Source of the DNA: Rhodobacteraceae bacterium Alg238-R152
Lineage (GTDB): Bacteria > Pseudomonadota > Alphaproteobacteria > Rhodobacterales > Rhodobacteraceae
Direction of reading: 5' to 3'
DNA: 64,000 nt
NCBI GenBank assembly: GCA_900537125.1
Contig: UNRJ01000004.1
Span: forward strand, 62,001-126,000
Shown: piece by piece, positions 1 to 64,000 of the stretch
Layout: every line of letters starts with the position of its first letter
Numbering within the stretch: position 1 is the stretch's first letter
The notes under the pieces: model-generated
Databases searched by the model: none
Told to the model about the DNA's origin: nothing
The model's input: only the letters and a program-made list of their open reading frames with translations
Program-made: the position numbers and the translations under genes

Positions 1-2
1 GC

Positions 3-1205
3 AGCTTGGTGTTGTGCCCGACACGAGAGTTGGCGGCGCAGGTTGCCGAGAACTTTGACACCTATTCCAAACACTTGAAACTGACCAAAGCGCTGTTGAT
101 TGGCGGGGTGAGCTTTAAGGAACAAGAGACAATCATCGACAAAGGTGTTGATGTTTTGATCGCGACACCGGGCCGATTGCTTGACCATTTCGAGCGCGGC
201 AAGCTGATCCTATCGGACGTAAAAGTCATGGTGGTTGATGAAGCCGACCGGATGCTGGATATGGGCTTCATCCCCGATATTGAACGCATCTTTGGGCTCA
301 CACCATTCACCCGCCAAACGCTGTTTTTCTCCGCCACTATGGCGCCAGAGATTGAGCGTATCACCAACACGTTCCTGTCCAACCCGGAACGGGTCGAAGT
401 GGCCCGTCAGGCGACCGCCAGCGAAACCATCGAGCAAGGCGTTGTCATGTTCAAGGCGTCGCGACGGGACCGTGAAGGCAGCGAAAAACGCAAGGCTCTC
501 CGCGCGATTATTGATGGGGAAGGTGACAAATGCACCAACGCCATCATTTTTTGCAATCGCAAAACGGATGTGGATATCACCGCCAAATCGTTGAAAAAAT
601 ACGGTTATGATGCGGCTCCAATCCACGGTGATTTGGATCAGTCCCAACGGACAAGAACGCTGGAAGCCTTCCGCAACGGTGGCTTGCGCATTCTGGTGGC
701 GTCAGATGTGGCGGCACGCGGACTTGACGTGCCAAGCGTCAGCCACGTGTTCAACTTCGACGTACCGGGCCATCCTGAAGACTATGTTCACCGCATTGGC
801 CGGACCGGCCGTGCAGGACGCGAAGGCACAGCAATTACCATTTGCAGTGGCCGGGACGAAAAGCAGTTTTCTGCGGTAGAGGCGCTGATCCAGAAAGAGA
901 TCACGCGTCTTGAAAACCCCGTTAAACCTACCGAACGCAAGCCGCGCAAAGCCAAAGAGGACGCATCTAAGCCAGCCGCGCCTACCGAGGTTGCAAAGCC
1001 GGCGACCGAGGACCGCCCTCAGCGCGAAGACCGGCCTCAACGCGAGGAGCGCGCGCAGCGGGACGACCGCGGTGGCAAATCTTCTCGGGGACGCAGTGGC
1101 CGTGGGCGCAACGATCGTCGCGACAACGGCAACAAAGTTGTCGGTATGGGAGATCACATGCCGGGCTTCATTGCCATGAGCTTTGACGAACGGCGCGGTC
1201 AGTAA
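3..1205 (+). CDS. DEAD-box RNA helicase, RhlE-like, 5' end outside window
   Basis: ATP-dependent RNA helicase of the cytoplasm, acting in RNA remodelling or decay. The reading frame is open to the left edge, and the first recognisable motif is Ia (PTRELAAQ), so the Q motif and Walker A lie upstream and no start codon can be assigned here. Visible in order: TPGR (motif Ib), VVDEADRMLDMG (Walker B/DEAD), FFSAT (motif III), IIFCNRK (IV), ARGLDVP (V) and HRIGRTGRAG (VI). A charged tail of about 90 residues follows, rich in Lys, Arg and Asp with RGRSGRGRNDRR-like stretches, as in many proteobacterial RhlE proteins where the tail binds RNA. A strong hairpin terminator follows. Family assignment is secure; the exact paralogue is not. 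Confidence 0.93.
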   Translation, partial: SLVLCPTRELAAQVAENFDTYSKHLKLTKALLIGGVSFKEQETIIDKGVDVLIATPGRLLDHFERGKLILSDVKVMVVDEADRMLDMGFIPDIERIFGLTPFTRQTLFFSATMAPEIERITNTFLSNPERVEVARQATASETIEQGVVMFKASRRDREGSEKRKALRAIIDGEGDKCTNAIIFCNRKTDVDITAKSLKKYGYDAAPIHGDLDQSQRTRTLEAFRNGGLRILVASDVAARGLDVPSVSHVFNFDVPGHPEDYVHRIGRTGRAGREGTAITICSGRDEKQFSAVEALIQKEITRLENPVKPTERKPRKAKEDASKPAAPTEVAKPATEDRPQREDRPQREERAQRDDRGGKSSRGRSGRGRNDRRDNGNKVVGMGDHMPGFIAMSFDERRGQ

Positions 1206-1228
1206 CCACTAATAATTCTACACCTCGC

Positions 1229-1258
1229 GAAAGGGCCCTTGTGGGCCCTTTCGTTTTT
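1229..1258 (+). terminator. Rho-independent terminator after the helicase
   Basis: A perfect 10-bp stem (GAAAGGGCCC / GGGCCCTTTC) with a 4-nt loop is followed by CGTTTTT. It sits 24 bases after the helicase stop. It also lies between convergent genes and could help terminate the minus-strand fosX transcript. Confidence 0.9.
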
Positions 1259-1263
1259 CCAGA

Positions 1264-1674
1264 TCACTCTGTGGCAGTCTTATAACGTCTCAATCGCTCT
1301 TGAAGTGTGCCGCTGTGCAATTCAAACAAGTGGTTGTCGTGATCATAGAAATAGAGGGAATTCCCTTCGCCGGAAACCCGGGAACGCCCTTCTTTCAGCT
1401 CTAGCCCCAGAGCCTGAATGCGCTGCAGTTTGCTGTCATACTCATCCAGCCCCATTTTGAAAGCGACGTGGTTGTAGCTTTTCTCTGGCAGCGGCTCACC
1501 TTGCATTGTGGCGACCCACACACCTCCGATGTCGAAAAACCGTTCTTTGGACAGGGAAAAGGTGTCCTCCCCGCTGTCATAGATCGGCGTCGCATCCAAC
1601 ACGTTTGTCAGGACCTCTTCCATCTTATCGAGGTTCTGCACAATGAAGGTAATGTGGCTAAGTCCTTGTGCCAA
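1264..1674 (-). CDS. fosX: FosX-like fosfomycin epoxide hydrolase (VOC family)
   Basis: Metal-dependent vicinal-oxygen-chelate enzyme; FosX opens the epoxide of fosfomycin with water. I place the start at a TTG preceded by GGAAGGGG at good spacing, giving 136 residues, close to the FosX length. With this start, residues His7 (GLSHITF), His69 (YNHVAF) and Glu118 (HLFELH) fall where the FosX metal ligands lie, and Glu44 (SLSKERFF) matches the FosX general base, as far as I recall the Listeria protein. The fold continues through GEGNSLYFYDHDNHLFELHSGTL. An ATG 78 bases further upstream would add 26 residues unlike the family and has no clear ribosome site. It is the last gene of the birA-coaX-rnj string. 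Natural substrate may be something other than fosfomycin. Confidence 0.82.
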   Translation of the reverse strand: MAQGLSHITFIVQNLDKMEEVLTNVLDATPIYDSGEDTFSLSKERFFDIGGVWVATMQGEPLPEKSYNHVAFKMGLDEYDSKLQRIQALGLELKEGRSRVSGEGNSLYFYDHDNHLFELHSGTLQERLRRYKTATE

Positions 1675-1774
1675 AACGCGCCCCTTCCAGATATCTCGCA
1701 AAGTGCTTGCTACCCTGCATCGGAGATAACTCCGGCGCAAGGCAGCGTTCACTTTAATCAGTGGATAGGTGCGA

Positions 1775-3439
1775 TCAGCTCAAGCGGCTGACAATCACTG
1801 TGACTTCCGGTTTTTTGCCAATCTCATCGCGTGCGGAGTTGCGCACGATGCGACGGATGTCGCCTTCGATCTTATCGTCATCTGACAACGTCTTCTCTTT
1901 GGCGCGACCCAGGAACTGGGTAACATCCGCTTCAAGCACATCAACCAACGGTGCTTGTGATCGGCCTATTTCTGGCAGCCCCATGAGCTCGCACCAGGCG
2001 TCACCCAACGGTTCGTCATCTTCGTCCAGAAGCACGGTCACAATCACATGGCCATTAAGCGCCATGCGGATGCGGTCCCGGATGATGCCATCCATAGCGC
2101 CAATCTGGGTGTTGCCATCCAGATAAGTGCGCCCGGTTTCAACATAGCCCGCAATCGAGGGCTGGTCGCCAGTCAGGTCCAGCATGGTGCCGTTCACTGC
2201 CACAATCGACGCACGGCCAGCCTCGCTGGCCAGTTTGGCATGTTCGCGCAGGTGACGGTGCTCACCGTGGTTAGGAATCACCATCTTTGGGTTCACAATT
2301 TCATGCAAACGCAACAGGTCCGGCCGGTTGGCGTGTCCAGACACGTGGTACTTGCCCGAGCTGTCATCCACCACATCCACACCCATCTCAGAGAATTGGT
2401 TGATGATGCGGAACACACCTTTTTCGTTGCCCGGAATGGTTTTTGAGCTGAACAGGAACAAGTCCCCTTCTTTCAGCGTGAGGCCATTGTATTTGCCGCG
2501 CGCGAGCTGTGCGCTGGCCGCGCGGCGTTCGCCTTGAGAGCCCGTGACGAGCAGCATCAGGTTTTCACGTGGGAGTGAGGCGGCATCTTCAGGGCTGACA
2601 ACCTTGGGGAAGTCCGTGAGAACACCCGTCTGCATTGAAGCTTCGATCATGCGCCGCATGGCGCGCCCCATAAGGCAAATTGACCGCCCTGCCCGTGCAC
2701 CGGCCTCAGCAAGTGTTTTTACACGGGCCACATTGGAAGCAAATGTGGTCGCGACCACCATATTCGGGGCGCTTGCGACCAGCTTTTCGATCTCTGGGCC
2801 AACGGAGGCCTCAGACCGGCCCGCATGGGGAGAGAAAACATTGGTACTATCACAGATCAGCGCTGTTACACCATCCTTGGACACTTCCGCCCAAAGCTCT
2901 GGATCAAACGGCTCTCCCACCAGTGGGGTTTCGTCTAGCTTGAAGTCGCCGGAGTGGATCACACGTCCAGCAGGCGTGTCGATCACCAATGCGGCACTTT
3001 CCGGGATGGAGTGGCTGATCGGCAAAAAGCCCACTTTGAAAGGACCAGCCTCGGTGGTTTCCGGCCATGCGGACACCGTGCGGATCATTTCTTCGGGCTG
3101 TCCGCGGTCCGCCATTTTGTGGCGAGCCAAATTGGCGGTGAAGGCGCGGGCGTATACCGGAACCTCAAGACGGTCCCAGTAGTGGCCAATGGCGCCAATG
3201 TGGTCTTCGTGACCGTGGGTGATGAACACCGCCTCAAGACGGTGTTTGTTTTCTTCCAGCCAACGGATGTCAGCAAAGATCAAATCCACACCGGGGCTGG
3301 TTTCCATGTCGGAAAAAGCCACGCCGATGTCGACGAGGATCAAACGCTCTTTGTCTGCGGGCCCAAAGCCATAGACATAGGCATTCATGCCAATTTCGCC
3401 GGAGCCGCCAAGCGGCAAATAAATCAAGCGGTCGCTCAT
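1775..3439 (-). CDS. rnj: Ribonuclease J
   Basis: Metallo-beta-lactamase/beta-CASP ribonuclease with 5'-3' exonuclease and endonuclease activity in mRNA turnover and rRNA maturation. At 554 residues it has family length. The zinc-binding HGHEDHIGAIGH begins at residue 75; HSGDFKLD and the later NHGEHRHLREH supply further ligands and the beta-CASP histidine. Its ATG overlaps the coaX stop by four bases (ATGA), so the two are translationally coupled. The coaX-rnj pairing is common in alphaproteobacteria. Identification is firm. Confidence 0.96.
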   Translation of the reverse strand: MSDRLIYLPLGGSGEIGMNAYVYGFGPADKERLILVDIGVAFSDMETSPGVDLIFADIRWLEENKHRLEAVFITHGHEDHIGAIGHYWDRLEVPVYARAFTANLARHKMADRGQPEEMIRTVSAWPETTEAGPFKVGFLPISHSIPESAALVIDTPAGRVIHSGDFKLDETPLVGEPFDPELWAEVSKDGVTALICDSTNVFSPHAGRSEASVGPEIEKLVASAPNMVVATTFASNVARVKTLAEAGARAGRSICLMGRAMRRMIEASMQTGVLTDFPKVVSPEDAASLPRENLMLLVTGSQGERRAASAQLARGKYNGLTLKEGDLFLFSSKTIPGNEKGVFRIINQFSEMGVDVVDDSSGKYHVSGHANRPDLLRLHEIVNPKMVIPNHGEHRHLREHAKLASEAGRASIVAVNGTMLDLTGDQPSIAGYVETGRTYLDGNTQIGAMDGIIRDRIRMALNGHVIVTVLLDEDDEPLGDAWCELMGLPEIGRSQAPLVDVLEADVTQFLGRAKEKTLSDDDKIEGDIRRIVRNSARDEIGKKPEVTVIVSRLS

Positions 3440-4212
3440 GCGCCCTGCTCCTTGTTGTGTGTATGGATCACGGTCAAGCCGTGCATCGTCAAATCGTCTT
3501 CGATGGTGTCAAACAGGCTGTCACCCTGCTCAAAGAGAGGCGCAAGTCCCCCTGTCCCCACCACTTTCATAGGTGCGCCGTACTCGGTTTTGATGCGCGC
3601 GATGATACCTTCAATGAGGCCGGTGTAGCCCCAGAACACCCCGGACTGGATACAGCCCACGGTGTTGGTTCCGATCACTTTTTCAGGTTGGCTGATGTCA
3701 ACGTGTGGCAAGGCGGCTGCTCCTGAGTGCAGCGCTTCCAGCGATAGGTTCACACCCGGGGCGATTACGCCGCCCACATATGCGCCGTCTTCAGCCACAA
3801 CGTCAAAGTTGGTTGCAGTGCCAAAATCGACAACCACCACATTGCCACCGTGACGTTCATAGGCTGCTACAGCATTTGCCAAGCGATCTGGGCCCGGTTG
3901 CGTGCCTTGGTCAACACGAGGCGCCACGGGCAGTTTGCAGTCCGGCTTGCCCACCACCAATGGACGGCAGTTAAAAAACCGATCCGCAAACACGCGCAGG
4001 TTAAAGACCACACGAGGCACGGTGGAAGAGATGATCACATCGGTGATATCCGCGTCGATGCCGTAGTGGTTGATCAGCGTGGAGTACCAGGTGAAATAGG
4101 CATCCGCCGTCCGCGCGTGGTGGGTCGATGTGCGCAGGGTGCAGAGGAATTTTTCCCCGTCCCAAATGGAGAACACAGTGTTGGTGTTGCCGCAGTCAAT
4201 GGCCAGAAGCAT
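3436..4212 (-). CDS. coaX: Type III pantothenate kinase
   Basis: First step of coenzyme A synthesis: phosphorylation of pantothenate by the ASKHA-fold CoaX family. The N-terminal phosphate loop DCGNTNT (residues 6-12), VVDFGTATNFD, and GGVIAPGVNLSLEALHSGAAALP are all present, and 258 residues is normal. It lies between birA and rnj and overlaps rnj by four bases. Together with biotin ligase this gives the end of the nuo cluster a cofactor-related flavour. Confidence 0.96.
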   Translation of the reverse strand: MLLAIDCGNTNTVFSIWDGEKFLCTLRTSTHHARTADAYFTWYSTLINHYGIDADITDVIISSTVPRVVFNLRVFADRFFNCRPLVVGKPDCKLPVAPRVDQGTQPGPDRLANAVAAYERHGGNVVVVDFGTATNFDVVAEDGAYVGGVIAPGVNLSLEALHSGAAALPHVDISQPEKVIGTNTVGCIQSGVFWGYTGLIEGIIARIKTEYGAPMKVVGTGGLAPLFEQGDSLFDTIEDDLTMHGLTVIHTHNKEQGA

Positions 4213-4236
4213 GGGTGAGATCCCCTTTCACGCGGA

Positions 4237-4989
4237 TCAGAAAAAGATATCTGCCGCGGGAATGGCCACGCGGCCTTTTGCGGTCTTCAACACGAGATTG
4301 CCCGCGCTGTCCACCGTTTCAAAGGTTCCGGTCGTTTCGTCACGGGTGGTACGTGCGGTGATGACCTCTCCAATACGTGCCGCGCGGGCAAGCCAGGCGG
4401 TGCGGATAGGTTCAAAACCATAGGTGACAAACTGGGCTTCCCACCGGGCGTAGGCCGCGGCAAGGGCGTCGAGGAACTCTTCAGGAGTGACAGAAGCGCC
4501 TGTTTCACTGAGCAGAGAGACCGGCGGCGTTGCTTGGATTTCCACCGCCCCCGTGGCAGGCGCATGGGCCAGGTTTACGCCAATACCAATGGCGATATGG
4601 CTGACGGCGCCGCCCGCCATACCCGCGCTTTCCAGAAGGATGCCTGCGACCTTACCGCCGTTCAACAGCACGTCGTTGGGCCATTTCAGCGCTAGGCCTT
4701 CGCCGCGTCCTGTAACCGCAACAAAGGCGTCATAGAGCGCGAGAGAAGCCACAAAGGAGCGCAGGGCCACTTGGTCTGGTGTTTCGGCGGGACGCATCAC
4801 CAGCGTGCCGGCAAAATTGCCGATTGGATCAACCCAGGCCCTACCGCGACGGCCCCGGCCTTGGGTTTGGCGCAGACCCAATATCCACTCCGGCCCAGCC
4901 AGCTGTGGTGCGATGCGGGCAGCTTCGGCATTGGTGCTGTCCACTTCGGCTAGCACGCGGCGACCGTATCCTTCAGGCCAAGTGTTCAT
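4237..4989 (-). CDS. birA: Biotin--[acetyl-CoA-carboxylase] ligase
   Basis: Attaches biotin to the carboxyl-carrier lysine of biotin-dependent carboxylases, here probably including the 3-methylcrotonyl-CoA carboxylase at 25325-28967. The ATP/biotin loop TQGRGRRGRAW lies at about residues 42-52, and KWPNDVLLNGGKVAGILLES is intact. There is no N-terminal winged-helix domain, so it is a monofunctional ligase and not a repressor. I chose the ATG at 4989 (MNTWPEGYG) because the extra 22 residues of the longer frame do not look like BirA. A birA homologue downstream of the complex I genes is also known in Paracoccus. Confidence 0.93.
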   Translation of the reverse strand: MNTWPEGYGRRVLAEVDSTNAEAARIAPQLAGPEWILGLRQTQGRGRRGRAWVDPIGNFAGTLVMRPAETPDQVALRSFVASLALYDAFVAVTGRGEGLALKWPNDVLLNGGKVAGILLESAGMAGGAVSHIAIGIGVNLAHAPATGAVEIQATPPVSLLSETGASVTPEEFLDALAAAYARWEAQFVTYGFEPIRTAWLARAARIGEVITARTTRDETTGTFETVDSAGNLVLKTAKGRVAIPAADIFF

Positions 4990-5071
4990 ATCAGGGTGAT
5001 CTTTCAACGGTTGGTCAAAACAGCAACGCGCCCCAGTGGGGCGCGTCACGTTCAATTGCTTATCTGTGCGA

Positions 5072-6514
5072 TCAATGTGGCATCAAAGCGGCCGCAGCAG
5101 CCTGAGCGGCTGCATCCACTCCAAAGAAGTTGACGATGCCAAGCAGCATGATCGCCGCACTGGCCATCAGCAACACCTGCTGCACCAAGGAGCGCGGCGC
5201 ATCCAGAGCGTCACCCTCTTTGCCAAAGTACATGTAGAACACAATGCGCAGGTAATAGAACGCGCCAATGACAGAGGCCACAACACCGGCAATTGCCAGC
5301 CATGCCAGACCACCTTCATAGGCAGCACGCAGCACGTAGAGTTTACCAAAGAAGCCAAGGAACGGCGGCACACCTGCCAGAGAGAACATAAGGAACAAGA
5401 GTGCAAGCGCCCGGCCGGAAGATTGCTTGCTGTACATGTTCAGCGAGGCGATATCGGTCACAGGCTGGCCGTCTTTTTCCATCGACAGGATGAAGGCAAA
5501 TGTTCCGACATTCATGGTCACGTAGATCGCCATGTAAACCAGCATCGCTTCGACCCCCAGAGCCGTACCGGCAGCAAGGCCCATCAACGCATACCCCATG
5601 TGGGCAATGGAGGAGTACGCCATCAGGCGTTTGATGTTGGTTTGACCAATTGCAGCCACAGCGCCGAGGAACATAGACAGCACAGACAGCAGCGCAATGA
5701 TCTGTTGCCAGTCACCAACCACACCACCAAAGGCATCAAACAGCACGCGGGCAAACAGGCCCATCGCGGCGAGTTTTGGCGCGGTGGCAAAGAAGGCGGT
5801 GATCGGGGTTGGCGCGCCTTCATATACATCCGGTGTCCACATGTGAAACGGCACGGCGGAAACTTTGAACGCGAGGCCGGAAATCACGAAGGTCAGACCA
5901 AACAGCAGACCCAGCGGGGCGTGGCCGTGACCTACCGCCTCGACGATGCCCGCAAAGGTGGTCGTGCCAGCAAAGCCATAAACCAACGAAGACCCGTAGA
6001 GCAGTAGCCCAGAAGAGAGTGCGCCAAGCAGGAAGTATTTCATGCCCGCTTCGGTGGATTTCACACCATCGCGGCGCAGCGTGGCCACCACGTAGAGCGA
6101 CAGCGACTGCAACTCGAGGCCCATGTAGAGCGCCATCAGATCGCCCGCAGACACCATGGTCATCATACCCACCATGGCGAGCGCCACGAGGATTGGGTAC
6201 TCAAACCGCAGCATGTTGCGGCGCTGCATGTAGTCCGCCCCCATCACGAGCACTGCGGCACCGGCAAGAAGCATCGCCACTTTGGCAAAGCGGGAGAAGG
6301 CGTCGTCGTGGAACATGCCGTTGAAGGCGATGTTTTCACCCTCGCCAGAGATGCCGATCCACACAGCGAGGATCGCAAACACTCCTGCGGTCAGCCATGT
6401 CAGCATCGGCGCCATTTTGTCCTTGCCGGTATAGACCACTGCAAGCAGTGCCAGCATGGCATAAATCGCCAGCAGGATTTCCGGCAAGATGATATTCAGG
6501 TCAGCCTGGATCAT
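5072..6514 (-). CDS. nuoN: NADH-quinone oxidoreductase subunit N
   Basis: Antiporter-like proton-pumping membrane subunit of complex I. At 480 residues it has about 14 hydrophobic segments, with conserved features such as [12 protein letters not shown] (channel glutamate region), [18 protein letters not shown] and [15 protein letters not shown]. It is the last nuo gene, 14 bases after nuoM, and is followed by birA after about 80 bases. Confidence 0.97.
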
Positions 6515-6528
6515 ATCTCAAGCGCTCC

Positions 6529-8073
6529 TTAGTGCGATGCCGTCTGGCTGGCGGAAGCGCCATGAGCCAGTGCGGTGTCATAGTTTGAAATCAGGTTCTC
6601 GACCGAGGGACCAATGATGTCGGTGACCAGCGATGGGTACACACCCAAGATCAATGTCATTGCCACCAATGGGGCAAAGATCATTTTTTCGCGGCGGGTC
6701 ATGTCGCTGATGATCTTCAAGCTTTCTTTGATCAGATCACCCATCACCACGCGGCGGTAGAGCCACAGCGCATAGGCTGCCGACAAGATCACGCCAGAGG
6801 TGGCGATCAGAGCCACCCAAGTGTTGACTTGGAACACACCCATCAAGGTCAGGAATTCACCGACAAAGCCAGAAGTGCCCGGCAGGCCAACGTTGGCCAT
6901 GGTGAAGAACATAAAGATCAGCGCATAGGCTGGCATGCGGTTCACAAGACCACCGTAGGCGTCGATCTCGCGGGTGTGCATGCGGTCGTAGATCACGCCA
7001 ACACACAGGAAGAGCGCGCCGGAGATGAAGCCGTGGCTGATCATCTGAAAGATCGCGCCGTCGATGCCTTGCTGGTTGGCCGCAAAGATACCCATGGTCA
7101 CATAGCCCATGTGCGCCACCGAGGAATAGGCAATCAGCTTCTTCATGTCTTCCTGAACAAAGGCGACCAGCGATGTGTAGACAATCGCAATAGCCGACAT
7201 CCACATCACCAGCGGTGTCATGACCTCGGCGCCAATTGGGAACATCGGCAAGCTGAAGCGCAGGAAGCCATAGCCGCCCATCTTCAACAGGATGGCCGCA
7301 AGAACAACGGAACCGGCTGTCGGTGCCTGAACGTGGGCATCCGGCAACCAGGTGTGAACCGGCCACATTGGCATTTTCACCGCGAAAGAGGCGAAGAAGG
7401 CCAGGAACATGATGGTCTGCATACCGCCGATCACTGTGATGCCCATGACGCTCATGGTTTCCGATGCAAACTCATGTGCCATCAGTGTTGGAATGTCGGT
7501 GGTGCCCGCATTCACAAACATCGCCACCATCGCCACCAGCATCAGCACGGAACCAAGGAAGGTGTAGAGGAAGAACTTGAACGAGGCGTAGATGCGGTTG
7601 GCGCCGCCCCAGATCCCGATGATCAGGAACATTGGGATCAGCCCTGCTTCGAAGAACAGATAGAAGAGCACCAGATCCAGCGCCATGAACACGCCAAGCA
7701 TCAGCGTTTCCAGCAGCAGGAAGGCAATCATATATTCCTTCACGCGGGACTTTACGTCCCACGATGCCCAGATCACCAGCGGCATCATGAAGGTTGTAAG
7801 CATGACAAACAGCACCGAAATGCCATCCACACCCATCTTATATTTCAGCCCCATCAGCCAGTCACGTTCTTCGACAAACTGAAAGCCGGTGTTGTTTGGA
7901 TCAAATCCTGCCAACACAAAGAGAGACACTAGGAAGGTAATGACGGTCGCGGTCATGGCAACGCGTTTGGCGTTGCGCTGAGCCATTTCATCTTCGCCGC
8001 GCAGAAAGACCAGTAAGATCAAAGCTGCAAAGGTCGGGATAAATGTGACCAAGGAGAGCAAGCTGTCGTTCAT
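6529..8073 (-). CDS. nuoM: NADH-quinone oxidoreductase subunit M
   Basis: Antiporter-like proton-translocating subunit of complex I, 514 residues. The key glutamate occurs in [18 protein letters not shown], the mid-membrane lysine/histidine region in [23 protein letters not shown], and the second channel region in [16 protein letters not shown]. The start is the ATG at 8073, which shares its A with the nuoL stop (TAATG). A longer open frame upstream only reads through the end of nuoL. Confidence 0.97.
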
Positions 8074-10205
8074 TAGTGCGCTCCTCCGCTGAGCGTCATC
8101 AAGGTGATGAGGGCAACGATGCCGATCACCATGGCAAGGGCATAAGTAAAGACGTAGCCGGTTTGGGCGCGACCCGCGAGACGGGTCACCCAAGGCACAA
8201 AGCCCATGGCAACACCGTTGAGAGAGCCGTCAATCACATCGCCATCACCGCGTTTCCAGAGGAACCGGCCGATGGCAGCTGCTGGGCGCACTAACAAGAA
8301 GTCGTAAGCCTCGTCGAAATACCACTTGTTCAAGAGGAACAGGTAGAGTGGACGCTGTGCGGCTGCGAGACGTGCGGGCATGGACGGGTTCCAGATGTAG
8401 AACCAAAGCGCAAACACCAAACCGATGACCATGGCGATGAAGGGGCTGACCTTGACCCATTTCGGAGCATGGTGCGCATCATCCATCACGTGGTTGTCTG
8501 GGTGGGTGAACACTGCACCTTTGGGCGCTTCGCCATGGTGCGTTGCTTTCACTGCGGCATGGGATGGATCGTCATGCGTTGTGGCATGATCATCCTCATG
8601 AGCCTCTTCTGTTGCGACATCGTCACCATGCCCTGCCTCTTCGCCGTGACCTTCACTGCTTTCCGCATGGTGTGAAGGAACGCCGTAGAATTTGTTCACA
8701 GTGTCATGGTCGCCAAAGAAGGAGCCAAACCAGATCATCCCGGCAAATATCGCGCCCAAGGACAGAACCCCAAGTGGGATCAACATAACCATCGGGCTTT
8801 CATGCGCGTGGTCGTGGGTGTGCTTGTTGCCGCGCGCCTCGCCGTAGAAAGTCAGGAAGATCAGGCGCCAGCTGTAGAAGCTGGTGAACAGCGCAGCAAT
8901 AACCAGCATCCAGAAGCCGTAGCCGCCTGCTGTGCCCGCCCAAGCGCTCTCAATGATTGCGTCTTTGGAGAGGAAACCCGCGAAGCCGATATGGGTCAAT
9001 GGAATACCAACACCGGTGATGGCCAGCGTACCAATCATCATCGCCGCAAAGGTGTATGGAATCTTCTTACGCAGACCGCCGTAGTTGCGCATGTCCTGTT
9101 CGTGGTGCATCGCGTGGATCACCGAGCCTGCACCCAAGAAGAGCATCGCTTTGAAAAATGCGTGGGTGAAGAGGTGGAACATGGCTGCGGAATAAACGCC
9201 CACACCTGCCGCTACAAACATGTAGCCAAGCTGGGACATGGTTGAATAGGCGATCACACGTTTGATGTCGTTCTGCACAAGACCGATGGTGGCCGCGACA
9301 AAGGCAGTCGAAGCGCCAATGAAAACGATAAACGCTTTGGTGTCACCCGCGTATTCGATCAGCGGCGACATGCGGGACACAAGGAAGACACCGGCAGTCA
9401 CCATGGTTGCGGCGTGGATCAGAGCTGACACAGGCGTCGGGCCTTCCATCGCGTCCGGCAACCAAGTGTGCAGGAAGAGCTGTGCAGATTTACCCATCGC
9501 GCCGATGAACAGCAGGAAGGCAATCAGGTTGGCCGCGTTCCAATCACGCCACAGGAAGTGCAATTCCATCTCGGCCAGTGCAGGAGCGGCAGCAAAGATG
9601 TCGTCAAACTTGATGCTGTCGGTCAGCATGTAGATTGCGAAGATGCCCAGCAGGAAGCCAAAGTCACCCACGCGGTTGACCACAAAGGCTTTGATCGCAG
9701 CAGCGTTGGCTGACGGCTTTTTGTAGTAGAAGCCGATGAGCAAGTAAGACGCGACGCCCACACCTTCCCAGCCGAAGAACATCTGCAAGAGGTTGTCGGC
9801 GGTCACCAGCATCAACATGGTGAAGGTAAAGAACGACAGGTAGGCGAAGAAACGCGCCTTGTAGTTCTCGTCTTCTGTCCAATGCTCGTCATGCGCCATG
9901 TAGCCAATTGAGTAAAGGTGCACGAGGGCAGAGACCGAGGTCACCACAATCAACATGATCGCCGTCAGACGATCCACCCGGATTGACCAGGCGGTGTCCA
10001 GGTGACCGGACTGAATGAAGTCCAGAACGTGGATTTGTTTGACCTGCGAGGCATCAAGGCCAAGAAACACAATCCAGCTCAGCAGACAGGCCCAGAACAG
10101 GATGGCCGTTGTCAGGTATTGCGCGGCTTTCTCGCCGATCAACCGCCAACCGAACCCGGCGATCAGGGCGCCAAGGAGCGGCCCAAAGAGAATAAACGTT
10201 TCCAT
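8073..10205 (-). CDS. nuoL: NADH-quinone oxidoreductase subunit L
   Basis: Distal antiporter-like subunit of complex I whose C-terminal amphipathic helix runs along the arm; 710 residues. Conserved parts include [50 protein letters not shown] and [13 protein letters not shown]. Residues about 510-580 form a hydrophilic insert very rich in His, Asp and Glu between the late membrane helices. The E. coli protein (about 613 residues) is shorter, while Paracoccus/Rhodobacter-type NuoL is about 700, so the length is normal for the lineage. Confidence 0.97.
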
Positions 10206-10211
10206 GATCGT

Positions 10212-10517
10212 TTAGCCTTTCATCACGTTGACGTCTTCGACCGCAATCGAACCACGGTTCCGGAAGAAGGAGACCAGGATCGCAAGGCCAATGGCCGCTT
10301 CCGCTGCGGCGACGGTCATCACAAAGAGCGCAAAGACCTGTCCTGTGAGATCACCCAGAAAGGACGAAAACGCCACAAGGTTGATGTTCACAGACAGCAG
10401 GATAAGCTCAATCGACATCAACAAAATGATGATGTTCTTCCGGTTCAGGAAGAGGCCAAAAATGCCAATGACAAACAATGTCGCGGCAACGCCTAGGTAG
10501 TGTTCCAAACCAATCAT
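10212..10517 (-). CDS. nuoK: NADH-quinone oxidoreductase subunit K
   Basis: Small three-helix membrane subunit of complex I (101 residues). The two conserved membrane glutamates are visible in [20 protein letters not shown] and [15 protein letters not shown]. It lies between nuoJ (37-base gap) and nuoL (6-base gap). Confidence 0.97.
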
Positions 10518-10554
10518 ATTTGGTCCCTCGGTTCTTTTTTCTCTTCCGGGGGGC

Positions 10555-11163
10555 TTACAGCCCCTGCCCCGGTTTTACGTCTTTCAATTCCATCGCGTCC
10601 GCTGGGTCGCGCCACATCTGCTCCAGCACATTCTGACGCTTGATGTCTTTGCGATGGCGCAGCGTCAGCACGATTGCCCCAATCATCGCAACCAACAGGA
10701 TCAAGCCGGACAGTTGGAACAGCAGGAAATACTGATCATAGAGGATCAGACCCAATGCTGCGGTGTTGTGGGTGTCTTCTGGTGTGACCGCCGCGCGCAA
10801 GCTTTGCGCACTGTCGGAGAACTCCCAAGGGCCGAACACAATGCCCAACTGCATCAACAGGATCACCCCAATAAGCAGCGAGAGCGGCAAGTATTTTGCC
10901 ATACCCGCTTTCAACTCAGCGAAGTCCACGTCCAGCATCATCACCACAAACAGGAAGAGCACGGCTACAGCGCCGACGTAGACGATGATCAACAGCATCG
11001 CCACAAACTCGGCTCCCAGAAGCACGAAGAGCCCAGCAGCACTCAGGAATGCAAGGATCAACCAGAGCACAGAGTGCACCGGATTGCGGCTGATGACGGT
11101 GCAAAACCCGCCGACGATCACGCAGATCGAAAACAACCAAAATGCATAATCTGCGATGGTCAT
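10555..11163 (-). CDS. nuoJ: NADH-quinone oxidoreductase subunit J
   Basis: Five-helix membrane subunit of complex I next to NuoK, 202 residues. The segment [31 protein letters not shown] contains the pi-bulge helix typical of NuoJ. Its start overlaps the stop of the preceding non-nuo gene by four bases (ATGA), so the two are translationally coupled. Confidence 0.96.
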
Positions 11164-11567
11164 GTGTCACTTCCCTCTTTGTCCGCCAAGACCTCCTGCA
11201 CCAATTCCATGGCGCGGGTGGTGGCGGGAATACCGGCGAACATCGACATTTGGCCGATGGTCTCCACGATTTCTTGTTTTGTGGCTCCGACTTCCACCAA
11301 GTGGCGGAGGGTGAGCCGAATTTGTGCATCAGCCTGAGCGCCCAGCATGGTGAGCGCCCCCAGCGTCAGCAACAGACGGGTCTTGGCATCCAAGCCGCCT
11401 TTGTTCATCGAATTGCCAAAGAACATCTCCATGACGTCTTTGGGCATGGTGGGCCAGAGCGTCTCAAACCCTTTGGGCGTGAATGACTCCAGCGCAGGAT
11501 TGAAGGATTTCGCCATCTCCTGATACTGGGCAAACATCGCCTGATATGGGTTTTTGTCGTCGCTCAT
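11160..11567 (-). CDS. Carboxymuconolactone-decarboxylase-like protein inside the nuo operon
   Basis: A 135-residue alpha-helical protein resembling the CMD/AhpD fold ([64 protein letters not shown]). It contains no cysteine, so the redox CxxC of AhpD-type members is absent and peroxidase activity is unlikely. It sits between nuoI and nuoJ and overlaps nuoJ by four bases. It is one of the non-nuo frames that interrupt complex I operons in Rhodobacterales. Its role is unknown; an assembly or accessory function is a guess from position only. Confidence 0.8.
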
Positions 11568-11584
11568 GGTCCTAGGTTCCTCGC

Positions 11585-12079
11585 TCAGCGATACGGTGCG
11601 TCGATTTCGAGGTTACGCGCGATTTCGGCTTCCCAGCGGGCGCCGTTCTCAAGCAGCTTGTCTTTGTCGTAAAACAGCTCTTCGCGGGTCTCGGTGGCGA
11701 ACTCAAAATTTGGCCCTTCGACAATCGCATCCACCGGGCAAGCTTCCTGACAGAAACCGCAATAGATGCATTTGGTCATGTCGATGTCATAGCGCGTGGT
11801 GCGGCGAGAGCCATCTTCGCGGGGTTCGGCGTCAATGGTGATCGCTTGGGCCGGGCAAATCGCTTCACACAGTTTACAGGCAATGCAGCGCTCTTCGCCA
11901 TTTGGGTAACGGCGCAGGGCGTGCTCCCCACGAAAGCGCGGAGACAGCGGGCCTTTTTCGTGTGGGTAGTTGATCGTCGCCTTGGGTTTGAAAAAGTACT
12001 TCAGGCCCAGTTTGAAACCGCCAAGGAAGTCCTTCAGCAGGAAGTAGCCAGCGGCGCGTTTGTAGTCGATTGCTGTCAT
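11585..12079 (-). CDS. nuoI: NADH-quinone oxidoreductase subunit I
   Basis: Peripheral-arm subunit with two [4Fe-4S] clusters that pass electrons toward the quinone site. The motifs [16 protein letters not shown] and [16 protein letters not shown] supply the eight cysteines. With the ATG at 12079 ([13 protein letters not shown]) the protein has 164 residues, the normal length, and starts one base after the nuoH stop. The longer frame upstream reads through nuoH. Confidence 0.97.
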
Positions 12080-12080
12080 A

Positions 12081-13121
12081 TCAGCCTCCGATGGCCCAGC
12101 GGGCATATGCGCCGCCGAAGAGTTCGAATTTCGCAAGGAACGACACCAGCACAACCCAAATCAGGGACATGGGCAGGAAGACTTTCCAACCAATGCGCAT
12201 CAGCTGGTCATAGCGGTAGCGCGGGGAAATGGCTTTCACCATCGAGAAGATGAAGAACACAAAGCAGATCTTCAGCAGCATCCAAACGATGCCGTCAGGC
12301 AGACCCGGAATTGGGGAGAGCCAACCACCAAGGAACAGCAGAGACACCAGCGCGCACATCAGAACGATGGCGACATATTCGCCAATCATGAACAGCAGGA
12401 ACGGGGTGGAGCTGTATTCCACCTGATAGCCTGCGACGAGTTCGGATTCCGCTTCGGGAAGGTCAAACGGTGGGCGGTTGGTTTCCGCCATGGCCGAGAT
12501 CAGGAAGAGGAACAGCATGGGGAAGTGCGGCAACCAGTACCAGCTGAAGATGCCGTATTTTCCATCCTGCGCCATCACGATGTCGCCAAAGTTCATCGAC
12601 CCGGTGGTGATGATGATGCCGATGATGATCAGACCAAGAGACACTTCGTAAGAAATCATCTGTGCAGCAGACCGCAACGAGCCGAGGAACGGGTATTTGG
12701 AGTTGGATGCCCAACCGCCCATAATCACACCGTAAACTTCCAGCGAGCTCACAGCCATCACATACAAAATGGCGACGTTGAGGTCAGATACCACCCAACC
12801 GTCGTTGAACGGGATCACCGCCCAGGCGATCAGCGCCATGACCAAACTAACCATAGGGGCCAGCAGGAAGACCACTTTGTCAGAGCCCGCGGGATAGACA
12901 ATCTCTTTCACCGCATATTTGATGAAGTCAGCAAAGCTCTGCAGCAGGCCAAAAATGCCCACGACGTTGGGCCCACGACGCAACTGCACAGCAGCCCAGA
13001 TTTTCCGGTCCGCATAAAGCAGGAACGCCAGTGCCACCAGTAGGGGCACGACAACCGCCAGCACCTGCCCCAAAGTTAGGAGCGTGATGCCGAGGTATGT
13101 GGTGGTAAAGAATTCAGTCAT
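12081..13121 (-). CDS. nuoH: NADH-quinone oxidoreductase subunit H
   Basis: Membrane subunit (346 residues, about eight helices) that forms much of the quinone chamber of complex I. Typical features are [30 protein letters not shown] near the N-terminus, [12 protein letters not shown], and [29 protein letters not shown] with the conserved acidic loop. It sits between a putative lipoprotein gene and nuoI. Confidence 0.97.
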
Positions 13122-13127
13122 GGGTCC

Positions 13128-13544
13128 TCACACCGTAGGTATTCCGTTGTCTTCGCAGTTCGCGACAATGACTTCTGCGTCGATTGTCTTGAGACCACGG
13201 GGCAATGCGGCAGAGATGGTATAAACCGCATCCCCGGTCCACAGGTCGCCCTGATTATCTGTTGTTGTACGCACATGCCGCGCAAATCCGAAACCGCGAA
13301 TGAGCGCATATTGCGCTGCCGCACATTCGGCATAGGCATGCACATCTTTTTCGTCTCGCGCGCCCATCATGGCCACGTGAAAGTTCACCAAATCGCCTTC
13401 GAGAAGACGTGTGTCCACACCGGCGTATGCTGGTTCAAAGGCTACCTCTTCGCGCATCACATCCGTACCGGTCTGCGGAGCGCAGGCCGACAGCCCGGCC
13501 AAAGCAGCCAAGGCGATCAGGATAAGTGTGCGGTTCAAAGGCAT
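13128..13544 (-). CDS. Putative lipoprotein encoded within the nuo operon
   Basis: A 138-residue protein with a short basic N-terminus, a hydrophobic stretch and a lipobox LSAC with cysteine 21, so probably a periplasm-facing lipoprotein. The mature part (FHVAMMGARDEKDVHAYAECAAAQYALIRGFGFARHVRTTT) matches no family I can name. It lies 8 bases after nuoG and 6 before nuoH, so it is co-transcribed with complex I. Function unknown. Confidence 0.82.
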   Translation of the reverse strand: MPLNRTLILIALAALAGLSACAPQTGTDVMREEVAFEPAYAGVDTRLLEGDLVNFHVAMMGARDEKDVHAYAECAAAQYALIRGFGFARHVRTTTDNQGDLWTGDAVYTISAALPRGLKTIDAEVIVANCEDNGIPTV

Positions 13545-13552
13545 ATGCTGGC

Positions 13553-15571
13553 TTACTCCGCCGCGATTTTGGTTGTGGCGCGGGCTTTGGCTGCGGCGGA
13601 AAGTTCCGCCATCAGCGTGCTGGCGCGCGCAATTGAGTTGGTTAGATAGAAGTCGGCGACCCCGGATCGGAACGTTGCCTTGCCCAGCGTACCTGGGTCT
13701 AGCGTGTCACCTTCGTTAACTGGCACATGGTCGATTTTGGCGAGATGTGGCACCTCAGCAATCAAAGCCGTACGCAGTTGCGCCAAGGAATCATAGCCGA
13801 GTGTAGCGTCAAGCTCGGCACTCAATGCGCGCAAAATGGCCCAGTTTTCTTTGGCTTCGCCCGGTGCAAACCCAGCGCGCATCGCCAATTGGGGCCGCCC
13901 TTCTGTATTCACAAACAAGCCGTTTTCTTCGGTGTAGGCCGCAGAAGGCAAAATCACGTCAGCGCGGTGTGCACCGCGATCCCCATGGCTGCCTTGGTAG
14001 ATCACAAAGGCACCCGCATCGATTTCAACTTCATCAGCACCCAAGTTGTAGATGACCTCAGCGCCATCAATGGCAGCTTCCATGCCGCCCAAAGTGGTAG
14101 CGCCAATATCCATCGCACCTACGCGCGATGCGGCGGTGTGTAAAACCAACAACTTAGAGTTGGTTTCTTCCGCCAGCTTCTGAGCATGGGCCAGAACCGC
14201 TAGGCCATCAGCCTCGCGCAAAGCGCCCTGACCAACAATAATGATGGAAGGTTGTTCAATGACGTCTTTGTGTTCTTTGCCCAATTGGCCTTCGAGCGCG
14301 GCACGATCTGTGCCGATGTGGACATAGTCATAGGTCAGATCAACGGCTTCACCAATCAAACCGACTGTTGCGCCTTTGGACCATGCCCCGCGAATGCGTG
14401 CATTCAAGACCGGAGCTTCGTCACGAGGGTTTGCCCCCAGCATCATGATGAATTTTGCATCATCAATGTCTTCGATTGAAGCAGTTCCAACATAGGCGGC
14501 ACGGTTGTCCAAAGGCAGGCGCACGTTGTCAGTGCGGCACTCAACTTTGCCGTCCAGACCTTCGACCAGTTGTTTCAAGGCAAATGCCGCTTCGACGGGA
14601 ACCAAATCGCCAATCAGGCCAGCAACTTTTTTGCCTTTCATCGCGGCTGCCGTTGCCGAAAGGGCTTCACTCCAGCTGGCTTTGCGCAGCTTGCCGTTCT
14701 CGCGGATATAGGGAGTGTCCAGACGCTGGCGACGCAGGCCGTCCCAGACAAAACGGGTTTTGTCGGAAATCCACTCTTCGTTCACGCCATCGTGGTTGCG
14801 TGGCAAAATACGCATCACTTCGCGACCTTTGGTGTCCACACGAATGCTGGAGCCAAGAGCATCCATCACGTCGATGGTTTCGGTCTTGGTCAGTTCCCAT
14901 GGGCGGGCGGTGAAGCTGTAGGGTTTGGAGGTCAACGCGCCAACCGGGCACAGGTCAATGATGTTGCCCTGCAGGTTGCTGTCGAGTGTTTGGTTCAGGT
15001 AGCTGGTGATTTCAGCATCTTCGCCACGACCAGTCTGACCCATCTGGGTGATACCCGCAACTTCAGTTGTGAAGCGCACACAGCGGGTGCAGGAAATGCA
15101 GCGCGTCATAGTGGTGGAGACAAGCGGACCAAGGTCCAGGTCGTCCACCGCACGTTTGCCTTCTTTGAATCGGTTTTCGCTGATGCCATAGGCCATCGCC
15201 TGATCCTGGAGATCACACTCGCCACCCTGATCGCAAATTGGGCAATCCAGCGGGTGGTTGATCAGCATGAATTCCATCACGCCTTCACGCGCCTTTTTCA
15301 CCATTGGCGAGTTGGTTTTCACCACAGGCGGTTGGCCCTCTGGGCCAGGACGCAAGTCGCGCACCTGCATGGCGCAAGAGGCAGCAGGCTTGGGCGGGCC
15401 ACCGACAACTTCTACAAGACACATGCGGCAGTTGCCCGCAATCGTCAGGCGTTCGTGATAACAAAAACGCGGAATTTCCACGCCTGCTTCTTCACAGGCC
15501 TGAATCAGGGTCATTGCGCCCTCTACCTCGACTTCGGTCTCGTCGATGATGATCTTGCGGAGGTCAGACAT
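13553..15571 (-). CDS. nuoG: NADH-quinone oxidoreductase subunit G
   Basis: Largest peripheral-arm subunit (672 residues, like Paracoccus Nqo3). The N-terminal [2Fe-2S] ferredoxin domain has [19 protein letters not shown]. Next come the His/Cys cluster region [18 protein letters not shown] and the [10 protein letters not shown]...CPVGALTSK cluster region, then a degenerate molybdopterin-oxidoreductase-like domain. It starts three bases after the preceding small gene stops. Confidence 0.97.
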
Positions 15572-15574
15572 CGC

Positions 15575-15979
15575 TTATTTCGCCCTCAAATACACGCCGA
15601 TCGCGCTGTTTCTTTCGATTTCCGCGCGTCCAAGCGCACAGACAGAGTCCGGATTATCCAAAGAGACACCTTTGTGTTTCAAGAATGCATCGCCGCGTTG
15701 GCGCATGCGTTCTTTCTCTTCGTCCGATTTGATGAATGCTTTGATTTCGTCGTCGGTGTAGCCAAGTTTGCGTGCTTTGCGCACCAGCCCCCAACCATCT
15801 GCGACACCTTTGAACTTACGGGGCTCAATGCTGTCGCAGTTCTCACTGATCTCAAAGGCCACCAACGCCCAGTACAGCGGGTCGTTTATTTCCTTCACCT
15901 CCCGCAGAGGCGGTTTGGCGACAGCAGCGCCGCCCAATATGAGGGTTGCAGCCACAAAGACAGATGTCAGACGGATCAT
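15575..15979 (-). CDS. Small exported protein between nuoF and nuoG (probably DUF5333)
   Basis: A 134-residue protein with a signal peptide (MIRLTSVFVAATLILGGAAVA, predicted cleavage at AVA-K), preceded by AAAGGAG eight bases before the ATG. The mature start PPLREVKEINDPLYWALVAFEISENCDSIEPRKFKG resembles the Rhodobacterales family I remember as DUF5333; the name is from memory. Two cysteines could form a periplasmic disulfide. Its place directly before nuoG suggests a complex I-associated periplasmic role, but none is established. Confidence 0.8.
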   Translation of the reverse strand: MIRLTSVFVAATLILGGAAVAKPPLREVKEINDPLYWALVAFEISENCDSIEPRKFKGVADGWGLVRKARKLGYTDDEIKAFIKSDEEKERMRQRGDAFLKHKGVSLDNPDSVCALGRAEIERNSAIGVYLRAK

Positions 15980-16082
15980 TTGCTCACTCCTTTAGCATCG
16001 ACAAAGGAACCCTTTGCCAAGGAGGACTGAGGCAAAGACACCTCTGATAGGCAATAACAGCCGGGATATGTTGGATAACCGA

Positions 16083-16466
16083 TCACAGGCGGCAGTACCC
16101 TTCGAGCCGAATTTTGTCATCAACCGGGATGATGGTTTCCGTATCCGGTCCGATCACCCAATCCATTTTGGAGGACCCGTATTCTTTGATGCAGTATTTC
16201 ACGGCCTCGTATCCGCCGGCTTGACGCGCACCCGACAGGCTTTGATTGGCGCGAGACACGACCACTTCGAAGTGATCGCGTTCCTCTTTGGACACTTGGG
16301 AGGCCTTGGCTTTGTACTGATAGCCTTCAAACGCAATACGTTCGCGCTTGCTCTTAAAGCTCGCACGCCAGTTGCCGCTACAGGCCGACAGTGCCGTGGC
16401 TGCAATAAGCAGCACCGCAATTGTGGCTGGCGTCTTCCGCTGGCAAGTGAACTTAGTCATCAGCAT
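16083..16466 (-). CDS. Putative lipoprotein between nuoF and the DUF5333-like gene
   Basis: About 125-127 residues, with a signal sequence ending in ALSACSGN, a lipobox-like LSAC. Two ATGs six bases apart are possible starts; the second has GAAGA six bases upstream. The mature region is charged (FKSKRERIAFEGYQYKAKASQVSKEERDHFEVVV) and ends with IRLEGYCRL. It follows nuoF by nine bases. Not recognised beyond being an exported protein of the nuo operon. Confidence 0.8.
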   Translation of the reverse strand: MLMTKFTCQRKTPATIAVLLIAATALSACSGNWRASFKSKRERIAFEGYQYKAKASQVSKEERDHFEVVVSRANQSLSGARQAGGYEAVKYCIKEYGSSKMDWVIGPDTETIIPVDDKIRLEGYCRL

Positions 16467-16475
16467 TCTTCGATC

Positions 16476-17774
16476 TTACTCCGCTGCAAATGCGCCCATG
16501 CGCCCGGTTTGGTTGGCTTTGATGCGATCCTCAATTTCCTCGCGGAAGTTGCGGATCAGACCTTGGATGGGCCATGCGGCCGCGTCACCCAAAGCACAGA
16601 TGGTGTGGCCTTCAACCTGTTTGGTCACGTCCCACAGCATGTCGATCTCTTCGATCTCTGCTTCACCACGCACCAGTCGATCCATCACGCGCATCATCCA
16701 ACCGGTGCCCTCGCGGCAGGGGGTACACTGACCGCAGCTCTCGTGTTTGTAGAACTTCGCCAGACGCCAAATTGCTTTGATGATGTCGGTTTCTTTGTCC
16801 ATGACAATCACTGCAGCGGTGCCAAGACCGGAGCCCAGATCGTTGCGCAGATAGTCAAAGTCCATGATCGCATCGCGCATGTTTTCACCACGCACGCAAG
16901 GGACGGAGGATCCTCCAGGAATAACAGCCAACAGGTTGTCCCAGCCGCCACGAATGCCACCACAATGTTTATCGATCAGCTCTTCAAAAGAGATCGACAT
17001 CTCTTCTTCCACAACACAGGGGTTATTCACGTGACCGGAGATGCCAAACAGCTTGGTGCCCGCGTTGTTGGGGCGACCAAAGCCCGCAAACCACTCACCG
17101 CCACGGCGCAGAATGGTCGGCACAACAGCAATGGATTCCACGTTGTTCACGGTGGTTGGACAGCCATACAGACCTGCGCCCGCCGGGAACGGTGGCTTCA
17201 TGCGCGGCATACCTTTTTTGCCTTCAAGGCTTTCCAGCAGCGCGGTTTCTTCACCACAAATGTAGGCGCCCGCACCGTGGTGTAAGAAGACATCAAAGTC
17301 CCAGCCAGAACCGGCGGCGTTTTTGCCCAGCATGCCCGCGTCATAACATTCGTCGATCGCGGCCTGCAGCGCTTCACGCTCACGGATGTATTCGCCGCGA
17401 ATGTAGATGTAACAGGTGTGCGCGTTCATGGCGAAAGAGGCGATCAACGCTCCTTCGATCAGCGTGTGCGGATCGTGGCGCATGATTTCGCGGTCTTTAC
17501 AGGTGCCGGGCTCAGATTCATCGGCGTTGATCACCAGATACGCCGGGCGACCATCGCTTTCTTTGGGCATGAAGGACCACTTCAGACCAGTTGGGAAGCC
17601 CGCACCACCGCGCCCACGCAGACCGGAGGCCTTCATGGTGTCGATGATCGAATCCCGCCCCTGCTGGATCAGCTTTGCGGTGCCATCCCAATGGCCACGC
17701 GCCTTGGCGCCCGCCAGTGTGCGGTCATGCATACCGTAGAGGTTGGTAAAGATACGGTCTTGATCTTTGAGCAT
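16476..17774 (-). CDS. nuoF: NADH-quinone oxidoreductase subunit F
   Basis: NADH-oxidising flavoprotein subunit (432 residues). [19 protein letters not shown] binds [20 protein letters not shown] continues the site, and [15 protein letters not shown] with a later cysteine in [11 protein letters not shown] ligates the [4Fe-4S] cluster N3. It follows a 75-residue membrane-protein gene by four bases. Confidence 0.98.
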
Positions 17775-17778
17775 CCCG

Positions 17779-18006
17779 TTACCCTTTGTCTGCCTGACGC
17801 GCGCGCCAGATCTGATAGATGTTGACCAACGCCCAAATCAGCGCGGCCATTGCGGCCAGATCAAACAGAAGCGCAAAGCGTCCCGGCAATCCCACCATCT
17901 TTCCAATCACGTTGAGAGCCAGCCAAATCAAGATGGTTCCGGCGATCACCACCGATACCGTGCGGCCCTTGCGCGCCATGTCCTGATCCAATTGATCCTC
18001 AGTCAT
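17779..18006 (-). CDS. Small two-helix membrane protein in the nuo operon (probably DUF5337)
   Basis: A 75-residue protein with two hydrophobic segments (about residues 17-37 and 43-63) and charged ends ([15 protein letters not shown]...[13 protein letters not shown]). I believe it belongs to the Rhodobacterales family named DUF5337, from memory. It is squeezed between nuoE (3-base gap) and nuoF (4-base gap), so it must be translated from the complex I mRNA. Possible small accessory or assembly membrane protein; no function shown. Confidence 0.82.
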
Positions 18007-18009
18007 TCA

Positions 18010-19122
18010 TCAATCCTCGTAGACATCGCCTTTGGCGACTTTCTTGGAGAATTCAGTGGCTTCACCTGCGGCTAAAAGCTTGGCCTGTTCAACCCAGCCA
18101 TCCCGCTCGATACGCCCCTTGAACGACAGCTTGTCGTCCATGTCAGTGATATCATCGGCGCCCCACTCGGCAATCTGCGCAAAGGTGGTCACGCCGTTGG
18201 CGTGCAGCTTCTTCTCCAGCGCAGGGCCAACGCCTTTGAGCTGTTTCAAATCATCAGCCGCGTCAGTTTTGGGGGCTGCCTTCTCGGATTTGGGCGCTTC
18301 AGCCTTAGGCTTTGCAGCCTTCTTGGCCTCTTCGGCTTGCTTCACGGCCGGTTTTGGCGTTGCGGCAGGCTTTGGAGGTTGTCCCTCAGCAGCGCGACCG
18401 GCAACAACACCATCCTTGCCCACCCAAGGGGTGAGAATTGGCACTTCGGTGCCGTCGATGCGCTTAATTGTGTCACCAATGTCGGTCGCCAGCTGCACAG
18501 ACGCGTTGTATTGTGTTTTTCCGCTATCGTATTCTTTGAGGCTGGTTAGACCGGAAAGGGGTTCCGAAGAATAACGTCCGTTTTGTGGGCCAGGTGTTGG
18601 CACTTTGCCAGCCGCCAGCTCATCCAGCATCTTGGCAAAACCGTCTGCTGTCAGGTCTTCAAAGTAGTCTTTGCCGATTTGTGCCATCGGCGCATTGGTG
18701 CAGGCACCAAGGCATTCGACTTCTTCCCAAGAGAACTTGCCGTCCGCACTCAGCTGATGAGGCTTCGCTGCAATCTTCTCGCGGCACACAGCGATCAGGT
18801 CTTCGGCGCCACAGATCATGCAGGACGTTGTGCCACAGATCTGAATGTGCGCGACCGAGCCAACAGGCCGCATCTGGAACATGAAGTAAAAAGATGCCAC
18901 TTCGAGCACGCGGATGTAAGCCATGTCGAGCATGTCGGCGATGGTTTCAATCGCAGGCTTTGAGAGCCAGCCTTCCTGTTCCTGTGCACGCCACAAAAGC
19001 GGGATCACAGCGGAGGCCTGACGGCCTTCAGGATACTTTGTGATCTGAGCCTCGGCCCAGGTCTGGTTGGCCTCGGTGAAAGCAAAGCTTTCCGGCTGGT
19101 CGTGATACAGGCGACGGAGCAT
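18010..19122 (-). CDS. nuoE: NADH-quinone oxidoreductase subunit E with C-terminal extension
   Basis: Thioredoxin-like [2Fe-2S] subunit of the NADH-oxidising module. Cluster ligands are in [10 protein letters not shown] and [11 protein letters not shown]. The canonical domain ends near residue 190. About 180 residues follow: a Pro/Ala/Lys-rich linker ([36 protein letters not shown]), then a helix-hairpin-helix-like domain ([29 protein letters not shown]). The E. coli protein is about 166 residues and Paracoccus Nqo2 about 239. Extended NuoE proteins occur in Rhodobacterales; what the extension does is unknown. The ATG overlaps the previous stop (TAATG). Confidence 0.96.
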
Positions 19123-19391
19123 TAGTTTTCAAACTCCTCAAGCGGGATACAAGTCGCGGAAGCCGCGTCATCCGATATGTCTTCACCCCGGTCTTGGGCG
19201 TCAAAAGCAGCGTCTGTGACGTTTAGCCGGCACATATAGCTGCCGTCATCTGTCTCAACGAGAACAACGTTGTCACGGATGTGCAGGTAGCCATTTGAAT
19301 CGGAAATCATCTCTGGGAATGATGGGTCGGCAAAGGCAACCTGGCTGCTCAGCCCCAAAAGCGAAACGGCAACAAAAAACCGTGTTTTCAT
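19122..19391 (-). CDS. Small exported protein between nuoD and nuoE
   Basis: An 89-residue protein with a signal peptide ([21 protein letters not shown], cleavage before DPSFP) and two cysteines in the mature part (MCRLN and [11 protein letters not shown]). It overlaps nuoD by four bases (ATGA) and nuoE by one base (TAATG), so all three are translationally coupled. No family recognised; the product would be periplasmic while the neighbouring subunits face the cytoplasm. Confidence 0.8.
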
Positions 19392-20614
19392 CGGTCGATC
19401 TCCCCAAACACGATGTCCATGGTGCCGATGATGGCGGCCACGTCAGCGAGCTGGTGACCCGTAGTGATGTGGTCCATTGCCTGCAAGTGCAGATAGCCCG
19501 GTGCGCGCAGTTTGGCGCGATACGGTTTGTTGGTGCCATCCGCTACCATGTAGACACCAAATTCACCTTTAGGCGCCTCAACCGCTGCGTAGACCTCACC
19601 TTCGGGCACGTGGAAGCCTTCGGTGTAAAGCTTGAAGTGGTGGATCAAGCTTTCCATCGAGGTTTTCATGTCGCCGCGTTTTGGCGGGGTCAGCTTACCG
19701 CGCGACAGCACGTCACCAGTGGCTTCGCGCAGCTTCACGATGGCTTGACGCATGATCGACAGCGACTGACGCATCTCTTCCATGCGCATCAGGTAGCGGT
19801 CGTAGCAATCGCCGTTTTTGCCAACCGGGATTTGGAACTCAAACTCGTCGTAACATTCATAAGGCTGCGCGCGACGCAAATCCCATGCCATGCCCGCAGA
19901 GCGCGCCATGACGCCTGACATGCCCCACTGAAGCACATCCTCTTCGGTCACAACGCCAATCTCAACGTTGCGCTGCTTGAACACACGGTTCTCGGTCAGC
20001 AGTTCGTCAATATCGGAAAGGGCCTGCGGAAACTCAATGGCCCACTCTTCGATATCATCAACCAGCTGATCCGGAAGATCTTGATGCACACCGCCAGGCC
20101 GGAAGTAGTTGGCGTGCAGACGCGCGCCACAGGCCCGCTCATAAAACACCATCAACTTCTCACGCTCTTCAAAGCCCCACAGCGGAGGCGTCAACGCGCC
20201 AACGTCCATCGCCTGTGTGGTGACGTTCATCAGGTGGTTCAGAATACGACCAATTTCGCAGAACAGCACACGAATGAGCTGCGCGCGACGTGGCACTTCG
20301 GTGCCGGTCAGCTTTTCAATGGCCAAGCACCATGCGTGTTCCTGATTCATCGGCGCCACGTAATCGAGGCGGTCGAGATACGGCAGGTTTTGCAGGTAGG
20401 TGCGGCTTTCCATCAGCTTTTCGGTGCCACGGTGCAGCAAGCCAACGTGTGGGTCGCAACGTTCGACAATCTCACCGTCCAGCTCCAGCACCAGACGCAA
20501 CACGCCGTGGGCCGCAGGGTGCTGCGGGCCGAAGTTGATGTTGAAGTTGCGGATCTGCTGTTCGCCGCTCAGCGCATCCACGCTGCCGTCGTCAAATTTG
20601 GAGCCGTCCATCAT
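19388..20614 (-). CDS. nuoD: NADH-quinone oxidoreductase subunit D
   Basis: 49-kDa-type subunit lining the quinone pocket (408 residues, normal). [21 protein letters not shown] and [38 protein letters not shown] carry the quinone-site histidine and tyrosine and the residues descended from hydrogenase large subunits. It overlaps nuoC and the following small gene by four bases each. Confidence 0.98.
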
Positions 20615-21216
20615 TTCGCGTCCCCTTTCTCGTCACCGGGCAAGATGTATTCAGCGCCTTCCCACGGGGACATGAAATCAAACTGGCGGTAATCCTGTGT
20701 CAGTTGCACAGGCTCATAGACAACGCGTTTCTGCACCTCGTCATACCGCACTTCGGTGTAGCCGGTGGTTGGGAAGTCTTTACGCAGCGGGTGGCCACGG
20801 AAGCCGTAATCCGTCAGCAAGCGACGCAGGTCCGGATGGTCAGAGAAGATGATACCAAACATGTCAAAGACTTCGCGCTCAAACCAGTTGGCTGAGGGGT
20901 GCACAGGCACAATCGAAGGTAACATTTCGTCTTCACGCACCGACACACGCAAGCGCACGCGGTGGTTCTGGAACATGCTCAGGAAATGGTAGACCACGTC
21001 AAAACGTTTTGCGCGTTCCGGATAGTCCACGGCTGTGATGTCCACCAGGGTGGAGAAACGGCACGTCGCGTCAGTGCGCAGGTATTCCACAAACTGTGCG
21101 ATGTTGGCCGGAGCCACATCGATGGTCAGCTCGTCAAACGCAATGTCCCAGCCAATCACACAGTCGGGGCGCTTGAGCTCAATGTGGGCGCCGAGTTCTT
21201 TCAGGGCTTCACTCAT
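20611..21216 (-). CDS. nuoC: NADH-quinone oxidoreductase subunit C
   Basis: 30-kDa-type peripheral subunit, 201 residues, separate from NuoD as in most alphaproteobacteria (fused NuoCD occurs in enterics). The signature [44 protein letters not shown] is complete. Start and stop overlap nuoB and nuoD by four bases. Confidence 0.98.
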
Positions 21217-21746
21217 CGTTCAATTGTCCCCGTGCGGCGGATTTTGCGTTGCAGCTGCAACAGACCATAAAGCAGCGCTTCGGCAGTTGGCGGACAGCCC
21301 GGCACGTAAATATCAACCGGCACAATGCGGTCACAGCCGCGCACCACCGAGTAGCTGTAGTGGTAGTAGCCGCCACCGTTCGCACAGGATCCCATGGAGA
21401 TCACATAGCGTGGCTCCGGCATTTGGTCGTAAACCTTGCGCAAAGCGGGTGCCATTTTGTTGGTCAGCGTACCGGCCACAATCATCACGTCAGACTGACG
21501 TGGAGAGGCGCGCGGGGCGATGCCAAAGCGCTCCGCATCGTAGCGCGGCATGGAGGTGTGCATCATCTCAACCGCGCAGCAGGCCAGACCAAAGGTCATC
21601 CAGTGCAAGGAGCCGGTACGGCCCCAGTTGATCAGATCTTCGGCATTGGTCAGCAGGAAACCTTTGTCCTGCAACTCGGAATTCAGCGCTTGAGTGACAA
21701 CTTCTTTGTCGACACCTGCGGTGTTTGCGCCCGTCATCACTCCCAT
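21213..21746 (-). CDS. nuoB: NADH-quinone oxidoreductase subunit B
   Basis: Carries cluster N2, the last [4Fe-4S] cluster before quinone. The tandem cysteines are in [12 protein letters not shown]; further ligands are in [15 protein letters not shown] and [16 protein letters not shown] prefer the ATG at 21746 ([16 protein letters not shown], 177 residues), which has GGGAG seven bases upstream; ATGs at 21767 and 21737 are alternatives. Its start lies inside the last codons of nuoA, so translation is coupled. Confidence 0.97.
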
Positions 21747-22102
21747 TCCAGAGCTCCCTTTTTCCACTCATAGGCAAAGCCAATGGTCAGAACCGCGAGG
21801 AACACCATCATCGACCAGAACCCCACCATCGAGACATCCTTGAAGGCCACGGCCCAAGGGAACAGGAAGGCAATTTCCAGATCAAAAATGATGAACAAGA
21901 TCGCCACGAGGTAGAACCTGACGTCAAATTTCATACGCGCGTCATCAAAGGCGTTGAAACCACATTCATACGCAGAGACCTTTTCTGGGTCCGGATTGCG
22001 TACGGCCAAAACAACGGCAGCGAGGATGAAAACAAGACCGAGACCGATGGCAACGGCAATGAAGATGAGGATGGGAAAATATTCCCGAAGCATCTCTTCC
22101 AA
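21737..22102 (-). CDS. nuoA: NADH-quinone oxidoreductase subunit A
   Basis: Three-helix membrane subunit, 121 residues. The conserved [39 protein letters not shown] includes the loop cysteine near the quinone pocket. The start is probably TTG at 22102 with AAAGGAGC seven bases upstream; the first ATG lies only three codons further in (MLREYFP). This is the promoter-proximal gene of the operon. Confidence 0.96.
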
Positions 22103-22500
22103 GGGTAGCTCCTTTCATGCACGCCAGCACGGTGCAGTCAGATGGCTGTATATACTCCCTGCGGGGTTTACCCCTGCCCTATGGCGGGGTCAACATTTAG
22201 CGCAAGATTTGAGCAGGACGTGGCTTTAGTGTTATCCATTTAAAATCAATACGTTAACAAAAAATTGCAGGTATGTGCGTCATTAAGACAGTGGCATTTT
22301 TTCCAACGCCCCTCTTGAAACCGGACAAATTGACCCTCGATTCCCAGAACCCACGCAACCCGAGGGAAACAGTCGGGTTACAAAACGGACCAGCACCTTT
22401 GATATGCGGGCAAGCACTTCCATAAAAACCGTTCTGTGTCCGTGATTTAGGAAGACAGCAGTCACCGACGCAACAAGGCCTCAACGCGACTGCTATTCGC
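22103..22500. other. Intergenic region between the liu and nuo operons
   Basis: No credible gene. The nuoA-proximal part carries GC-rich self-complementary runs (GGGGTAAACCCC and neighbouring CCCCGCC tracts near 22155-22195) that may structure the nuo mRNA leader. A 7-bp stem (AACCCGA / TCGGGTT, 22357-22379) lacks a T-tract. No clear terminator for the upstream liu operon was found. Confidence 0.5.
22231..22260 (-). promoter_or_regulatory. Candidate nuo operon promoter
   Basis: On the minus strand a TTGTTA hexamer is followed after 18 bases by GATAAC, about 130 bases before the nuoA start, in the most AT-rich part of this gap. Both hexamers deviate from the sigma-70 consensus, so this is a guess supported by position and composition only. 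Confidence 0.3.
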
Positions 22501-23283
22501 CTAGGACACCCACTTTGGCTTGGTCTTTGCAAAAAAGGCACCAATGCCATCTTTGGCCTCTTCACCTTCCCAACAGGCCACCAACTCGTTGATCGTGTGG
22601 TCAATGGTGTCGTCATCGATTACCGGCCCCAACCTTCGCGCAAGCGCCTTGGCACGAGCAACTGCACCAGGCGCACAGGCGAGATAGGGTTTAACCTCGG
22701 CTTCAACCGCATCATCCAGTTCATCAGAAGGCACCGATTTTGCAAGCAGTCCCAGAGTCACCGCCTCAGTGGCCTTAAATAGGCGCGCAGACATAAAGAC
22801 CCTACGTGCCATTGCCTCGCCCATACGCGATAGCACATAGGGACCGATGGTGGCTGGGATCAGGCCCAATTTGGTTTCCGTCAGCCCCATAGTTAGGGTG
22901 TCAACACCAATGGCCACGTCACAGACACTGGCCATACCGACCCCACCGCCAAAGGCATTGCCCTGCAACCGACCAATGAGGGGCTTGGGCATGGTATTGA
23001 GCGCCTGAAGTGCCTCTGCCAGCTTGCGTGCCTCCACAAAGCGCGTGTCCGGATCAGCCGCCATTTGCGCCTGCATCCAGCCAAGATCTCCTCCGGCGCA
23101 GAAGCTCTTTCCTGCACCGGTCAGCACAACCACACGCACAGCGTCATCCGCCGCCAACGCCTCAGCGGCCTGTTTAAGTTCGACAATCATCTGTCCCGAC
23201 ATCGCGTTGTGCTTTTCCGGACGGTTCAGAGTGAGCGTGGCAACGCCGCGCGCGTCGGTGGTGATAGCAAGAGTTTCAAACAT
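22501..23283 (-). CDS. liuC: Crotonase-family hydratase, probably methylglutaconyl-CoA hydratase
   Basis: A 260-residue enoyl-CoA hydratase/isomerase-fold protein. Oxyanion-hole segments are SFCAGGDLGWM and GNAFGGGVGM; the catalytic acidic region is TETKLGLIPATIGPYVLSRMG. As the last gene of an operon with isovaleryl-CoA dehydrogenase, methylcrotonyl-CoA carboxylase and HMG-CoA lyase, it most likely hydrates 3-methylglutaconyl-CoA to HMG-CoA; substrate is inferred from context. I start it at the ATG at 23283 (MFETLAITTD), which overlaps the kinase gene by eight bases. Confidence 0.88.
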   Translation of the reverse strand: MFETLAITTDARGVATLTLNRPEKHNAMSGQMIVELKQAAEALAADDAVRVVVLTGAGKSFCAGGDLGWMQAQMAADPDTRFVEARKLAEALQALNTMPKPLIGRLQGNAFGGGVGMASVCDVAIGVDTLTMGLTETKLGLIPATIGPYVLSRMGEAMARRVFMSARLFKATEAVTLGLLAKSVPSDELDDAVEAEVKPYLACAPGAVARAKALARRLGPVIDDDTIDHTINELVACWEGEEAKDGIGAFFAKTKPKWVS

Positions 23284-23800
23284 GGCTTTTCTCCTTGTTT
23301 GCAGCCGACATCGCCGCACGAAGGCACTGCACTGCCTCCTCCACAGTCAGTTGGCTTGTGTCCAATTCTATGTCCGCTTGAGGAAACGGATCAAACGTTC
23401 GCGCCGCGACAGACTGCCAGTTGGGCAAACAATGTCCCTCTATGTCGTTTTCGCGGGTTTCAATACGATGGCGGTGCAAAGCATGATCGCGACAGCGCAC
23501 CATGACGTCGATATGGTGATGGCCTTGCGAGGCTTGCTGCCATGCGCTGCGGGTCAATTGAATGGAATTAACGCAATCGGCGAGGACATCAAACCCTTGT
23601 GCCAATGCCAACCGTGTCACGGCCTGCGCAGCGGCATAGCCCCCATCCGTGAGATCTTCACATTTCATGTGAGACTGTCGCATAGCAGTTTCGATCACAT
23701 CCAATCGCAGGTGTAAGGCACCGGTTTGTTCGGCCAGAGCACAGGCAATGGTGCTTTTGCCAACGCCAGGCAGTCCAGACAAACAAACCAGAACCGGCAT
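23276..23800 (-). CDS. P-loop kinase-like protein in the leucine operon
   Basis: A 174-residue P-loop NTPase of the small-molecule kinase type. Walker A is GLPGVGKST at residues 9-17; LRLDVIETAM and DVLADCVNSIQL resemble the acceptor and Walker B positions of gluconate/chloramphenicol-kinase-like proteins (AAA_33 type). It is fused into the operon by overlaps on both sides: TAATG with hmgL and eight bases with the crotonase gene. Substrate unknown; nothing in leucine breakdown requires such a kinase. Confidence 0.82.
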   Translation of the reverse strand: MPVLVCLSGLPGVGKSTIACALAEQTGALHLRLDVIETAMRQSHMKCEDLTDGGYAAAQAVTRLALAQGFDVLADCVNSIQLTRSAWQQASQGHHHIDVMVRCRDHALHRHRIETRENDIEGHCLPNWQSVAARTFDPFPQADIELDTSQLTVEEAVQCLRAAMSAANKEKSHV

Positions 23801-24654
23801 TATTGACCACGCATGGCCCGCGCCATGTCTGCGGCTTGCGCCAGAACGGCCGTGTCGAGGCTTGTCTCATAGCCTAGCGCTTTCAAACGCGCGTCCACGG
23901 CTTCCGTCGCGACATTGCCTTTTGCACCCGGTGCATAGGGGCAGCCGCCTAGGCCACCAACAGCAGCGTCGAACACGCGTATACCAAGCGCAAGAGACGC
24001 TTCGATATTGGCCACCGCCCGCCCAGCCGTATCATGATAATGGCCTGCCACCCTGTCTGCGGGCACCACGTCCAACACAGCTTTTAGCATTGCAGTGATG
24101 CTCTCCGGTGTGCCCTGCCCAATGGTATCGCCCAGACTGATCTCATAGCAGCCCGCGTCAAACAGATGTTTCGCAACTTCCGCCACTTTCTCTGGCGGCG
24201 TAGCGCCATCATAAGGGCAATCCGTAACGCAGCTCACATAACCGCGCACCGGCAGACCGATTTCTTTGGCCGCCGAAACCACAGGCGCAAAGCGTTCTTG
24301 GCTCTCGGCAATGGTGGCGTTGATATTGGCTTTCGAAAAACCCTCGGAAGCAGAACCAAAAATCGCAATTTCATCTGCTTTGGCCGCGACCGCGCCTTCA
24401 AAACCGCGCATGTTTGGCGTGAGGGCCGCGTAGCTGACACCGTCGACACGGCTGATGCCTGCGAGCACTTCCGCCGAATCGGCCATCTGCGGCACCCATT
24501 TGGGACTGACAAAGCTAGCAACCTCAATGCGTTTGAACCCTGCCTTGGACAGGCAGTCCACCAGCGCAATTTTCTCGGATGTCGGGATCTGGCGCTTTTC
24601 GTTCTGCAGCCCGTCCCGCGGCCCCATTTCAAAAATTTCAACGGTGTTGGACAT
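23800..24654 (-). CDS. hmgL: Hydroxymethylglutaryl-CoA lyase
   Basis: Cleaves HMG-CoA to acetoacetate and acetyl-CoA, the last step of leucine degradation. The 284-residue TIM-barrel protein begins with EMGPRDGLQNEK and contains the HMGL signature VGGLGGCPYAPGAKGNVATE with the catalytic cysteine, plus the metal-binding GHYHDTAGRAVAN. It sits two bases after the GST gene. Confidence 0.96.
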   Translation of the reverse strand: MSNTVEIFEMGPRDGLQNEKRQIPTSEKIALVDCLSKAGFKRIEVASFVSPKWVPQMADSAEVLAGISRVDGVSYAALTPNMRGFEGAVAAKADEIAIFGSASEGFSKANINATIAESQERFAPVVSAAKEIGLPVRGYVSCVTDCPYDGATPPEKVAEVAKHLFDAGCYEISLGDTIGQGTPESITAMLKAVLDVVPADRVAGHYHDTAGRAVANIEASLALGIRVFDAAVGGLGGCPYAPGAKGNVATEAVDARLKALGYETSLDTAVLAQAADMARAMRGQ

Positions 24655-24656
24655 GG

Positions 24657-25328
24657 TTACGCCCTCTGCTCCGGCAAATCATAAAAGTCTTGCGTGTAAA
24701 ACTGCTGTTCTCCTTCAGCGCGCTGAGCTGCTTGATAGGCCGGACGCGCCTCGATCCGACGCAGATAAGCCGTGGTCAAGGGATAGCCGTCAAATCGCAC
24801 ATAGCGGCTGGCGCTTTCCAGCGTGAAGCCCATCATCACATCCGCAGCCGAAAACCCGCTGGCCAACAGAAATTCTCTTTCGTCAGCTAACGCGCCCTCC
24901 ACGGCTTTCAAAGCAATTGCCAGCCGTTTGGTTTCTATCCCCATGACAGTGGGTGACTTCATCCAATCTTTCGGCAGGAACAGATGCTGCATATTGAGGT
25001 TCTGAATACCCGCTGCGAGGGTCTCTGCGTAGTGCAGCCATTGCAACCAGTCGGCACGCTCCTCGCTGCCCACATCTGGCATCAGGCTGTGCCCCTCTCG
25101 CGTTTCGCTGAGGTACTGCACAATGGCACCGCTTTCATACAGCACACGCCCGTCAATCTCCAACGCCGGCACACGCCGCGCCGGGGACATGGACTTGAAG
25201 TCAGGCTGTTGCAGTGAGCCGTCCATGATCTGGTAGGGCACAATCTGAACCGCTTCGCCCAACTCGTGCAGCAGCCAGTTCACCCGAAAGGACCGGCTGC
25301 CTGCAATGGAGTGTAAAACCGCACTCAT
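24657..25328 (-). CDS. Glutathione S-transferase family protein
   Basis: A 223-residue GST: thioredoxin-like N-terminal domain (LHSIAGSRSFRVNWLLHELG; cis-proline segment RRVPALEIDGRVLYESGAIVQYL) and all-helical C-terminal domain (SGFSAADVMMGFTLE). It overlaps mccA by four bases (ATGA). In this operon it might conjugate electrophilic unsaturated intermediates or their breakdown products, but that is inference. Confidence 0.9.
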   Translation of the reverse strand: MSAVLHSIAGSRSFRVNWLLHELGEAVQIVPYQIMDGSLQQPDFKSMSPARRVPALEIDGRVLYESGAIVQYLSETREGHSLMPDVGSEERADWLQWLHYAETLAAGIQNLNMQHLFLPKDWMKSPTVMGIETKRLAIALKAVEGALADEREFLLASGFSAADVMMGFTLESASRYVRFDGYPLTTAYLRRIEARPAYQAAQRAEGEQQFYTQDFYDLPEQRA

Positions 25329-27277
25329 GAGTCTTCGTCTTCTTCCAAAACAATCAGCGCGGTGCCGTCCTCAACCTGAGCGCCTGCGCTGGCCAAAACA
25401 TCCGCGACAACGCCATCCCGCGGCGCGAGAAGCGAGTGCTCCATCTTCATGGCTTCCAAAATGGCGAGACGATCACCTTCGGAAACTTCTTGTCCGGCCT
25501 CAGCGAAGATCGCTTTCACCAGCCCAGGCATGGGCGCGGCAATGACGTTGCCCCCTGCCCCGCCTTCATCTTCACGGACCAAAGGATCAACAACGGTGAA
25601 ACGGTATCCATTGCCCCAGAAAACCGTGAGTTCATCCCCGTTTTGGGAGGTACGGGCCGGGACTTTCACTGTATCGACCCACCAGCTGCCGCCTTTGAAA
25701 GCGGCAAGATGCTCAGACTCGCCAACTTGAACACTATAGTTGCCGGTGTCATTCACTCGCACGTCCACGTCAATGCGCTCTTCATTGTGAATCAGTGACA
25801 CACTGTGCGTCAACGGAGACCACAGAACCAGCGTTTCGGCCGGCGCAGATCCATCCAGTGGCCGCAATCCCAACGCTGTCAGCGCCGCCACCGAACGGGC
25901 TTTGGTGCAGGCGGAAGGCTGCACGGCCAGCGTATCAATGTGGCGTTCGATCAAACCTGTGTCCACGTCGCCCGCCACAAAGTTGGGCTGAGCCGCAAGC
26001 AAAGCCAAAAAGCTCACATTGGTCACGGTGCCGCCCACATCGGTCCAGCGCAGCGCGCGTTCCAACTGCTTGAGCGCAATGTCACGGGTCGCGCCATGTA
26101 CCACCAGCTTGGCAATCATCGGGTCATACCATGGGCTGATGGTGTCCCCTGCCCTAACACCGCTGTCGATGCGGGCTTGGGTCGGGAACTCCAGATGTGA
26201 CAGCGTGCCTGTGGCAGGCAAGAAGCCTTTGGGCACATCCTCGGCATAGATGCGCGCCTCAAAGGAATGACCGGAGATAGTCAACTCACCTTGCTGTTTA
26301 GGCAGTGACTCACCTGAGGCAACACGCAGCTGCCATTCCACCAGATCAACGCCTGTGATGGCTTCGGTGACAGGGTGCTCCACCTGCAAGCGGGTGTTCA
26401 TTTCCATAAACCAGAACCCATCTGGGCGCAGACCATTGGAGCCATCCACGATAAACTCGATGGTGCCTGCGCCTTTGTAGTTGATCGCCTCAGCCGCGCG
26501 CACAGCTGCGTCGCCCATTGCAAACCGCATTTCATCGGTCATGCCTGGTGCTGGGGCTTCTTCGATGACTTTCTGGTGGCGGCGCTGCAGGGAGCAGTCG
26601 CGCTCATACAGATGCACGGCTCTGGTGCCATCGCCAAAAACCTGCACCTCAATGTGGCGCGGGCTGGTGACGTATTTTTCGATCAGCACATCGGGATTGC
26701 CAAAGGCCGTGGTGGCCTCGCCTTGTGCAGAGGCCAACGCGTCCGCAAAATCGGTGGATTTCTCAACAAGGCGCATACCTTTGCCGCCGCCACCTGCGAC
26801 TGCCTTGATCAGCACGGGGTAACCGATGACTTCGGCTTGTTCGGCCAGAAATGCACCTTCCTGATTGTTGCCGTGATAGCCTGGTACAACCGGCACGTTG
26901 GCCTCTTCCATCAGCACTTTGGCAGCGTCCTTGAGGCCCATGGCGCGGATCGCCCTGGCAGAGGGGCCGATGAAGGTCAGGCCAGCGGCCTCAACTGCCT
27001 CGACAAACTCGGGGTTTTCCGAGAGGAAGCCGTAGCCTGGATGGATGCCCTGCGCACCGGTGTCTAGCGCGGCCGCAATTATCACTTCTCCTTTGAGGTA
27101 GCTGTCAGCGGGGGCGGCCCCACCGATGTGCACAGCTTGGTCCGCCAGAGTCACATGTTTTGACGTGGCATCTGCATCAGAATACACCGCCACGGTTTTC
27201 ACACCCATGGATCGGGCGCTTTCCATCACGCGGCAGGCAATCTCGCCACGGTTGGCTATCAGGATTTTTTCAAACAT
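25325..27277 (-). CDS. mccA: Methylcrotonyl-CoA carboxylase biotin-containing subunit
   Basis: Alpha subunit (650 residues) that carboxylates its own biotin using bicarbonate and ATP. N-terminal biotin carboxylase with ATP-grasp loop GGGGKGMRLV, HIEVQVFGDGTRAVHLYERDCSLQRRHQKVIEEAPAP and EMNTRLQVEHPVTE; C-terminal biotinyl domain with EAMKMEHS, whose lysine is the biotin site. Assigned to methylcrotonyl-CoA and not acetyl- or propionyl-CoA because of its neighbours ivd, hmgL and mccB. Probably biotinylated by BirA (4237-4989). Confidence 0.94.
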   Translation of the reverse strand: MFEKILIANRGEIACRVMESARSMGVKTVAVYSDADATSKHVTLADQAVHIGGAAPADSYLKGEVIIAAALDTGAQGIHPGYGFLSENPEFVEAVEAAGLTFIGPSARAIRAMGLKDAAKVLMEEANVPVVPGYHGNNQEGAFLAEQAEVIGYPVLIKAVAGGGGKGMRLVEKSTDFADALASAQGEATTAFGNPDVLIEKYVTSPRHIEVQVFGDGTRAVHLYERDCSLQRRHQKVIEEAPAPGMTDEMRFAMGDAAVRAAEAINYKGAGTIEFIVDGSNGLRPDGFWFMEMNTRLQVEHPVTEAITGVDLVEWQLRVASGESLPKQQGELTISGHSFEARIYAEDVPKGFLPATGTLSHLEFPTQARIDSGVRAGDTISPWYDPMIAKLVVHGATRDIALKQLERALRWTDVGGTVTNVSFLALLAAQPNFVAGDVDTGLIERHIDTLAVQPSACTKARSVAALTALGLRPLDGSAPAETLVLWSPLTHSVSLIHNEERIDVDVRVNDTGNYSVQVGESEHLAAFKGGSWWVDTVKVPARTSQNGDELTVFWGNGYRFTVVDPLVREDEGGAGGNVIAAPMPGLVKAIFAEAGQEVSEGDRLAILEAMKMEHSLLAPRDGVVADVLASAGAQVEDGTALIVLEEDEDS

Positions 27278-27306
27278 CGGGTGGTCCTTTGTGTTGAGAC
27301 GTCGGA

Positions 27307-27346
27307 CCGGGGGCTGCCTGCCCCCGGACCCCCGGGAGTATTTTTT
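27307..27346. repeat. GC-rich hairpin with C-tract and T-tract, likely dispersed repeat
   Basis: Between mccB and mccA a perfect 8-bp stem (CCGGGGGC / GCCCCCGG, loop TGCCT) is followed on the plus strand by ACCCCCGGGAGTA and six T. Very similar GC-rich elements are, from memory, scattered between genes in many Rhodobacteraceae. On the plus strand it has terminator shape, although the operon runs on the minus strand. Confidence 0.55.
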
Positions 27347-27359
27347 GGTCAGAAGAAGA

Positions 27360-28967
27360 TCACATCCGGAACACGCCGAACTTGGTCTCTTCTATTTTGG
27401 CGTTCAGCGAGGCCATGAGGCTCAGATGGAGCACGTCGCGGGTTTTGCGCGGGTCCACAATGCCATCGTCCCAAAGACGGGCGGAGGCGTAGAGCGGGTG
27501 GCTTTGCTCTTCGAACATGTCGAGCGTGGGTTGTTTGAAGGCGGCTTCTTCGTCAGCTGACCATTCCCCGCCTTGGCGCTCAATCGCGTCGCGTTTCACG
27601 GTTGCCAACACGCCTGCGGCCTGTTCGCCGCCCATCACAGAGATGCGGCTGTTGGGCCAGCTCCACAAGAATCGCGGCGAGTAAGCACGCCCAGCCATGC
27701 CGTAGTTGCCAGCCCCAAAAGAGCCGCCCACCAGCATGGTGATTTTTGGCACTTTGGTGGTGGCCACAGCTGTCACCAACTTGGCCCCGTGTCGGGCGAT
27801 GCCTTCGGCCTCATATTTCTGCCCCACCATAAAGCCGGTGATGTTTTGCAAGAACACCAGCGGGATGCCACGTTGGGAGCACAGCTCCACAAAATGGGCG
27901 CCTTTGGCGGCGCTTTCGGAATAGAGCACGCCGTTGTTGGCGATGATGCCAACGGGGCAGCCTTTCACATGAGCAAAGCCGCAAACAAGCGTTTCGCCAA
28001 AGCGTTTTTTGAACTCATCAAAGCGAGAGCCGTCAACCACGCGGGCAATAACTTCGCGAATATCATACGGCGTGCGCAAACCGCCGGGCACCACACCGAG
28101 GATTTCTTCGGGATCGTAAGCAGGCTCTTCTGACGTTTGCCAATCCACAGTTTGTGGTTTGGTTCGGTTGAGATGCTTCAAAGCATCCCGCGCCAGAGCC
28201 AAAGCGTGAGCATCATCGTCTGCCAGATAATCTGCCACGCCAGACAAACGCGTGTGTACGTCGCCACCGCCGAGATCTTCGGCGCTCACAACTTCACCGG
28301 TTGCCGCTTTCACCAATGGTGGACCCGCGAGGAAGATCGTGCCTTGCTCTTTCACAATGATGGTCACGTCTGACATGGCGGGCACATAGGCCCCGCCCGC
28401 GGTGCAGGACCCCATCACCACCGCAATCTGTGGAATGCCCTTGGCGGACATATTTGCTTGATTGTAAAAGATGCGGCCAAAGTGGTCGCGGTCTGGAAAC
28501 ACTTCATCCTGCTGCGGCAAGTTGGCGCCACCGCTGTCCACCAAATAGACACAGGGCAGGTTGTTCTGCTCTGCAATCTCTTGCGCCCGCAGGTGCTTTT
28601 TGACGGTCATGGGGAAGTAGGTGCCCCCCTTCACAGTGGCGTCATTACACACCACCATGACCTCTTGGCCATGCACGCGACCGATCCCGGCCACTACGCC
28701 AGCGCAGGGCGCAGCACCATCATACATCCCATGCGCTGCTGTGGCGCCCACCTCAAGGAATGGTGAACCCGGATCAAGCAATCCGGCGACGCGGCGACGC
28801 GGCAGCATTTTGCCACGGCCCTCATGACGGGCGCGAGATTTTTCTCCACCGCCCATGCGGGCGGCTTCTGCAACCTCTCTCACAGTGTCGAGCATCTCCA
28901 GATGGGCCGCTCGATTGGCGGCAAAATCCTCGGATGCGGTGATGACCTTGGATTGCAATTTGCTCAT
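27360..28967 (-). CDS. mccB: Methylcrotonyl-CoA carboxylase carboxyltransferase subunit
   Basis: Beta subunit (535 residues) that moves the carboxyl group from biotin to 3-methylcrotonyl-CoA. The acyl-CoA carboxyltransferase fold is clear: [33 protein letters not shown] at the N-terminus, [14 protein letters not shown], and [41 protein letters not shown] near the C-terminus. The [25 protein letters not shown] stretch is characteristic of MCC-type subunits. Transcribed ahead of mccA. Confidence 0.95.
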
Positions 28968-28983
28968 CGGTTCTTTCCGTTTC

Positions 28984-29472
28984 TCATTCGATCAAAGCCA
29001 CAGCTTCGAGGTAAAAAGTCTGCTCAGCGGTAAGGTACAAGTGACAGCCTTGAGACTCTGGACTGGTGGCAGTGCCCGTCTCCCACAGGGTCTGTTCAAA
29101 AGCGCAAGTCGCGCTGCGATAGGTGTTCCAACTCTCTTGAGCTGTGCGCAACGCGCCAGCCTGATCTCGCGGCTCCAGCTCCAAACTTTCCGCATCACTG
29201 TCTTTGCCCAGCGCCCGATCAAGGGCCATGCCAAAGCCCACGTTCAGCCGCGCCTCCCAATAGGCAATTTCTGCATTTAGACAGGCGCCGAGATCTCCGG
29301 CTTGAGCACAGTCTCGCGCTGCCTGGCCAACGCACACCCGTTTGTCACTTTCCCGATCTAAACTGGACAGGCAAGTATCTATCACCTTTGCGGAAATTGC
29401 CGTTCCTTCAGCCTGCGCCACAGATGCACCAAACATAATGGTCATACCCAGTAGGGAACCCAACAACTTCAT
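28984..29472 (-). CDS. Exported LprI/DUF1311-type protein, copy 2
   Basis: A 162-residue protein with signal peptide (cleavage near [11 protein letters not shown]) and the cysteine and tryptophan pattern of the LprI-like lysozyme-inhibitor family: two Cys near the N-terminus, WEARLNVGF, then [17 protein letters not shown] and a late cysteine before [15 protein letters not shown]. It begins directly at the stop of its paralogue at 29473. Periplasmic. Family members of this name can inhibit lysozyme; whether this one does is unknown. Confidence 0.82.
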
Positions 29473-29979
29473 TTAATCCACCAACCCATCTGCTTCCAAA
29501 TAAAGCGCCTGTTCTGCGGTCATATACATCAGGCAACTCACCGTCGCCGGTCCACCACCAGTGCCACCGCCCCACTGCGACCGTTCGTAGTCGCAGGTGG
29601 CGTCTCGATACGAGATCCACGCACGCTGCATGTTTTTTAGCGCATCCCCCTGAGACGGTGCGGCAGAACCAAGTTCGGCCATTTCTGCGTCCGTGGCCTT
29701 TCGTTTTGCGCGCACCGTTTTGTAACTGGTGTTGAGACGCGCATCCCAATACTGCAATTCTTGATCCAGGCATTGGCTCATGCCGTAGGTAGACCACCCG
29801 CCCTCGGTGGTTTCCATGCAGACATTGGCAGAGGCACCAATGCAGGAGGTCGGATTTTGATCCTCCACCATCGCGGCCAAACAAGTTTCTGTCGCCCTCG
29901 GCGTAAATCTCGCAAGGTCGTCAGCCGATGCAGCAGTGGTGGTCGCGATCCCTGCCGCGAATGCCAATATCTTCAACAT
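29473..29979 (-). CDS. Exported LprI/DUF1311-type protein, copy 1
   Basis: A 168-residue paralogue of the next gene with the same architecture: signal peptide (cleavage near ASADD), YWDARLNTSYKTVRAKRK, AWISYRDATCDYERSQWGGGTGGGPATVSCLMYMTAEQALYLEADGLVD. The shared WxxYRxATCxxE and TAEQxxYLEA segments point to a tandem duplication. It lies between ivd and mccB in the same direction, so it is probably co-expressed with the leucine pathway. Confidence 0.82.
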   Translation of the reverse strand: MLKILAFAAGIATTTAASADDLARFTPRATETCLAAMVEDQNPTSCIGASANVCMETTEGGWSTYGMSQCLDQELQYWDARLNTSYKTVRAKRKATDAEMAELGSAAPSQGDALKNMQRAWISYRDATCDYERSQWGGGTGGGPATVSCLMYMTAEQALYLEADGLVD

Positions 29980-30071
29980 GGGTTAGCCTTTCAAAACGAT
30001 GAACTACGGAGAGGATAAGCGGGAATGTGGCGCCGCTCTACCCTGCATTGCAATCACGCCTTTCGCAGCAT

Positions 30072-31235
30072 TTATGACTGTGCCACCATCAGTTCGCGCC
30101 CAATCAACATGCGACGAATCTCGCTGGTGCCTGCGCCAATTTCCATGAGCTTAGCGTCTCGAAAAATCCGGCCCACAGGATTGTCAGAAAGGTAGCCTGC
30201 GCCACCTAAGGCTTGCACCGCTTGATGCGCCTGTGTCATCGCCGCTTCAGAGGCATAGAGACAGCAGGCAGCGGCGTCCTGACGGGTGATGCGACCTTCG
30301 TCACAAGCTTTGGCACATTCGTAGACATAAGCGCGCGCCGAATTCATCGCGGTATACATATCCGCAATCTTGCCTTGCATCAGTTGGAAATTGCCGATGG
30401 GTTGGCCAAACTGTTTGCGCTCCACCATGTAGGGCATGACTTCATCCAGACAGGCCGCAATGATGCCAGTGCCAATTCCGGCCAGTACAACGCGCTCGTA
30501 ATCCAGACCGGACATCAACACGGCGACACCTTTGCCTTCTTCCCCCAGCACGTTTTCAAACGGTAATTCGACATCTTCGAAGATCAGCTCGGCAGTGTTG
30601 GAACCTCGCATGCCAAGCTTGTCAAAATGAGGGCTGGTGGAGAAACCTTTCATCTCTTTTTCGATCAAGAAGGCAGTGATACCGCGTGGACCTGCGTCCG
30701 GATCGGTTTTGGCATAAACCACCAGCGTGTCGGCGTCGGGGCCATTGGTGATCCAGTATTTGTTGCCGTTTAATACAAACCGGTCGTTGCGCTTTTCAGC
30801 ACGCAGCTTCATGGACACAACATCAGATCCGGCAGATGGCTCAGACATAGCCAATGCGCCAACGTGCTCGCCAGAAAGCAAGCGCGGCAGGTATTTCGCG
30901 CGCTGCTCGTCAGTCCCATTTAGCTTGATCTGGTTAACACAGAGGTTGGAGTGCGCGCCATAAGACAACGCCACGGAGGCCGACGCCCGCGTGATTTCTT
31001 CAACCGCGATCACATGCGCCAGATAAGACATGCCCGCCCCGCCAAATTCCTCAGGAACGGTGACGCCAAGCAGACCCAACTCACCAAACTCTTTCCAAAG
31101 CTCATTGGGAAATTCGTTCTTCAGATCAATGTCCGCAGCCATCGGTTTGATGCGCTCTTGCGCAAAGCGGTGCACCATCTCGCGCAGTGCATTGACGTCT
31201 TCGCCCAGATCAAAATTCATCGTGTGCATGAACAT
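30072..31235 (-). CDS. ivd: Isovaleryl-CoA dehydrogenase
   Basis: FAD enzyme (387 residues) converting isovaleryl-CoA to 3-methylcrotonyl-CoA and passing electrons to ETF. Acyl-CoA dehydrogenase signatures are [22 protein letters not shown] and [41 protein letters not shown]. The catalytic glutamate lies in [15 protein letters not shown], the position that distinguishes isovaleryl-CoA dehydrogenases from most relatives, where the base is near the C-terminus. Start at the ATG at 31235 with GGAGG upstream; two in-frame ATGs follow within 15 bases. First gene of the liu operon. Confidence 0.94.
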
Positions 31236-31250
31236 GGGGCACCCCCTCCG

Positions 31251-31274
31251 GTTATTGAACAGTTGTTCAATAAC
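31251..31274. promoter_or_regulatory. Perfect 24-bp palindrome upstream of ivd, probable operator
   Basis: Arms GTTATTGAACA and TGTTCAATAAC (11 bp each) flank a central GT. The palindrome is complete and begins 16 bases before the ivd start. Size and symmetry fit a dimeric repressor of the TetR or GntR type. It is unlike the ACGTTAACGT element near the MerR genes. No TetR-type gene lies in the window. Confidence 0.7.
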
Positions 31275-31327
31275 TAGACCGAGTCGCTTTCTGGATCAAG
31301 AAATTTTCGCGACACTGAACGGCGCAC

Positions 31328-31356
31328 AAAAAAGGCGGCACAAAACCGCGCCGCCC
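31328..31356 (-). terminator. Terminator after the MATE gene
   Basis: On the minus strand a GGCGGC / GCCGCC stem with a 10-nt interior ends in six T, about 35 bases after the MATE stop codon. Confidence 0.7.
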
Positions 31357-31390
31357 TTCGTAGTTCTCATTGGGTCTAGCGGTTTCCGCG

Positions 31391-32728
31391 CTAGCCAGCT
31401 GCGCGAGCCTCCAAAGCCGGATACCGCAAGGCAAGCGTGGCACCCCGCGCAACAAAGCTAATCATCAACGCAAGCCAAAGCCCATGGTTCCCCAAAAGCG
31501 GCACCAGGATTGCCAGGGCTGCGAAGTAGATCAGAGTGGATACAAGCATCATATTGCGCATGTCTTTGGTTTGGGTCGCGCCGATAAACACGCCATCCAA
31601 CATAAACGGAGCCACCCCAAACAATGGTGACAGTACAACCCACGGCAGGTAATCTCGGGCCAACGCACGCAGGGTATCGGAGGTTGTCATTACATCTACA
31701 ATCCATCCGCCGGCGACCCAATAGATCAGCGCGATCAGAAGGGAGCCCAAAACAGCCCAGACAGACGCAAGATAGGCCGCCCGACGCAATCCGGCACGGT
31801 CTCTCCCTCCGAAGGCCTGCCCAGCAAGCGTCTCCACCGCAAAGGCAAACCCGTCCAGCGCATAAGCTGTGATGTAGAGGAATTGCAAAAGCACCTGATT
31901 GGCGGCCAACGTGTCATCCCCAAAGTCTGCCCCCAAGAACAGAAACGACATAAAAATGGCCTGCAAGAGCAGCGACCGCACAAGAATGTCGCCATTGACC
32001 GAGGCCATTTCCCGCAAGGCGGCAGGATCAAACACCCGTGTTTTTTCCTTCCAAGCCGGGTTTTCAAACACATCACGACACATCCAAAGGGCCAGCGCAC
32101 AACCAGACACCTCTGCGATAACTGTGGCCACGGCCACGCCTTCTACGCCCCAATCCAAACCCAACACAAACCAAAGGTCGAGCAGGATATTGACGCCATT
32201 CATCCAGAGCTGAATGACCAATACCGCCTTGGTGCGCTCCTGTGCGATTAGCCATCCAGTGAGACCAAAAATGGCAATGGCTGCGGGCGCAGACCAAATA
32301 CGGATTTGCAAATACTTCCCCGCCAGAACCTCAACTTCTGGCGAAGCAGGAGACAGCCAAAACGCCGCGCGGAAAAACCAAACCTGACCAATAATGAGAA
32401 AAAGACCCGCAACCACACCAATCATCACGGCCCTTGTGAGCATCGCCGCAACTTCACCATGCCGCCCCTCACCTTTGGCGCGGGCGGTCAGGCCGGTGGT
32501 GCCCATCCGCAGAAACCCGAAGATCCAGTAAAGCCCCGCCAAGACAACGGCACCAATGCCAACTGCGCCAATGGGAGCCGCCTCGCCCAACTGCCCCACA
32601 ACGCCTGTATCCACAGCCCCAAGGATTGGCACGGTGGCGTTTGATAGAACAATCGGAAGCGCGGTGTGCAGAATACGGCGATGGGTGATCTCACCAACCC
32701 CGCCAGCCGGATTGAGAATCTCAGTCAT
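31391..32728 (-). CDS. MATE-family efflux transporter (DinF-like)
   Basis: A 445-residue integral membrane protein with about 12 helices and two homologous halves. MATE features include LSNATVPILGAVDTGVVGQLGEAAPIGAVGIGAVV at the start and FLRMGTTGLTARAKGEG; the pattern is closest to DinF-type members. Cation-driven drug or metabolite export is the family function; substrate unknown. Its start overlaps the upstream thioesterase gene by eight bases. Confidence 0.93.
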   Translation of the reverse strand: MTEILNPAGGVGEITHRRILHTALPIVLSNATVPILGAVDTGVVGQLGEAAPIGAVGIGAVVLAGLYWIFGFLRMGTTGLTARAKGEGRHGEVAAMLTRAVMIGVVAGLFLIIGQVWFFRAAFWLSPASPEVEVLAGKYLQIRIWSAPAAIAIFGLTGWLIAQERTKAVLVIQLWMNGVNILLDLWFVLGLDWGVEGVAVATVIAEVSGCALALWMCRDVFENPAWKEKTRVFDPAALREMASVNGDILVRSLLLQAIFMSFLFLGADFGDDTLAANQVLLQFLYITAYALDGFAFAVETLAGQAFGGRDRAGLRRAAYLASVWAVLGSLLIALIYWVAGGWIVDVMTTSDTLRALARDYLPWVVLSPLFGVAPFMLDGVFIGATQTKDMRNMMLVSTLIYFAALAILVPLLGNHGLWLALMISFVARGATLALRYPALEARAAG

Positions 32729-33230
32729 CTTTGACGGGCATCAAAAAATGGCCGGTGGCTTGCGCAAACAACACGTTGCGTTGGTCCTGCCAGGCTTCGA
32801 CATGCACAGACGCATAGCGGCGACCAGAGCGGTTCACGCGGGCACGCGCATAAGCATCGCGCGGCAGACCAGAACGCAGATAATCGACGGTGAAATCAAT
32901 AGTTTTGGGCAACCGCGGCAAGTGGCCTTCGGTCAGGCTCTCCATCGAAATGCGTCCGCTTTCGATGTCATCCCAGAGACCAGACCACGCAAGGCCAATA
33001 ACCGCCGTTGTTTCAAGGAAACCGGCGGTCACACCGCCGTGGATCGCAGGCAAAAGCGGATTGCCAATAAGTTTTTCATCAAACGGAAGAATCGCAGTCA
33101 GTTCGTCGCCACGGCGCTCAAACTCGATCCCAAGAAAGTTGATGTATGGCACTCCATGCACCAACGCAGACATCGCAGCATCGCGGCGCTGCTTCACAAC
33201 TTGAACAGGTTCTGGACGTGAACGCGGCAT
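32721..33230 (-). CDS. PaaI-type hotdog thioesterase
   Basis: A 169-residue hotdog-fold protein of the acyl-CoA thioesterase family. NPLLPAIHGGVTAGFLETTAVIGLAW carries the HGG of PaaI-like enzymes, and TIDFTVDYLRSGLPRDAYARARVNRSGRR is the usual core strand pair. Paralogous to the next gene upstream, two bases away. Acyl group specificity cannot be told. Confidence 0.88.
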   Translation of the reverse strand: MPRSRPEPVQVVKQRRDAAMSALVHGVPYINFLGIEFERRGDELTAILPFDEKLIGNPLLPAIHGGVTAGFLETTAVIGLAWSGLWDDIESGRISMESLTEGHLPRLPKTIDFTVDYLRSGLPRDAYARARVNRSGRRYASVHVEAWQDQRNVLFAQATGHFLMPVKDD

Positions 33231-33232
33231 AT

Positions 33233-33655
33233 CTATTTCCTTTGCACGGTAAAGGCGCCGGTTGCAGTGGCAACGGGGCGGCTTTCGTCATCGTCAAATG
33301 CAGTTGCCCGCACAAACGCCACCGAGCGGGTAATGTTGTAACACTCCGCTTTGGTGCGAATATTCTGGCCCGGCGTCGCCGCGCGCATGTAGTCGATTCT
33401 CAAATCGATTGTGGCGGTTCCAGATGGGGATGACGGATGGCACATGGCCGCCGCACCACAACAGGTATCCATCAACGCCGACACCGCACCACCATGCAAA
33501 ACACCGGTCTCGGGATCCCCCACAATGTTGGCGTCATAAGGCAACTCCATCTCAGCTTTACCTGCGCCTATGTCCGTCAGCCGCATATTCAATGCCTTAC
33601 AATGGGGAATCGCATTGATGAAATGCTCCGCCATTTTTGCCTTATCCGGGTCCAT
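33233..33655 (-). CDS. PaaI-type hotdog thioesterase, second copy
   Basis: A 140-residue hotdog thioesterase: DPETGVLHGGAVSALMDTCCGAAAM (HGG with following acidic residue) and TIDLRIDYMRAATPGQNIRTKAECYNITRSVAFVRATAFDDD. First gene of the short minus-strand string thioesterase-thioesterase-MATE, divergent from the MerR gene at 33772. It may hydrolyse acyl-CoAs that accumulate during beta-oxidation. Confidence 0.9.
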   Translation of the reverse strand: MDPDKAKMAEHFINAIPHCKALNMRLTDIGAGKAEMELPYDANIVGDPETGVLHGGAVSALMDTCCGAAAMCHPSSPSGTATIDLRIDYMRAATPGQNIRTKAECYNITRSVAFVRATAFDDDESRPVATATGAFTVQRK

Positions 33656-33771
33656 GCCTTGCCTCCGACTGGTTTGAAACCCTTATGAGCGGCAATTGTC
33701 ATTGGCTTCAAGGGGGCGGTTGCTCTTGCTGCAGATGCAAACTAAGTTTCGCCTCCAAGGAGGCCCTGCAA

Positions 33772-34149
33772 ATGTCTGATACTCGCCTGACTTTCAAGGA
33801 AATGTGCGCCCGTTTCGACGTCACACCAAGAACGTTACGTTATTATGAGTATATTGAACTCCTTCAGCCAACACGCGAAGGGCGCAGTCGCTTTTTTGGT
33901 CCAAGTGAAGTCGCGCGCATGACGCTAATCATGCGAGGTCGCCGTTTTGGCATCAAGTTGGAAGACATCCGCCAATGGTTGCTGATCTACGAACACGAAG
34001 GCACCTCTGCGCAAATGCAAGCTTTTGTGGAAATGGCAGACCGTCAAATGGCGGAGCTAGAAGAACAGCGCCAGCAACTGGATGAAGCGATGCGTGAGTT
34101 GAAGGAGCTGCGAGACGAAACGGCGGGCTTCCTCACTAAAGCCACCTAG
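33772..34149 (+). CDS. MerR-family transcriptional regulator, copy 1
   Basis: A 125-residue regulator. The winged helix-turn-helix is LTFKEMCARFDVTPRTLRYYEYIELLQPTREGRSRFFGPSEVARM, followed by RGRRFGIKLEDIRQWLLIYEHEG and a long C-terminal coiled coil (MQAFVEMADRQMAELEEQRQQLDEAMRELKELRDE). It has a single cysteine, in the HTH region, and no metal-binding pattern. Start fixed by AAGGAGG eight bases before the ATG. Highly similar in layout to the MerR protein at 34385; together they probably regulate acyl-CoA catabolism, as LiuR-type MerR proteins do elsewhere. Confidence 0.9.
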   Translation: MSDTRLTFKEMCARFDVTPRTLRYYEYIELLQPTREGRSRFFGPSEVARMTLIMRGRRFGIKLEDIRQWLLIYEHEGTSAQMQAFVEMADRQMAELEEQRQQLDEAMRELKELRDETAGFLTKAT

Positions 34150-34187
34150 GCTGTCACCAACGCTTGCGTCACGCTGACTATCAATAG

Positions 34188-34215
34188 AGGCGCCCTTTGG
34201 GGTGCCTTTTCTTTT
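34188..34215 (+). terminator. Terminator after the first MerR gene
   Basis: Stem AGGCGCCC / GGGTGCCT (one G-T pair), 4-nt loop, then TTTTCTTTT. It separates the first MerR gene from the second MerR gene and its operon. Confidence 0.8.
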
Positions 34216-34306
34216 GCCGTCCGCTCTGCCGTTGATGCGCAGGATGTCGCTTAAGCGGAAAAAACTGATCCCACGTCACTTCAAATTGTGACGTGACGTC
34301 TTACTT

Positions 34307-34316
34307 ACGTTAACGT
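34307..34316. promoter_or_regulatory. ACGTTAACGT palindrome, probable MerR operator
   Basis: A perfect 10-bp palindrome 69 bases before the second MerR gene, in a stretch with further ACGT motifs (CACGTCAC at 34272-34279, GTGACGTGACGTC at 34288-34300). Position before a MerR gene and its acyl-CoA operon suggests autoregulation; ACGT-type palindromes are, from memory, found with LiuR-like regulators. Confidence 0.5.
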
Positions 34317-34384
34317 CAAGCTGTATAGTATCTCAATTCCCGAAGCCCATTTTGTTCCCAACTTCCGTAAGAAAGGACGCAACG

Positions 34385-34786
34385 ATGAGCGAAGAAATGA
34401 TGACCATTCGCGAGATGTGTGATGTCTACGACGTGACCCCTCGTACCCTGCGTTTTTACGAGTCCAAGGAACTCTTGTTTCCTGTTCGTGAGGGCCAAAA
34501 GCGTCTGTTCACCAAACGTGACCGGGCCCGGCTTAAGCTGATCCTGCGCGGCAAGCGCTTTGGGTTTTCTCTCGAGGAGATCCGCCAACTGCTCGACCTG
34601 TATGACATGGGTGACCAGCAGGCGACCCAAATGCAACGCACCTATGAGGTGGCCAAGCACCGCCTCAAGGACATGGAAGAGCAACGCGACGAGCTGAACG
34701 AAGCGATCGATGATCTGCGCGAACAGCTCAAATGGGGCGAACAGTTCCTCACCGATCTCACAACGCAAAAAGACGCCGCTCAGTAA
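34385..34786 (+). CDS. MerR-family transcriptional regulator, copy 2 (LiuR-like)
   Basis: A 133-residue MerR protein: MTIREMCDVYDVTPRTLRFYESKELLFPVREGQKRLFTKRDRARLKLILRGKRFGFSLEEIRQLLDLYDMGD, then a coiled coil (TYEVAKHRLKDMEEQRDELNEAIDDLREQL). Much of the DNA-binding and hinge region is shared with the MerR protein at 33772. The ATG at 34385 has GAAAGGA upstream. It heads the beta-oxidation operon, 48 bases before the acyl-CoA dehydrogenase, and probably controls it in response to an acyl-CoA. Ligand unknown. Confidence 0.9.
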   Translation: MSEEMMTIREMCDVYDVTPRTLRFYESKELLFPVREGQKRLFTKRDRARLKLILRGKRFGFSLEEIRQLLDLYDMGDQQATQMQRTYEVAKHRLKDMEEQRDELNEAIDDLREQLKWGEQFLTDLTTQKDAAQ

Positions 34787-34834
34787 GCGACGCACACCTA
34801 ATTCCGCCTCGGATCATCCAAAGGGAAAAGCTAT

Positions 34835-36610
34835 ATGCCGACTTATACCGCGCCCGTGAAAGACCTGCAGTTTGTGCTGCATGACGTGCTGAACATCTCC
34901 GCCTCCGACGTCCCCGGCTATGACGAGTTGGATGCGGATTTCACCAACGCCGTGCTCGAAGAAGCGGGCAAGTTGACCGGAGAGGTTCTGACACCACTGA
35001 ACGTGGTGGGCGACCAAGAAGGCTGTCGTTTGGAAAACGGTGTTGTGTACACACCAACAGGATTCAAAGCAGCGTTTGAACAGGTGAAAGAAGGCGGCTG
35101 GCCCGGACTGGATATGCCGGAAGAATACGGCGGTCAGAACATGCCCCAGGTGCTTGGCACGGCTGTGGGTGAGATGTTCTCCTCCTCCAATCAAGCGTTC
35201 ACCATGTATCAGGGCCTGACCCACGGTGCCGCAGCCGCGATCCTTGCGCACGGCACCGATGAGCAGAAAAACAAATGGCTGCCGAATATGGTCTCCTGTG
35301 AATGGACCGGCACCATGAACCTGACCGAGCCACACTGCGGCACGGATCTGGGCTTGATGCGCACCAAAGCGGAGCCGCAGGACAACGGCAGCTATAAAAT
35401 CACGGGTCAAAAGATCTTTATCTCCGCTGGCGATCACGACATGGCGGACAACATTGTGCACCTGGTGCTGGCGAAAGTGCCCGGCGGCCCGGAAGGCATC
35501 AAAGGCGTGTCTCTCTTCATCGTGCCAAAGTTCATCGTGGATGACGAAGGCACCATCGGTGCACGCAATGGCGTGTCAGTGGGCAGCATTGAAGAAAAAA
35601 TGGGCATCCATGGCAACTCCACCTGTGTGCTGAATTACGATGAAGCTGAAGGCTACCTGCTTGGAGATCTGAACAAAGGCATGCGTGCCATGTTCACCAT
35701 GATGAACGAAGCGCGTCTGGGAGTGGGCATGCAGGGCCTCTCCGCTGCTGAAGCGGCCTACCAAAACGCTGTGGAATACGCGAAAGATCGCTTGCAGGGC
35801 CGCGCCGTAACTGGGGTTGAAAACCCAGAAGGACCAGCCGATCCGTTGATCGTGCACCCGGATATCCGCCGCTCGTTGATGGATCAGAAATCCTTTGTGG
35901 AGGCTGGCCGCGCATTCATTCTGTGGGGGGCAAAACTGCTCGATGAATCCCACCGCAAAGGTGACAAAGACGCTGATGGTTTGGTCTCTCTGATGACCCC
36001 GGTCATCAAAGGATTCCTGACCGATGAAGGCTACGACATGACTGTCAAAGCCCAGCAGGTTTACGGTGGTCACGGCTACATCGAAGAGCACGGCATGAGC
36101 CAGTTCACTCGCGATGCGCGTATCGCGATGATCTATGAAGGCGCCAATGGCGTCCAGGCGCTGGACCTTGTGGGCCGCAAACTGGCCGCAGACGGCGGCA
36201 AACACGTGATGGCGTTCTTTGAACTGGTGAAATCCTTCTGCAAGGAAAACGGCGAAGACGAAGCGCTGAAAGACTTTGTTGGGCCGCTGAAGCAAGCTTC
36301 TAAGGATCTGCAAGCCGCAGGCATGTACTTCATGCAAGCGGGCATGAAGAACCCGAATGATGCGCTGTCCGGCTCCAATGACTTCATGCATCTCTTCGGC
36401 CACGTCTGCCTCGGCCTGATGTGGGCGCAGATGGCCAAAGCAGCCAATGCCGCGCTGGCCTCTGGTGCAGAAGACAAGGACTTCTATGAGACCAAGCTGA
36501 CCACTGGCCGCTATTACATGGCGCGTCGTTTGCCCGCGACCGGCATGCACTTGGCGCGCATCCAGTCCGGTGGCGACACAGTCATGGCGCTGGCCGCAGA
36601 CCAGTTCTGA
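34835..36610 (+). CDS. Acyl-CoA dehydrogenase, large FadE/DmdC-type
   Basis: A 591-residue flavoprotein. N-terminal acyl-CoA dehydrogenase domains ([88 protein letters not shown] with the probable catalytic Glu in YEGANG) are followed by the extra about 130-residue C-terminal domain found in this subfamily. Relatives include DmdC, which oxidises methylmercaptopropionyl-CoA from DMSP, and general beta-oxidation dehydrogenases. With thiolase and FadB next door, fatty acyl-CoA is the more likely substrate; DmdC activity is possible. Confidence 0.92.
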
Positions 36611-36617
36611 TCCGGTC

Positions 36618-36646
36618 GGGCGGGAGTGATCCCGCCCTCCCTTTTT
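36618..36646 (+). terminator. Strong hairpin inside the beta-oxidation operon
   Basis: Perfect 8-bp stem GGGCGGGA / TCCCGCCC with loop GTGA, then TCCCTTTTT. It lies between the acyl-CoA dehydrogenase and the following genes of the same direction, so it may be a partial terminator that lowers expression of fadA and fadB relative to the dehydrogenase. Confidence 0.75.
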
Positions 36647-36669
36647 GTTGATGTTCTCGTGGAGCACAA

Positions 36670-36882
36670 ATGCCCAAGCGTTTTCGACTGACCCGCCGTT
36701 TTCCCGTCGCCATGACGGAGGATGGATACCGTAAACTGCGCAGTTTTGCGTCAGATGCGGGATTGGACGAAGGTGAGGCACTGTCGTTTCTGTTTGAGAA
36801 CTTCGACGCTGTGACGGACGAAGACCAACTGGCGCATCGCTTGCGCCAGTTCAACGCGACTTTGGATGACCGCAAACGGTGA
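36670..36882 (+). CDS. Small protein, possibly ribbon-helix-helix-like
   Basis: 70 residues, no membrane segment, basic start MPKRFRLTRRFPVAMTEDGYRKLRSFASDAGLDEGEALSFLFENFDAV. The short strand followed by two helices resembles a ribbon-helix-helix DNA-binding fold, but I cannot name a family. It is between the acyl-CoA dehydrogenase and a GST gene with a plausible GGAGC ribosome site; transcription together with the fad genes is likely. Confidence 0.65.
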   Translation: MPKRFRLTRRFPVAMTEDGYRKLRSFASDAGLDEGEALSFLFENFDAVTDEDQLAHRLRQFNATLDDRKR

Positions 36883-36919
36883 TCAAGCCCGCGCAGAAAT
36901 TTGCCAAGGGGAGGACGGC

Positions 36920-37558
36920 ATGACAATCAAACTCTACTGTTTCGGAGAAAGCGGCCATTCCTACAAGGCTGCTTTGGCATTGGAACTTTCCGGTCTCGAC
37001 TGGGAACCGGTGAAGGTGGATTTCTTTGCCGGAGAAACCCGCTCCGACGAGTACCGCCAAAACGTCAATGAGATGGGTGAGGCGCCTGTGCTTGTGGATG
37101 GCGACTTTAGCCTGACACAGTCCTCGGTGATCCAGGGCTATGTATCCGAAAAATCCGGCAAATTTGGCGGCAAGGATGAAACCGAACGCCGCGAGATCCT
37201 GCGCTGGCAGTTTTGGGACAACCACAAACTCAGTGCGATTGCCGGCATGACGCGGTTTTTGCTGCATTTCCTACCACCTGAGAAACAGCCCAAAGAGGTG
37301 ATTGCCTTCCACCAGGCCCGCCTCAAAGCCGCCTATGACGTGCTGAACAAACATCTGGAGGGGCGCGACTGGATTGTGGGTGACAGCCTGACCAACGCCG
37401 ACCTGACCTGTTGCGGCTACCTCTACTATCCAGAGCCCTTTGGCTTTGACCGCGCTGACTGGCCAAACATTGACCGTTGGCTGACCAATATTTCGCAAAC
37501 GCCGGGGTGGAAACACCCCTACGACCTAATGCCCGGCTCCCCTGCGGACCGTGCCTGA
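36920..37558 (+). CDS. Glutathione S-transferase family protein in the beta-oxidation operon
   Basis: A 212-residue GST: IKLYCFGESGHSYKAALALELSGLDWEPVKVDFF, EMGEAPVLVDGDFSLTQSSVIQGYVSEKSG (cis-Pro and Ser-Ser glutathione site) and a helical domain with VGDSLTNADLTCCGYLYY. The ATG at 36920 has GGGGAGGA upstream. Only distantly related to the GST in the leucine operon, so two unrelated GSTs accompany acyl-CoA catabolism here. Confidence 0.9.
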   Translation: MTIKLYCFGESGHSYKAALALELSGLDWEPVKVDFFAGETRSDEYRQNVNEMGEAPVLVDGDFSLTQSSVIQGYVSEKSGKFGGKDETERREILRWQFWDNHKLSAIAGMTRFLLHFLPPEKQPKEVIAFHQARLKAAYDVLNKHLEGRDWIVGDSLTNADLTCCGYLYYPEPFGFDRADWPNIDRWLTNISQTPGWKHPYDLMPGSPADRA

Positions 37559-37583
37559 TCTCGCCTGATAATAGGAGACCACA

Positions 37584-38795
37584 ATGACCGAAGCCTATAT
37601 CTATGACGCCGTGCGCACACCGCGTGGCAAAGGCCGCAAAGACGGCAGCTTGCACGAGGTGACATCTGTTGCACTGTCCGCAACGGTATTGAACAACCTC
37701 AAAGAACGTAATGGCCTCGAAGGCCACGCCGTTGAAGACGTGATCTGGGGCAACGTGACCCAGGTTAAGGAACAAGGCGGCTGTCTCGCGCGGACCGCTG
37801 TTCTGGCCTCCGACCTGGACGAAATGATCCCCGGCCTGGCGATCAACCGCTTCTGCGCCTCCGGTATGGAAGCGGTGAACCTTGCCGCCAACCAGATCAA
37901 GGGTGGCGCAGGTGATGCCTATATCGCTGGCGGTGTGGAAATGATGGGCCGCGTGCCAATGGGCTCTGACGGGGCCGCAATTGCGGTGGATCCATCTGTC
38001 GCTATGGACATGTATTTTGTCCCGCAGGGTATTTCTGCAGACATCATCGCAACCGAATACGGTTTCACCCGTGATCAGGCGGACCAGTTGGCCGTAGAAT
38101 CCCAACGCCGCGCCGCAATGGCGTGGGAGGAAGGCCGGTTTGATAAGTCCATCGTGGCGGTCAAGGACATCAACGGCCTGACCATTCTGGACAAAGACGA
38201 GTACATGCGTCCGGGCACCGACATGCAATCCCTCGGTGGTCTGAAGCCTGCGTTTAAGGAACAGGGCGAAGTGATGCCCGGTTTCGACAAGCTGGCGATC
38301 ATGAAGTATCCGCATCTAGAGAAGATCAATCACATCCACCACGCTGGTAACTCTTCCGGTATCGTGGATGGTTCCGCTGGCGTGCTGATCGGCAACAAAG
38401 AATTTGGTGAGAAATACGGTATCAAGCCACGTGCCAAGATCCGTCAGACCTGCAAAATTGGCCTCGACCCAACCATCATGCTGACCGGCCCTGTCCCGGC
38501 AACCCAAAAGATCCTGAAAGACGCTGGCATGGCAATCAGCGACATCGATCTGTTCGAAGTCAACGAAGCTTTTGCTTCTGTTGTAATGCGCTTCCAACAA
38601 GCGTTTGATGTTGATCCAGCGCTGATCAACGTCAACGGCGGCTCCATCGCTATGGGCCACCCGCTGGGCGCAACCGGCGCGATTATCATCGGCACGTTGC
38701 TTGACGAACTAGAGCGTCAAGACAAAGAAACCGGTCTGGCCACGCTCTGTATTGCCTCTGGCATGGGCGCCGCCACCATCATCGAGCGCGTCTGA
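37584..38795 (+). CDS. fadA: Acetyl-CoA C-acyltransferase (thiolase)
   Basis: A 403-residue thiolase. The nucleophilic cysteine is Cys91 in INRFCASGMEAV; the second site is GGSIAMGHPLGATGA and the C-terminal LCIASGMGAATIIERV supplies the acid/base cysteine. Works with the FadB-like protein to complete each beta-oxidation round. Its stop overlaps the cupin start (TGATG). Confidence 0.95.
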   Translation: MTEAYIYDAVRTPRGKGRKDGSLHEVTSVALSATVLNNLKERNGLEGHAVEDVIWGNVTQVKEQGGCLARTAVLASDLDEMIPGLAINRFCASGMEAVNLAANQIKGGAGDAYIAGGVEMMGRVPMGSDGAAIAVDPSVAMDMYFVPQGISADIIATEYGFTRDQADQLAVESQRRAAMAWEEGRFDKSIVAVKDINGLTILDKDEYMRPGTDMQSLGGLKPAFKEQGEVMPGFDKLAIMKYPHLEKINHIHHAGNSSGIVDGSAGVLIGNKEFGEKYGIKPRAKIRQTCKIGLDPTIMLTGPVPATQKILKDAGMAISDIDLFEVNEAFASVVMRFQQAFDVDPALINVNGGSIAMGHPLGATGAIIIGTLLDELERQDKETGLATLCIASGMGAATIIERV

Positions 38796-39280
38796 TGCCC
38801 AAATTGGACCTATCGCAACTTCCGAGCCATTCGAATTGCTCCTACCCGGGCAAGTTGTCGGACGGCTTTGAGGGCCGTTCCGCCCAAGCTTTGGGAGATC
38901 CAAGCGGCATCACGCAGTTTGGCGTCAACATCGTCACTCTGCAGCCGGGCGCGCGCTCTTCGCTACGCCATTACCACATCCAGCAGGACGAGTTCCTAAT
39001 GATGACGGTGGGTGAATTGGTTCTGATTGACGATGACGGTGAACATGTGATGCGCCTTGGCGACTGTGCTGCTTTTTCGGCGGGTGACGCCAACGGACAT
39101 CACTTGATTAACAAATCCGACGTGCCTGCCGCCTTCTTGGTGGTTGGCACGCGCACCCCGACAGAGACCGCTATTTACAGCGATATCGACATGAAGGTGG
39201 ACATGGATGCCGATGGCTACGCGTTCACTCGAAAAGATGGCAGCCCGCTAACGGCTGACCAGATCGGAGACGAGACATGA
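38795..39280 (+). CDS. Cupin-domain protein
   Basis: 161 residues with a single cupin barrel: PGARSSLRHYHIQQDEFLMMTVGELVLIDDDGEHVMRLGDCAAFSAGDANGHHLINKSD. His-His, Glu and late His fit a metal site. It is locked between fadA (TGATG) and fadB (ATGA). Similar cupins are frequently annotated as sugar-isomerase-like, but no reaction can be inferred. Function in beta-oxidation unknown. Confidence 0.85.
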   Translation: MPKLDLSQLPSHSNCSYPGKLSDGFEGRSAQALGDPSGITQFGVNIVTLQPGARSSLRHYHIQQDEFLMMTVGELVLIDDDGEHVMRLGDCAAFSAGDANGHHLINKSDVPAAFLVVGTRTPTETAIYSDIDMKVDMDADGYAFTRKDGSPLTADQIGDET

Positions 39281-41475
39281 CTGATTTCACAATGAAAGTC
39301 GGCGACAACGGTGTCGCTATCATCACCTGGGACGTGAAGTCCAAATCGATGAACGTGCTGAGCCGTGAGGCCTTTGGCGACTTGGAAGCCTGCATCGACG
39401 AAGTGCTGGGCAATGACGCCATCAAAGGCGCGGTGATCACTTCTGGCAAAGACACGTTTGCCGGCGGCATGGACCTGAATGTGCTTGGTTCCATTCGTGC
39501 GGACGCCGGTGATGAGCCAGCGCAAGCGCTGTTTGACTTCACCATGATGGGTCACAAGTTCTTGCGCAAAATTGAGCGCGCCGGCATGGACCCAAAAACC
39601 AACAAAGGCGGCAAGCCGATTGCTTCTGCCCTGCCCGGCACCGCGCTTGGCATTGGCTTGGAACTGCCTTTGGCCACGCACCGCATCTTCGCGGCGGATA
39701 ACCCAAAGGCCAAGATCGGCCTGCCGGAAATCATGGTTGGAATTTTCCCGGGCATGGGTGGCACCACACGTTTCATCCGCATGATGGGGGCAATGGCAGC
39801 CTCGCCGTTCTTGCTGCAAGGCAAGATGGTGGACCCGAAGAAAGCCAAGTCTGCGGGCATCATCCACGAAGTGGTGGACGATCCCGTTGCCGCCGCAACC
39901 GAATGGGTGCTGTCGGCCACCGACAAAGACATCCTGAAACCATGGGATGCCAAAGGCTACAAAATGCCAGGTGGCGAACCGTACCACCCTGCTGGCTTCA
40001 TGACATACGCTGGTGCCTCGGCCATGGTGAACGGCAACACTTGGGGCGTTTATCCGGCGGCCAAGGCGCTGCTGTCTGCCGCCTATGAGGGTGCGCAGGT
40101 GCCATTTGACACTGCGCTAAAGATCGAAGCACGTTGGTTTGTGAACGTTCTGATGAACCCGTCATCCTCGGCAATGATCCAGTCCCTGTTCATAAACAAA
40201 GAAGCCCTGGAAAAAGGTGCAAACCGTCCGGATGTGCCGGATCAGTCCGTCAAGAAAGTGGGCGTTCTGGGCGCGGGCATGATGGGCGCGGGCATCGCGC
40301 TGGTCTCTGCGCAGGCCGGCATGGATGTTGTGCTGATCGACACCAACCAAGACGCGGCGGATCGCGGCAAAGCCTACTCCGAAACCTATCTCGACAAAGG
40401 CATCAAGCGCGGCAAAGTCACGGCGGAGAAAAAAGAGGCTATGCTCGGCCGCATCAACGCCACCACCAACTTGGATACCCTGTCTGACGTCGACCTAATC
40501 ATCGAAGCGGTGTTTGAAGATGTGGGCGTGAAGGCTGAGATGACCAGGAAGGTTGAAGCGATCATTCCTAAGGATGCGATTTTTGCCTCCAACACCTCGA
40601 CCCTGCCAATCACCGGCCTAGCCGAAGCCTCTGTGCGAAAAGAGCAATTCATCGGCATCCACTTCTTCTCCCCAGTTGAGAAGATGGCACTGGTGGAGAT
40701 CATCAAAGGCAAGGAAACCGGCGAGCGCGCGGTGGCCAAGGCCCTCGACTATGTGCGCCAGATCCGCAAGACGCCGATTGTGGTGAACGACGAGCGTTTC
40801 TTTTACGCCAATCGCTGCATCATTCCTTACATCAACGAAGGTGTGATGATGGCAGGCGAAGGTGTCGGCCGTCCGCTTCTGGACCATGCGGCACAGCTTC
40901 TGGGCTTCCCAGTGGGGCCAATCCAGCTGGTGGATGAGACGTCTTTGGACCTCGGTGCCAAAATCGCCAATGCCACCAAAGCTGCAATGGGTGATGCCTA
41001 TCCTGCGTCTGTCGCGGATGACGTGACCTTCTGGATGGTCGAAGAGGGCCGCTTGGGCCGCAAGGCGAAAGCTGGCTTCTTTGACTATGACGAAAAGGGC
41101 AAGCGCGGCGACTACTGGACCGGCTTCAACGAGAAGTTCCCACTCCTGGAAGAGCAGCCAGACCTGATCGAAGTGCAGCATCGCCTGATCTTTGCGCAGG
41201 TTTTGGAAGCCGTGCGTGCGCTAGAAGCCGGTGTGCTAGAGGACATCCGCGAAGGCGACGTGGGCGCGATCCTGGGGTGGGGCTTCATGCCTTGGTCCGG
41301 CGGCCCGTTCAGCTGGCTCGACATCGTTGGGGCCGCCTGGGCGGCAGAACGCTGTGACCAGTTGGCGGAGAAGTTTGGTGATCGGTTTGCCTGCCCGCCA
41401 CTGCTGCGTGAGATGGCAGACAAAGGTCAGACCTTCTATGGCCGCTTTGGCCCAGCGGCCAAATCCGCAGCCTAA
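39277..41475 (+). CDS. fadB: Bifunctional enoyl-CoA hydratase / 3-hydroxyacyl-CoA dehydrogenase
   Basis: 732 residues. Residues 1-about 300: crotonase domain (DTFAGGMDLNVLG; LGIGLELPLATHRIFAADNPKAKIGLPEIMVGIFPGMGGTTR with the two catalytic glutamates). From about 325: NAD-binding 3-hydroxyacyl-CoA dehydrogenase (KVGVLGAGMMGAGIALVSAQAG; IHFFSPVEKMALVEIIKGKET) and its C-terminal domains. Last gene of the operon, followed by a terminator. FadB/FadJ-type trifunctional-like alpha subunit that pairs with the thiolase at 37584. Confidence 0.96.
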   Translation: MTDFTMKVGDNGVAIITWDVKSKSMNVLSREAFGDLEACIDEVLGNDAIKGAVITSGKDTFAGGMDLNVLGSIRADAGDEPAQALFDFTMMGHKFLRKIERAGMDPKTNKGGKPIASALPGTALGIGLELPLATHRIFAADNPKAKIGLPEIMVGIFPGMGGTTRFIRMMGAMAASPFLLQGKMVDPKKAKSAGIIHEVVDDPVAAATEWVLSATDKDILKPWDAKGYKMPGGEPYHPAGFMTYAGASAMVNGNTWGVYPAAKALLSAAYEGAQVPFDTALKIEARWFVNVLMNPSSSAMIQSLFINKEALEKGANRPDVPDQSVKKVGVLGAGMMGAGIALVSAQAGMDVVLIDTNQDAADRGKAYSETYLDKGIKRGKVTAEKKEAMLGRINATTNLDTLSDVDLIIEAVFEDVGVKAEMTRKVEAIIPKDAIFASNTSTLPITGLAEASVRKEQFIGIHFFSPVEKMALVEIIKGKETGERAVAKALDYVRQIRKTPIVVNDERFFYANRCIIPYINEGVMMAGEGVGRPLLDHAAQLLGFPVGPIQLVDETSLDLGAKIANATKAAMGDAYPASVADDVTFWMVEEGRLGRKAKAGFFDYDEKGKRGDYWTGFNEKFPLLEEQPDLIEVQHRLIFAQVLEAVRALEAGVLEDIREGDVGAILGWGFMPWSGGPFSWLDIVGAAWAAERCDQLAEKFGDRFACPPLLREMADKGQTFYGRFGPAAKSAA

Positions 41476-41493
41476 GCACATCACGTAAAACAA

Positions 41494-41530
41494 AAAACGC
41501 TCGGAAGCATTCGCTGCCGAGCGTTTTCTT
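41494..41530. terminator. Terminator between fadB and the Hint gene
   Basis: An 11-bp stem AAAACGCTCGG / CCGAGCGTTTT with a 12-nt loop. Because both ends are A/T runs, it can serve the plus-strand fad operon and the convergent minus-strand Hint gene. Confidence 0.85.
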
Positions 41531-41541
41531 TTGCGCATTTT

Positions 41542-42375
41542 CTAAGCGGCGGCGAGCATCATCTCTGGCTTCACGGACACATTCCGCACAGCGCCGCTTT
41601 CCAGCATGGCCATGGCCTTTTGTACAGGCACCATATTGTAGTTGGCCGCGGTGCCGAACCGAGGGCGCACACCGGCACGCACACCCCAGATGCACTGGGA
41701 AAACAACAAGGCCCCGCCGTTGACAAACACCATCTGATCTTCAGCAAACACCGGCAAGATTGCATTGAGCGGTCTGGACGGCTCCACACGGTGAGTGCCG
41801 TCAATCACATCTAAAGCAGCACCTGGAATGACTGCATAGGGATCTCCCCATTTGTCACGGACCTTTGGGCTTTCCACCAAAACCCCCTCGCCCGGTTGCA
41901 CCAGTAGATCACGCCGGTTTTCCAATGCCCCGGCAGGGACAAACACAGGCCAGAGCTTGCGCGGTGTCACGTGGTCGTGACGAAAGATCGGGTCTCGCAC
42001 CAACGCTGTAATTCGCTGAAATCCAGCGTCAAACGTCAGAACTTCGTCGCCAACATGCAGGCTGTCTACCTTGGCCCAACCGCCTGGCGTGACCACGCGG
42101 GTGCCCGACACAAAGCCGCTCCCCGTTGTTGTGATCACAGGCCGCAGATTGGATTGGCGACGTCTGGCCGCCAAAGCCAACCGGGCTTTGTCGCGAATTG
42201 TTCCCACCATATGTACCACCGAGTATTCGGCCCCATCCAAATAGTCCCACGGGTCCCTTGCCCCACACCCGCGAAGCAATTCCCCGTAATACCGATTGTT
42301 GGTCGCGCGCCTCAACAATTCGTAAACAATCCCAGCGGGCTGCCGAGCATTTAGTTCAACTGTGAGAAGATGCAA
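41542..42375 (-). CDS. Hint-domain protein without the catalytic cysteine
   Basis: About 277 residues. From about residue 86 there is a Hint (hedgehog/intein) domain, SGFVSGTRVVTPGGWAKVDSLHVGDEVLTFDAGFQ, continuing through RDLLVQPGEGVLVESP. Roseobacter Hint_2 proteins normally begin CFTPGT; here the cysteine position is Gly, so self-cleavage is unlikely. The N-terminal 85 residues are basic and unrecognised. The open frame starts with TTG at 42375 without a good ribosome site, so the true start is uncertain (next in-frame ATG is codon 56). Confidence 0.75.
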   Translation of the reverse strand: MHLLTVELNARQPAGIVYELLRRATNNRYYGELLRGCGARDPWDYLDGAEYSVVHMVGTIRDKARLALAARRRQSNLRPVITTTGSGFVSGTRVVTPGGWAKVDSLHVGDEVLTFDAGFQRITALVRDPIFRHDHVTPRKLWPVFVPAGALENRRDLLVQPGEGVLVESPKVRDKWGDPYAVIPGAALDVIDGTHRVEPSRPLNAILPVFAEDQMVFVNGGALLFSQCIWGVRAGVRPRFGTAANYNMVPVQKAMAMLESGAVRNVSVKPEMMLAAA

Positions 42376-42566
42376 ACTGAATGAAATTTGAAACAGCGCC
42401 TGCTTGTCACTGCATTTGCCGCAGCGCTGCGCCCAACCTTAGAAATAACACCCAAAACGCATGATTGTTTCAAAAAGCCCGACCGGTGCATGCGTATTAT
42501 TACCGCCTTCCCTTTTGAAACGACATCCACGAGAGTGCAGGCAAGATTATTTGGGAGGGTTCACCG

Positions 42567-44195
42567 ATGGGTTGGATGTCAGATGAAACAGGTTTGGAAA
42601 AATGTGCGGCAAATTATGTGCCTTTGTCCCCGCTCTCAGGACTGAAACGGGCAGCCACAATCTTCCCAGACCGACTGGCCTTGATGGATGGAGAGATTCG
42701 CCGCACCTATCGTGACTACCACGCCCGGTGCAGCCAACTCGCCAGCGGCCTAACCGGCTTGGGCGTGAAGCCCGGTGATGTGGTTGCGGCTCTGCTGCCC
42801 AACACGCCGGCCGCCTGTGAGGCGCATTTTGGCGTGCCCGCTTGTGGCGCGGTTCTGAACGCCATCAACATCCGTTTGGATGTGGCTACCGTCACCTACA
42901 TTTTTGATCATGGCGAGGCTAAAGTGGTGCTCGTGGACAGTGCCTTCCTGAACTTGGCAGAGGCGGCCTGCGCAGCTATGAGCACAACTGCGCCAACGCT
43001 GATTGAAGTGGCAGCACCGGAAGCAGGCCATCCAGCGTCTGGTCGACATCAGACCTATGAAGACCTTTTAGCACAGGGTTATCCTGCGTTTGAGTGGATT
43101 TTGCCACAGGATGAATGGGAGAGCATTGCGCTCAACTATACTTCCGGCACCACAGGTCAGCCCAAAGGCGTGGTCTATCACCACCGCGGGGCTTACCTGA
43201 ACGCAATGGGACAGGTGTTGAGCTGGCGCATGACTTTGCACCCGGTGTACCTCACGATAGTGCCGCTTTTTCACTGCAACGGCTGGTGCCACACTTGGAT
43301 GATGCCCATGGTGGGCGGCACCATTGTATGCTGTCGCGACATCACTGCAGCTGCAATCTTCGACGCTATTGCCGATGAAGGTGTGACCCACTTTGGCGGC
43401 GCGCCAATAGTTCTCAACATGCTTGTAAACGCCCCAGAAGAGCAGCGTCGGGACTTTGATCACGTGGTAGAAGTCTTTACTGCGGGGGCGCCCCCTGCCC
43501 CCGCCACATTGGCCAAGATCGAGCCAATGGGTTTCCACATCACGCAAGTGTATGGGCTGACCGAGGTTTATGGACCTGCCACAGAATGCCTGTGGGATGA
43601 CACGCGGTGGGACAGTCTGGAAGGGCACGACCGCGCTTCGATCAAGGCCCGTCAGGGTGTGGCCATGCCCTTTATAGAAGACATGACTGTGATGGATGAT
43701 CAGATGGCGCAAATCCCGATGGATGGTACGGCCGATGGGGAAATCATGATCCGAGGCAACGCGGTGATGAAAGGCTATTTGAAGAATCCCGAGGCCACCA
43801 AAGAAGCCTTTGCCGGTGGATACTTCCACTCCGGTGACATCGCAATTCAACATCCAGACAGCTACGTGCAAATCACCGACCGGGCCAAAGACATTATTAT
43901 CTCCGGCGGCGAGAACATCAGTTCGGTCGAAGTGGAGGGCGTGTTGATGCACCACCCCACGGTCAATCTGGCGGCCGTTGTTGCTAAGCCCGATGACAAA
44001 TGGGGCGAAGTTCCATGTGCGTTTGTTGAGCTATTGGACGGCGCTAGCGCGGAAGAGCAAGAGGTGATTTCTTTTGCACGTGAACATCTTGCGGGATTTA
44101 AGACCCCCAAGAAAGTGGTGTTTGGTGAGCTCCCCAAAACGTCGACAGGCAAGATTCAAAAGTTTGCACTGCGTGAGCAAGCCAAGCGCCTCTAA
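42567..44195 (+). CDS. AMP-forming acyl-CoA ligase
   Basis: A 542-residue ANL-superfamily enzyme activating a carboxylic acid with ATP and CoA. P-loop NYTSGTTGQPKGVVYHHRGAYL, A5 YGLTEVYGPATE, A7 GYFHSGDIAI, A8 RAKDIIISGGENISSVEVE and the A10 lysine in LPKTSTGKIQKFALRE are all intact. The start ATG has GGGAGGG upstream. The family includes medium-chain acyl-CoA synthetases and DmdB (methylmercaptopropionate ligase); near the fad operon either is possible. Divergent from the Hint gene. Confidence 0.92.
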   Translation: MGWMSDETGLEKCAANYVPLSPLSGLKRAATIFPDRLALMDGEIRRTYRDYHARCSQLASGLTGLGVKPGDVVAALLPNTPAACEAHFGVPACGAVLNAINIRLDVATVTYIFDHGEAKVVLVDSAFLNLAEAACAAMSTTAPTLIEVAAPEAGHPASGRHQTYEDLLAQGYPAFEWILPQDEWESIALNYTSGTTGQPKGVVYHHRGAYLNAMGQVLSWRMTLHPVYLTIVPLFHCNGWCHTWMMPMVGGTIVCCRDITAAAIFDAIADEGVTHFGGAPIVLNMLVNAPEEQRRDFDHVVEVFTAGAPPAPATLAKIEPMGFHITQVYGLTEVYGPATECLWDDTRWDSLEGHDRASIKARQGVAMPFIEDMTVMDDQMAQIPMDGTADGEIMIRGNAVMKGYLKNPEATKEAFAGGYFHSGDIAIQHPDSYVQITDRAKDIIISGGENISSVEVEGVLMHHPTVNLAAVVAKPDDKWGEVPCAFVELLDGASAEEQEVISFAREHLAGFKTPKKVVFGELPKTSTGKIQKFALREQAKRL

Positions 44196-44272
44196 GCGCA
44201 TGACCGGCTTTGTTGCACCAACTGGGTGAGGAAATCAGCGTGTGGCGCCTATTTGAGACCGACAGGTGAATA

Positions 44273-44461
44273 CTACTTGGTTAAAATGAGTTTGCCCTGG
44301 CGGGTAATCCGCAGGGTATAGACCGCGTCTGACAGACAAATTTGCGCAAGATTGCCACCTGCGGTCAAATCTTCGGCGCTGTGTACTGGCGTTTCCGTGC
44401 CACAGGTGGTGGGCCGATGCTCCGAGGAACTCGGCGCAAAATTCATATTTAAGTTGGTCAT
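44273..44461 (-). CDS. hemP: HemP-like hemin uptake protein
   Basis: 62 residues starting at the ATG at 44461 (MTNLNMNFAPSSSEHRP) with AAGGAAA upstream; the C-terminal part SAEDLTAGGNLAQICLSDAVYTLRITRQGKLILTK has the HemP hallmark YxLRxTxxGKLILTK. HemP genes usually sit with hemin receptor or hmu genes and are iron-controlled; here it stands alone, convergent with the ligase gene. Confidence 0.85.
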   Translation of the reverse strand: MTNLNMNFAPSSSEHRPTTCGTETPVHSAEDLTAGGNLAQICLSDAVYTLRITRQGKLILTK

Positions 44462-44797
44462 TCTGTGGGCTTTTTCCTTGCCGTAGATCGGGGTGTTTCT
44501 GTGATCTCGCAATAAGGCCCGCGATACTTTCCGAACACCATGTGTCCCCGGCAAGAGCCCAGGTTCATGTTTCGCTCACAGGTCAGCTTGGGGTCAGTTG
44601 CTAGTTTTAATCACATTCACTATACAGTTGCGGCCCAACCCTTGCTTAGAGCGTTTTCCTCAAAGTGAACCATGAGACCCAAAAACTTCATCTGGATGCG
44701 ACATGTCTTTGGCTATAAACGTTTTTTTAGAAGATCTTAGTTAGGGTGCCACTCGCAAGCTGAACCCCGCACAATAATAAGAAGACCTCGAAGCCAG

Positions 44798-45682
44798 ATG
44801 ACCAACATTGAGCAACAATTCCTTCAATACCTTGAGAACTCGCGTACAGGTCGCGAATGGGTAGAGTGCATGGAGGACTACATTGATAGCCTAACAAGCA
44901 GTCGCGTTGACTATCTCGAAATGGACCACACTGCGTTTTGGATAACCAGGGGTGACACCCTACTGGTAGCAGTCGAAACGTCAGACCAAATTGTGTCTCG
45001 AGGCCAAGGATCTTTCCCGACAGGTTGGGTTGAAGCTTTGGAAAATGGCTGGAGCTATCTTTTGTTGTGTTCGGAGAGATCCGAAAGATACCCATCTGGC
45101 GCTGCCTTTGATTTCCTGATCGAACAAAAAGAAAATGGCGCGTTTGATTTTTGCAAACATGTCGTTGTCTATGGTTCTCAACAAGCGACACAGGCAGCAT
45201 TTGCATGCGCATCAGTTTTTCAGGGTTGTACGCTTTTGATCACACAGCCTGAAATGACAAATGAGACGGGTGTGACGAATGATCTCTTTAAACTGTCGGA
45301 CCTGAGTGGAAGCCGTCTGATAGCGGCTTACGATCCAACAATCTGTCATGATTTTCCATCCGACCCTATTCGGGAAATCATGCAGTGTCACGAGTTGCGA
45401 TGTTGGCACCTAGGCACGTACACTGATCATTTGCTGCGCTCGTTTGATGTCCTTCCCAAGATGCTTAAAATGGCTTCACAGCAGCAAGTTACTTTGAATT
45501 GGGCCTTTCCCTTGTTACGAGAAAGGCGCAATCTTCGTTACTACTGGCGGAGCATGTTGCAGCGCATAGATACGCAGACCAAGCCCAAGACAGCAGCCAT
45601 GTTATGCCGAAACGTGGTACCACTGACCGGCGGGCGGATTTTCAAGCAGAAACTGCAGGAGTTGGAGCAGGCACGGGACTAA
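44798..45682 (+). CDS. Unrecognised protein at the start of the glycan block
   Basis: 294 residues, cytosolic by composition, AT-richer than the regions before it. HVVVYGSQQATQAAFACASVFQGCTLLITQPEM resembles the nucleophile-elbow region of alpha/beta hydrolases (GSxxA), and the C-terminal half is basic. No family recognised. First of four genes in one direction (gaps about 115 and 103 bases) with two probable glycosyltransferases and a methyltransferase, so a role in surface polysaccharide modification is likely but inferred. Confidence 0.75.
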   Translation: MTNIEQQFLQYLENSRTGREWVECMEDYIDSLTSSRVDYLEMDHTAFWITRGDTLLVAVETSDQIVSRGQGSFPTGWVEALENGWSYLLLCSERSERYPSGAAFDFLIEQKENGAFDFCKHVVVYGSQQATQAAFACASVFQGCTLLITQPEMTNETGVTNDLFKLSDLSGSRLIAAYDPTICHDFPSDPIREIMQCHELRCWHLGTYTDHLLRSFDVLPKMLKMASQQQVTLNWAFPLLRERRNLRYYWRSMLQRIDTQTKPKTAAMLCRNVVPLTGGRIFKQKLQELEQARD

Positions 45683-45797
45683 TTGCCATCTTCTACGAAA
45701 AGGGGAATTTCCTGCTTGACGTGCATGACCAGAAATCCACAATGCTCTTAAACTGGTCTCTAGTTCTTGAGCCCTGACTACAAAAAAGGACAAAGAT

Positions 45798-46658
45798 TTG
45801 AGCTCTCTACCTACAATTGCCGCCCTATGGATCGAAGGGCCATTGAGCTTCTTAGAGCAGCTCTGTCTGAAGTCATTTGTGGACAACGGTCACAAAGTAA
45901 TTCTGTATCACTATGGTCCTTTGCAGAATGTGCCGGACGGAATTGAATTGGCGGACGCCACTGAAATTCTACCTCAGGTGGATTTTCTAACTCATGAAAG
46001 AACCGGGAGTCCGGCTCTACATTCCGACCTGTTTCGATATAAAATGCTTGCAAAGAGTTCTAATACAATTTGGGCGGACACCGATGCCTATTGTATGAAG
46101 CCTTTCGAGACCGAAACAGGACACTTCTACGGCTGGGAAAGTCGCTCACATATCAATGGTGGCGTACTTGGTTTGCCGTCAGACAGTGACACTTTGAAAG
46201 CCCTTCTGGACTTTACATCGGATGAATTTGCCATTCCCCAGTATTATGGCGAGGATTATTCGAAAGAACTCGAAGAAAAGAAACAATCTGGCAACCCGGT
46301 TCACGCCAGTGAAATGCCCTGGGGAGTTTGGGGCCCACATGCGGTGACGCATTTCTTGCATGAAACAGGGGAAGCCAAGCACGCGTTTGATCAAGAAGTG
46401 CTTTACCCGTTCACCTTCAAAGACCGCAGAAAAATGCTGAAGCGCAATTTTGATGTTTCCCCTTGGGTCACCGACAATACGGTTTCTGTGCACCTCTATG
46501 GACGCCGAATGCGTGCGCGATTGGTTGAAAAAGAAGGCGGTGCGCCACATCGCAAGAGCTTCCTTGGATCTCTTATTACCAAACACGATATTGATCCTTT
46601 ACTCGCGCCGCTTCCTCCTTCGCGCGCGCAACTGGAGGCGCTAAAAGCGGAGACATAA
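45798..46658 (+). CDS. Glycosyltransferase, GT32/capsule-type
   Basis: 286 residues. LPTIAALWIEGPLSFLEQLCLKSFVDNGHKVILYHYG followed by PALHSDLFRYKMLAKSSNTIWADTDAYCMKPF with the DxD metal-sugar-nucleotide motif (DTD) is typical of GT32-like and capsular polysaccharide transferases; WESRSHINGGVLGLP follows. The start is TTG at 45798 with AAAAAGGA upstream. Sugar donor and acceptor unknown. Cytoplasmic, acting on a nascent glycan. Confidence 0.85.
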   Translation: MSSLPTIAALWIEGPLSFLEQLCLKSFVDNGHKVILYHYGPLQNVPDGIELADATEILPQVDFLTHERTGSPALHSDLFRYKMLAKSSNTIWADTDAYCMKPFETETGHFYGWESRSHINGGVLGLPSDSDTLKALLDFTSDEFAIPQYYGEDYSKELEEKKQSGNPVHASEMPWGVWGPHAVTHFLHETGEAKHAFDQEVLYPFTFKDRRKMLKRNFDVSPWVTDNTVSVHLYGRRMRARLVEKEGGAPHRKSFLGSLITKHDIDPLLAPLPPSRAQLEALKAET

Positions 46659-46761
46659 AACGTCTCGGTTGGCGTTCCCTCTATTTGCAAGCCGCGTAAG
46701 ATAGAGGGGCAGGCGCGAAACGGAAATAACTTCTCACCCTTTTGGCATTAGGTTCCAAGCA

Positions 46762-47634
46762 ATGACGACATTCAGGGACACTGAATTCCTTGTCCGCGCT
46801 CAGAAACTGGACGCTGTTACAAATTCTTTGATATCTACCTTACAGTCAGCTGGCGTAAGCCCTGTAATTGTTGCAGACGAACGGAATGGGGCACTGCAAA
46901 CCGGCCAATTGCGGAAGATATCAATTTGCGAAAAGGCGTTGACTGATTTGGGGCTTGAGCGGCTACCAGACAACTGGGCCTGGTTTTGCGGTGACTTATG
47001 CTATTATCTGGCCGAGAGCCAATTGAACGCGAAGAGATACTGCCTCATCGAGTCTGACGTTTTCATTCCACCGGCAGTTGGTTCGAGATTTGTGGAAGCA
47101 ATGGTAGGGCACCCGGCAAGCGCTATAGCGGCAAACTTAAAGCCAAACTTTCAGAAAAAGAGGTACGCAGCAGGTTTGACCAAATGGGGCGTTGCCCCCT
47201 CATTCGGATGTATCTTTCCTGTTACACAGGTGTCCCAGGCTGTTTTGCGCGATATGAAGCACCTGCGAAAGGAAGCGTTGGAACGAGGCATTAGTCTCAA
47301 CGACGAAGCCATTCTAACAGGGGCAATTCAAAGGGGGGGACACGACTTCGCAGCGCTAGAAGATGCATTTCCTGAGCTTTTTGACCCTGCCTTTTTTCAA
47401 ACCAATCCTCCGCACTTGTTCGAAGCGGTTTCCGTTGACAGCCAGCTGGATAGTTTGGTGCATCCCGTCGTGAATTTTGAAACGATAATTCGCCGTATTG
47501 AGACAGGTGAAAAGACATATTCGCGCCACAGGCTACGTAAAGTTTTGAAAACGTGTCCAAAACCCATGAAGAAGATGCTTAAACTGGCGCTTCTAGAGGC
47601 GGATGCAAAGGAGGCCAAAGGTGAGCAGTCGTAA
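46762..47634 (+). CDS. Probable glycosyltransferase-like protein
   Basis: 290 residues. YCLIESDVFIPPAVGSRFVEAMV has an ESD in place of DxD after a hydrophobic strand, as in nucleotide-sugar transferases, and the context is glycan synthesis; I do not recognise a named family. A basic C-terminus (RHRLRKVLKTCPKPMKKMLK) might contact membrane lipids. Its last codons overlap the start of the FkbM methyltransferase gene by 14 bases. Confidence 0.7.
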   Translation: MTTFRDTEFLVRAQKLDAVTNSLISTLQSAGVSPVIVADERNGALQTGQLRKISICEKALTDLGLERLPDNWAWFCGDLCYYLAESQLNAKRYCLIESDVFIPPAVGSRFVEAMVGHPASAIAANLKPNFQKKRYAAGLTKWGVAPSFGCIFPVTQVSQAVLRDMKHLRKEALERGISLNDEAILTGAIQRGGHDFAALEDAFPELFDPAFFQTNPPHLFEAVSVDSQLDSLVHPVVNFETIIRRIETGEKTYSRHRLRKVLKTCPKPMKKMLKLALLEADAKEAKGEQS

Positions 47635-48502
47635 CAAGCATAAAAGGCTTGAATTTTTGGCTTCGACGTTGGAACCAACATCCCCTGTGAACGTCTTGGA
47701 TATTGGGGCCAACCCACTGATTGAAGGCGAAGTCTCTTACCAAAACCTGTTGGAGCATGGTTTGGCGCACGTTGTCGGTTTTGAGCCTCAAGAAGAAGCT
47801 CTTCAAGCGCTCAACTCGCATAAGTCTGAACAAGAGACATATCTGCCCTACGCATTGGGTGATGGAACCTCTCAAACCTTGAAGCTTTACGCGTCTCAAG
47901 GGTTTTCTTCAATTTTCAAAGTATCTCAGATCAGCGCTACCTTTTTGGGTTTTACGAAAGGTACAAAAACCGTTGGAGAAGCTCAATTTGATACTAAAAA
48001 GCTCGACGACCTAGAGGAGGTCTTCAAGCCCGACTTCATAAAAATTGACGTTCAAGGAAGCGAAAAACGCATTTTCGAGAATGGAAGAAAAAAGATGTCA
48101 GTGGCTTCTGTTGTGCAGACAGAAGTGAGGATGTTTCCAATTTACGACGATGAGCCACGATACGGGGAGCTGGAGAAAGAACTGGTGGCACAGGGTTTCG
48201 AGTTTTTGCGGTTCGCGTCGTTGAAGCATGTTTGCCTATCCCAAAAATATCGACGACGGCTTAAGCGCCACCAATTTGCCCAAGCCGTGGACGGTGATGC
48301 ATATTTTGTGCGGGATTTGCGTCATGTTTCGACATATGACGATGAGAAACTAAAGAAGCTCGCACTTATTGCCGACTCCATAATCGAGAGCCCTGATTTG
48401 GTTCTCTTTGTTTTACAACAGCTAGAAACACGCGGTCTGGTCGATCCTGAAGTCTGCGAAAAATATATTGAAAGACTACCCGAATACGCACTTCGTGCTT
48501 GA
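47621..48502 (+). CDS. FkbM-family methyltransferase
   Basis: A SAM-dependent methyltransferase of 293 residues. VNVLDIGANPLIEGEVSYQNLL is the SAM loop region, VVGFEPQEEAL the acidic loop, and PDFIKIDVQGSEKRIFENG the FkbM signature. I set the start at GTG 47621 because AAAGGAGG lies six bases upstream; the open frame extends 18 bases further. It likely O-methylates a sugar of the glycan made by the neighbouring transferases. Confidence 0.88.
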   Translation: MSSRNKHKRLEFLASTLEPTSPVNVLDIGANPLIEGEVSYQNLLEHGLAHVVGFEPQEEALQALNSHKSEQETYLPYALGDGTSQTLKLYASQGFSSIFKVSQISATFLGFTKGTKTVGEAQFDTKKLDDLEEVFKPDFIKIDVQGSEKRIFENGRKKMSVASVVQTEVRMFPIYDDEPRYGELEKELVAQGFEFLRFASLKHVCLSQKYRRRLKRHQFAQAVDGDAYFVRDLRHVSTYDDEKLKKLALIADSIIESPDLVLFVLQQLETRGLVDPEVCEKYIERLPEYALRA

Positions 48503-48996
48503 TTTGAACTAGGTCAATTTGAAAGAAGGTGGAGTTAAACTCCAATATTGTGGAACAGTCTCCACATATGTTACGCGGCTCTCAACTCCTGCAAGTCCAG
48601 TTTCGGTGGCATAGTGCTGGTAGAATATACTAGTATGTCAAAGCAAATGCCAAACCTAAACAGATTCACCCCAAAATAACGGCCATTTTAGGGAGCAAGT
48701 CAATTGGTACATCTGACAGGGTAATTATTTAGCCCATATCGTTTGGCAGTTTGGAGGAGGTCACGAGACCACCACAGGCTTTCTCGAGCTATGTAACAAT
48801 GAGTAGTCAAAAATAGGCAACTGTAACCTAGCCCACTTTCAAGAACTGAATGCAAATTTGATCCCACTTTCCATTGCCCGCCAATAGGGGGCGATGGAAA
48901 ACCCAGAGACTTCAAATGATATACATTTTTGTTGACCAATGACGACGAAATGATGAATGTCGGCACACTTATAACTTGTATCCGGAGCGGTTTCTC
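48503..48996. other. AT-rich gap before the RTX gene
   Basis: No credible gene in 494 bases. It holds a 15-bp palindrome with arms TGGAGTT/AACTCCA (48530-48544) without T-tract. The remainder has no convincing promoter hexamers by eye but should contain the promoter and leader of the RTX gene. Confidence 0.5.
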
Positions 48997-51909
48997 ATGC
49001 CTACATATTCGATTTCGGAAACCGAAGTGTTCAACAGAACTTCCACGATTTCAGACGAGCATTTCGGCGTCAACTTTGTGACACACAGTGATTTCGAATT
49101 CGCCGCAGGCAGCCAACAGGTAGGAACACTCGCGTCTCTCGGAGCATCCAATTTCCGGTTTCCTGGAGGCGGCATCACAGAAGGCGACTTTGCCAACGCC
49201 TCCTTCTTGACGGGGAATTGGGCCGCTGACTCATACGGAAGCAGGACGCTAACTCCGTTGAGCAATTTTTTTGCAACTGCAGGCGAAGTCAACGCCGAAG
49301 TTCAATTGGTTATTCCAACGAGGGTTGCATTTGACGCGTCTGCTGGACAGTCGCTTTGGAATTTGGATCAAGGATCCACCGGCGAACACTACGGTGCTAG
49401 AACTACACTGGATCCCAACTATTTTACCTTGCTGGCAAGTTTCATCGACCAGGCTTTGATGCTGGCCACTCAAAACGGTGTGGAAATTTCATCCTTCGAG
49501 ATTGGCAACGAGTTCTGGCTCGGTGGTGAAATGACGGCCTCCGAATACGGATACCTAGCCGGACAGATTTCTGCCTGGCTTGATGCAAACTATCCGGGCA
49601 TTGATATTCTTGTTCAGGCGACGAACACTATTGGAATTTTTAGCCCTTACAATAATGAAACCGTCTATCTGGAGGCGTTTAGCGGGGAAGGTGGTGAAAC
49701 CGACTACACTGTGCACACCTCGCCGCCGGATGGCGTCTCCGTAACCAGTGCCACTGTGGCATCTCAAGGGAATTGGTCGGCCCAAACAAGGGATATCGCC
49801 CGAGCAATCGCAGAAAATCCTGATGGCGTGGCTGCGATTGATGGAGTGCTTTTTCACAACTACTTCGATGATGGGTTTGCAGGCATCGACACCGAAGATG
49901 AGGTGAAGTTAGAGCTGGTGTACGATCGTTTCGCCAGTTTCTCGGGCCGCTCCGATTTGGAATTCCACATCACCGAATGGAGCCCGGACACAAATAATGA
50001 CAGCGGCCTGCAAAATGCGCAGTCCTACGTCGAAGGATTCTTTGAGCTCATTCAGTGGGGCGTCGATGGAGCTGATGCGTGGCCTTTGACGTACGCCAAC
50101 CCGGGTACACGGGGACGAAATCTGATTGACACAGGCGACGCAATTTCACATCTGACATTTGCTGGCGTCGCGTTCCAGTGGCTAAGCGAATCCACCGTCG
50201 GTTTGGAAGCCAAGTATGATTATGAGGTCGCCGGTCAAATTGATGTCCACGGCTTTGGAAATTCTAATCGGATGGTTGCCTTTGTTGGCGAAAGAAGTGG
50301 CAACGCTCAGGCCAACACAATTGTGGATTTCAATAGCTTTGCGGTGAACGGCGATTATTTTGTCGTGGTTTCCACCATGGGGGACGGCGGCGCAAGTGGG
50401 ACCAGCAACACAGCTTCTCCGATATTATCCTACTCTGGGGGGGCTGTTGTCTCCGGAGGGTTGGTTACTCTTGATCTAGAGGCCTGGGACCTAGCACGAA
50501 TTGAGATGACAGCGGTGACCAACGGCGCAGATGCACTAATCGGGCGGGGTGGCAATGACACCATCACAGCAGGCGCTGGCAACGACACGATTGAAGGCGG
50601 ACATGGCACTGACTCGTTGTATGGCCAGTCAGGTAATGACCACATTCTCGGTGGCACAGGTGACGACCTTCTCGAAGGCGGAGACAACAACGATATCTTG
50701 AACGGGCAAGAAGGCGCTGACACTCTTATCGGTGGCAGCGGGTCGGACCGGTTTGTCATTGAGGCGGGTGACGAAGGTGACATCATCTCCGATTTTGCGA
50801 TTGGGCACGACCAAATCGACATCGGATCAGGCGCCAAGACCGTTGTTGTAGCGTCCCATCAAGACGGCGTCTCTCTGACAGTTAGCAGTGCATCGTTCGT
50901 CGTCCACGGGCTGAACATTGCGGATATTTCCAGCGCAATTTTCACCAACTATGGGGATCAGATTACGGTCGAAGTTGATAGCACGCCATCTTACACAACA
51001 GTGGAGATCGGTTCAGAAACCAACACCTATGGTACCAGCGGTGTTGCAGAGACTTTTCAGTGGGTAGCAACCTCTGCGGCTGGGGCGCGCTTGCGCGTCT
51101 TTGATGCAGGCGAAGACATCATCGACCTATCTTATTGGCAAGCGTCGGATTTCTCTGCACTGACTTTCACGGCCGGAACTAACTTTTTGAACGTGACTTT
51201 TGGCGAGTTTGGCATGCGTCTGTATGGGTATACTGACCCCGCCGAATTAGGTTCTAACAATTTTGTGTTTGATGGGTCAGGGGGCGGAACGGATCCATCG
51301 CCGGCTTACACAACGGTTGAAATCAGCGCGGAAACCAACACCTATGGAACCAGCGGCGTTGCAGAGTCCTTTCAATGGGTCGAAACGTCCGCGGCTGGGG
51401 CGCGCTTGCGCGACTTCGATGTAGGTGAAGACGTCATCGATCTAACGTATTGGCAAGCGTCCGATTTCTTTGCTTTGACCCTCACAGCCGGATCTAACTT
51501 TTTGAGCGTAACAGATGGCCAATCTGGCATGCGCGTGTATGGGTATACCGACCCGGCTGCACTGGGGGCCGAGGACTTCATCTTCGGCACGTCTGGAGGC
51601 GGCGGTGATCCCCAGCCAGGCGGCGTGGTGACCGTTGAGATCGGTGCGCAAACCAATACTTATGGCACCCATGGTGTTGAAGAGGTTTTTGAGTGGGTCG
51701 CAACGTCGGCTGCTGGTGCACGGTTGAGAAATGTTGACAGCACCGAAGACACAATTGATCTCACTTACTGGCAGGCCAGCAGCGTGAATGATCTGTCCTT
51801 CACAGCAGGCTCAAATTACTTACTTGTCAGCGAGGGCGGTCATGCAATGCGGATCTACGGCTATACCGACGCGAGTGAATTTGGCCAGGATTTCTTCGTT
51901 TTCGGCTGA
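48997..51909 (+). CDS. Secreted RTX protein with glycosidase-like N-terminus and triple C-terminal repeat
   Basis: 970 residues from the ATG at 48997 (GGAG upstream). Residues about 1-480 resemble a clan GH-A barrel with C-terminal sandwich (GVNFVTHSDFE...LRFPGGG-like NFRFPGGG; SSFEIGNEFWLGG with possible acid/base Glu172; EFHITEWSPD with possible nucleophile Glu327), as in GH39/51/79-type enzymes. Residues about 508-590: RTX nonapeptides (GGNDTITAGAGNDTIEGG...). Residues about 667-970: three roughly 93-residue repeats. No N-terminal signal peptide, which with RTX repeats predicts type I secretion; no transporter genes are nearby. Substrate unknown, probably an extracellular polysaccharide. 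Confidence 0.85.
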   Translation: MPTYSISETEVFNRTSTISDEHFGVNFVTHSDFEFAAGSQQVGTLASLGASNFRFPGGGITEGDFANASFLTGNWAADSYGSRTLTPLSNFFATAGEVNAEVQLVIPTRVAFDASAGQSLWNLDQGSTGEHYGARTTLDPNYFTLLASFIDQALMLATQNGVEISSFEIGNEFWLGGEMTASEYGYLAGQISAWLDANYPGIDILVQATNTIGIFSPYNNETVYLEAFSGEGGETDYTVHTSPPDGVSVTSATVASQGNWSAQTRDIARAIAENPDGVAAIDGVLFHNYFDDGFAGIDTEDEVKLELVYDRFASFSGRSDLEFHITEWSPDTNNDSGLQNAQSYVEGFFELIQWGVDGADAWPLTYANPGTRGRNLIDTGDAISHLTFAGVAFQWLSESTVGLEAKYDYEVAGQIDVHGFGNSNRMVAFVGERSGNAQANTIVDFNSFAVNGDYFVVVSTMGDGGASGTSNTASPILSYSGGAVVSGGLVTLDLEAWDLARIEMTAVTNGADALIGRGGNDTITAGAGNDTIEGGHGTDSLYGQSGNDHILGGTGDDLLEGGDNNDILNGQEGADTLIGGSGSDRFVIEAGDEGDIISDFAIGHDQIDIGSGAKTVVVASHQDGVSLTVSSASFVVHGLNIADISSAIFTNYGDQITVEVDSTPSYTTVEIGSETNTYGTSGVAETFQWVATSAAGARLRVFDAGEDIIDLSYWQASDFSALTFTAGTNFLNVTFGEFGMRLYGYTDPAELGSNNFVFDGSGGGTDPSPAYTTVEISAETNTYGTSGVAESFQWVETSAAGARLRDFDVGEDVIDLTYWQASDFFALTLTAGSNFLSVTDGQSGMRVYGYTDPAALGAEDFIFGTSGGGGDPQPGGVVTVEIGAQTNTYGTHGVEEVFEWVATSAAGARLRNVDSTEDTIDLTYWQASSVNDLSFTAGSNYLLVSEGGHAMRIYGYTDASEFGQDFFVFG
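50995..51906 (+). repeat. Three tandem coding repeats at the 3' end of the RTX gene
   Basis: Units begin at about 50995, 51310 and 51628. Each encodes TVEIxxxTNTYGTxGVxExFxWVxTSAAGARLR, then a D-x-x-E-D-x-IDLxYWQAS segment, then FTAGxNxLxV...MRxYGYTD and a final FxFG. Units one and two are closest, including at the base level; the third is more diverged. Units 1-2 and 2-3 are joined by Gly-rich linkers (GSGGGTDPSP, SGGGGDPQPGG). Confidence 0.9.
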
Positions 51910-51953
51910 CTTCAGGGGCATACCGACTCAGGTTTGAGCGCCGAAGAACCTAG

Positions 51954-51987
51954 CGCAAGGCACCAGTGCCTTGCGTGTTTCCTTTTT
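51954..51987 (+). terminator. Terminator after the RTX gene
   Basis: Stem CGCAAGGCA / TGCCTTGCG (9 bp) with loop CCAG and then TGTTTCCTTTTT, 45 bases after the stop codon. Confidence 0.85.
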
Positions 51988-52878
51988 GGGAAGAGCAGCT
52001 TGTTTCTGCCGCCCAACGGCGATTTATGCGCGATCTCCCTGTAGGTTCACACGCCAAAATAGTTGTCTGTTTTGGCTGCCGTTTACCTACCGCTGCCTGT
52101 AATGCACGCGCCGTATATCGAGCGACCTTTGCCCAATCCTCTCTCACCGCTTTAGAACAGGCTTTGGCCGTCCGAAGTTGACCTCTGCCGGTGTGTGGTT
52201 GTTCAGACTCTCGCGCTATCGCTGTGGTTGACCCACACACACCTCAATGGATGGCAAGGGAAGGTTCCTACACGCTTTCGTTGTCAAACGGCTGTGACAT
52301 CACTTGAAATGCAAGTGTGTCGACATGCACACCTAGGTGACCGGATTTGAGACAAAGGCGGGCGGCGGCAAATGGATCGATTTCCACAACCGGAAGCACC
52401 CACATTCGGCATTTGGCGACAAGCCATCGGCCATAATCCATTGACAGGGAAAGGCGAAATCCAACCCGATCGAGGGAAGTTGAGGATCGCTTACATTACG
52501 CCAATTCTGTTCAAACATTGGGGAACAGAACAATTCACGACAATCTCTTCGGGCTTGGGTCTTTAAAACTGGCCTCAGGTCTTCCGAATTCCGATTCAGA
52601 GCGGCGGCCCACTTCTTTGAGGGAGATACAATCCACACTGCCCAAAATGTCGCCGTAATACCGGTCTGCGTCCCTCGGTGTTGGATGCTTGCCAATGACT
52701 TCGCAGTCACCCGCAAACGTGCGACGACGTTACCCGGCGTCGGCAGAGTCAGCGCCCCAAAATCGTGATACAATGAGACATCGTTGCAGTTTCTAATGAG
52801 TGCTACCGCTTCTTCCGTTTTGAAGCTTTCTGAAAATTGCGACAAAGAAGGACGAAATATCAAGAGACGATAGAAGCG
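51988..52878. other. Gene-poor stretch, possible remnants
   Basis: About 890 bases with no gene I can support. The longest frame is on the minus strand (52333-52863, 176 codons) but its translation shows no motif, has irregular composition, and would start over the PAS gene promoter. A shorter plus-strand frame (52372-52566) contains FGIWRQAIGH and may be a fragment of a decayed gene. The stretch marks the right edge of the accessory block. Confidence 0.5.
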
Positions 52879-53391
52879 ATGAATAACAAAGACTTCTCCG
52901 TGGCGCGGCTCGAACCAGAGCTGAAACAGCTATATTTCTTGTGGAAATCTGCCGCCGCAGACGCACCGCTTCCCCGGCTTGAGAATATTGGTCTTCCATT
53001 CCTGCAGACTCCTCCCAACATCTTGTCGATTTACGAGATCCTGCGGTCCAAAACCGGGGAGCCGATTGATTTCAAAGGGCTCTACGTGCGCAGCAAGCTC
53101 AAGAAAACCCTGAGCAAAGGGTTTATTGGGACTTGGCTGTCCGATCATATCGGCAAAGGTCCCGGCTCCAAAATGTGGAGTGCGTTTGCACAAGCCGCAA
53201 CCCATCCGATGCCACAACAGATCACGCTCCCCTATACAGGTCCGCTAAAAAGATATCGCAGCTCGTCAGAACTCTATCTGCCTGTGTGTGGCGAACGGAA
53301 TACCGTGGAATATGTGATGGTTGGCGTTGTTCTCAGACAATCCGCGTATGGAAGAGTGATCGATTTTGCATCCCAAAGGCCACAAACCTAG
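52879..53391 (+). CDS. PAS-domain-like protein (PAS_5 type)
   Basis: 170 residues from the ATG at 52879. LEPELKQLYFLWKSAAADAPLPRLENIGLP is similar to the opening of alphaproteobacterial PAS_5 proteins, which end in a strand-rich core such as RYRSSSELYLPVCGERNTVEYVMVGVVLRQS seen here. Single-domain, no output module, no membrane segment. Probably a sensory or protein-interaction factor; the signal is unknown. Convergent with puuD. Confidence 0.7.
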   Translation: MNNKDFSVARLEPELKQLYFLWKSAAADAPLPRLENIGLPFLQTPPNILSIYEILRSKTGEPIDFKGLYVRSKLKKTLSKGFIGTWLSDHIGKGPGSKMWSAFAQAATHPMPQQITLPYTGPLKRYRSSSELYLPVCGERNTVEYVMVGVVLRQSAYGRVIDFASQRPQT

Positions 53392-53469
53392 CCAGTGCCC
53401 CCGCCAAAAAATAACAACAAAAAAGAGAGCACGTAATGTGCCCCCTCTACTTTGCTTCATCGTTGACGC

Positions 53470-54705
53470 TTAACCGCCTTGGCGCACTTCTTTGATCCAG
53501 GCCACAATCAGATTACGGCTTTCCTGATCCATTTCGATGGCGTTGGGCGGCGGCATGGCATGTGTGCGGCCCGCTTGTAGGTAGATCTGCTCAGCATGGC
53601 GCGCCACATCCGCCTCGGTTTCCAAAACCACACCCTTGGGGGCCCAGTGCAGGCCCTCCCAAGAGGGTTCGCGGGCGTGACACATGGAGCAGTTGCCGGT
53701 GACCGCGTAGTAGGCGTCTTCAAATCCTTCGGCGGAAGCAAATTTCTGCTCGTAGGCGGTCAGTTCGCGGGCTTCTGATTCCTCGTAGGTTTCACCAGTT
53801 TGGGCCGTGGAGAGCCAAGCGATCGCAATCATCAACAGCGCGGTGATCAGCCAAGTCCACAAGGGGCCTTTGCCGGTTTTGTGCATGGTGTTGAAGTAGT
53901 GACGGATGGTGACGCCGGTCAAAAAGATCAGGCTGGCGATGATCCAAGCATACTCGGTGGCAAAGGCCAGCGGGTAGTGGTTGGACAGCATAAGGAACAC
54001 CACCGGCAAGGTCAGATAGTTGTTGTGGGTGGAGCGCACCTTGGCGATCTTGCCGTATTTGGCATCCGGGGTGCGGCCGTTTTTCAGATCGTCCACCACA
54101 ATGCGCTGGTTTGGCATGATCTGGAAGAACACGTTGGCGGTCATGATGGTGGCGGTGAAGGCCCCAAGGTGTAGCAGCGCGGCACGTCCGGTGAAGATCT
54201 GGTTGTAGCCCCAGGACATCACCACAAGGATCACAAACAGCAGCAGCATCAGCAGGGTTGGTTGCTCGCTGAGCTTGGATTTACACATGAAGTCATAAGC
54301 CAGCCAGCCAATGGTCAGGGAGCCACCGGAGATCAGGATGCCTTGGAACAGGCTCAAGTCGGCTTTGGTTGGGTCCAGCAAGAACAGCTCACCGCCCACC
54401 CAATAGACAATCATCAGAAGCGCAGCGCCAGAGAGCCATGTGCTGTAGCTCTGCCATTTGTGCCATGTCAGATGCTCGGGCATTTCCGCAGGCGCGACCA
54501 TGTATTTCACGGTGTGATAAAACCCGCCGCCGTGTACTTCCCATTCCTCGCCAGACGCCCCTTCGGGCAGATGTTTGGCGGGTTTCAGCATCAGATCGAG
54601 TGCGATGAAATAAAACGATGCGCCAACCCATGCCATGGCGGTGATGACGTGTAGCCAGCGCACCGAGAACGCAATCCAGTCCCACAAAATAGCCATATCG
54701 TACAT
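53470..54705 (-). CDS. puuD: Membrane-bound urate hydroxylase with cytochrome c domain
   Basis: Oxidises urate to 5-hydroxyisourate at the inner membrane. 411 residues: about eight transmembrane helices (first WIAFSVRWLHVITAMAWVGASFYFIALDL), then a C-terminal cytochrome c domain facing the periplasm with heme site CSMCH at residues 339-343 and a possible axial Met in HAMPPPN. This architecture is diagnostic of the PuuD family, which passes electrons to the respiratory chain instead of making H2O2. ATG at 54705 with GGGGAGA upstream. It is in the same orientation as hiuH, the next enzyme, but a terminator lies between. Confidence 0.95.
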   Translation of the reverse strand: MYDMAILWDWIAFSVRWLHVITAMAWVGASFYFIALDLMLKPAKHLPEGASGEEWEVHGGGFYHTVKYMVAPAEMPEHLTWHKWQSYSTWLSGAALLMIVYWVGGELFLLDPTKADLSLFQGILISGGSLTIGWLAYDFMCKSKLSEQPTLLMLLLFVILVVMSWGYNQIFTGRAALLHLGAFTATIMTANVFFQIMPNQRIVVDDLKNGRTPDAKYGKIAKVRSTHNNYLTLPVVFLMLSNHYPLAFATEYAWIIASLIFLTGVTIRHYFNTMHKTGKGPLWTWLITALLMIAIAWLSTAQTGETYEESEARELTAYEQKFASAEGFEDAYYAVTGNCSMCHAREPSWEGLHWAPKGVVLETEADVARHAEQIYLQAGRTHAMPPPNAIEMDQESRNLIVAWIKEVRQGG

Positions 54706-54840
54706 GGCGGTCTCCCCTAGATTCGAATTTTAACCAGTCTACCCGACAGGGCATTTTTTCGGAATTCCCTCTAAATGCCAAGCAGTATCAAAAATTTCAG
54801 AACAATAGAAACCCACCCTTTTGGGACGTGTCGCAAAGAA

Positions 54841-54873
54841 AAAGGCGCGTCCGAAACCGGAGCGCGCCTTTTC
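54841..54873 (-). terminator. Terminator downstream of hiuH
   Basis: On the minus strand AAAAGGCGCG-type arms close a hairpin with an inner TCCG/CGGA helix and one bulged base, ending in CCTTTTTCTTT. It lies between hiuH and puuD, so puuD probably also has its own promoter in 54706-54840. Confidence 0.8.
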
Positions 54874-54895
54874 AAAACTGTTTTGAGGTAAAGCC

Positions 54896-55249
54896 TTAGC
54901 TGCCGCGATAGGTGGAATAGCCAAACGGAGAGAGCAGCAGAGGCACGTGGTAGTGCGAGGCCTCGGACATGCCAAAGCGGATCGGCACAACGTCGAGGAA
55001 GCGAGGCTCTTCCGGTGGTGTGCCACAGGCGTCAAGGTAAGCCCCGGCGTGGAAGACCAGTTCATATTCACCAGTGGCAAATTCTGCGGCGGGCAGGATT
55101 TGTTCGTCGGTGCGACCATCATCATTGGTGACCAAAGATTTGAGTTTGGTGCGGGTCTCGCCCTCAATCCGGTAGAGATCAATTTTCAGGCCCTCAGCAG
55201 GGCAGCCACGGGCGGTGTCCAGAACATGGGTGGTCAGATAGCCGGTCAT
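54896..55249 (-). CDS. hiuH: 5-Hydroxyisourate hydrolase
   Basis: Hydrolyses the PuuD product 5-hydroxyisourate to OHCU. 117 residues with the transthyretin-like fold; catalytic signature pieces [16 protein letters not shown] at the N-terminus, [19 protein letters not shown] at the C-terminus ending in the diagnostic YRGS. No signal peptide, so cytoplasmic. Divergent from the TSUP permease gene. Confidence 0.97.
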
Positions 55250-55430
55250 GGATGTGTCTCCTGATTGTTTGTCCTAGTTTTAAGCCGGTTAGGGCCGTGG
55301 TGGCAAAGCCTGTCTGAGGCGATGCACTTTCCACTTTTTCTTGAAAAACAACTGCGATTATCTGGCATATCCAGCAATGCGCGCTACGGTGCGCGGACCG
55401 CCAGACAAAATTTGATAGAGAAAGACCCCG

Positions 55431-56189
55431 ATGACTGTTTTGGAAATTTTTGTGCTGGCCTTGGCCGGATTTGGCGCTGGCGTGGTGAATACCATTGCGG
55501 GCGGCGGCACGTTTTTGACCTTCCCGGCTCTGGTCTGGGCCGGGGTGCCGCCGGTGGCGGCCAATGCCACCAGCGCGGTGTCGGTGTTCCCCGGTTATCT
55601 GGGCGGGGTGCTTGGCTTTTTGTCGGAACTCAAAACTCTGTCACGGGCGCAGATGATCCGGTTGACGGTGATCACCTTGTCAGGCGGATTGGCAGGCTCA
55701 CTGTTGTTGCTGGTGTCCTCCAACGAGGTGTTTTCTTATGTGGTGCCGTTCCTGTTGTTGTTTGCCACCACGGCATTCTTACTGGGGGCAAAGCTACAGG
55801 TCTGGGCACAGGAAAAAGCCAAATGGTTCAAGCCGGAAGGTGCCGTGGGGCTGTTTCTGGTGAGCGTCTATGGCGGCTATTTCAACGGCGGGTTGGGGAT
55901 TGTGCTTTTGGCGCTGTTTGCCATGTGGGGCTGGCGCGACATTCACCTGATGAACGGCGTGAAAAACGGGCTTTCGTTTGCGCTCTCCGCCATTTCAGTG
56001 GTGACTTTTGCCATTGCTGGCCTGGTGGTCTGGCCGATGGCGGTGCTGATGATGGTGTTTGCCGTGTTGGGTGGCTACAGCGGGGCTTTTGTGGCCAAGG
56101 CCATTCCGGCCTCGGTGGTGCGTTGGATCGTGGTGGTGATTGGCTACGGCATGAGCGCAGTATTTCTGGCGCGGTTGTTTGTCAGCTGA
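55431..56189 (+). CDS. TSUP (TauE/SafE) family permease
   Basis: 252 residues, about eight hydrophobic segments. The two repeated TSUP motifs are visible (GFGAGVVNTIAGGGTFLTFPALVWAGVPPVAANATSAVSVFPGYLGG and SVYGGYFNGGLGIVLLALFAMWGWRDIHLMNGVKNGLSF). Family members move sulfite, sulfoacetate or other small organic anions. It is the only plus-strand gene inside the purine block; a purine-related or glyoxylate-related anion is possible but not shown. Confidence 0.9.
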   Translation: MTVLEIFVLALAGFGAGVVNTIAGGGTFLTFPALVWAGVPPVAANATSAVSVFPGYLGGVLGFLSELKTLSRAQMIRLTVITLSGGLAGSLLLLVSSNEVFSYVVPFLLLFATTAFLLGAKLQVWAQEKAKWFKPEGAVGLFLVSVYGGYFNGGLGIVLLALFAMWGWRDIHLMNGVKNGLSFALSAISVVTFAIAGLVVWPMAVLMMVFAVLGGYSGAFVAKAIPASVVRWIVVVIGYGMSAVFLARLFVS

Positions 56190-56218
56190 CCCGATTTGAG
56201 CCAGCTGACAGGTTTTTT
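56181..56218 (+). terminator. Terminator overlapping the end of the TSUP gene
   Basis: Stem GTCAGCTG / CAGCTGAC (8 bp) with a 13-nt loop, then AGGTTTTTT. The left arm overlaps the stop codon of the permease gene; the convergent guanine deaminase gene ends just beyond. Confidence 0.75.
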
Positions 56219-56223
56219 GTCGT

Positions 56224-57582
56224 TCAGGCGGATTTGAGAACCGGCGTTGGTGCAGCTGTGCTTGCAAGTGTCGCTGCACCGTTTTTCTGTGCCACGCCAG
56301 CGACATAGGTCTCGGCCACAGCGCGGTCATCGCCCAAGGTTTGCAAGATGAACAGCTCTTCCGAGAGGCTTTCCGCGCGTTGCATGCGCAGGTCCATGGC
56401 GTGGGTCGCGTGGGAATCCAGTACCACAACATCCGCATCCGAACCTGCCGCCAGCGTGCCGATCTTGTCAGACAGGCCCAGCACCGCAGCGTTGCCACGG
56501 GTGATCCAGTCAAAGGCGCGCAGCGGGTGCAGTTTCTGCTTCTGAAGTTGCAGGATTTTGTAGCCCTCATTGAGGGTTTGCAGCATCGAGTAGCTGGTCC
56601 CTGCCCCGATATCGGTGGCAATAGCGTTCTGAATGCCACGGCCGCGCAGGCCACCGTCGTCAAACAGACCGCTCCCGAGGAACAGGTTGGAGGTTGGGCA
56701 GAACACCGGCTTGGCCTGAGTTTCGGCCAGCACGTCAATCTCGCGTGGGGTCAGGTGGATAGAGTGACCCAGCAAGGTTTTGGGCGTCAGCAGGCCATAG
56801 CCTTCATAGACACCCAGATAATCTGGCGCGTCGGGATACAGCTCTTTGGTGAAGGCAATCTCGTCGTGGTTTTCGCTCAGGTGGGTCTGCACAAAACACT
56901 CGGGGTGCTCCGCCACCAAAGCCTGCGCCATCTGCATCTGCTCCGGCGTTGAGGTGATCGCAAAGCGCGGCGTGATGGCGTAGTGCGCTCGCCCCTTGCC
57001 ATGCCACTTGGCAATCATCTTTTTGCTGTCGTCATAGCTGGATTGCGGCGTGTCGCGCAGCGCGTCTGGCGCGTTGCGGTCCATCATCACTTTGCCGCCA
57101 ATCATGCACATATTGCGCTTCTCAGCCTCGGCAAAATAGGCCTCTACAGAAGCCGTGTGCACCGAACAGAAAGACACAGCCGTGGTGGTGCCGTGGCCGG
57201 TCAGAAGATCATAGAAATGCCCCGCCATCGCGGTGCTGTGCTTGAGATCTTCAAAGCGGGTTTCTTCGGGGAAGGTGTAGTTGTTGAGCCAGTCCAGAAG
57301 CTGTTCACCCCAGGAGGCAATCACCTGCACCTGCGGGAAATGCACATGGGTGTCGATGAAACCGGGCAAGAGCAGATGTGGCCGGTGGTCTTTGACCGTG
57401 GCCTTGGGGGCCTGCGCAGCGACGTCTTGGTAGACTCCGGTGGCTTTGATCTTGCCGCCTTCGATCAGGATCGCGCCGTCCTTGATGTAGGTATAAGCGT
57501 CGGTGTCCATTTCATCCGCTGGGGCGGCGTGGAAATCCAGAATACGGCCCCGCAGGAGCGTTTGGGTCTCTGTGTGTGACAT
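56224..57582 (-). CDS. guaD: Guanine deaminase
   Basis: Deaminates guanine to xanthine. 452 residues from the ATG at 57582 (MSHTETQTLLRGRILDF). Amidohydrolase metal sites: LLPGFIDTHVHFPQ, FVQTHLSENHDE, LGHSIHLT and AIATDIGAGTSYSMLQTLNEGYKI, the last two being typical of guanine deaminases. It follows the purine permease gene by about 85 bases and probably belongs to the same transcript. A longer frame to 57645 exists but does not look like the family start. Confidence 0.94.
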   Translation of the reverse strand: MSHTETQTLLRGRILDFHAAPADEMDTDAYTYIKDGAILIEGGKIKATGVYQDVAAQAPKATVKDHRPHLLLPGFIDTHVHFPQVQVIASWGEQLLDWLNNYTFPEETRFEDLKHSTAMAGHFYDLLTGHGTTTAVSFCSVHTASVEAYFAEAEKRNMCMIGGKVMMDRNAPDALRDTPQSSYDDSKKMIAKWHGKGRAHYAITPRFAITSTPEQMQMAQALVAEHPECFVQTHLSENHDEIAFTKELYPDAPDYLGVYEGYGLLTPKTLLGHSIHLTPREIDVLAETQAKPVFCPTSNLFLGSGLFDDGGLRGRGIQNAIATDIGAGTSYSMLQTLNEGYKILQLQKQKLHPLRAFDWITRGNAAVLGLSDKIGTLAAGSDADVVVLDSHATHAMDLRMQRAESLSEELFILQTLGDDRAVAETYVAGVAQKNGAATLASTAAPTPVLKSA

Positions 57583-57668
57583 GGTCGGGTCCAATGTGGA
57601 GGAATGAAAAGGTGCGGGCCGCCGAAGGACAAGGCAGGCCCGCACAAGGGCGTCCGGGGAAGTGGACG

Positions 57669-59249
57669 TTATTCAGCGGGGGCCGGGACCTCATCCACCA
57701 CCGCGTTTGCGTTCACGAGGTTGTCCTCTTTGTGAAACAGCGGGTAGATGTAGAGGAAAGCAGCAGCAATCAGGTAGCCGGAGGTGACACCGGACAGTGT
57801 GGGCCAATGCAGGCTGGCACCGTGGATGATGCCCAAAGCGGACATCACGGCAGCGGCCAGAGCAAAGCCACCAGCGTTGCGGAAGCGACCGTCGATCACG
57901 CTGGCCACAATGGCACCCCATATCAGACCGGTCAGGATCGCCCCTTGGGACAAAGCCAGATGGCCTTCGAAATGCGCGCCTTGCTGCAACAGGGCTGCGG
58001 TCAGAGCGTCATCACCAAGGTTTGGCAAGCCAGCCACGCCCACAGCACCCAAGGCCCCAATCAATGCACCCCACTTGATCATCAGGAAAGCCGACACATG
58101 TGGCATCATCGCGATGGTCACCGCGGCCATGTGATCGGTCTTCACAGAATGCGCGGTGTTGGTGATCAGGCTGAGCGCGACAAACACCAGCACCGGTGCG
58201 GCAGCGGCCGTGGGGATCAGGTTGGTGAGGAAGGCCAGCAGACCGAAGAAAGCCGCCAGCGGGATCACGGCCCCCACCCCAATGATGTAGCCCGCATGTG
58301 CACCCATCCGTTTGTAGGCCGGGTGGCCGATGTAAGCGGTCGTTGGGAATGGGGAGCCAAACACAGCGCCAACCATGGTGCCGAGACCGTCGGTGATCTG
58401 ACAGGTGGCAACAGGGTAATGATCCCCCGCCGCTTCGGCGCTTTCCACGTTGTTCATGGTTTCGATGAAGTTGTAGATCTGCACCGGCACCAGCACGAGG
58501 AACAGCTCGGGGTTGGCAAACAGATACTGGATGCCGGCAATCAGGTCGCCAAAGTAGGGCAGCGGCGGGTAGAAGCCAACGCCATCCAGGCTCAGCGTGG
58601 CTTCGCCAATACCAAAGGCCACCACGGTGCCAACAATCAGCGCCAAAAGACCGGCGGGGATGTTATAGGGCAGGCGGAAGCGGCCAACGAGGCCCCAGAG
58701 GATGATGATCATCGAGGCAAAGCCGATGAAAGGGTTTTCAAACACGGTGGCCAGCGGCACGGTGCCGATGAACACCAGCGCAATGCCACAGAGCGTGCCA
58801 AGCATACCCGCGCGTGGGGTCACACGTTTCAGCCACGGGCCAATCACCGCGCCCAGCGCAGCAACGATGCCGCCCATGAAGCCTGCACCGATACCAACCT
58901 GCCAGGCCAGCATGGGGTCGTTGGTGGACCAGTAGATCGGGCCAATCACGCCAAACAGATAGACAAACATCACCGGCGTCGAGATGCCGTAAGGCAACGC
59001 TGTCACGTCGCGGCCATGTTGAGCCGCTGCACGTTTGGCCAGGCCAACATAAACGGCGATCCCGGCCAGAATGGCCACCGCCGCGCCGGGCACGATGCGG
59101 CCATAGACAATCTCGGCGGGCATCTGGAACACAAACTGACAGACGCCAGCCAGCACCATCAGGTTGATCAGATTGTCGGTGAACAGCGCCCAAAAGGCAC
59201 TAAAGTCGCTGCGGTCAAACAGCTTATAGGTATAGCTACCATCCCTCAT
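57669..59249 (-). CDS. NCS2-family purine permease
   Basis: 526 residues, around 12-14 membrane helices, of the NCS2 nucleobase transporter fold. GDHYPVATCQITDGLGTMVGAVFGSPFPTTAYIGHPAYKRMGAHAGYIIG holds the family substrate-site helix region. The ATG at 59249 has GGAGG six bases upstream, so the longer frame is not used. Next to guanine deaminase it probably imports guanine, xanthine, hypoxanthine or urate; exact substrate unknown. Confidence 0.9.
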   Translation of the reverse strand: MRDGSYTYKLFDRSDFSAFWALFTDNLINLMVLAGVCQFVFQMPAEIVYGRIVPGAAVAILAGIAVYVGLAKRAAAQHGRDVTALPYGISTPVMFVYLFGVIGPIYWSTNDPMLAWQVGIGAGFMGGIVAALGAVIGPWLKRVTPRAGMLGTLCGIALVFIGTVPLATVFENPFIGFASMIIILWGLVGRFRLPYNIPAGLLALIVGTVVAFGIGEATLSLDGVGFYPPLPYFGDLIAGIQYLFANPELFLVLVPVQIYNFIETMNNVESAEAAGDHYPVATCQITDGLGTMVGAVFGSPFPTTAYIGHPAYKRMGAHAGYIIGVGAVIPLAAFFGLLAFLTNLIPTAAAAPVLVFVALSLITNTAHSVKTDHMAAVTIAMMPHVSAFLMIKWGALIGALGAVGVAGLPNLGDDALTAALLQQGAHFEGHLALSQGAILTGLIWGAIVASVIDGRFRNAGGFALAAAVMSALGIIHGASLHWPTLSGVTSGYLIAAAFLYIYPLFHKEDNLVNANAVVDEVPAPAE

Positions 59250-59729
59250 GTGGGACCTCCATTTGCGAGCCGAAGGGATGCCGCCCTCTCCTCGAGGCGA
59301 CACCATCCGGCGTGAACTCACTGGGCTGCGATATGCGGTCCAGTGCCCCGAAGTTGGGGAGTTGCGGCAGGTTCAGAGGTCAGCGCCGGGGCCACTTCAG
59401 CCACGCAGTGCGTGGCGACCACAGCAGGCCGCATTTTGCGGCTACCGCCTGCCCACGAGGGGCAGATCAAGGGCGCAACGGACAAGCCGTCGCGGTTTTG
59501 GGTGCGTGAGGGAGACAGGAACAGGCCAGCTCCAGACCGCGCCTGAGCGCCGTCTTTCTGAGCCATCATGTCCAAGCGGTGTGCCATCTGGTCTCCCCGA
59601 CCGCGCAAGTTTCGCGCGCGTGTGGCTTTGTTTTACAGCGAGCGACTACGGGGCAAAACGGCGCATATCGGGAGATACTTTCAATGGATTCTTGAATAAA
59701 ACGTGGCGTAAGGCTTTTGCACTGAAAGC
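59250..59729 (-). other. Long GC-rich leader or promoter region of the purine permease gene
   Basis: No confident gene between the bhcD terminator and the permease start. A minus-strand frame of 96 codons (59318-59608, an internal ATG at 59587 has GGGGAG upstream) is repetitive and matches nothing. GC-rich inverted segments are frequent (for example CCACGCAGTGCGTGG near 59401). A leader of up to about 390 bases before a purine transporter could contain an RNA regulator, but I cannot identify one by eye. Confidence 0.4.
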
Positions 59730-59770
59730 TAAAAAAGAAGCCTCCGCAGCCAATTTGGCAACGGAGGCAC
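59730..59770 (-). terminator. Terminator after bhcD
   Basis: On the minus strand GCCTCCG / CGGAGGC (7-bp stem, 15-nt loop) followed by TTCTTTTTT, ending the bhc transcript about 30 bases after the bhcD stop. It separates the bhc operon from the permease leader. Confidence 0.85.
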
Positions 59771-59797
59771 GTGATTTCAAACTGTTAGAGGAAGTGT

Positions 59798-60763
59798 TTA
59801 AAAATCAACCTCGATGGCGATGCCTTTTTCCACCGCTAGATCAACCACAGCAGCGGCGACGGCCAAGTCCTGCAAGCCAACGCCGGTTCCATCAAACAAG
59901 GTGATCTGATCCGCAGAGGTGCGGCCCGCATTGGTGCCGTTAATCACCGCGCCAATTTCACCCACGTCGCTTTCCTTGATCAGCCCTTCGGCCACGGCGT
60001 GCTGCGCTTCCCCAATGGAGATCGACTGTGCCACTTCGTCGGTGAACACGGATGCCTTGGCCAACAGCGCGCTTTCAACCTCTTGTTTGCCTTTGGTGTC
60101 GGTGCCCATGCAGGCGATGTGCGTGCCGGGCGCCACATGATCCGCCATCAGAGACGGTGCAAAGGCGGAGGTGATCGAGATGATCACGTCTGCTTCGCCC
60201 ATGCCATCGAGCTCGACTGCCTCAAAAGGCAGACCGGCCTCAGTGGCGACCTTCTCGATGTTGGGCAGCATCTCGGGGTGGTAGTTCCAGCCGATGACTT
60301 TCTCAAACTGACGCTGCTCCAGCGCGGCACGCAGTTGGAAGGTGGCCTGATGCCCCGCGCCAATCACGCCGATGACCTTAGCGTCCTCACGGGCCAGGTG
60401 TTTGATCGACACCGAAGACGCAGCAGCAGTGCGCAGCGCGGTCAAGAGGTTGCCGCCAACCATGGCTTTGACCTTGCCGGTGTCCGGATCGAACAGGAAC
60501 ACGGTGGACTGGTGGTTGATCAATCCGCGTTTTTCCAGGTTGTTGGGCCAGTAGCCGCCCGCCTTCAGGCCGAGTGTCAAACCAGCCTGATCAAAGCCGC
60601 CTTTGAAACCATAAAGCGCGTCTTCGTGGCCGATGGCTTCGCGCACCACAGGGAAGTTATAAGCGTCGCGCGCGGCCATGGCGGCAAAGACTTTTTCAAC
60701 CGCATCAAACGCCGCCTCGCGGGTCATCAGATCGGCAATTTCGCGTTCAGGTACAATCAGCAT
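59798..60763 (-). CDS. bhcD: Iminosuccinate reductase
   Basis: Reduces iminosuccinate to aspartate with NADH, regenerating the amino donor of the beta-hydroxyaspartate cycle. 321 residues of the ornithine cyclodeaminase/mu-crystallin family, with NAD-binding VIGVIGAGHQATFQLRAALEQR and YGFKGGFDQAGLTLGLKAGGYWPNN near the substrate site. Identity as BhcD comes from the neighbouring bhcC, bhcB and bhcA in the known order. Last gene of the operon. Confidence 0.92.
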   Translation of the reverse strand: MLIVPEREIADLMTREAAFDAVEKVFAAMAARDAYNFPVVREAIGHEDALYGFKGGFDQAGLTLGLKAGGYWPNNLEKRGLINHQSTVFLFDPDTGKVKAMVGGNLLTALRTAAASSVSIKHLAREDAKVIGVIGAGHQATFQLRAALEQRQFEKVIGWNYHPEMLPNIEKVATEAGLPFEAVELDGMGEADVIISITSAFAPSLMADHVAPGTHIACMGTDTKGKQEVESALLAKASVFTDEVAQSISIGEAQHAVAEGLIKESDVGEIGAVINGTNAGRTSADQITLFDGTGVGLQDLAVAAAVVDLAVEKGIAIEVDF

Positions 60764-60874
60764 GGTGCTCTCTCATCAGATTTTTGAGTGCCCACGTGTC
60801 GATGCTGGAAAGGTAAAGCAGACACACGGGCACCGGTCCGGCGCCCCATGCGCCGGAAGTGGTGAGTGGTGGGA

Positions 60875-62038
60875 TCAGTAAGCGCGGCCGCGGGCGGACA
60901 CAGGCCAAACCGTTTCCACTTTGCCGTCGCGCACCCCAACGTACCAGTCATGCACGTTGGCGGTTGGATCGCAGTGCCCCGGCACCAGCTTAAGCTTGTC
61001 GTTGACCTTCAGCACACCGGTTGGGTCCATGACCACGCCATGCTCGTCAGAACATTTGATGTATTCCACATCGTCGCGGCCAAAGATCACTGGCAGGCCG
61101 CTGTCTACGGATTGGGCTTTCAGGCCGGCATCCACGATGGCTTTGTCCGCTTTGGCGTGGCTCATGACGCTGGTCAGAATGAAAAACGCGTTTTCCCACT
61201 CACCTTGGTCGATGCGGTTGCCGTCTTTGTCCAGAATGCGGCCGTAGTCTGCATCCATGAAGGCGTAGGAGCCACATTGCAGCTCGTTGTACACACCAGA
61301 GTTGCTCTCAAAATAGTATGAGCCAGTGCCGCCACCAGAGACCAATTCGCAAGCGATGCCTTCAGCTTTCAGGCCATCCACAGCGTCCTGTACCTGCGCA
61401 ATCGCCACGTCGAGTTTGGCCTTGCGATCCTCAAAGCTGTCCATGTGTTGCATTGCGCCCTGATAGGCCTGAATGCCGGTGAACTTGAGGTTTTCGGCGG
61501 CTTTCACGGCTTTGGCAATCTCCACAATCGCCTCAGTTGTGGTCACACCACAGCGGCCCGCGCCACAGTCGATCTCGACAAAGACCTCCAGTTCGGTGCC
61601 GTGCAGAACAGCTGCTGCAGAGAGGTCAGCCACATTGGCGACGTCATCCACACAGACAATTGTGCGGCTGCCAAATTTGGGCAGGCGGGCCAGACGGTCG
61701 ATCTTGGCCGGGTCACGTACCTGGTTGGAGACCAGAATGTCCTTGATGCCGCCACGGGCAAAGACCTCGGCCTCTGAGACCTTCTGGCAGCACACGCCAA
61801 TGGCACCACCGAGTTTTTCCTGCAGCTTGGCCACATCAATGGATTTGTGCATCTTACCGTGCACGCGGTGACGCATGCCGTGGGCCTTGGCGTAGTCGCC
61901 CATCTTCTTGATGTTGCGCTCCAGCGCATCGAGGTCCAGAACCAGCGCCGGGGTTTGAATGTCTGCGGCGTCCATGCCCGGCTTGGCCGGAATGTCATAG
62001 CCCACTTCATAGGTGTCGAGATTGGTCATGTCTTTCAT
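60875..62038 (-). CDS. bhcC: Beta-hydroxyaspartate aldolase
   Basis: Condenses glycine and glyoxylate to beta-hydroxyaspartate. 387 residues of the D-threonine-aldolase/DSD1 fold-type III PLP family; the PLP lysine is expected in HRVHGKMHKSIDVAKLQ, and late residues GHCDPTANVHDWYVGVRDG match the metal-binding C-terminal domain. Context fixes the specific role: it lies between bhcB (37-base gap) and bhcD (111-base gap). Confidence 0.94.
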   Translation of the reverse strand: MKDMTNLDTYEVGYDIPAKPGMDAADIQTPALVLDLDALERNIKKMGDYAKAHGMRHRVHGKMHKSIDVAKLQEKLGGAIGVCCQKVSEAEVFARGGIKDILVSNQVRDPAKIDRLARLPKFGSRTIVCVDDVANVADLSAAAVLHGTELEVFVEIDCGAGRCGVTTTEAIVEIAKAVKAAENLKFTGIQAYQGAMQHMDSFEDRKAKLDVAIAQVQDAVDGLKAEGIACELVSGGGTGSYYFESNSGVYNELQCGSYAFMDADYGRILDKDGNRIDQGEWENAFFILTSVMSHAKADKAIVDAGLKAQSVDSGLPVIFGRDDVEYIKCSDEHGVVMDPTGVLKVNDKLKLVPGHCDPTANVHDWYVGVRDGKVETVWPVSARGRAY

Positions 62039-62075
62039 GTCCTTATCCTCTGTCGGAAATCGTATTGTGTTTGTT

Positions 62076-63047
62076 TCAGGCGGTTGCCAGCCAAGGTAAC
62101 TTGTCCAGATCGACGTTGCCGCCAGTGATAATCATCCCCAGACGTTTACCTTTGAAGGCGTCAGGGTTCTTGAGAACCGTCGCCAAGGGCACTGCGGAAG
62201 AGGGCTCCATCACGACACGCAGGTGCTTCCAGGTGAGCTTCATCGCGTCGATGATCTCTTGCTCAGACGCGGTGTAAATCTCGCTCACGTGGTTGGAGAC
62301 AAAATGCCAGGTGCGCTCTTTCAGCGGTACCAACAGCCCATCAGCTATGGTTTTCGGTGCATCATCGGCGATGATGTGTCCGGCTTTGAAGCTGCGATAG
62401 GCGTCGTCCGCCTGTTCCGGCTCCGCGGCAATCACCTGCGTTTCTGGTGCCAAGGTGGAAAGCGTCAGGCAGGTGCCGGAGATCATGCCGCCGCCACCAA
62501 TTGGCGCAACCACCATGTCCAGGCCGTCGGTCTGCTCGATGAATTCTTTGGAACAAGTGCCCTGCCCCGCAATCACGCGATGGTCGTTATAAGGGTGCAC
62601 AAAATCGCCGCCGGTTGCGGCCTGCACCTCGGCAAAAGTCGCCTCGCGCGAAGTCGTGGACGGCTCACATTCGGTGATCTTGCCGCCATAGCGGCGCACG
62701 GTGTCCTTTTTGGCCTGTGGCGCGGTGCGTGGCATAACCACGTTGCAAGGAATGCCACGTTTCATAGCCGCATAGCTCAAGCAAGACGCATGATTGCCGG
62801 AGGAATGCGTCGCCACCCCCTTCTTGGCCTGCTCGTCATCCAAGCCAAAGACCGCATTGGCCGCGCCGCGCACTTTGAAGGCGCCCGGCTCCTGAAAGTT
62901 CTCACATTTGAAGAACAATTCCGCGCCGGTCAGCTCATTGAGGTAGTCCGACACACGCACCGGCGTGCGGCGGATGTAGGGCAAAATGCGCGTATGCGCC
63001 TCCAGCATGTCTTCATAGGTTGGGATATACATATCGCTGTCCAACAT
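62076..63047 (-). CDS. bhcB: Beta-hydroxyaspartate dehydratase
   Basis: Removes water from beta-hydroxyaspartate to give iminosuccinate. 323 residues of the serine/threonine dehydratase fold-type II family: PLP lysine 58 in ENFQEPGAFKVRGAANAVF, phosphate-cupping loop near SSGNHASCLSYAAMKRG, and GGGGMISGTCLTLS. The ATG at 63047 overlaps the bhcA stop (TGATG), fixing the start. Confidence 0.95.
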   Translation of the reverse strand: MLDSDMYIPTYEDMLEAHTRILPYIRRTPVRVSDYLNELTGAELFFKCENFQEPGAFKVRGAANAVFGLDDEQAKKGVATHSSGNHASCLSYAAMKRGIPCNVVMPRTAPQAKKDTVRRYGGKITECEPSTTSREATFAEVQAATGGDFVHPYNDHRVIAGQGTCSKEFIEQTDGLDMVVAPIGGGGMISGTCLTLSTLAPETQVIAAEPEQADDAYRSFKAGHIIADDAPKTIADGLLVPLKERTWHFVSNHVSEIYTASEQEIIDAMKLTWKHLRVVMEPSSAVPLATVLKNPDAFKGKRLGMIITGGNVDLDKLPWLATA

Positions 63048-64000
63048 CAGGCCGCGTCTTTTTGAGCTGTAGCAGTGTTCCCACGGTAGAAATCTTGTGC
63101 GGCGGCCACGCCGCTGCCCAGTTTGATGTCCAAGCCAAGGTCCACCATGCACATTTCAGCGGTTGCGATGCCGGAGAGCGCCATCACGTCGGTCAGGCTG
63201 CCAAGGTGACCGATACGGAAGACTTTGCCAGCCACTTCCCCAAGGCCCACGCCAAAGGCGACACCGTATTTCTCGGCCGCATGGGTGACGATGTCAGTGG
63301 CGTTAAACCCTTCGGGTGTTTTGATCGCGCTCACTGTGTCGGAAAAAACCGACGGGTTGGCCGCGCAGAGCTCCAGCCCCCAAGCCCCCACGGCAGCACG
63401 CACACCTTCAGCAATGCGAGTGTGACGGGCGAAGACGTTGTCCAGACCTTCGTTCAGCAGAATGGCGCAAGCTTCATTCAGACCGTTCAGCAGCCCCACG
63501 GCAGGCGTGTAAGGATAGGCGTTGGCGGCGTAGCCTTTGGCCATGTCGTGCACGTCAAAGAAGGTACGCGGCAGCTTGGCGGTTTTTGTGGTGGCCATGG
63601 CTTTGGCGCTGAAGCCCACGATGGCGAGACCAGCGGTGAGCATGAAACCTTTTTGCGAGCCGGTCACGGCAACATCCACGCCCCATTCGTCCATGCGGAA
63701 GTCCATCGAGGCAATCGAGGACACGCCATCGACAAACAGCAGTGCGGGGTGGCCAGCGGAGTCCAAAGCGCGGCGCACGGCGGCGATGTCGGATTTCACG
63801 CCAGTCGCCGTCTCGTTGTGGGTGGCCAGAACGGCTTTGATGTCATGGTTGGTGTCAGCGGTGAGGATTTCCTCATAGCGATCCGCGGGCAGGCCTTCAC
63901 CCCAAGGGGTTTCCACAACCTTCACGTCAAGCCCATGGCGTTGGCACATATCGATCCAGCGGTGGCTGAACATGCCGTTACGTGCAGCGAGGATTTTGTC
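63047..64000 (-). CDS. bhcA: Aspartate--glyoxylate aminotransferase, 5' end outside window
   Basis: Transaminates glyoxylate to glycine with aspartate as donor, first step of the beta-hydroxyaspartate cycle. Class V aminotransferase; the PLP lysine is in DVAVTGSQKGFMLTAGLAIVGFS. The frame remains open to the right edge (DKILAARNGMFSHRWIDMC), so the N-terminal region lies outside. The family includes serine-glyoxylate aminotransferases; bhcB, bhcC and bhcD in order identify it as BhcA. An IclR-type regulator bhcR often adjoins bhcA and would be outside the window. Confidence 0.95.
   Translation of the reverse strand, partial: DKILAARNGMFSHRWIDMCQRHGLDVKVVETPWGEGLPADRYEEILTADTNHDIKAVLATHNETATGVKSDIAAVRRALDSAGHPALLFVDGVSSIASMDFRMDEWGVDVAVTGSQKGFMLTAGLAIVGFSAKAMATTKTAKLPRTFFDVHDMAKGYAANAYPYTPAVGLLNGLNEACAILLNEGLDNVFARHTRIAEGVRAAVGAWGLELCAANPSVFSDTVSAIKTPEGFNATDIVTHAAEKYGVAFGVGLGEVAGKVFRIGHLGSLTDVMALSGIATAEMCMVDLGLDIKLGSGVAAAQDFYRGNTATAQKDAA

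Follow-up and report, generated by a model that had tools for sequence, protein, structure and literature searches.

The genes of the beta-hydroxyaspartate cycle (bhc) in the window, the whole stretch of 64,000 nucleotides analyzed here, lie next to a group of purine catabolism genes, and this neighborhood recurs in the window's family far above chance. We propose, with a probability of roughly 0.73, that the cycle acts as a sink for glyoxylate from purines, alongside glycolate, and that the two gene groups are linked modules of a dispersed route for purine carbon. The first module (permease, guanine deaminase, 5-hydroxyisourate hydrolase and urate hydroxylase) would provide the uptake and first breakdown of guanine, xanthine and urate, after which unlinked genes of the same genome (xdhABC, a puuE-uraD fusion with allA, and allE) would continue the route to its end products glyoxylate, urea and ammonia. 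BhcR would activate bhcABCD in response to glyoxylate, and this second module would convert two molecules of glyoxylate to oxaloacetate without release of CO2, which may benefit growth.

BhcA, BhcB, BhcC and BhcD all score above the cut-offs of their curated equivalog models (BhcA at full length), and together form the gene set of the beta-hydroxyaspartate cycle. On the minus strand these are bhcD (iminosuccinate reductase, 59798..60763; NF045643, 590.2 bits, cut-off 500), bhcC (3-hydroxy-D-aspartate aldolase, 60875..62038; NF045642, 760.6 bits, cut-off 690; solved relative 6qkb at 722.6 bits), bhcB (beta-hydroxyaspartate dehydratase, 62076..63032; NF045641, 576.3 bits, cut-off 550, scored on the open reading frame 62076-63152 as scanned, with the start at 63032 picked by eye) and bhcA (aspartate-glyoxylate aminotransferase, 63047..64000). 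The latter is cut by the window end and extends to window-equivalent position 64237; the fragment inside the window reaches 582.4 bits on NF045640, below the cut-off of 650, and the full gene (L003:12048-13238) 759 bits. The IclR-type regulator gene bhcR, which the initial annotation had proposed to look for in the flank, is found beyond bhcA and divergent from it (window-equivalent 64407-65258; NF045644, 405.6 bits, cut-off 350).

The purine module contains puuD, encoding urate hydroxylase (membrane urate oxidase; 53470..54705, minus strand; PF06181 Urate_ox_N, 431.2 bits), the product of which has a CxxCH haem motif close to the C-terminus as judged by eye, hiuH/uraH for 5-hydroxyisourate hydrolase (54896..55249, minus strand; TIGR02962, 127.7 bits, cut-off 87.45; PF00576), guaD for guanine deaminase (56224..57582, minus strand; TIGR02967, 559 bits, cut-off 375.4) and a putative purine permease gene (57669..59249, minus strand). 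The presence and positions of these genes and of bhcD-C-B-A, as given in the initial annotation, were confirmed by the family models for all except the permease. Its class was given as NCS2, which is in line with the names of its relatives (of 15 listed from plasmids, with 84-88% identity, 14 bear the name 'xanthine/uracil/vitamin C permease'), but no Pfam (E 10) or NCBIfam match backs this class, and no credible relative was found among solved structures (best E 0.053), so that it is a xanthine/uracil permease by name only. The near-total minus-strand orientation of the region was borne out as well, the single exception being a TauE/SafE-family transporter gene between hiuH and guaD (55431..56189, plus strand; PF01925, 123.8 bits).

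As the initial annotation had pointed out, the window lacks xanthine dehydrogenase and the enzymes that lead from OHCU to ureidoglycolate; OHCU decarboxylase, ureidoglycolate lyase and XdhB are encoded on other contigs. Genome searches located allA with puuE-uraD, allE, and xdhABC on three further contigs of the same genome, which therefore carries genes for xanthine dehydrogenase, urate hydroxylase, 5-hydroxyisourate hydrolase, OHCU decarboxylase, allantoinase and ureidoglycolate lyase. XdhB (1310.6 bits, cut-off 849.5) is the sole XdhB above the cut-off, and xdhA and xdhC were assigned by position only. The claim that purine breakdown yields glyoxylate in this organism thus agrees with a xanthine-to-glyoxylate gene set, of which the allantoate step is unsure: AllC scores 210.4 bits in this genome, below the cut-off of 597.75, and none of 15 genomes hand-chosen from a set of 248 has an AllC above it. 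AllE proteins from five loci pass a 'bifunctional allantoicase/(S)-ureidoglycine aminohydrolase' model (496.4-515.9 bits, cut-off 350); the AllE of this genome passes it at 496.4 bits but has higher scores against two models for plain aminohydrolases. On another contig of the genome (C2) there is a glcD-like gene (443.7 bits, below the cut-off of 567.9) with a second related gene alongside, making glycolate a plausible second input.

A single operon spanning both modules was rejected, because predicted terminator-like folds follow bhcD, hiuH and puuD; in addition, the TauE/SafE gene lies on the opposite strand inside the purine module. The predicted intrinsic terminator directly 3' of bhcD (59728..59775, minus strand) folds at -22.4 kcal/mol (z -4.55, 0 of 200 shuffles as stable) and is followed by TTCTTTTTT. 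The one 3' of hiuH (54825..54880, minus strand) folds at -23.8 kcal/mol (z -3.16, 3 of 200 shuffles as stable) and has a T run. That of puuD (53422..53448, minus strand) consists of an 11-pair stem and a T run, within a segment (53415-53455) that folds at -16.9 kcal/mol (z -4.63). The puuD site is the only one used from a window-wide scan that was itself uninformative, with 17 terminator-like sites against 13.0 expected; 2 promoter-like sites were found against 3.7 expected.

The conserved promoter elements of the two modules appear to differ. Between bhcR and bhcA there are two strong boxes, which score 34-36 bits in the window's genome and do not recur at its own purine promoters, upstream of hiuH and puuE-uraD, where box 2 is weak (10.7 and 5.7 bits, respectively) and coincides with a palindrome. 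Among relatives, box 2 reaches at least 12 bits in 8 of 65 puuE-hiuH regions, compared to 0.6% in shuffles, and on reading the sequences most of these matches were attributed to the different palindrome, TTTC-N10/11-GAAA. Upstream of hiuH, this operator-like palindrome (TTTC-N11-GAAA, 55328..55346), a putative LysR site, has 18 of its 19 bases in common with a copy upstream of puuE-uraD (contig C1, L006:10970-10988), which adjoins a lysR gene (LysR by Pfam). The short pattern has 5 further matches in the window, and the operator argument therefore rests on the identity of these two copies. In sets of loci many of which are close relatives, the palindrome occurs in 35 of 65 puuE-hiuH regions (0.3 expected from plain shuffles), 10 of 64 regions upstream of allE (0.3 expected) and 1 of 52 lysR-puuD regions (0.2 expected); the pattern is also found in 15 of 154 bhcR-bhcA regions, a raw count without a shuffle baseline. 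The two modules are thus probably distinct transcription units, in which a LysR-type protein would act on hiuH and puuE-uraD and BhcR on bhc, with the metabolite glyoxylate as the coupling between them. The initial view of the locus as one unit for purine catabolism and the cycle stands in part: the link recurs in many genera and extends in relatives to the late enzymes, the genes for which (allE, allA) adjoin bhc there, but the locus is incomplete alone (allA, allE, puuE-uraD and xdh being elsewhere in the genome), and is unlikely to be one transcription unit, given its predicted terminators and differing promoter elements.

Linkage was assessed in a set of 248 genomes from 247 genera of the window's family. 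The 137 loci examined comprise the window's own and 136 fetched regions (approximately 20 kb) at the listed BhcC matches down to 352 bits; matches near 200 bits were left out. All four bhc genes are present at 98 of these (full loci), the other 39 having been excluded because the contig was cut, the BhcC relative was solitary or one of the genes fell below the tblastn threshold. At least one of allA, allE, puuE-uraD, hiuH and puuD is found at 39 of the 98 full loci, the window's own counted, and at 34 of the 78 full loci for which at least 17 kb was fetched. Purine genes are likewise borne by 10 of the 39 excluded loci, bringing the count to 49 of 137 overall. Random placement would give 2.45 linked full loci, a figure that places the five genes independently in 3.8 Mb and disregards their mutual clustering and the kinship of the genomes. 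The initial annotation had named adjacency in this genome alone as evidence against its proposal; the linkage is present at 38 of the 97 other full loci, and the same arrangement occurs in three Shimia records (L151-L153, the last without the TauE gene). The scatter of the remaining pathway genes would suit a chance neighborhood in the window's genome, an explanation that this recurrence refutes and that we consider extremely improbable.

Orientation is also constant among the 98 full loci: where present, both allA and puuD lie downstream of bhc, allA always on the opposite strand (31 of 31) and puuD always on the same strand (27 of 27). In an unsupervised clustering of neighbors, the eight families that rank directly below the five of bhc include seven from the purine cluster (AllE, PuuE-UraD, AllA, HiuH, PuuD, permease and LysR, names taken from scanned homologues), the eighth being GAPDH. 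Co-occurrence was rejected as evidence, as AllA (229 of 248 genomes) and PuuD (234 of 248) are nearly universal, bhc or no bhc, and gene presence therefore adds no association.

These distributions bear on two other explanations. Glycolate oxidase is the textbook partner of the beta-hydroxyaspartate cycle, and the cycle could serve glycolate from algal exudate, with the purine genes adjacent for other reasons, such as a shared accessory region. This would fit the glcD-like genes on contig C2 and the 59 of 98 full loci whose fetched stretch lacks all five purine genes, as well as the elucidation of the cycle for glycolate in Paracoccus (PMC11323563). However, glcD adjoins bhc at 1 of 137 loci (by one query, itself below its curated cut-off), against 49 with a purine gene. 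The late enzymes, encoded by allE and allA, belong to the linked set, and islands that are complete or nearly so turn up repeatedly, in two gene orders and also on plasmids. We therefore regard service to glycolate with incidental purine neighbors as unlikely. Alternatively, purines may be used for nitrogen only; glyoxylate would then be a by-product that transamination or malate synthase removes, and the contribution of the cycle would be small. It is established that CO2 and urea carry off most of the purine carbon (the glyoxylate derives from C4 and C5), and many relatives handle purines without the cycle, since PuuD and AllA are near universal and BhcC is above its cut-off in just 105 of 248 genomes. 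Nitrogen use alone leaves unexplained the repeated placing of bhc, in constant orientation, among ureide genes, and seems to us decidedly unlikely. A sink for purine glyoxylate alongside glycolate remains our preferred reading.

Most accounts of the beta-hydroxyaspartate cycle treat it as a pathway for glycolate from algae. Its recurrent adjacency to purine genes in many marine bacteria suggests that the bases of DNA and RNA are an overlooked food for it. Should nucleobases be another input, perhaps the one preferred at the genetic level, purines released in the sea would give roseobacters carbon as well as nitrogen, and bhc gene counts in ocean data could not be read as glycolate use alone. 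The initial annotation described purine-derived glyoxylate as a less described input; as a source it is not a new idea, purine bases and allantoin being named in the introductory paragraph of PMC11323563 that leads to the cycle. For the adjacency of bhc and purine genes, a full-text literature search with a scope short of most subscription papers found no report.

In E. coli, allA is grouped with gcl. The arrangement described here would be a second case in which ureide genes, with those for ureidoglycolate lyase and ureidoglycine aminohydrolase, are grouped with a glyoxylate sink and a glyoxylate-sensing IclR-family regulator (AllR in the allantoin/glyoxylate regulon of E. coli), the sink enzyme being swapped. 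The sink is bhcABCD here and gcl there: Gcl (TIGR01504) is above the cut-off in 0 of the 248 genomes (best 363.7 versus 711.2 bits) and in 1 of 14 control genomes. The two further differ in that the route here begins at guanine or urate rather than at allantoin, and in the AllC scores below cut-off given above. The bhcR-bhcABCD cluster of Paracoccus denitrificans is similar in its divergent bhcR/bhcA layout, and the four enzymes and BhcR of the window's genome pass the curated models; that cluster was described for glycolate, whereas many genera of the present set have purine genes on its flanks. Purine catabolism and a xanthine dehydrogenase are also features of the roseobacter Ruegeria pomeroyi DSS-3 (Cunliffe 2016, as cited in PMC9038784), the xdh genes of which bear the locus tags SPO0652-0654 in the text of PMC9038784.

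The two modules are joined into a single compact island in many relatives and on plasmids, where allE and allA are neighbors of bhc. A plasmid of Leisingera thetidis carries an annotated route from guanine or xanthine to glyoxylate together with bhcABCD within 23 kb, and 17 plasmid records cover at least 80% of the 22.7 kb of this island. Further complete or near-complete islands are found on a plasmid of Ruegeria sp. THAF33, in Fulvimarina (L212) and in Palleronia (L230); the islands show two gene orders and some are plasmid-borne. Those on plasmids of cultured strains put the proposal within direct experimental reach; Leisingera methylohalidivorans DSM 14336 and L. aquaemixtae CECT 8399 have the island form, and Shimia sagamensis DSM 29734 the scattered one. 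Partial scattering of the compact island probably accounts for the arrangement in the window and in Shimia.

A single linked clade was not supported, as a FastTree phylogeny of BhcC (5 of 137 sequences left out as short or with stops) requires at least 22 changes of linkage among 83 scored full loci. With strong support for 23 of its 129 inner branches, gain and loss of linkage are indistinguishable in this tree. The constant orientation argues for one original arrangement that would have been followed by losses or transfer; in Palleronia caenipelagi (L188) the purine block is inverted and lies upstream of bhc.

A reduced form also occurs, in which no more than a BhcC-like aldolase gene adjoins allE and, frequently, allA; the aldolase could join glyoxylate from purines to glycine where a full cycle is lacking. 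Against the proposed linkage, the set's second genome from the window's genus (G210) has only a lone BhcC relative, next to allE and the gene gap, and no BhcB above the cut-off (BhcB was tried in 9 genomes). Including this reduced form, we suggest, tentatively and at somewhat less than even odds, that the standing genomic partner of bhc in the window's family is purine degradation over glycolate oxidation, and that a guanine-to-oxaloacetate island, sometimes plasmid-borne, would save both glyoxylate carbons of the nucleobase. On the Leisingera plasmid, a gene for an AmiS/UreI-type urea channel adjoins bhcD, which fits nitrogen use and carbon use alike.

The window spans positions 62001–126000 of contig C4 in a genome of 4.27 Mb and 14 contigs. 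BhcC from this locus shares 97% identity with its counterpart in Shimia sagamensis DSM 29734 (order Rhodobacterales), so the host probably belongs to Shimia or a near relative. We found puuD, hiuH and guaD of the purine module (53470–59249), and bhcB, bhcC and bhcD of the adjoining module for the beta-hydroxyaspartate cycle (bhc; 59798–64000, minus strand), where the initial annotation had placed them, and family models matched or were passed. The bhcA gene is truncated by the window edge and complete in the genome; beyond it lies the divergently oriented bhcR, encoding the IclR-family regulator of the cycle. A TauE/SafE-type transporter gene (55431–56189, plus strand) is inserted between hiuH and guaD, opposite in strand to the rest of the purine module; L043, L065, L118 and L171 likewise have a homologue among their purine genes. 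The permease (57669–59249) had no family match in Pfam-A and NCBIfam searches. Its relatives at 60–90% identity occur in 68 plasmid records, and 14 of the 15 plasmid relatives listed (84–88% identical) carry the name xanthine/uracil/vitamin C permease; both libraries apparently lack a family for this purine-permease-like protein. The stretch 48976–51909, upstream of the purine module, encodes a protein of 977 residues that bears RTX-type calcium-binding repeats (PF00353). Past bhcR, the Shimia-type locus L003 (14490–18957, window-equivalent 65489–69956) holds folD and genes for 6-phosphogluconate dehydrogenase and formate-tetrahydrofolate ligase, a set conserved in L151–L153.

We surveyed 248 genomes (247 genera) of the window's family, among which BhcC, PuuD and AllA were over cut-off in 105, 234 and 229 genomes, respectively. 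Around BhcC matches in 132 genomes, 136 stretches of at most 20 kb were fetched, and with the own locus added 137 loci were compared with the window proteins and with AllE, PuuE-UraD, AllA, LysR, glyceraldehyde-3-phosphate dehydrogenase (GAPDH) and xanthine dehydrogenase (XDH). All of bhcABCD were present in 98 loci (97 genomes). The adjacency pointed out in the initial annotation recurs: at least one of allA, allE, puuE-uraD, hiuH and puuD (31, 30, 30, 32 and 27 loci) was found in 39 of these 98 full loci, own included, against 2.45 expected by random placement of the five genes, and all five were present in 22. Restricting the count to the 78 full loci fetched over 17 kb or more gave 34. Against the linkage, 59 of the 98 had none of the five genes within the fetched stretch. 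Query-free clustering of all neighbouring frames, with names taken from homologues scanned with family models, ranked directly after the five bhc families AllE and PuuE-UraD (37 genomes each), AllA (36), GAPDH and HiuH (33 each), PuuD (31), a permease (30) and LysR (29), followed by a ninth family (an ABC ATPase by eye, 20 genomes) and by others in at most 8. In the usual layout allE precedes a reversed bhcR, then bhcABCD (and gap) on the forward strand, reversed permease, allA and puuE-uraD, forward hiuH, reversed lysR and forward puuD. Among the full loci, allA (31/31) and puuD (27/27) always lay downstream of bhc, allA on the opposite strand and puuD on the same strand as bhc. A GAPDH gene lies in the fetched stretch of 28 of the 98 full loci (L016 and 27 others), mostly directly after bhcD, and also adjoins bhc in the gammaproteobacterium Vreelandella neptunia (L225). 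Some genomes have two bhc loci, namely G055 (L095, L108) and G173 and G099 (L114, L115); in G055 one copy has the complete purine cluster, and allE is the only one of the five genes beside the second copy.

Among the 80 named loci nearest the own BhcC, a set biased to near relatives, one or more of the five genes occurred in 48, and in 46 of the 75 loci that have full bhcABCD. L151, L152 and L153, all Shimia records, repeat the window's arrangement, L153 lacking the TauE gene. Against the linkage, Shimia sp. R9_2 (L156) had only puuD and the permease near bhc. In L188 the entire purine block lies inverted on the opposite flank of bhc. Islands that are nearly complete, with xdh genes and guaD, were found in Fulvimarina endophytica (L212, order Hyphomicrobiales) and Palleronia marisminoris (L230, the stretch ending before puuD), and the ureide part plus hiuH in Stappia sp. 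BW2 (L216, Hyphomicrobiales). Plasmid pBMJM1_3 of Leisingera thetidis (L236, NZ_CP109790.1) carries in one stretch modABC, allE (annotated bifunctional allantoicase/(S)-ureidoglycine aminohydrolase), bhcR, bhcABCD, an AmiS/UreI urea-channel gene (PF02293) adjoining bhcD, a permease and allA, and onward puuE (471 codons, as long as the own puuE-uraD fusion), uraH, lysR, puuD, lysR, xdhABC, a permease and guaD. At least 80% of this 22.7 kb island was found in 17 plasmid records, all Leisingera; 45 Pseudosulfitobacter records also match it, with 55% covered in the 20 listed. An 811 kb plasmid of Ruegeria sp. THAF33 carries allE through the permease after xdhC, its stretch ending before any guaD. 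A chemotaxis gene set lies beside the pBMJM1_3 island, and its modABC are molybdate uptake genes; XDH requires molybdenum.

OHCU decarboxylase, ureidoglycolate lyase and XDH, which the initial annotation proposed to seek in the flanking sequence, are encoded on other contigs of the own genome, and bhcR, on the same list, adjoins bhcA. Contig C1 carries consecutively lysR, a puuE-uraD fusion (allantoinase PuuE and OHCU decarboxylase), allA (ureidoglycolate lyase) and a permease, named from its 57% identical L095 counterpart (xanthine permease by model). Contig C7 carries an intact allE, and directly after it a gene of the same GAPDH family (L150:2384–3475). Contig C9 carries xdhB (1310.6 bits against a cut-off of 849.5), with flanking frames named xdhA and xdhC by position. 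Since these genes supply the steps absent from the window, the genome appears to encode the route from xanthine through urate, 5-hydroxyisourate, OHCU, allantoin, allantoate and ureidoglycolate to glyoxylate, the allantoate step being the least sure. AllC was over cut-off in none of the 15 genomes tried, and G081, bearing the full cluster L086, had no AllC match of any score. The own AllE passes the NCBI model for bifunctional allantoicase/(S)-ureidoglycine aminohydrolase (496.4 bits, cut-off 350), and two plain aminohydrolase models score it higher.

Of 159 loci, 128 and 141 had seed matches to the two conserved boxes of the bhcR-bhcA gap; we read one box as palindromic, as expected for an IclR-family protein. 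A possible BhcR-binding palindrome ahead of bhcA is reported in PMC11323563. The own purine promoters have only weak box-2 matches. A separate palindrome, TTTC-N10/11-GAAA, was found in the puuE-hiuH promoter region of 35 of 65 loci (0.3 expected). In the own split cluster one copy precedes hiuH (55328–55346) and another precedes puuE-uraD on C1, with a single mismatch in 19 bases. This match is the strongest evidence for a regulon that still unites the dispersed purine genes, presumably under the lysR adjoining puuE-uraD. As the bhcR-bhcA box and this palindrome are weakly alike, BhcR may exert some cross-control of purine promoters. The distinct promoter elements, together with predicted terminator-like folds after bhcD, hiuH and puuD, suggest that the two modules are probably transcribed apart, with glyoxylate, the reported BhcR effector (PMC11323563), as their likely link.

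Urate degradation by this route yields one glyoxylate per purine. From two glyoxylate the bhc cycle makes oxaloacetate and releases no CO2; glyoxylate carboligase, the glycerate pathway entry, loses one CO2 per two glyoxylate. None of the 248 family genomes had a carboligase over cut-off (best 363.7 of 711.2 bits), compared with 1 of 14 control genomes. The bhc cycle is mostly discussed for glycolate. With the own GlcD-like protein as single query, itself below the curated GlcD cut-off, glcD was found in 1 of 137 bhc loci (L017), and only matches of 23–24% identity were seen, in 3 of the 80 named loci. Because glcD-like genes lie on contig C2, glycolate is likely a parallel input. This analysis established gene identities by model, linkage, the named steps bar that of allantoate, the operator-like match and the terminator-like folds; a flow of purine carbon through bhc in vivo is proposed. 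The introduction of PMC11323563 already names purine-derived glyoxylate as a source; for physical bhc-purine gene linkage we found no report in the full-text literature searched, which covered few subscription papers.

In 25 loci of the tree a BhcC relative occurs without bhcA, bhcB or bhcD in the fetched stretch, and 23 of these solitary proteins fall outside the group of the 97 cycle BhcC in a weakly resolved tree. Also against the linkage, the set's second genome from the window's genus, G210, has only such a relative, with allE and gap, and no BhcB over cut-off. Eight solitary loci carry purine genes (L117, L118, L127, L129, L136, L140, L145 and L147, including one fragment that the tree omits); BhcC adjoins allE in all eight, together with allA and puuE-uraD in six, and allE only in L127 and L147. 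No BhcB in the eight genomes exceeded its cut-off (best 245.3 of 550 bits). In the seven proteins compared, 126–161 of the 168 positions near-invariant in cycle BhcC are kept, and the next solved relatives of BhcC are D-threonine aldolases. In these eight loci the solitary BhcC possibly represents a one-enzyme condensation of glyoxylate and glycine tied to purine breakdown.
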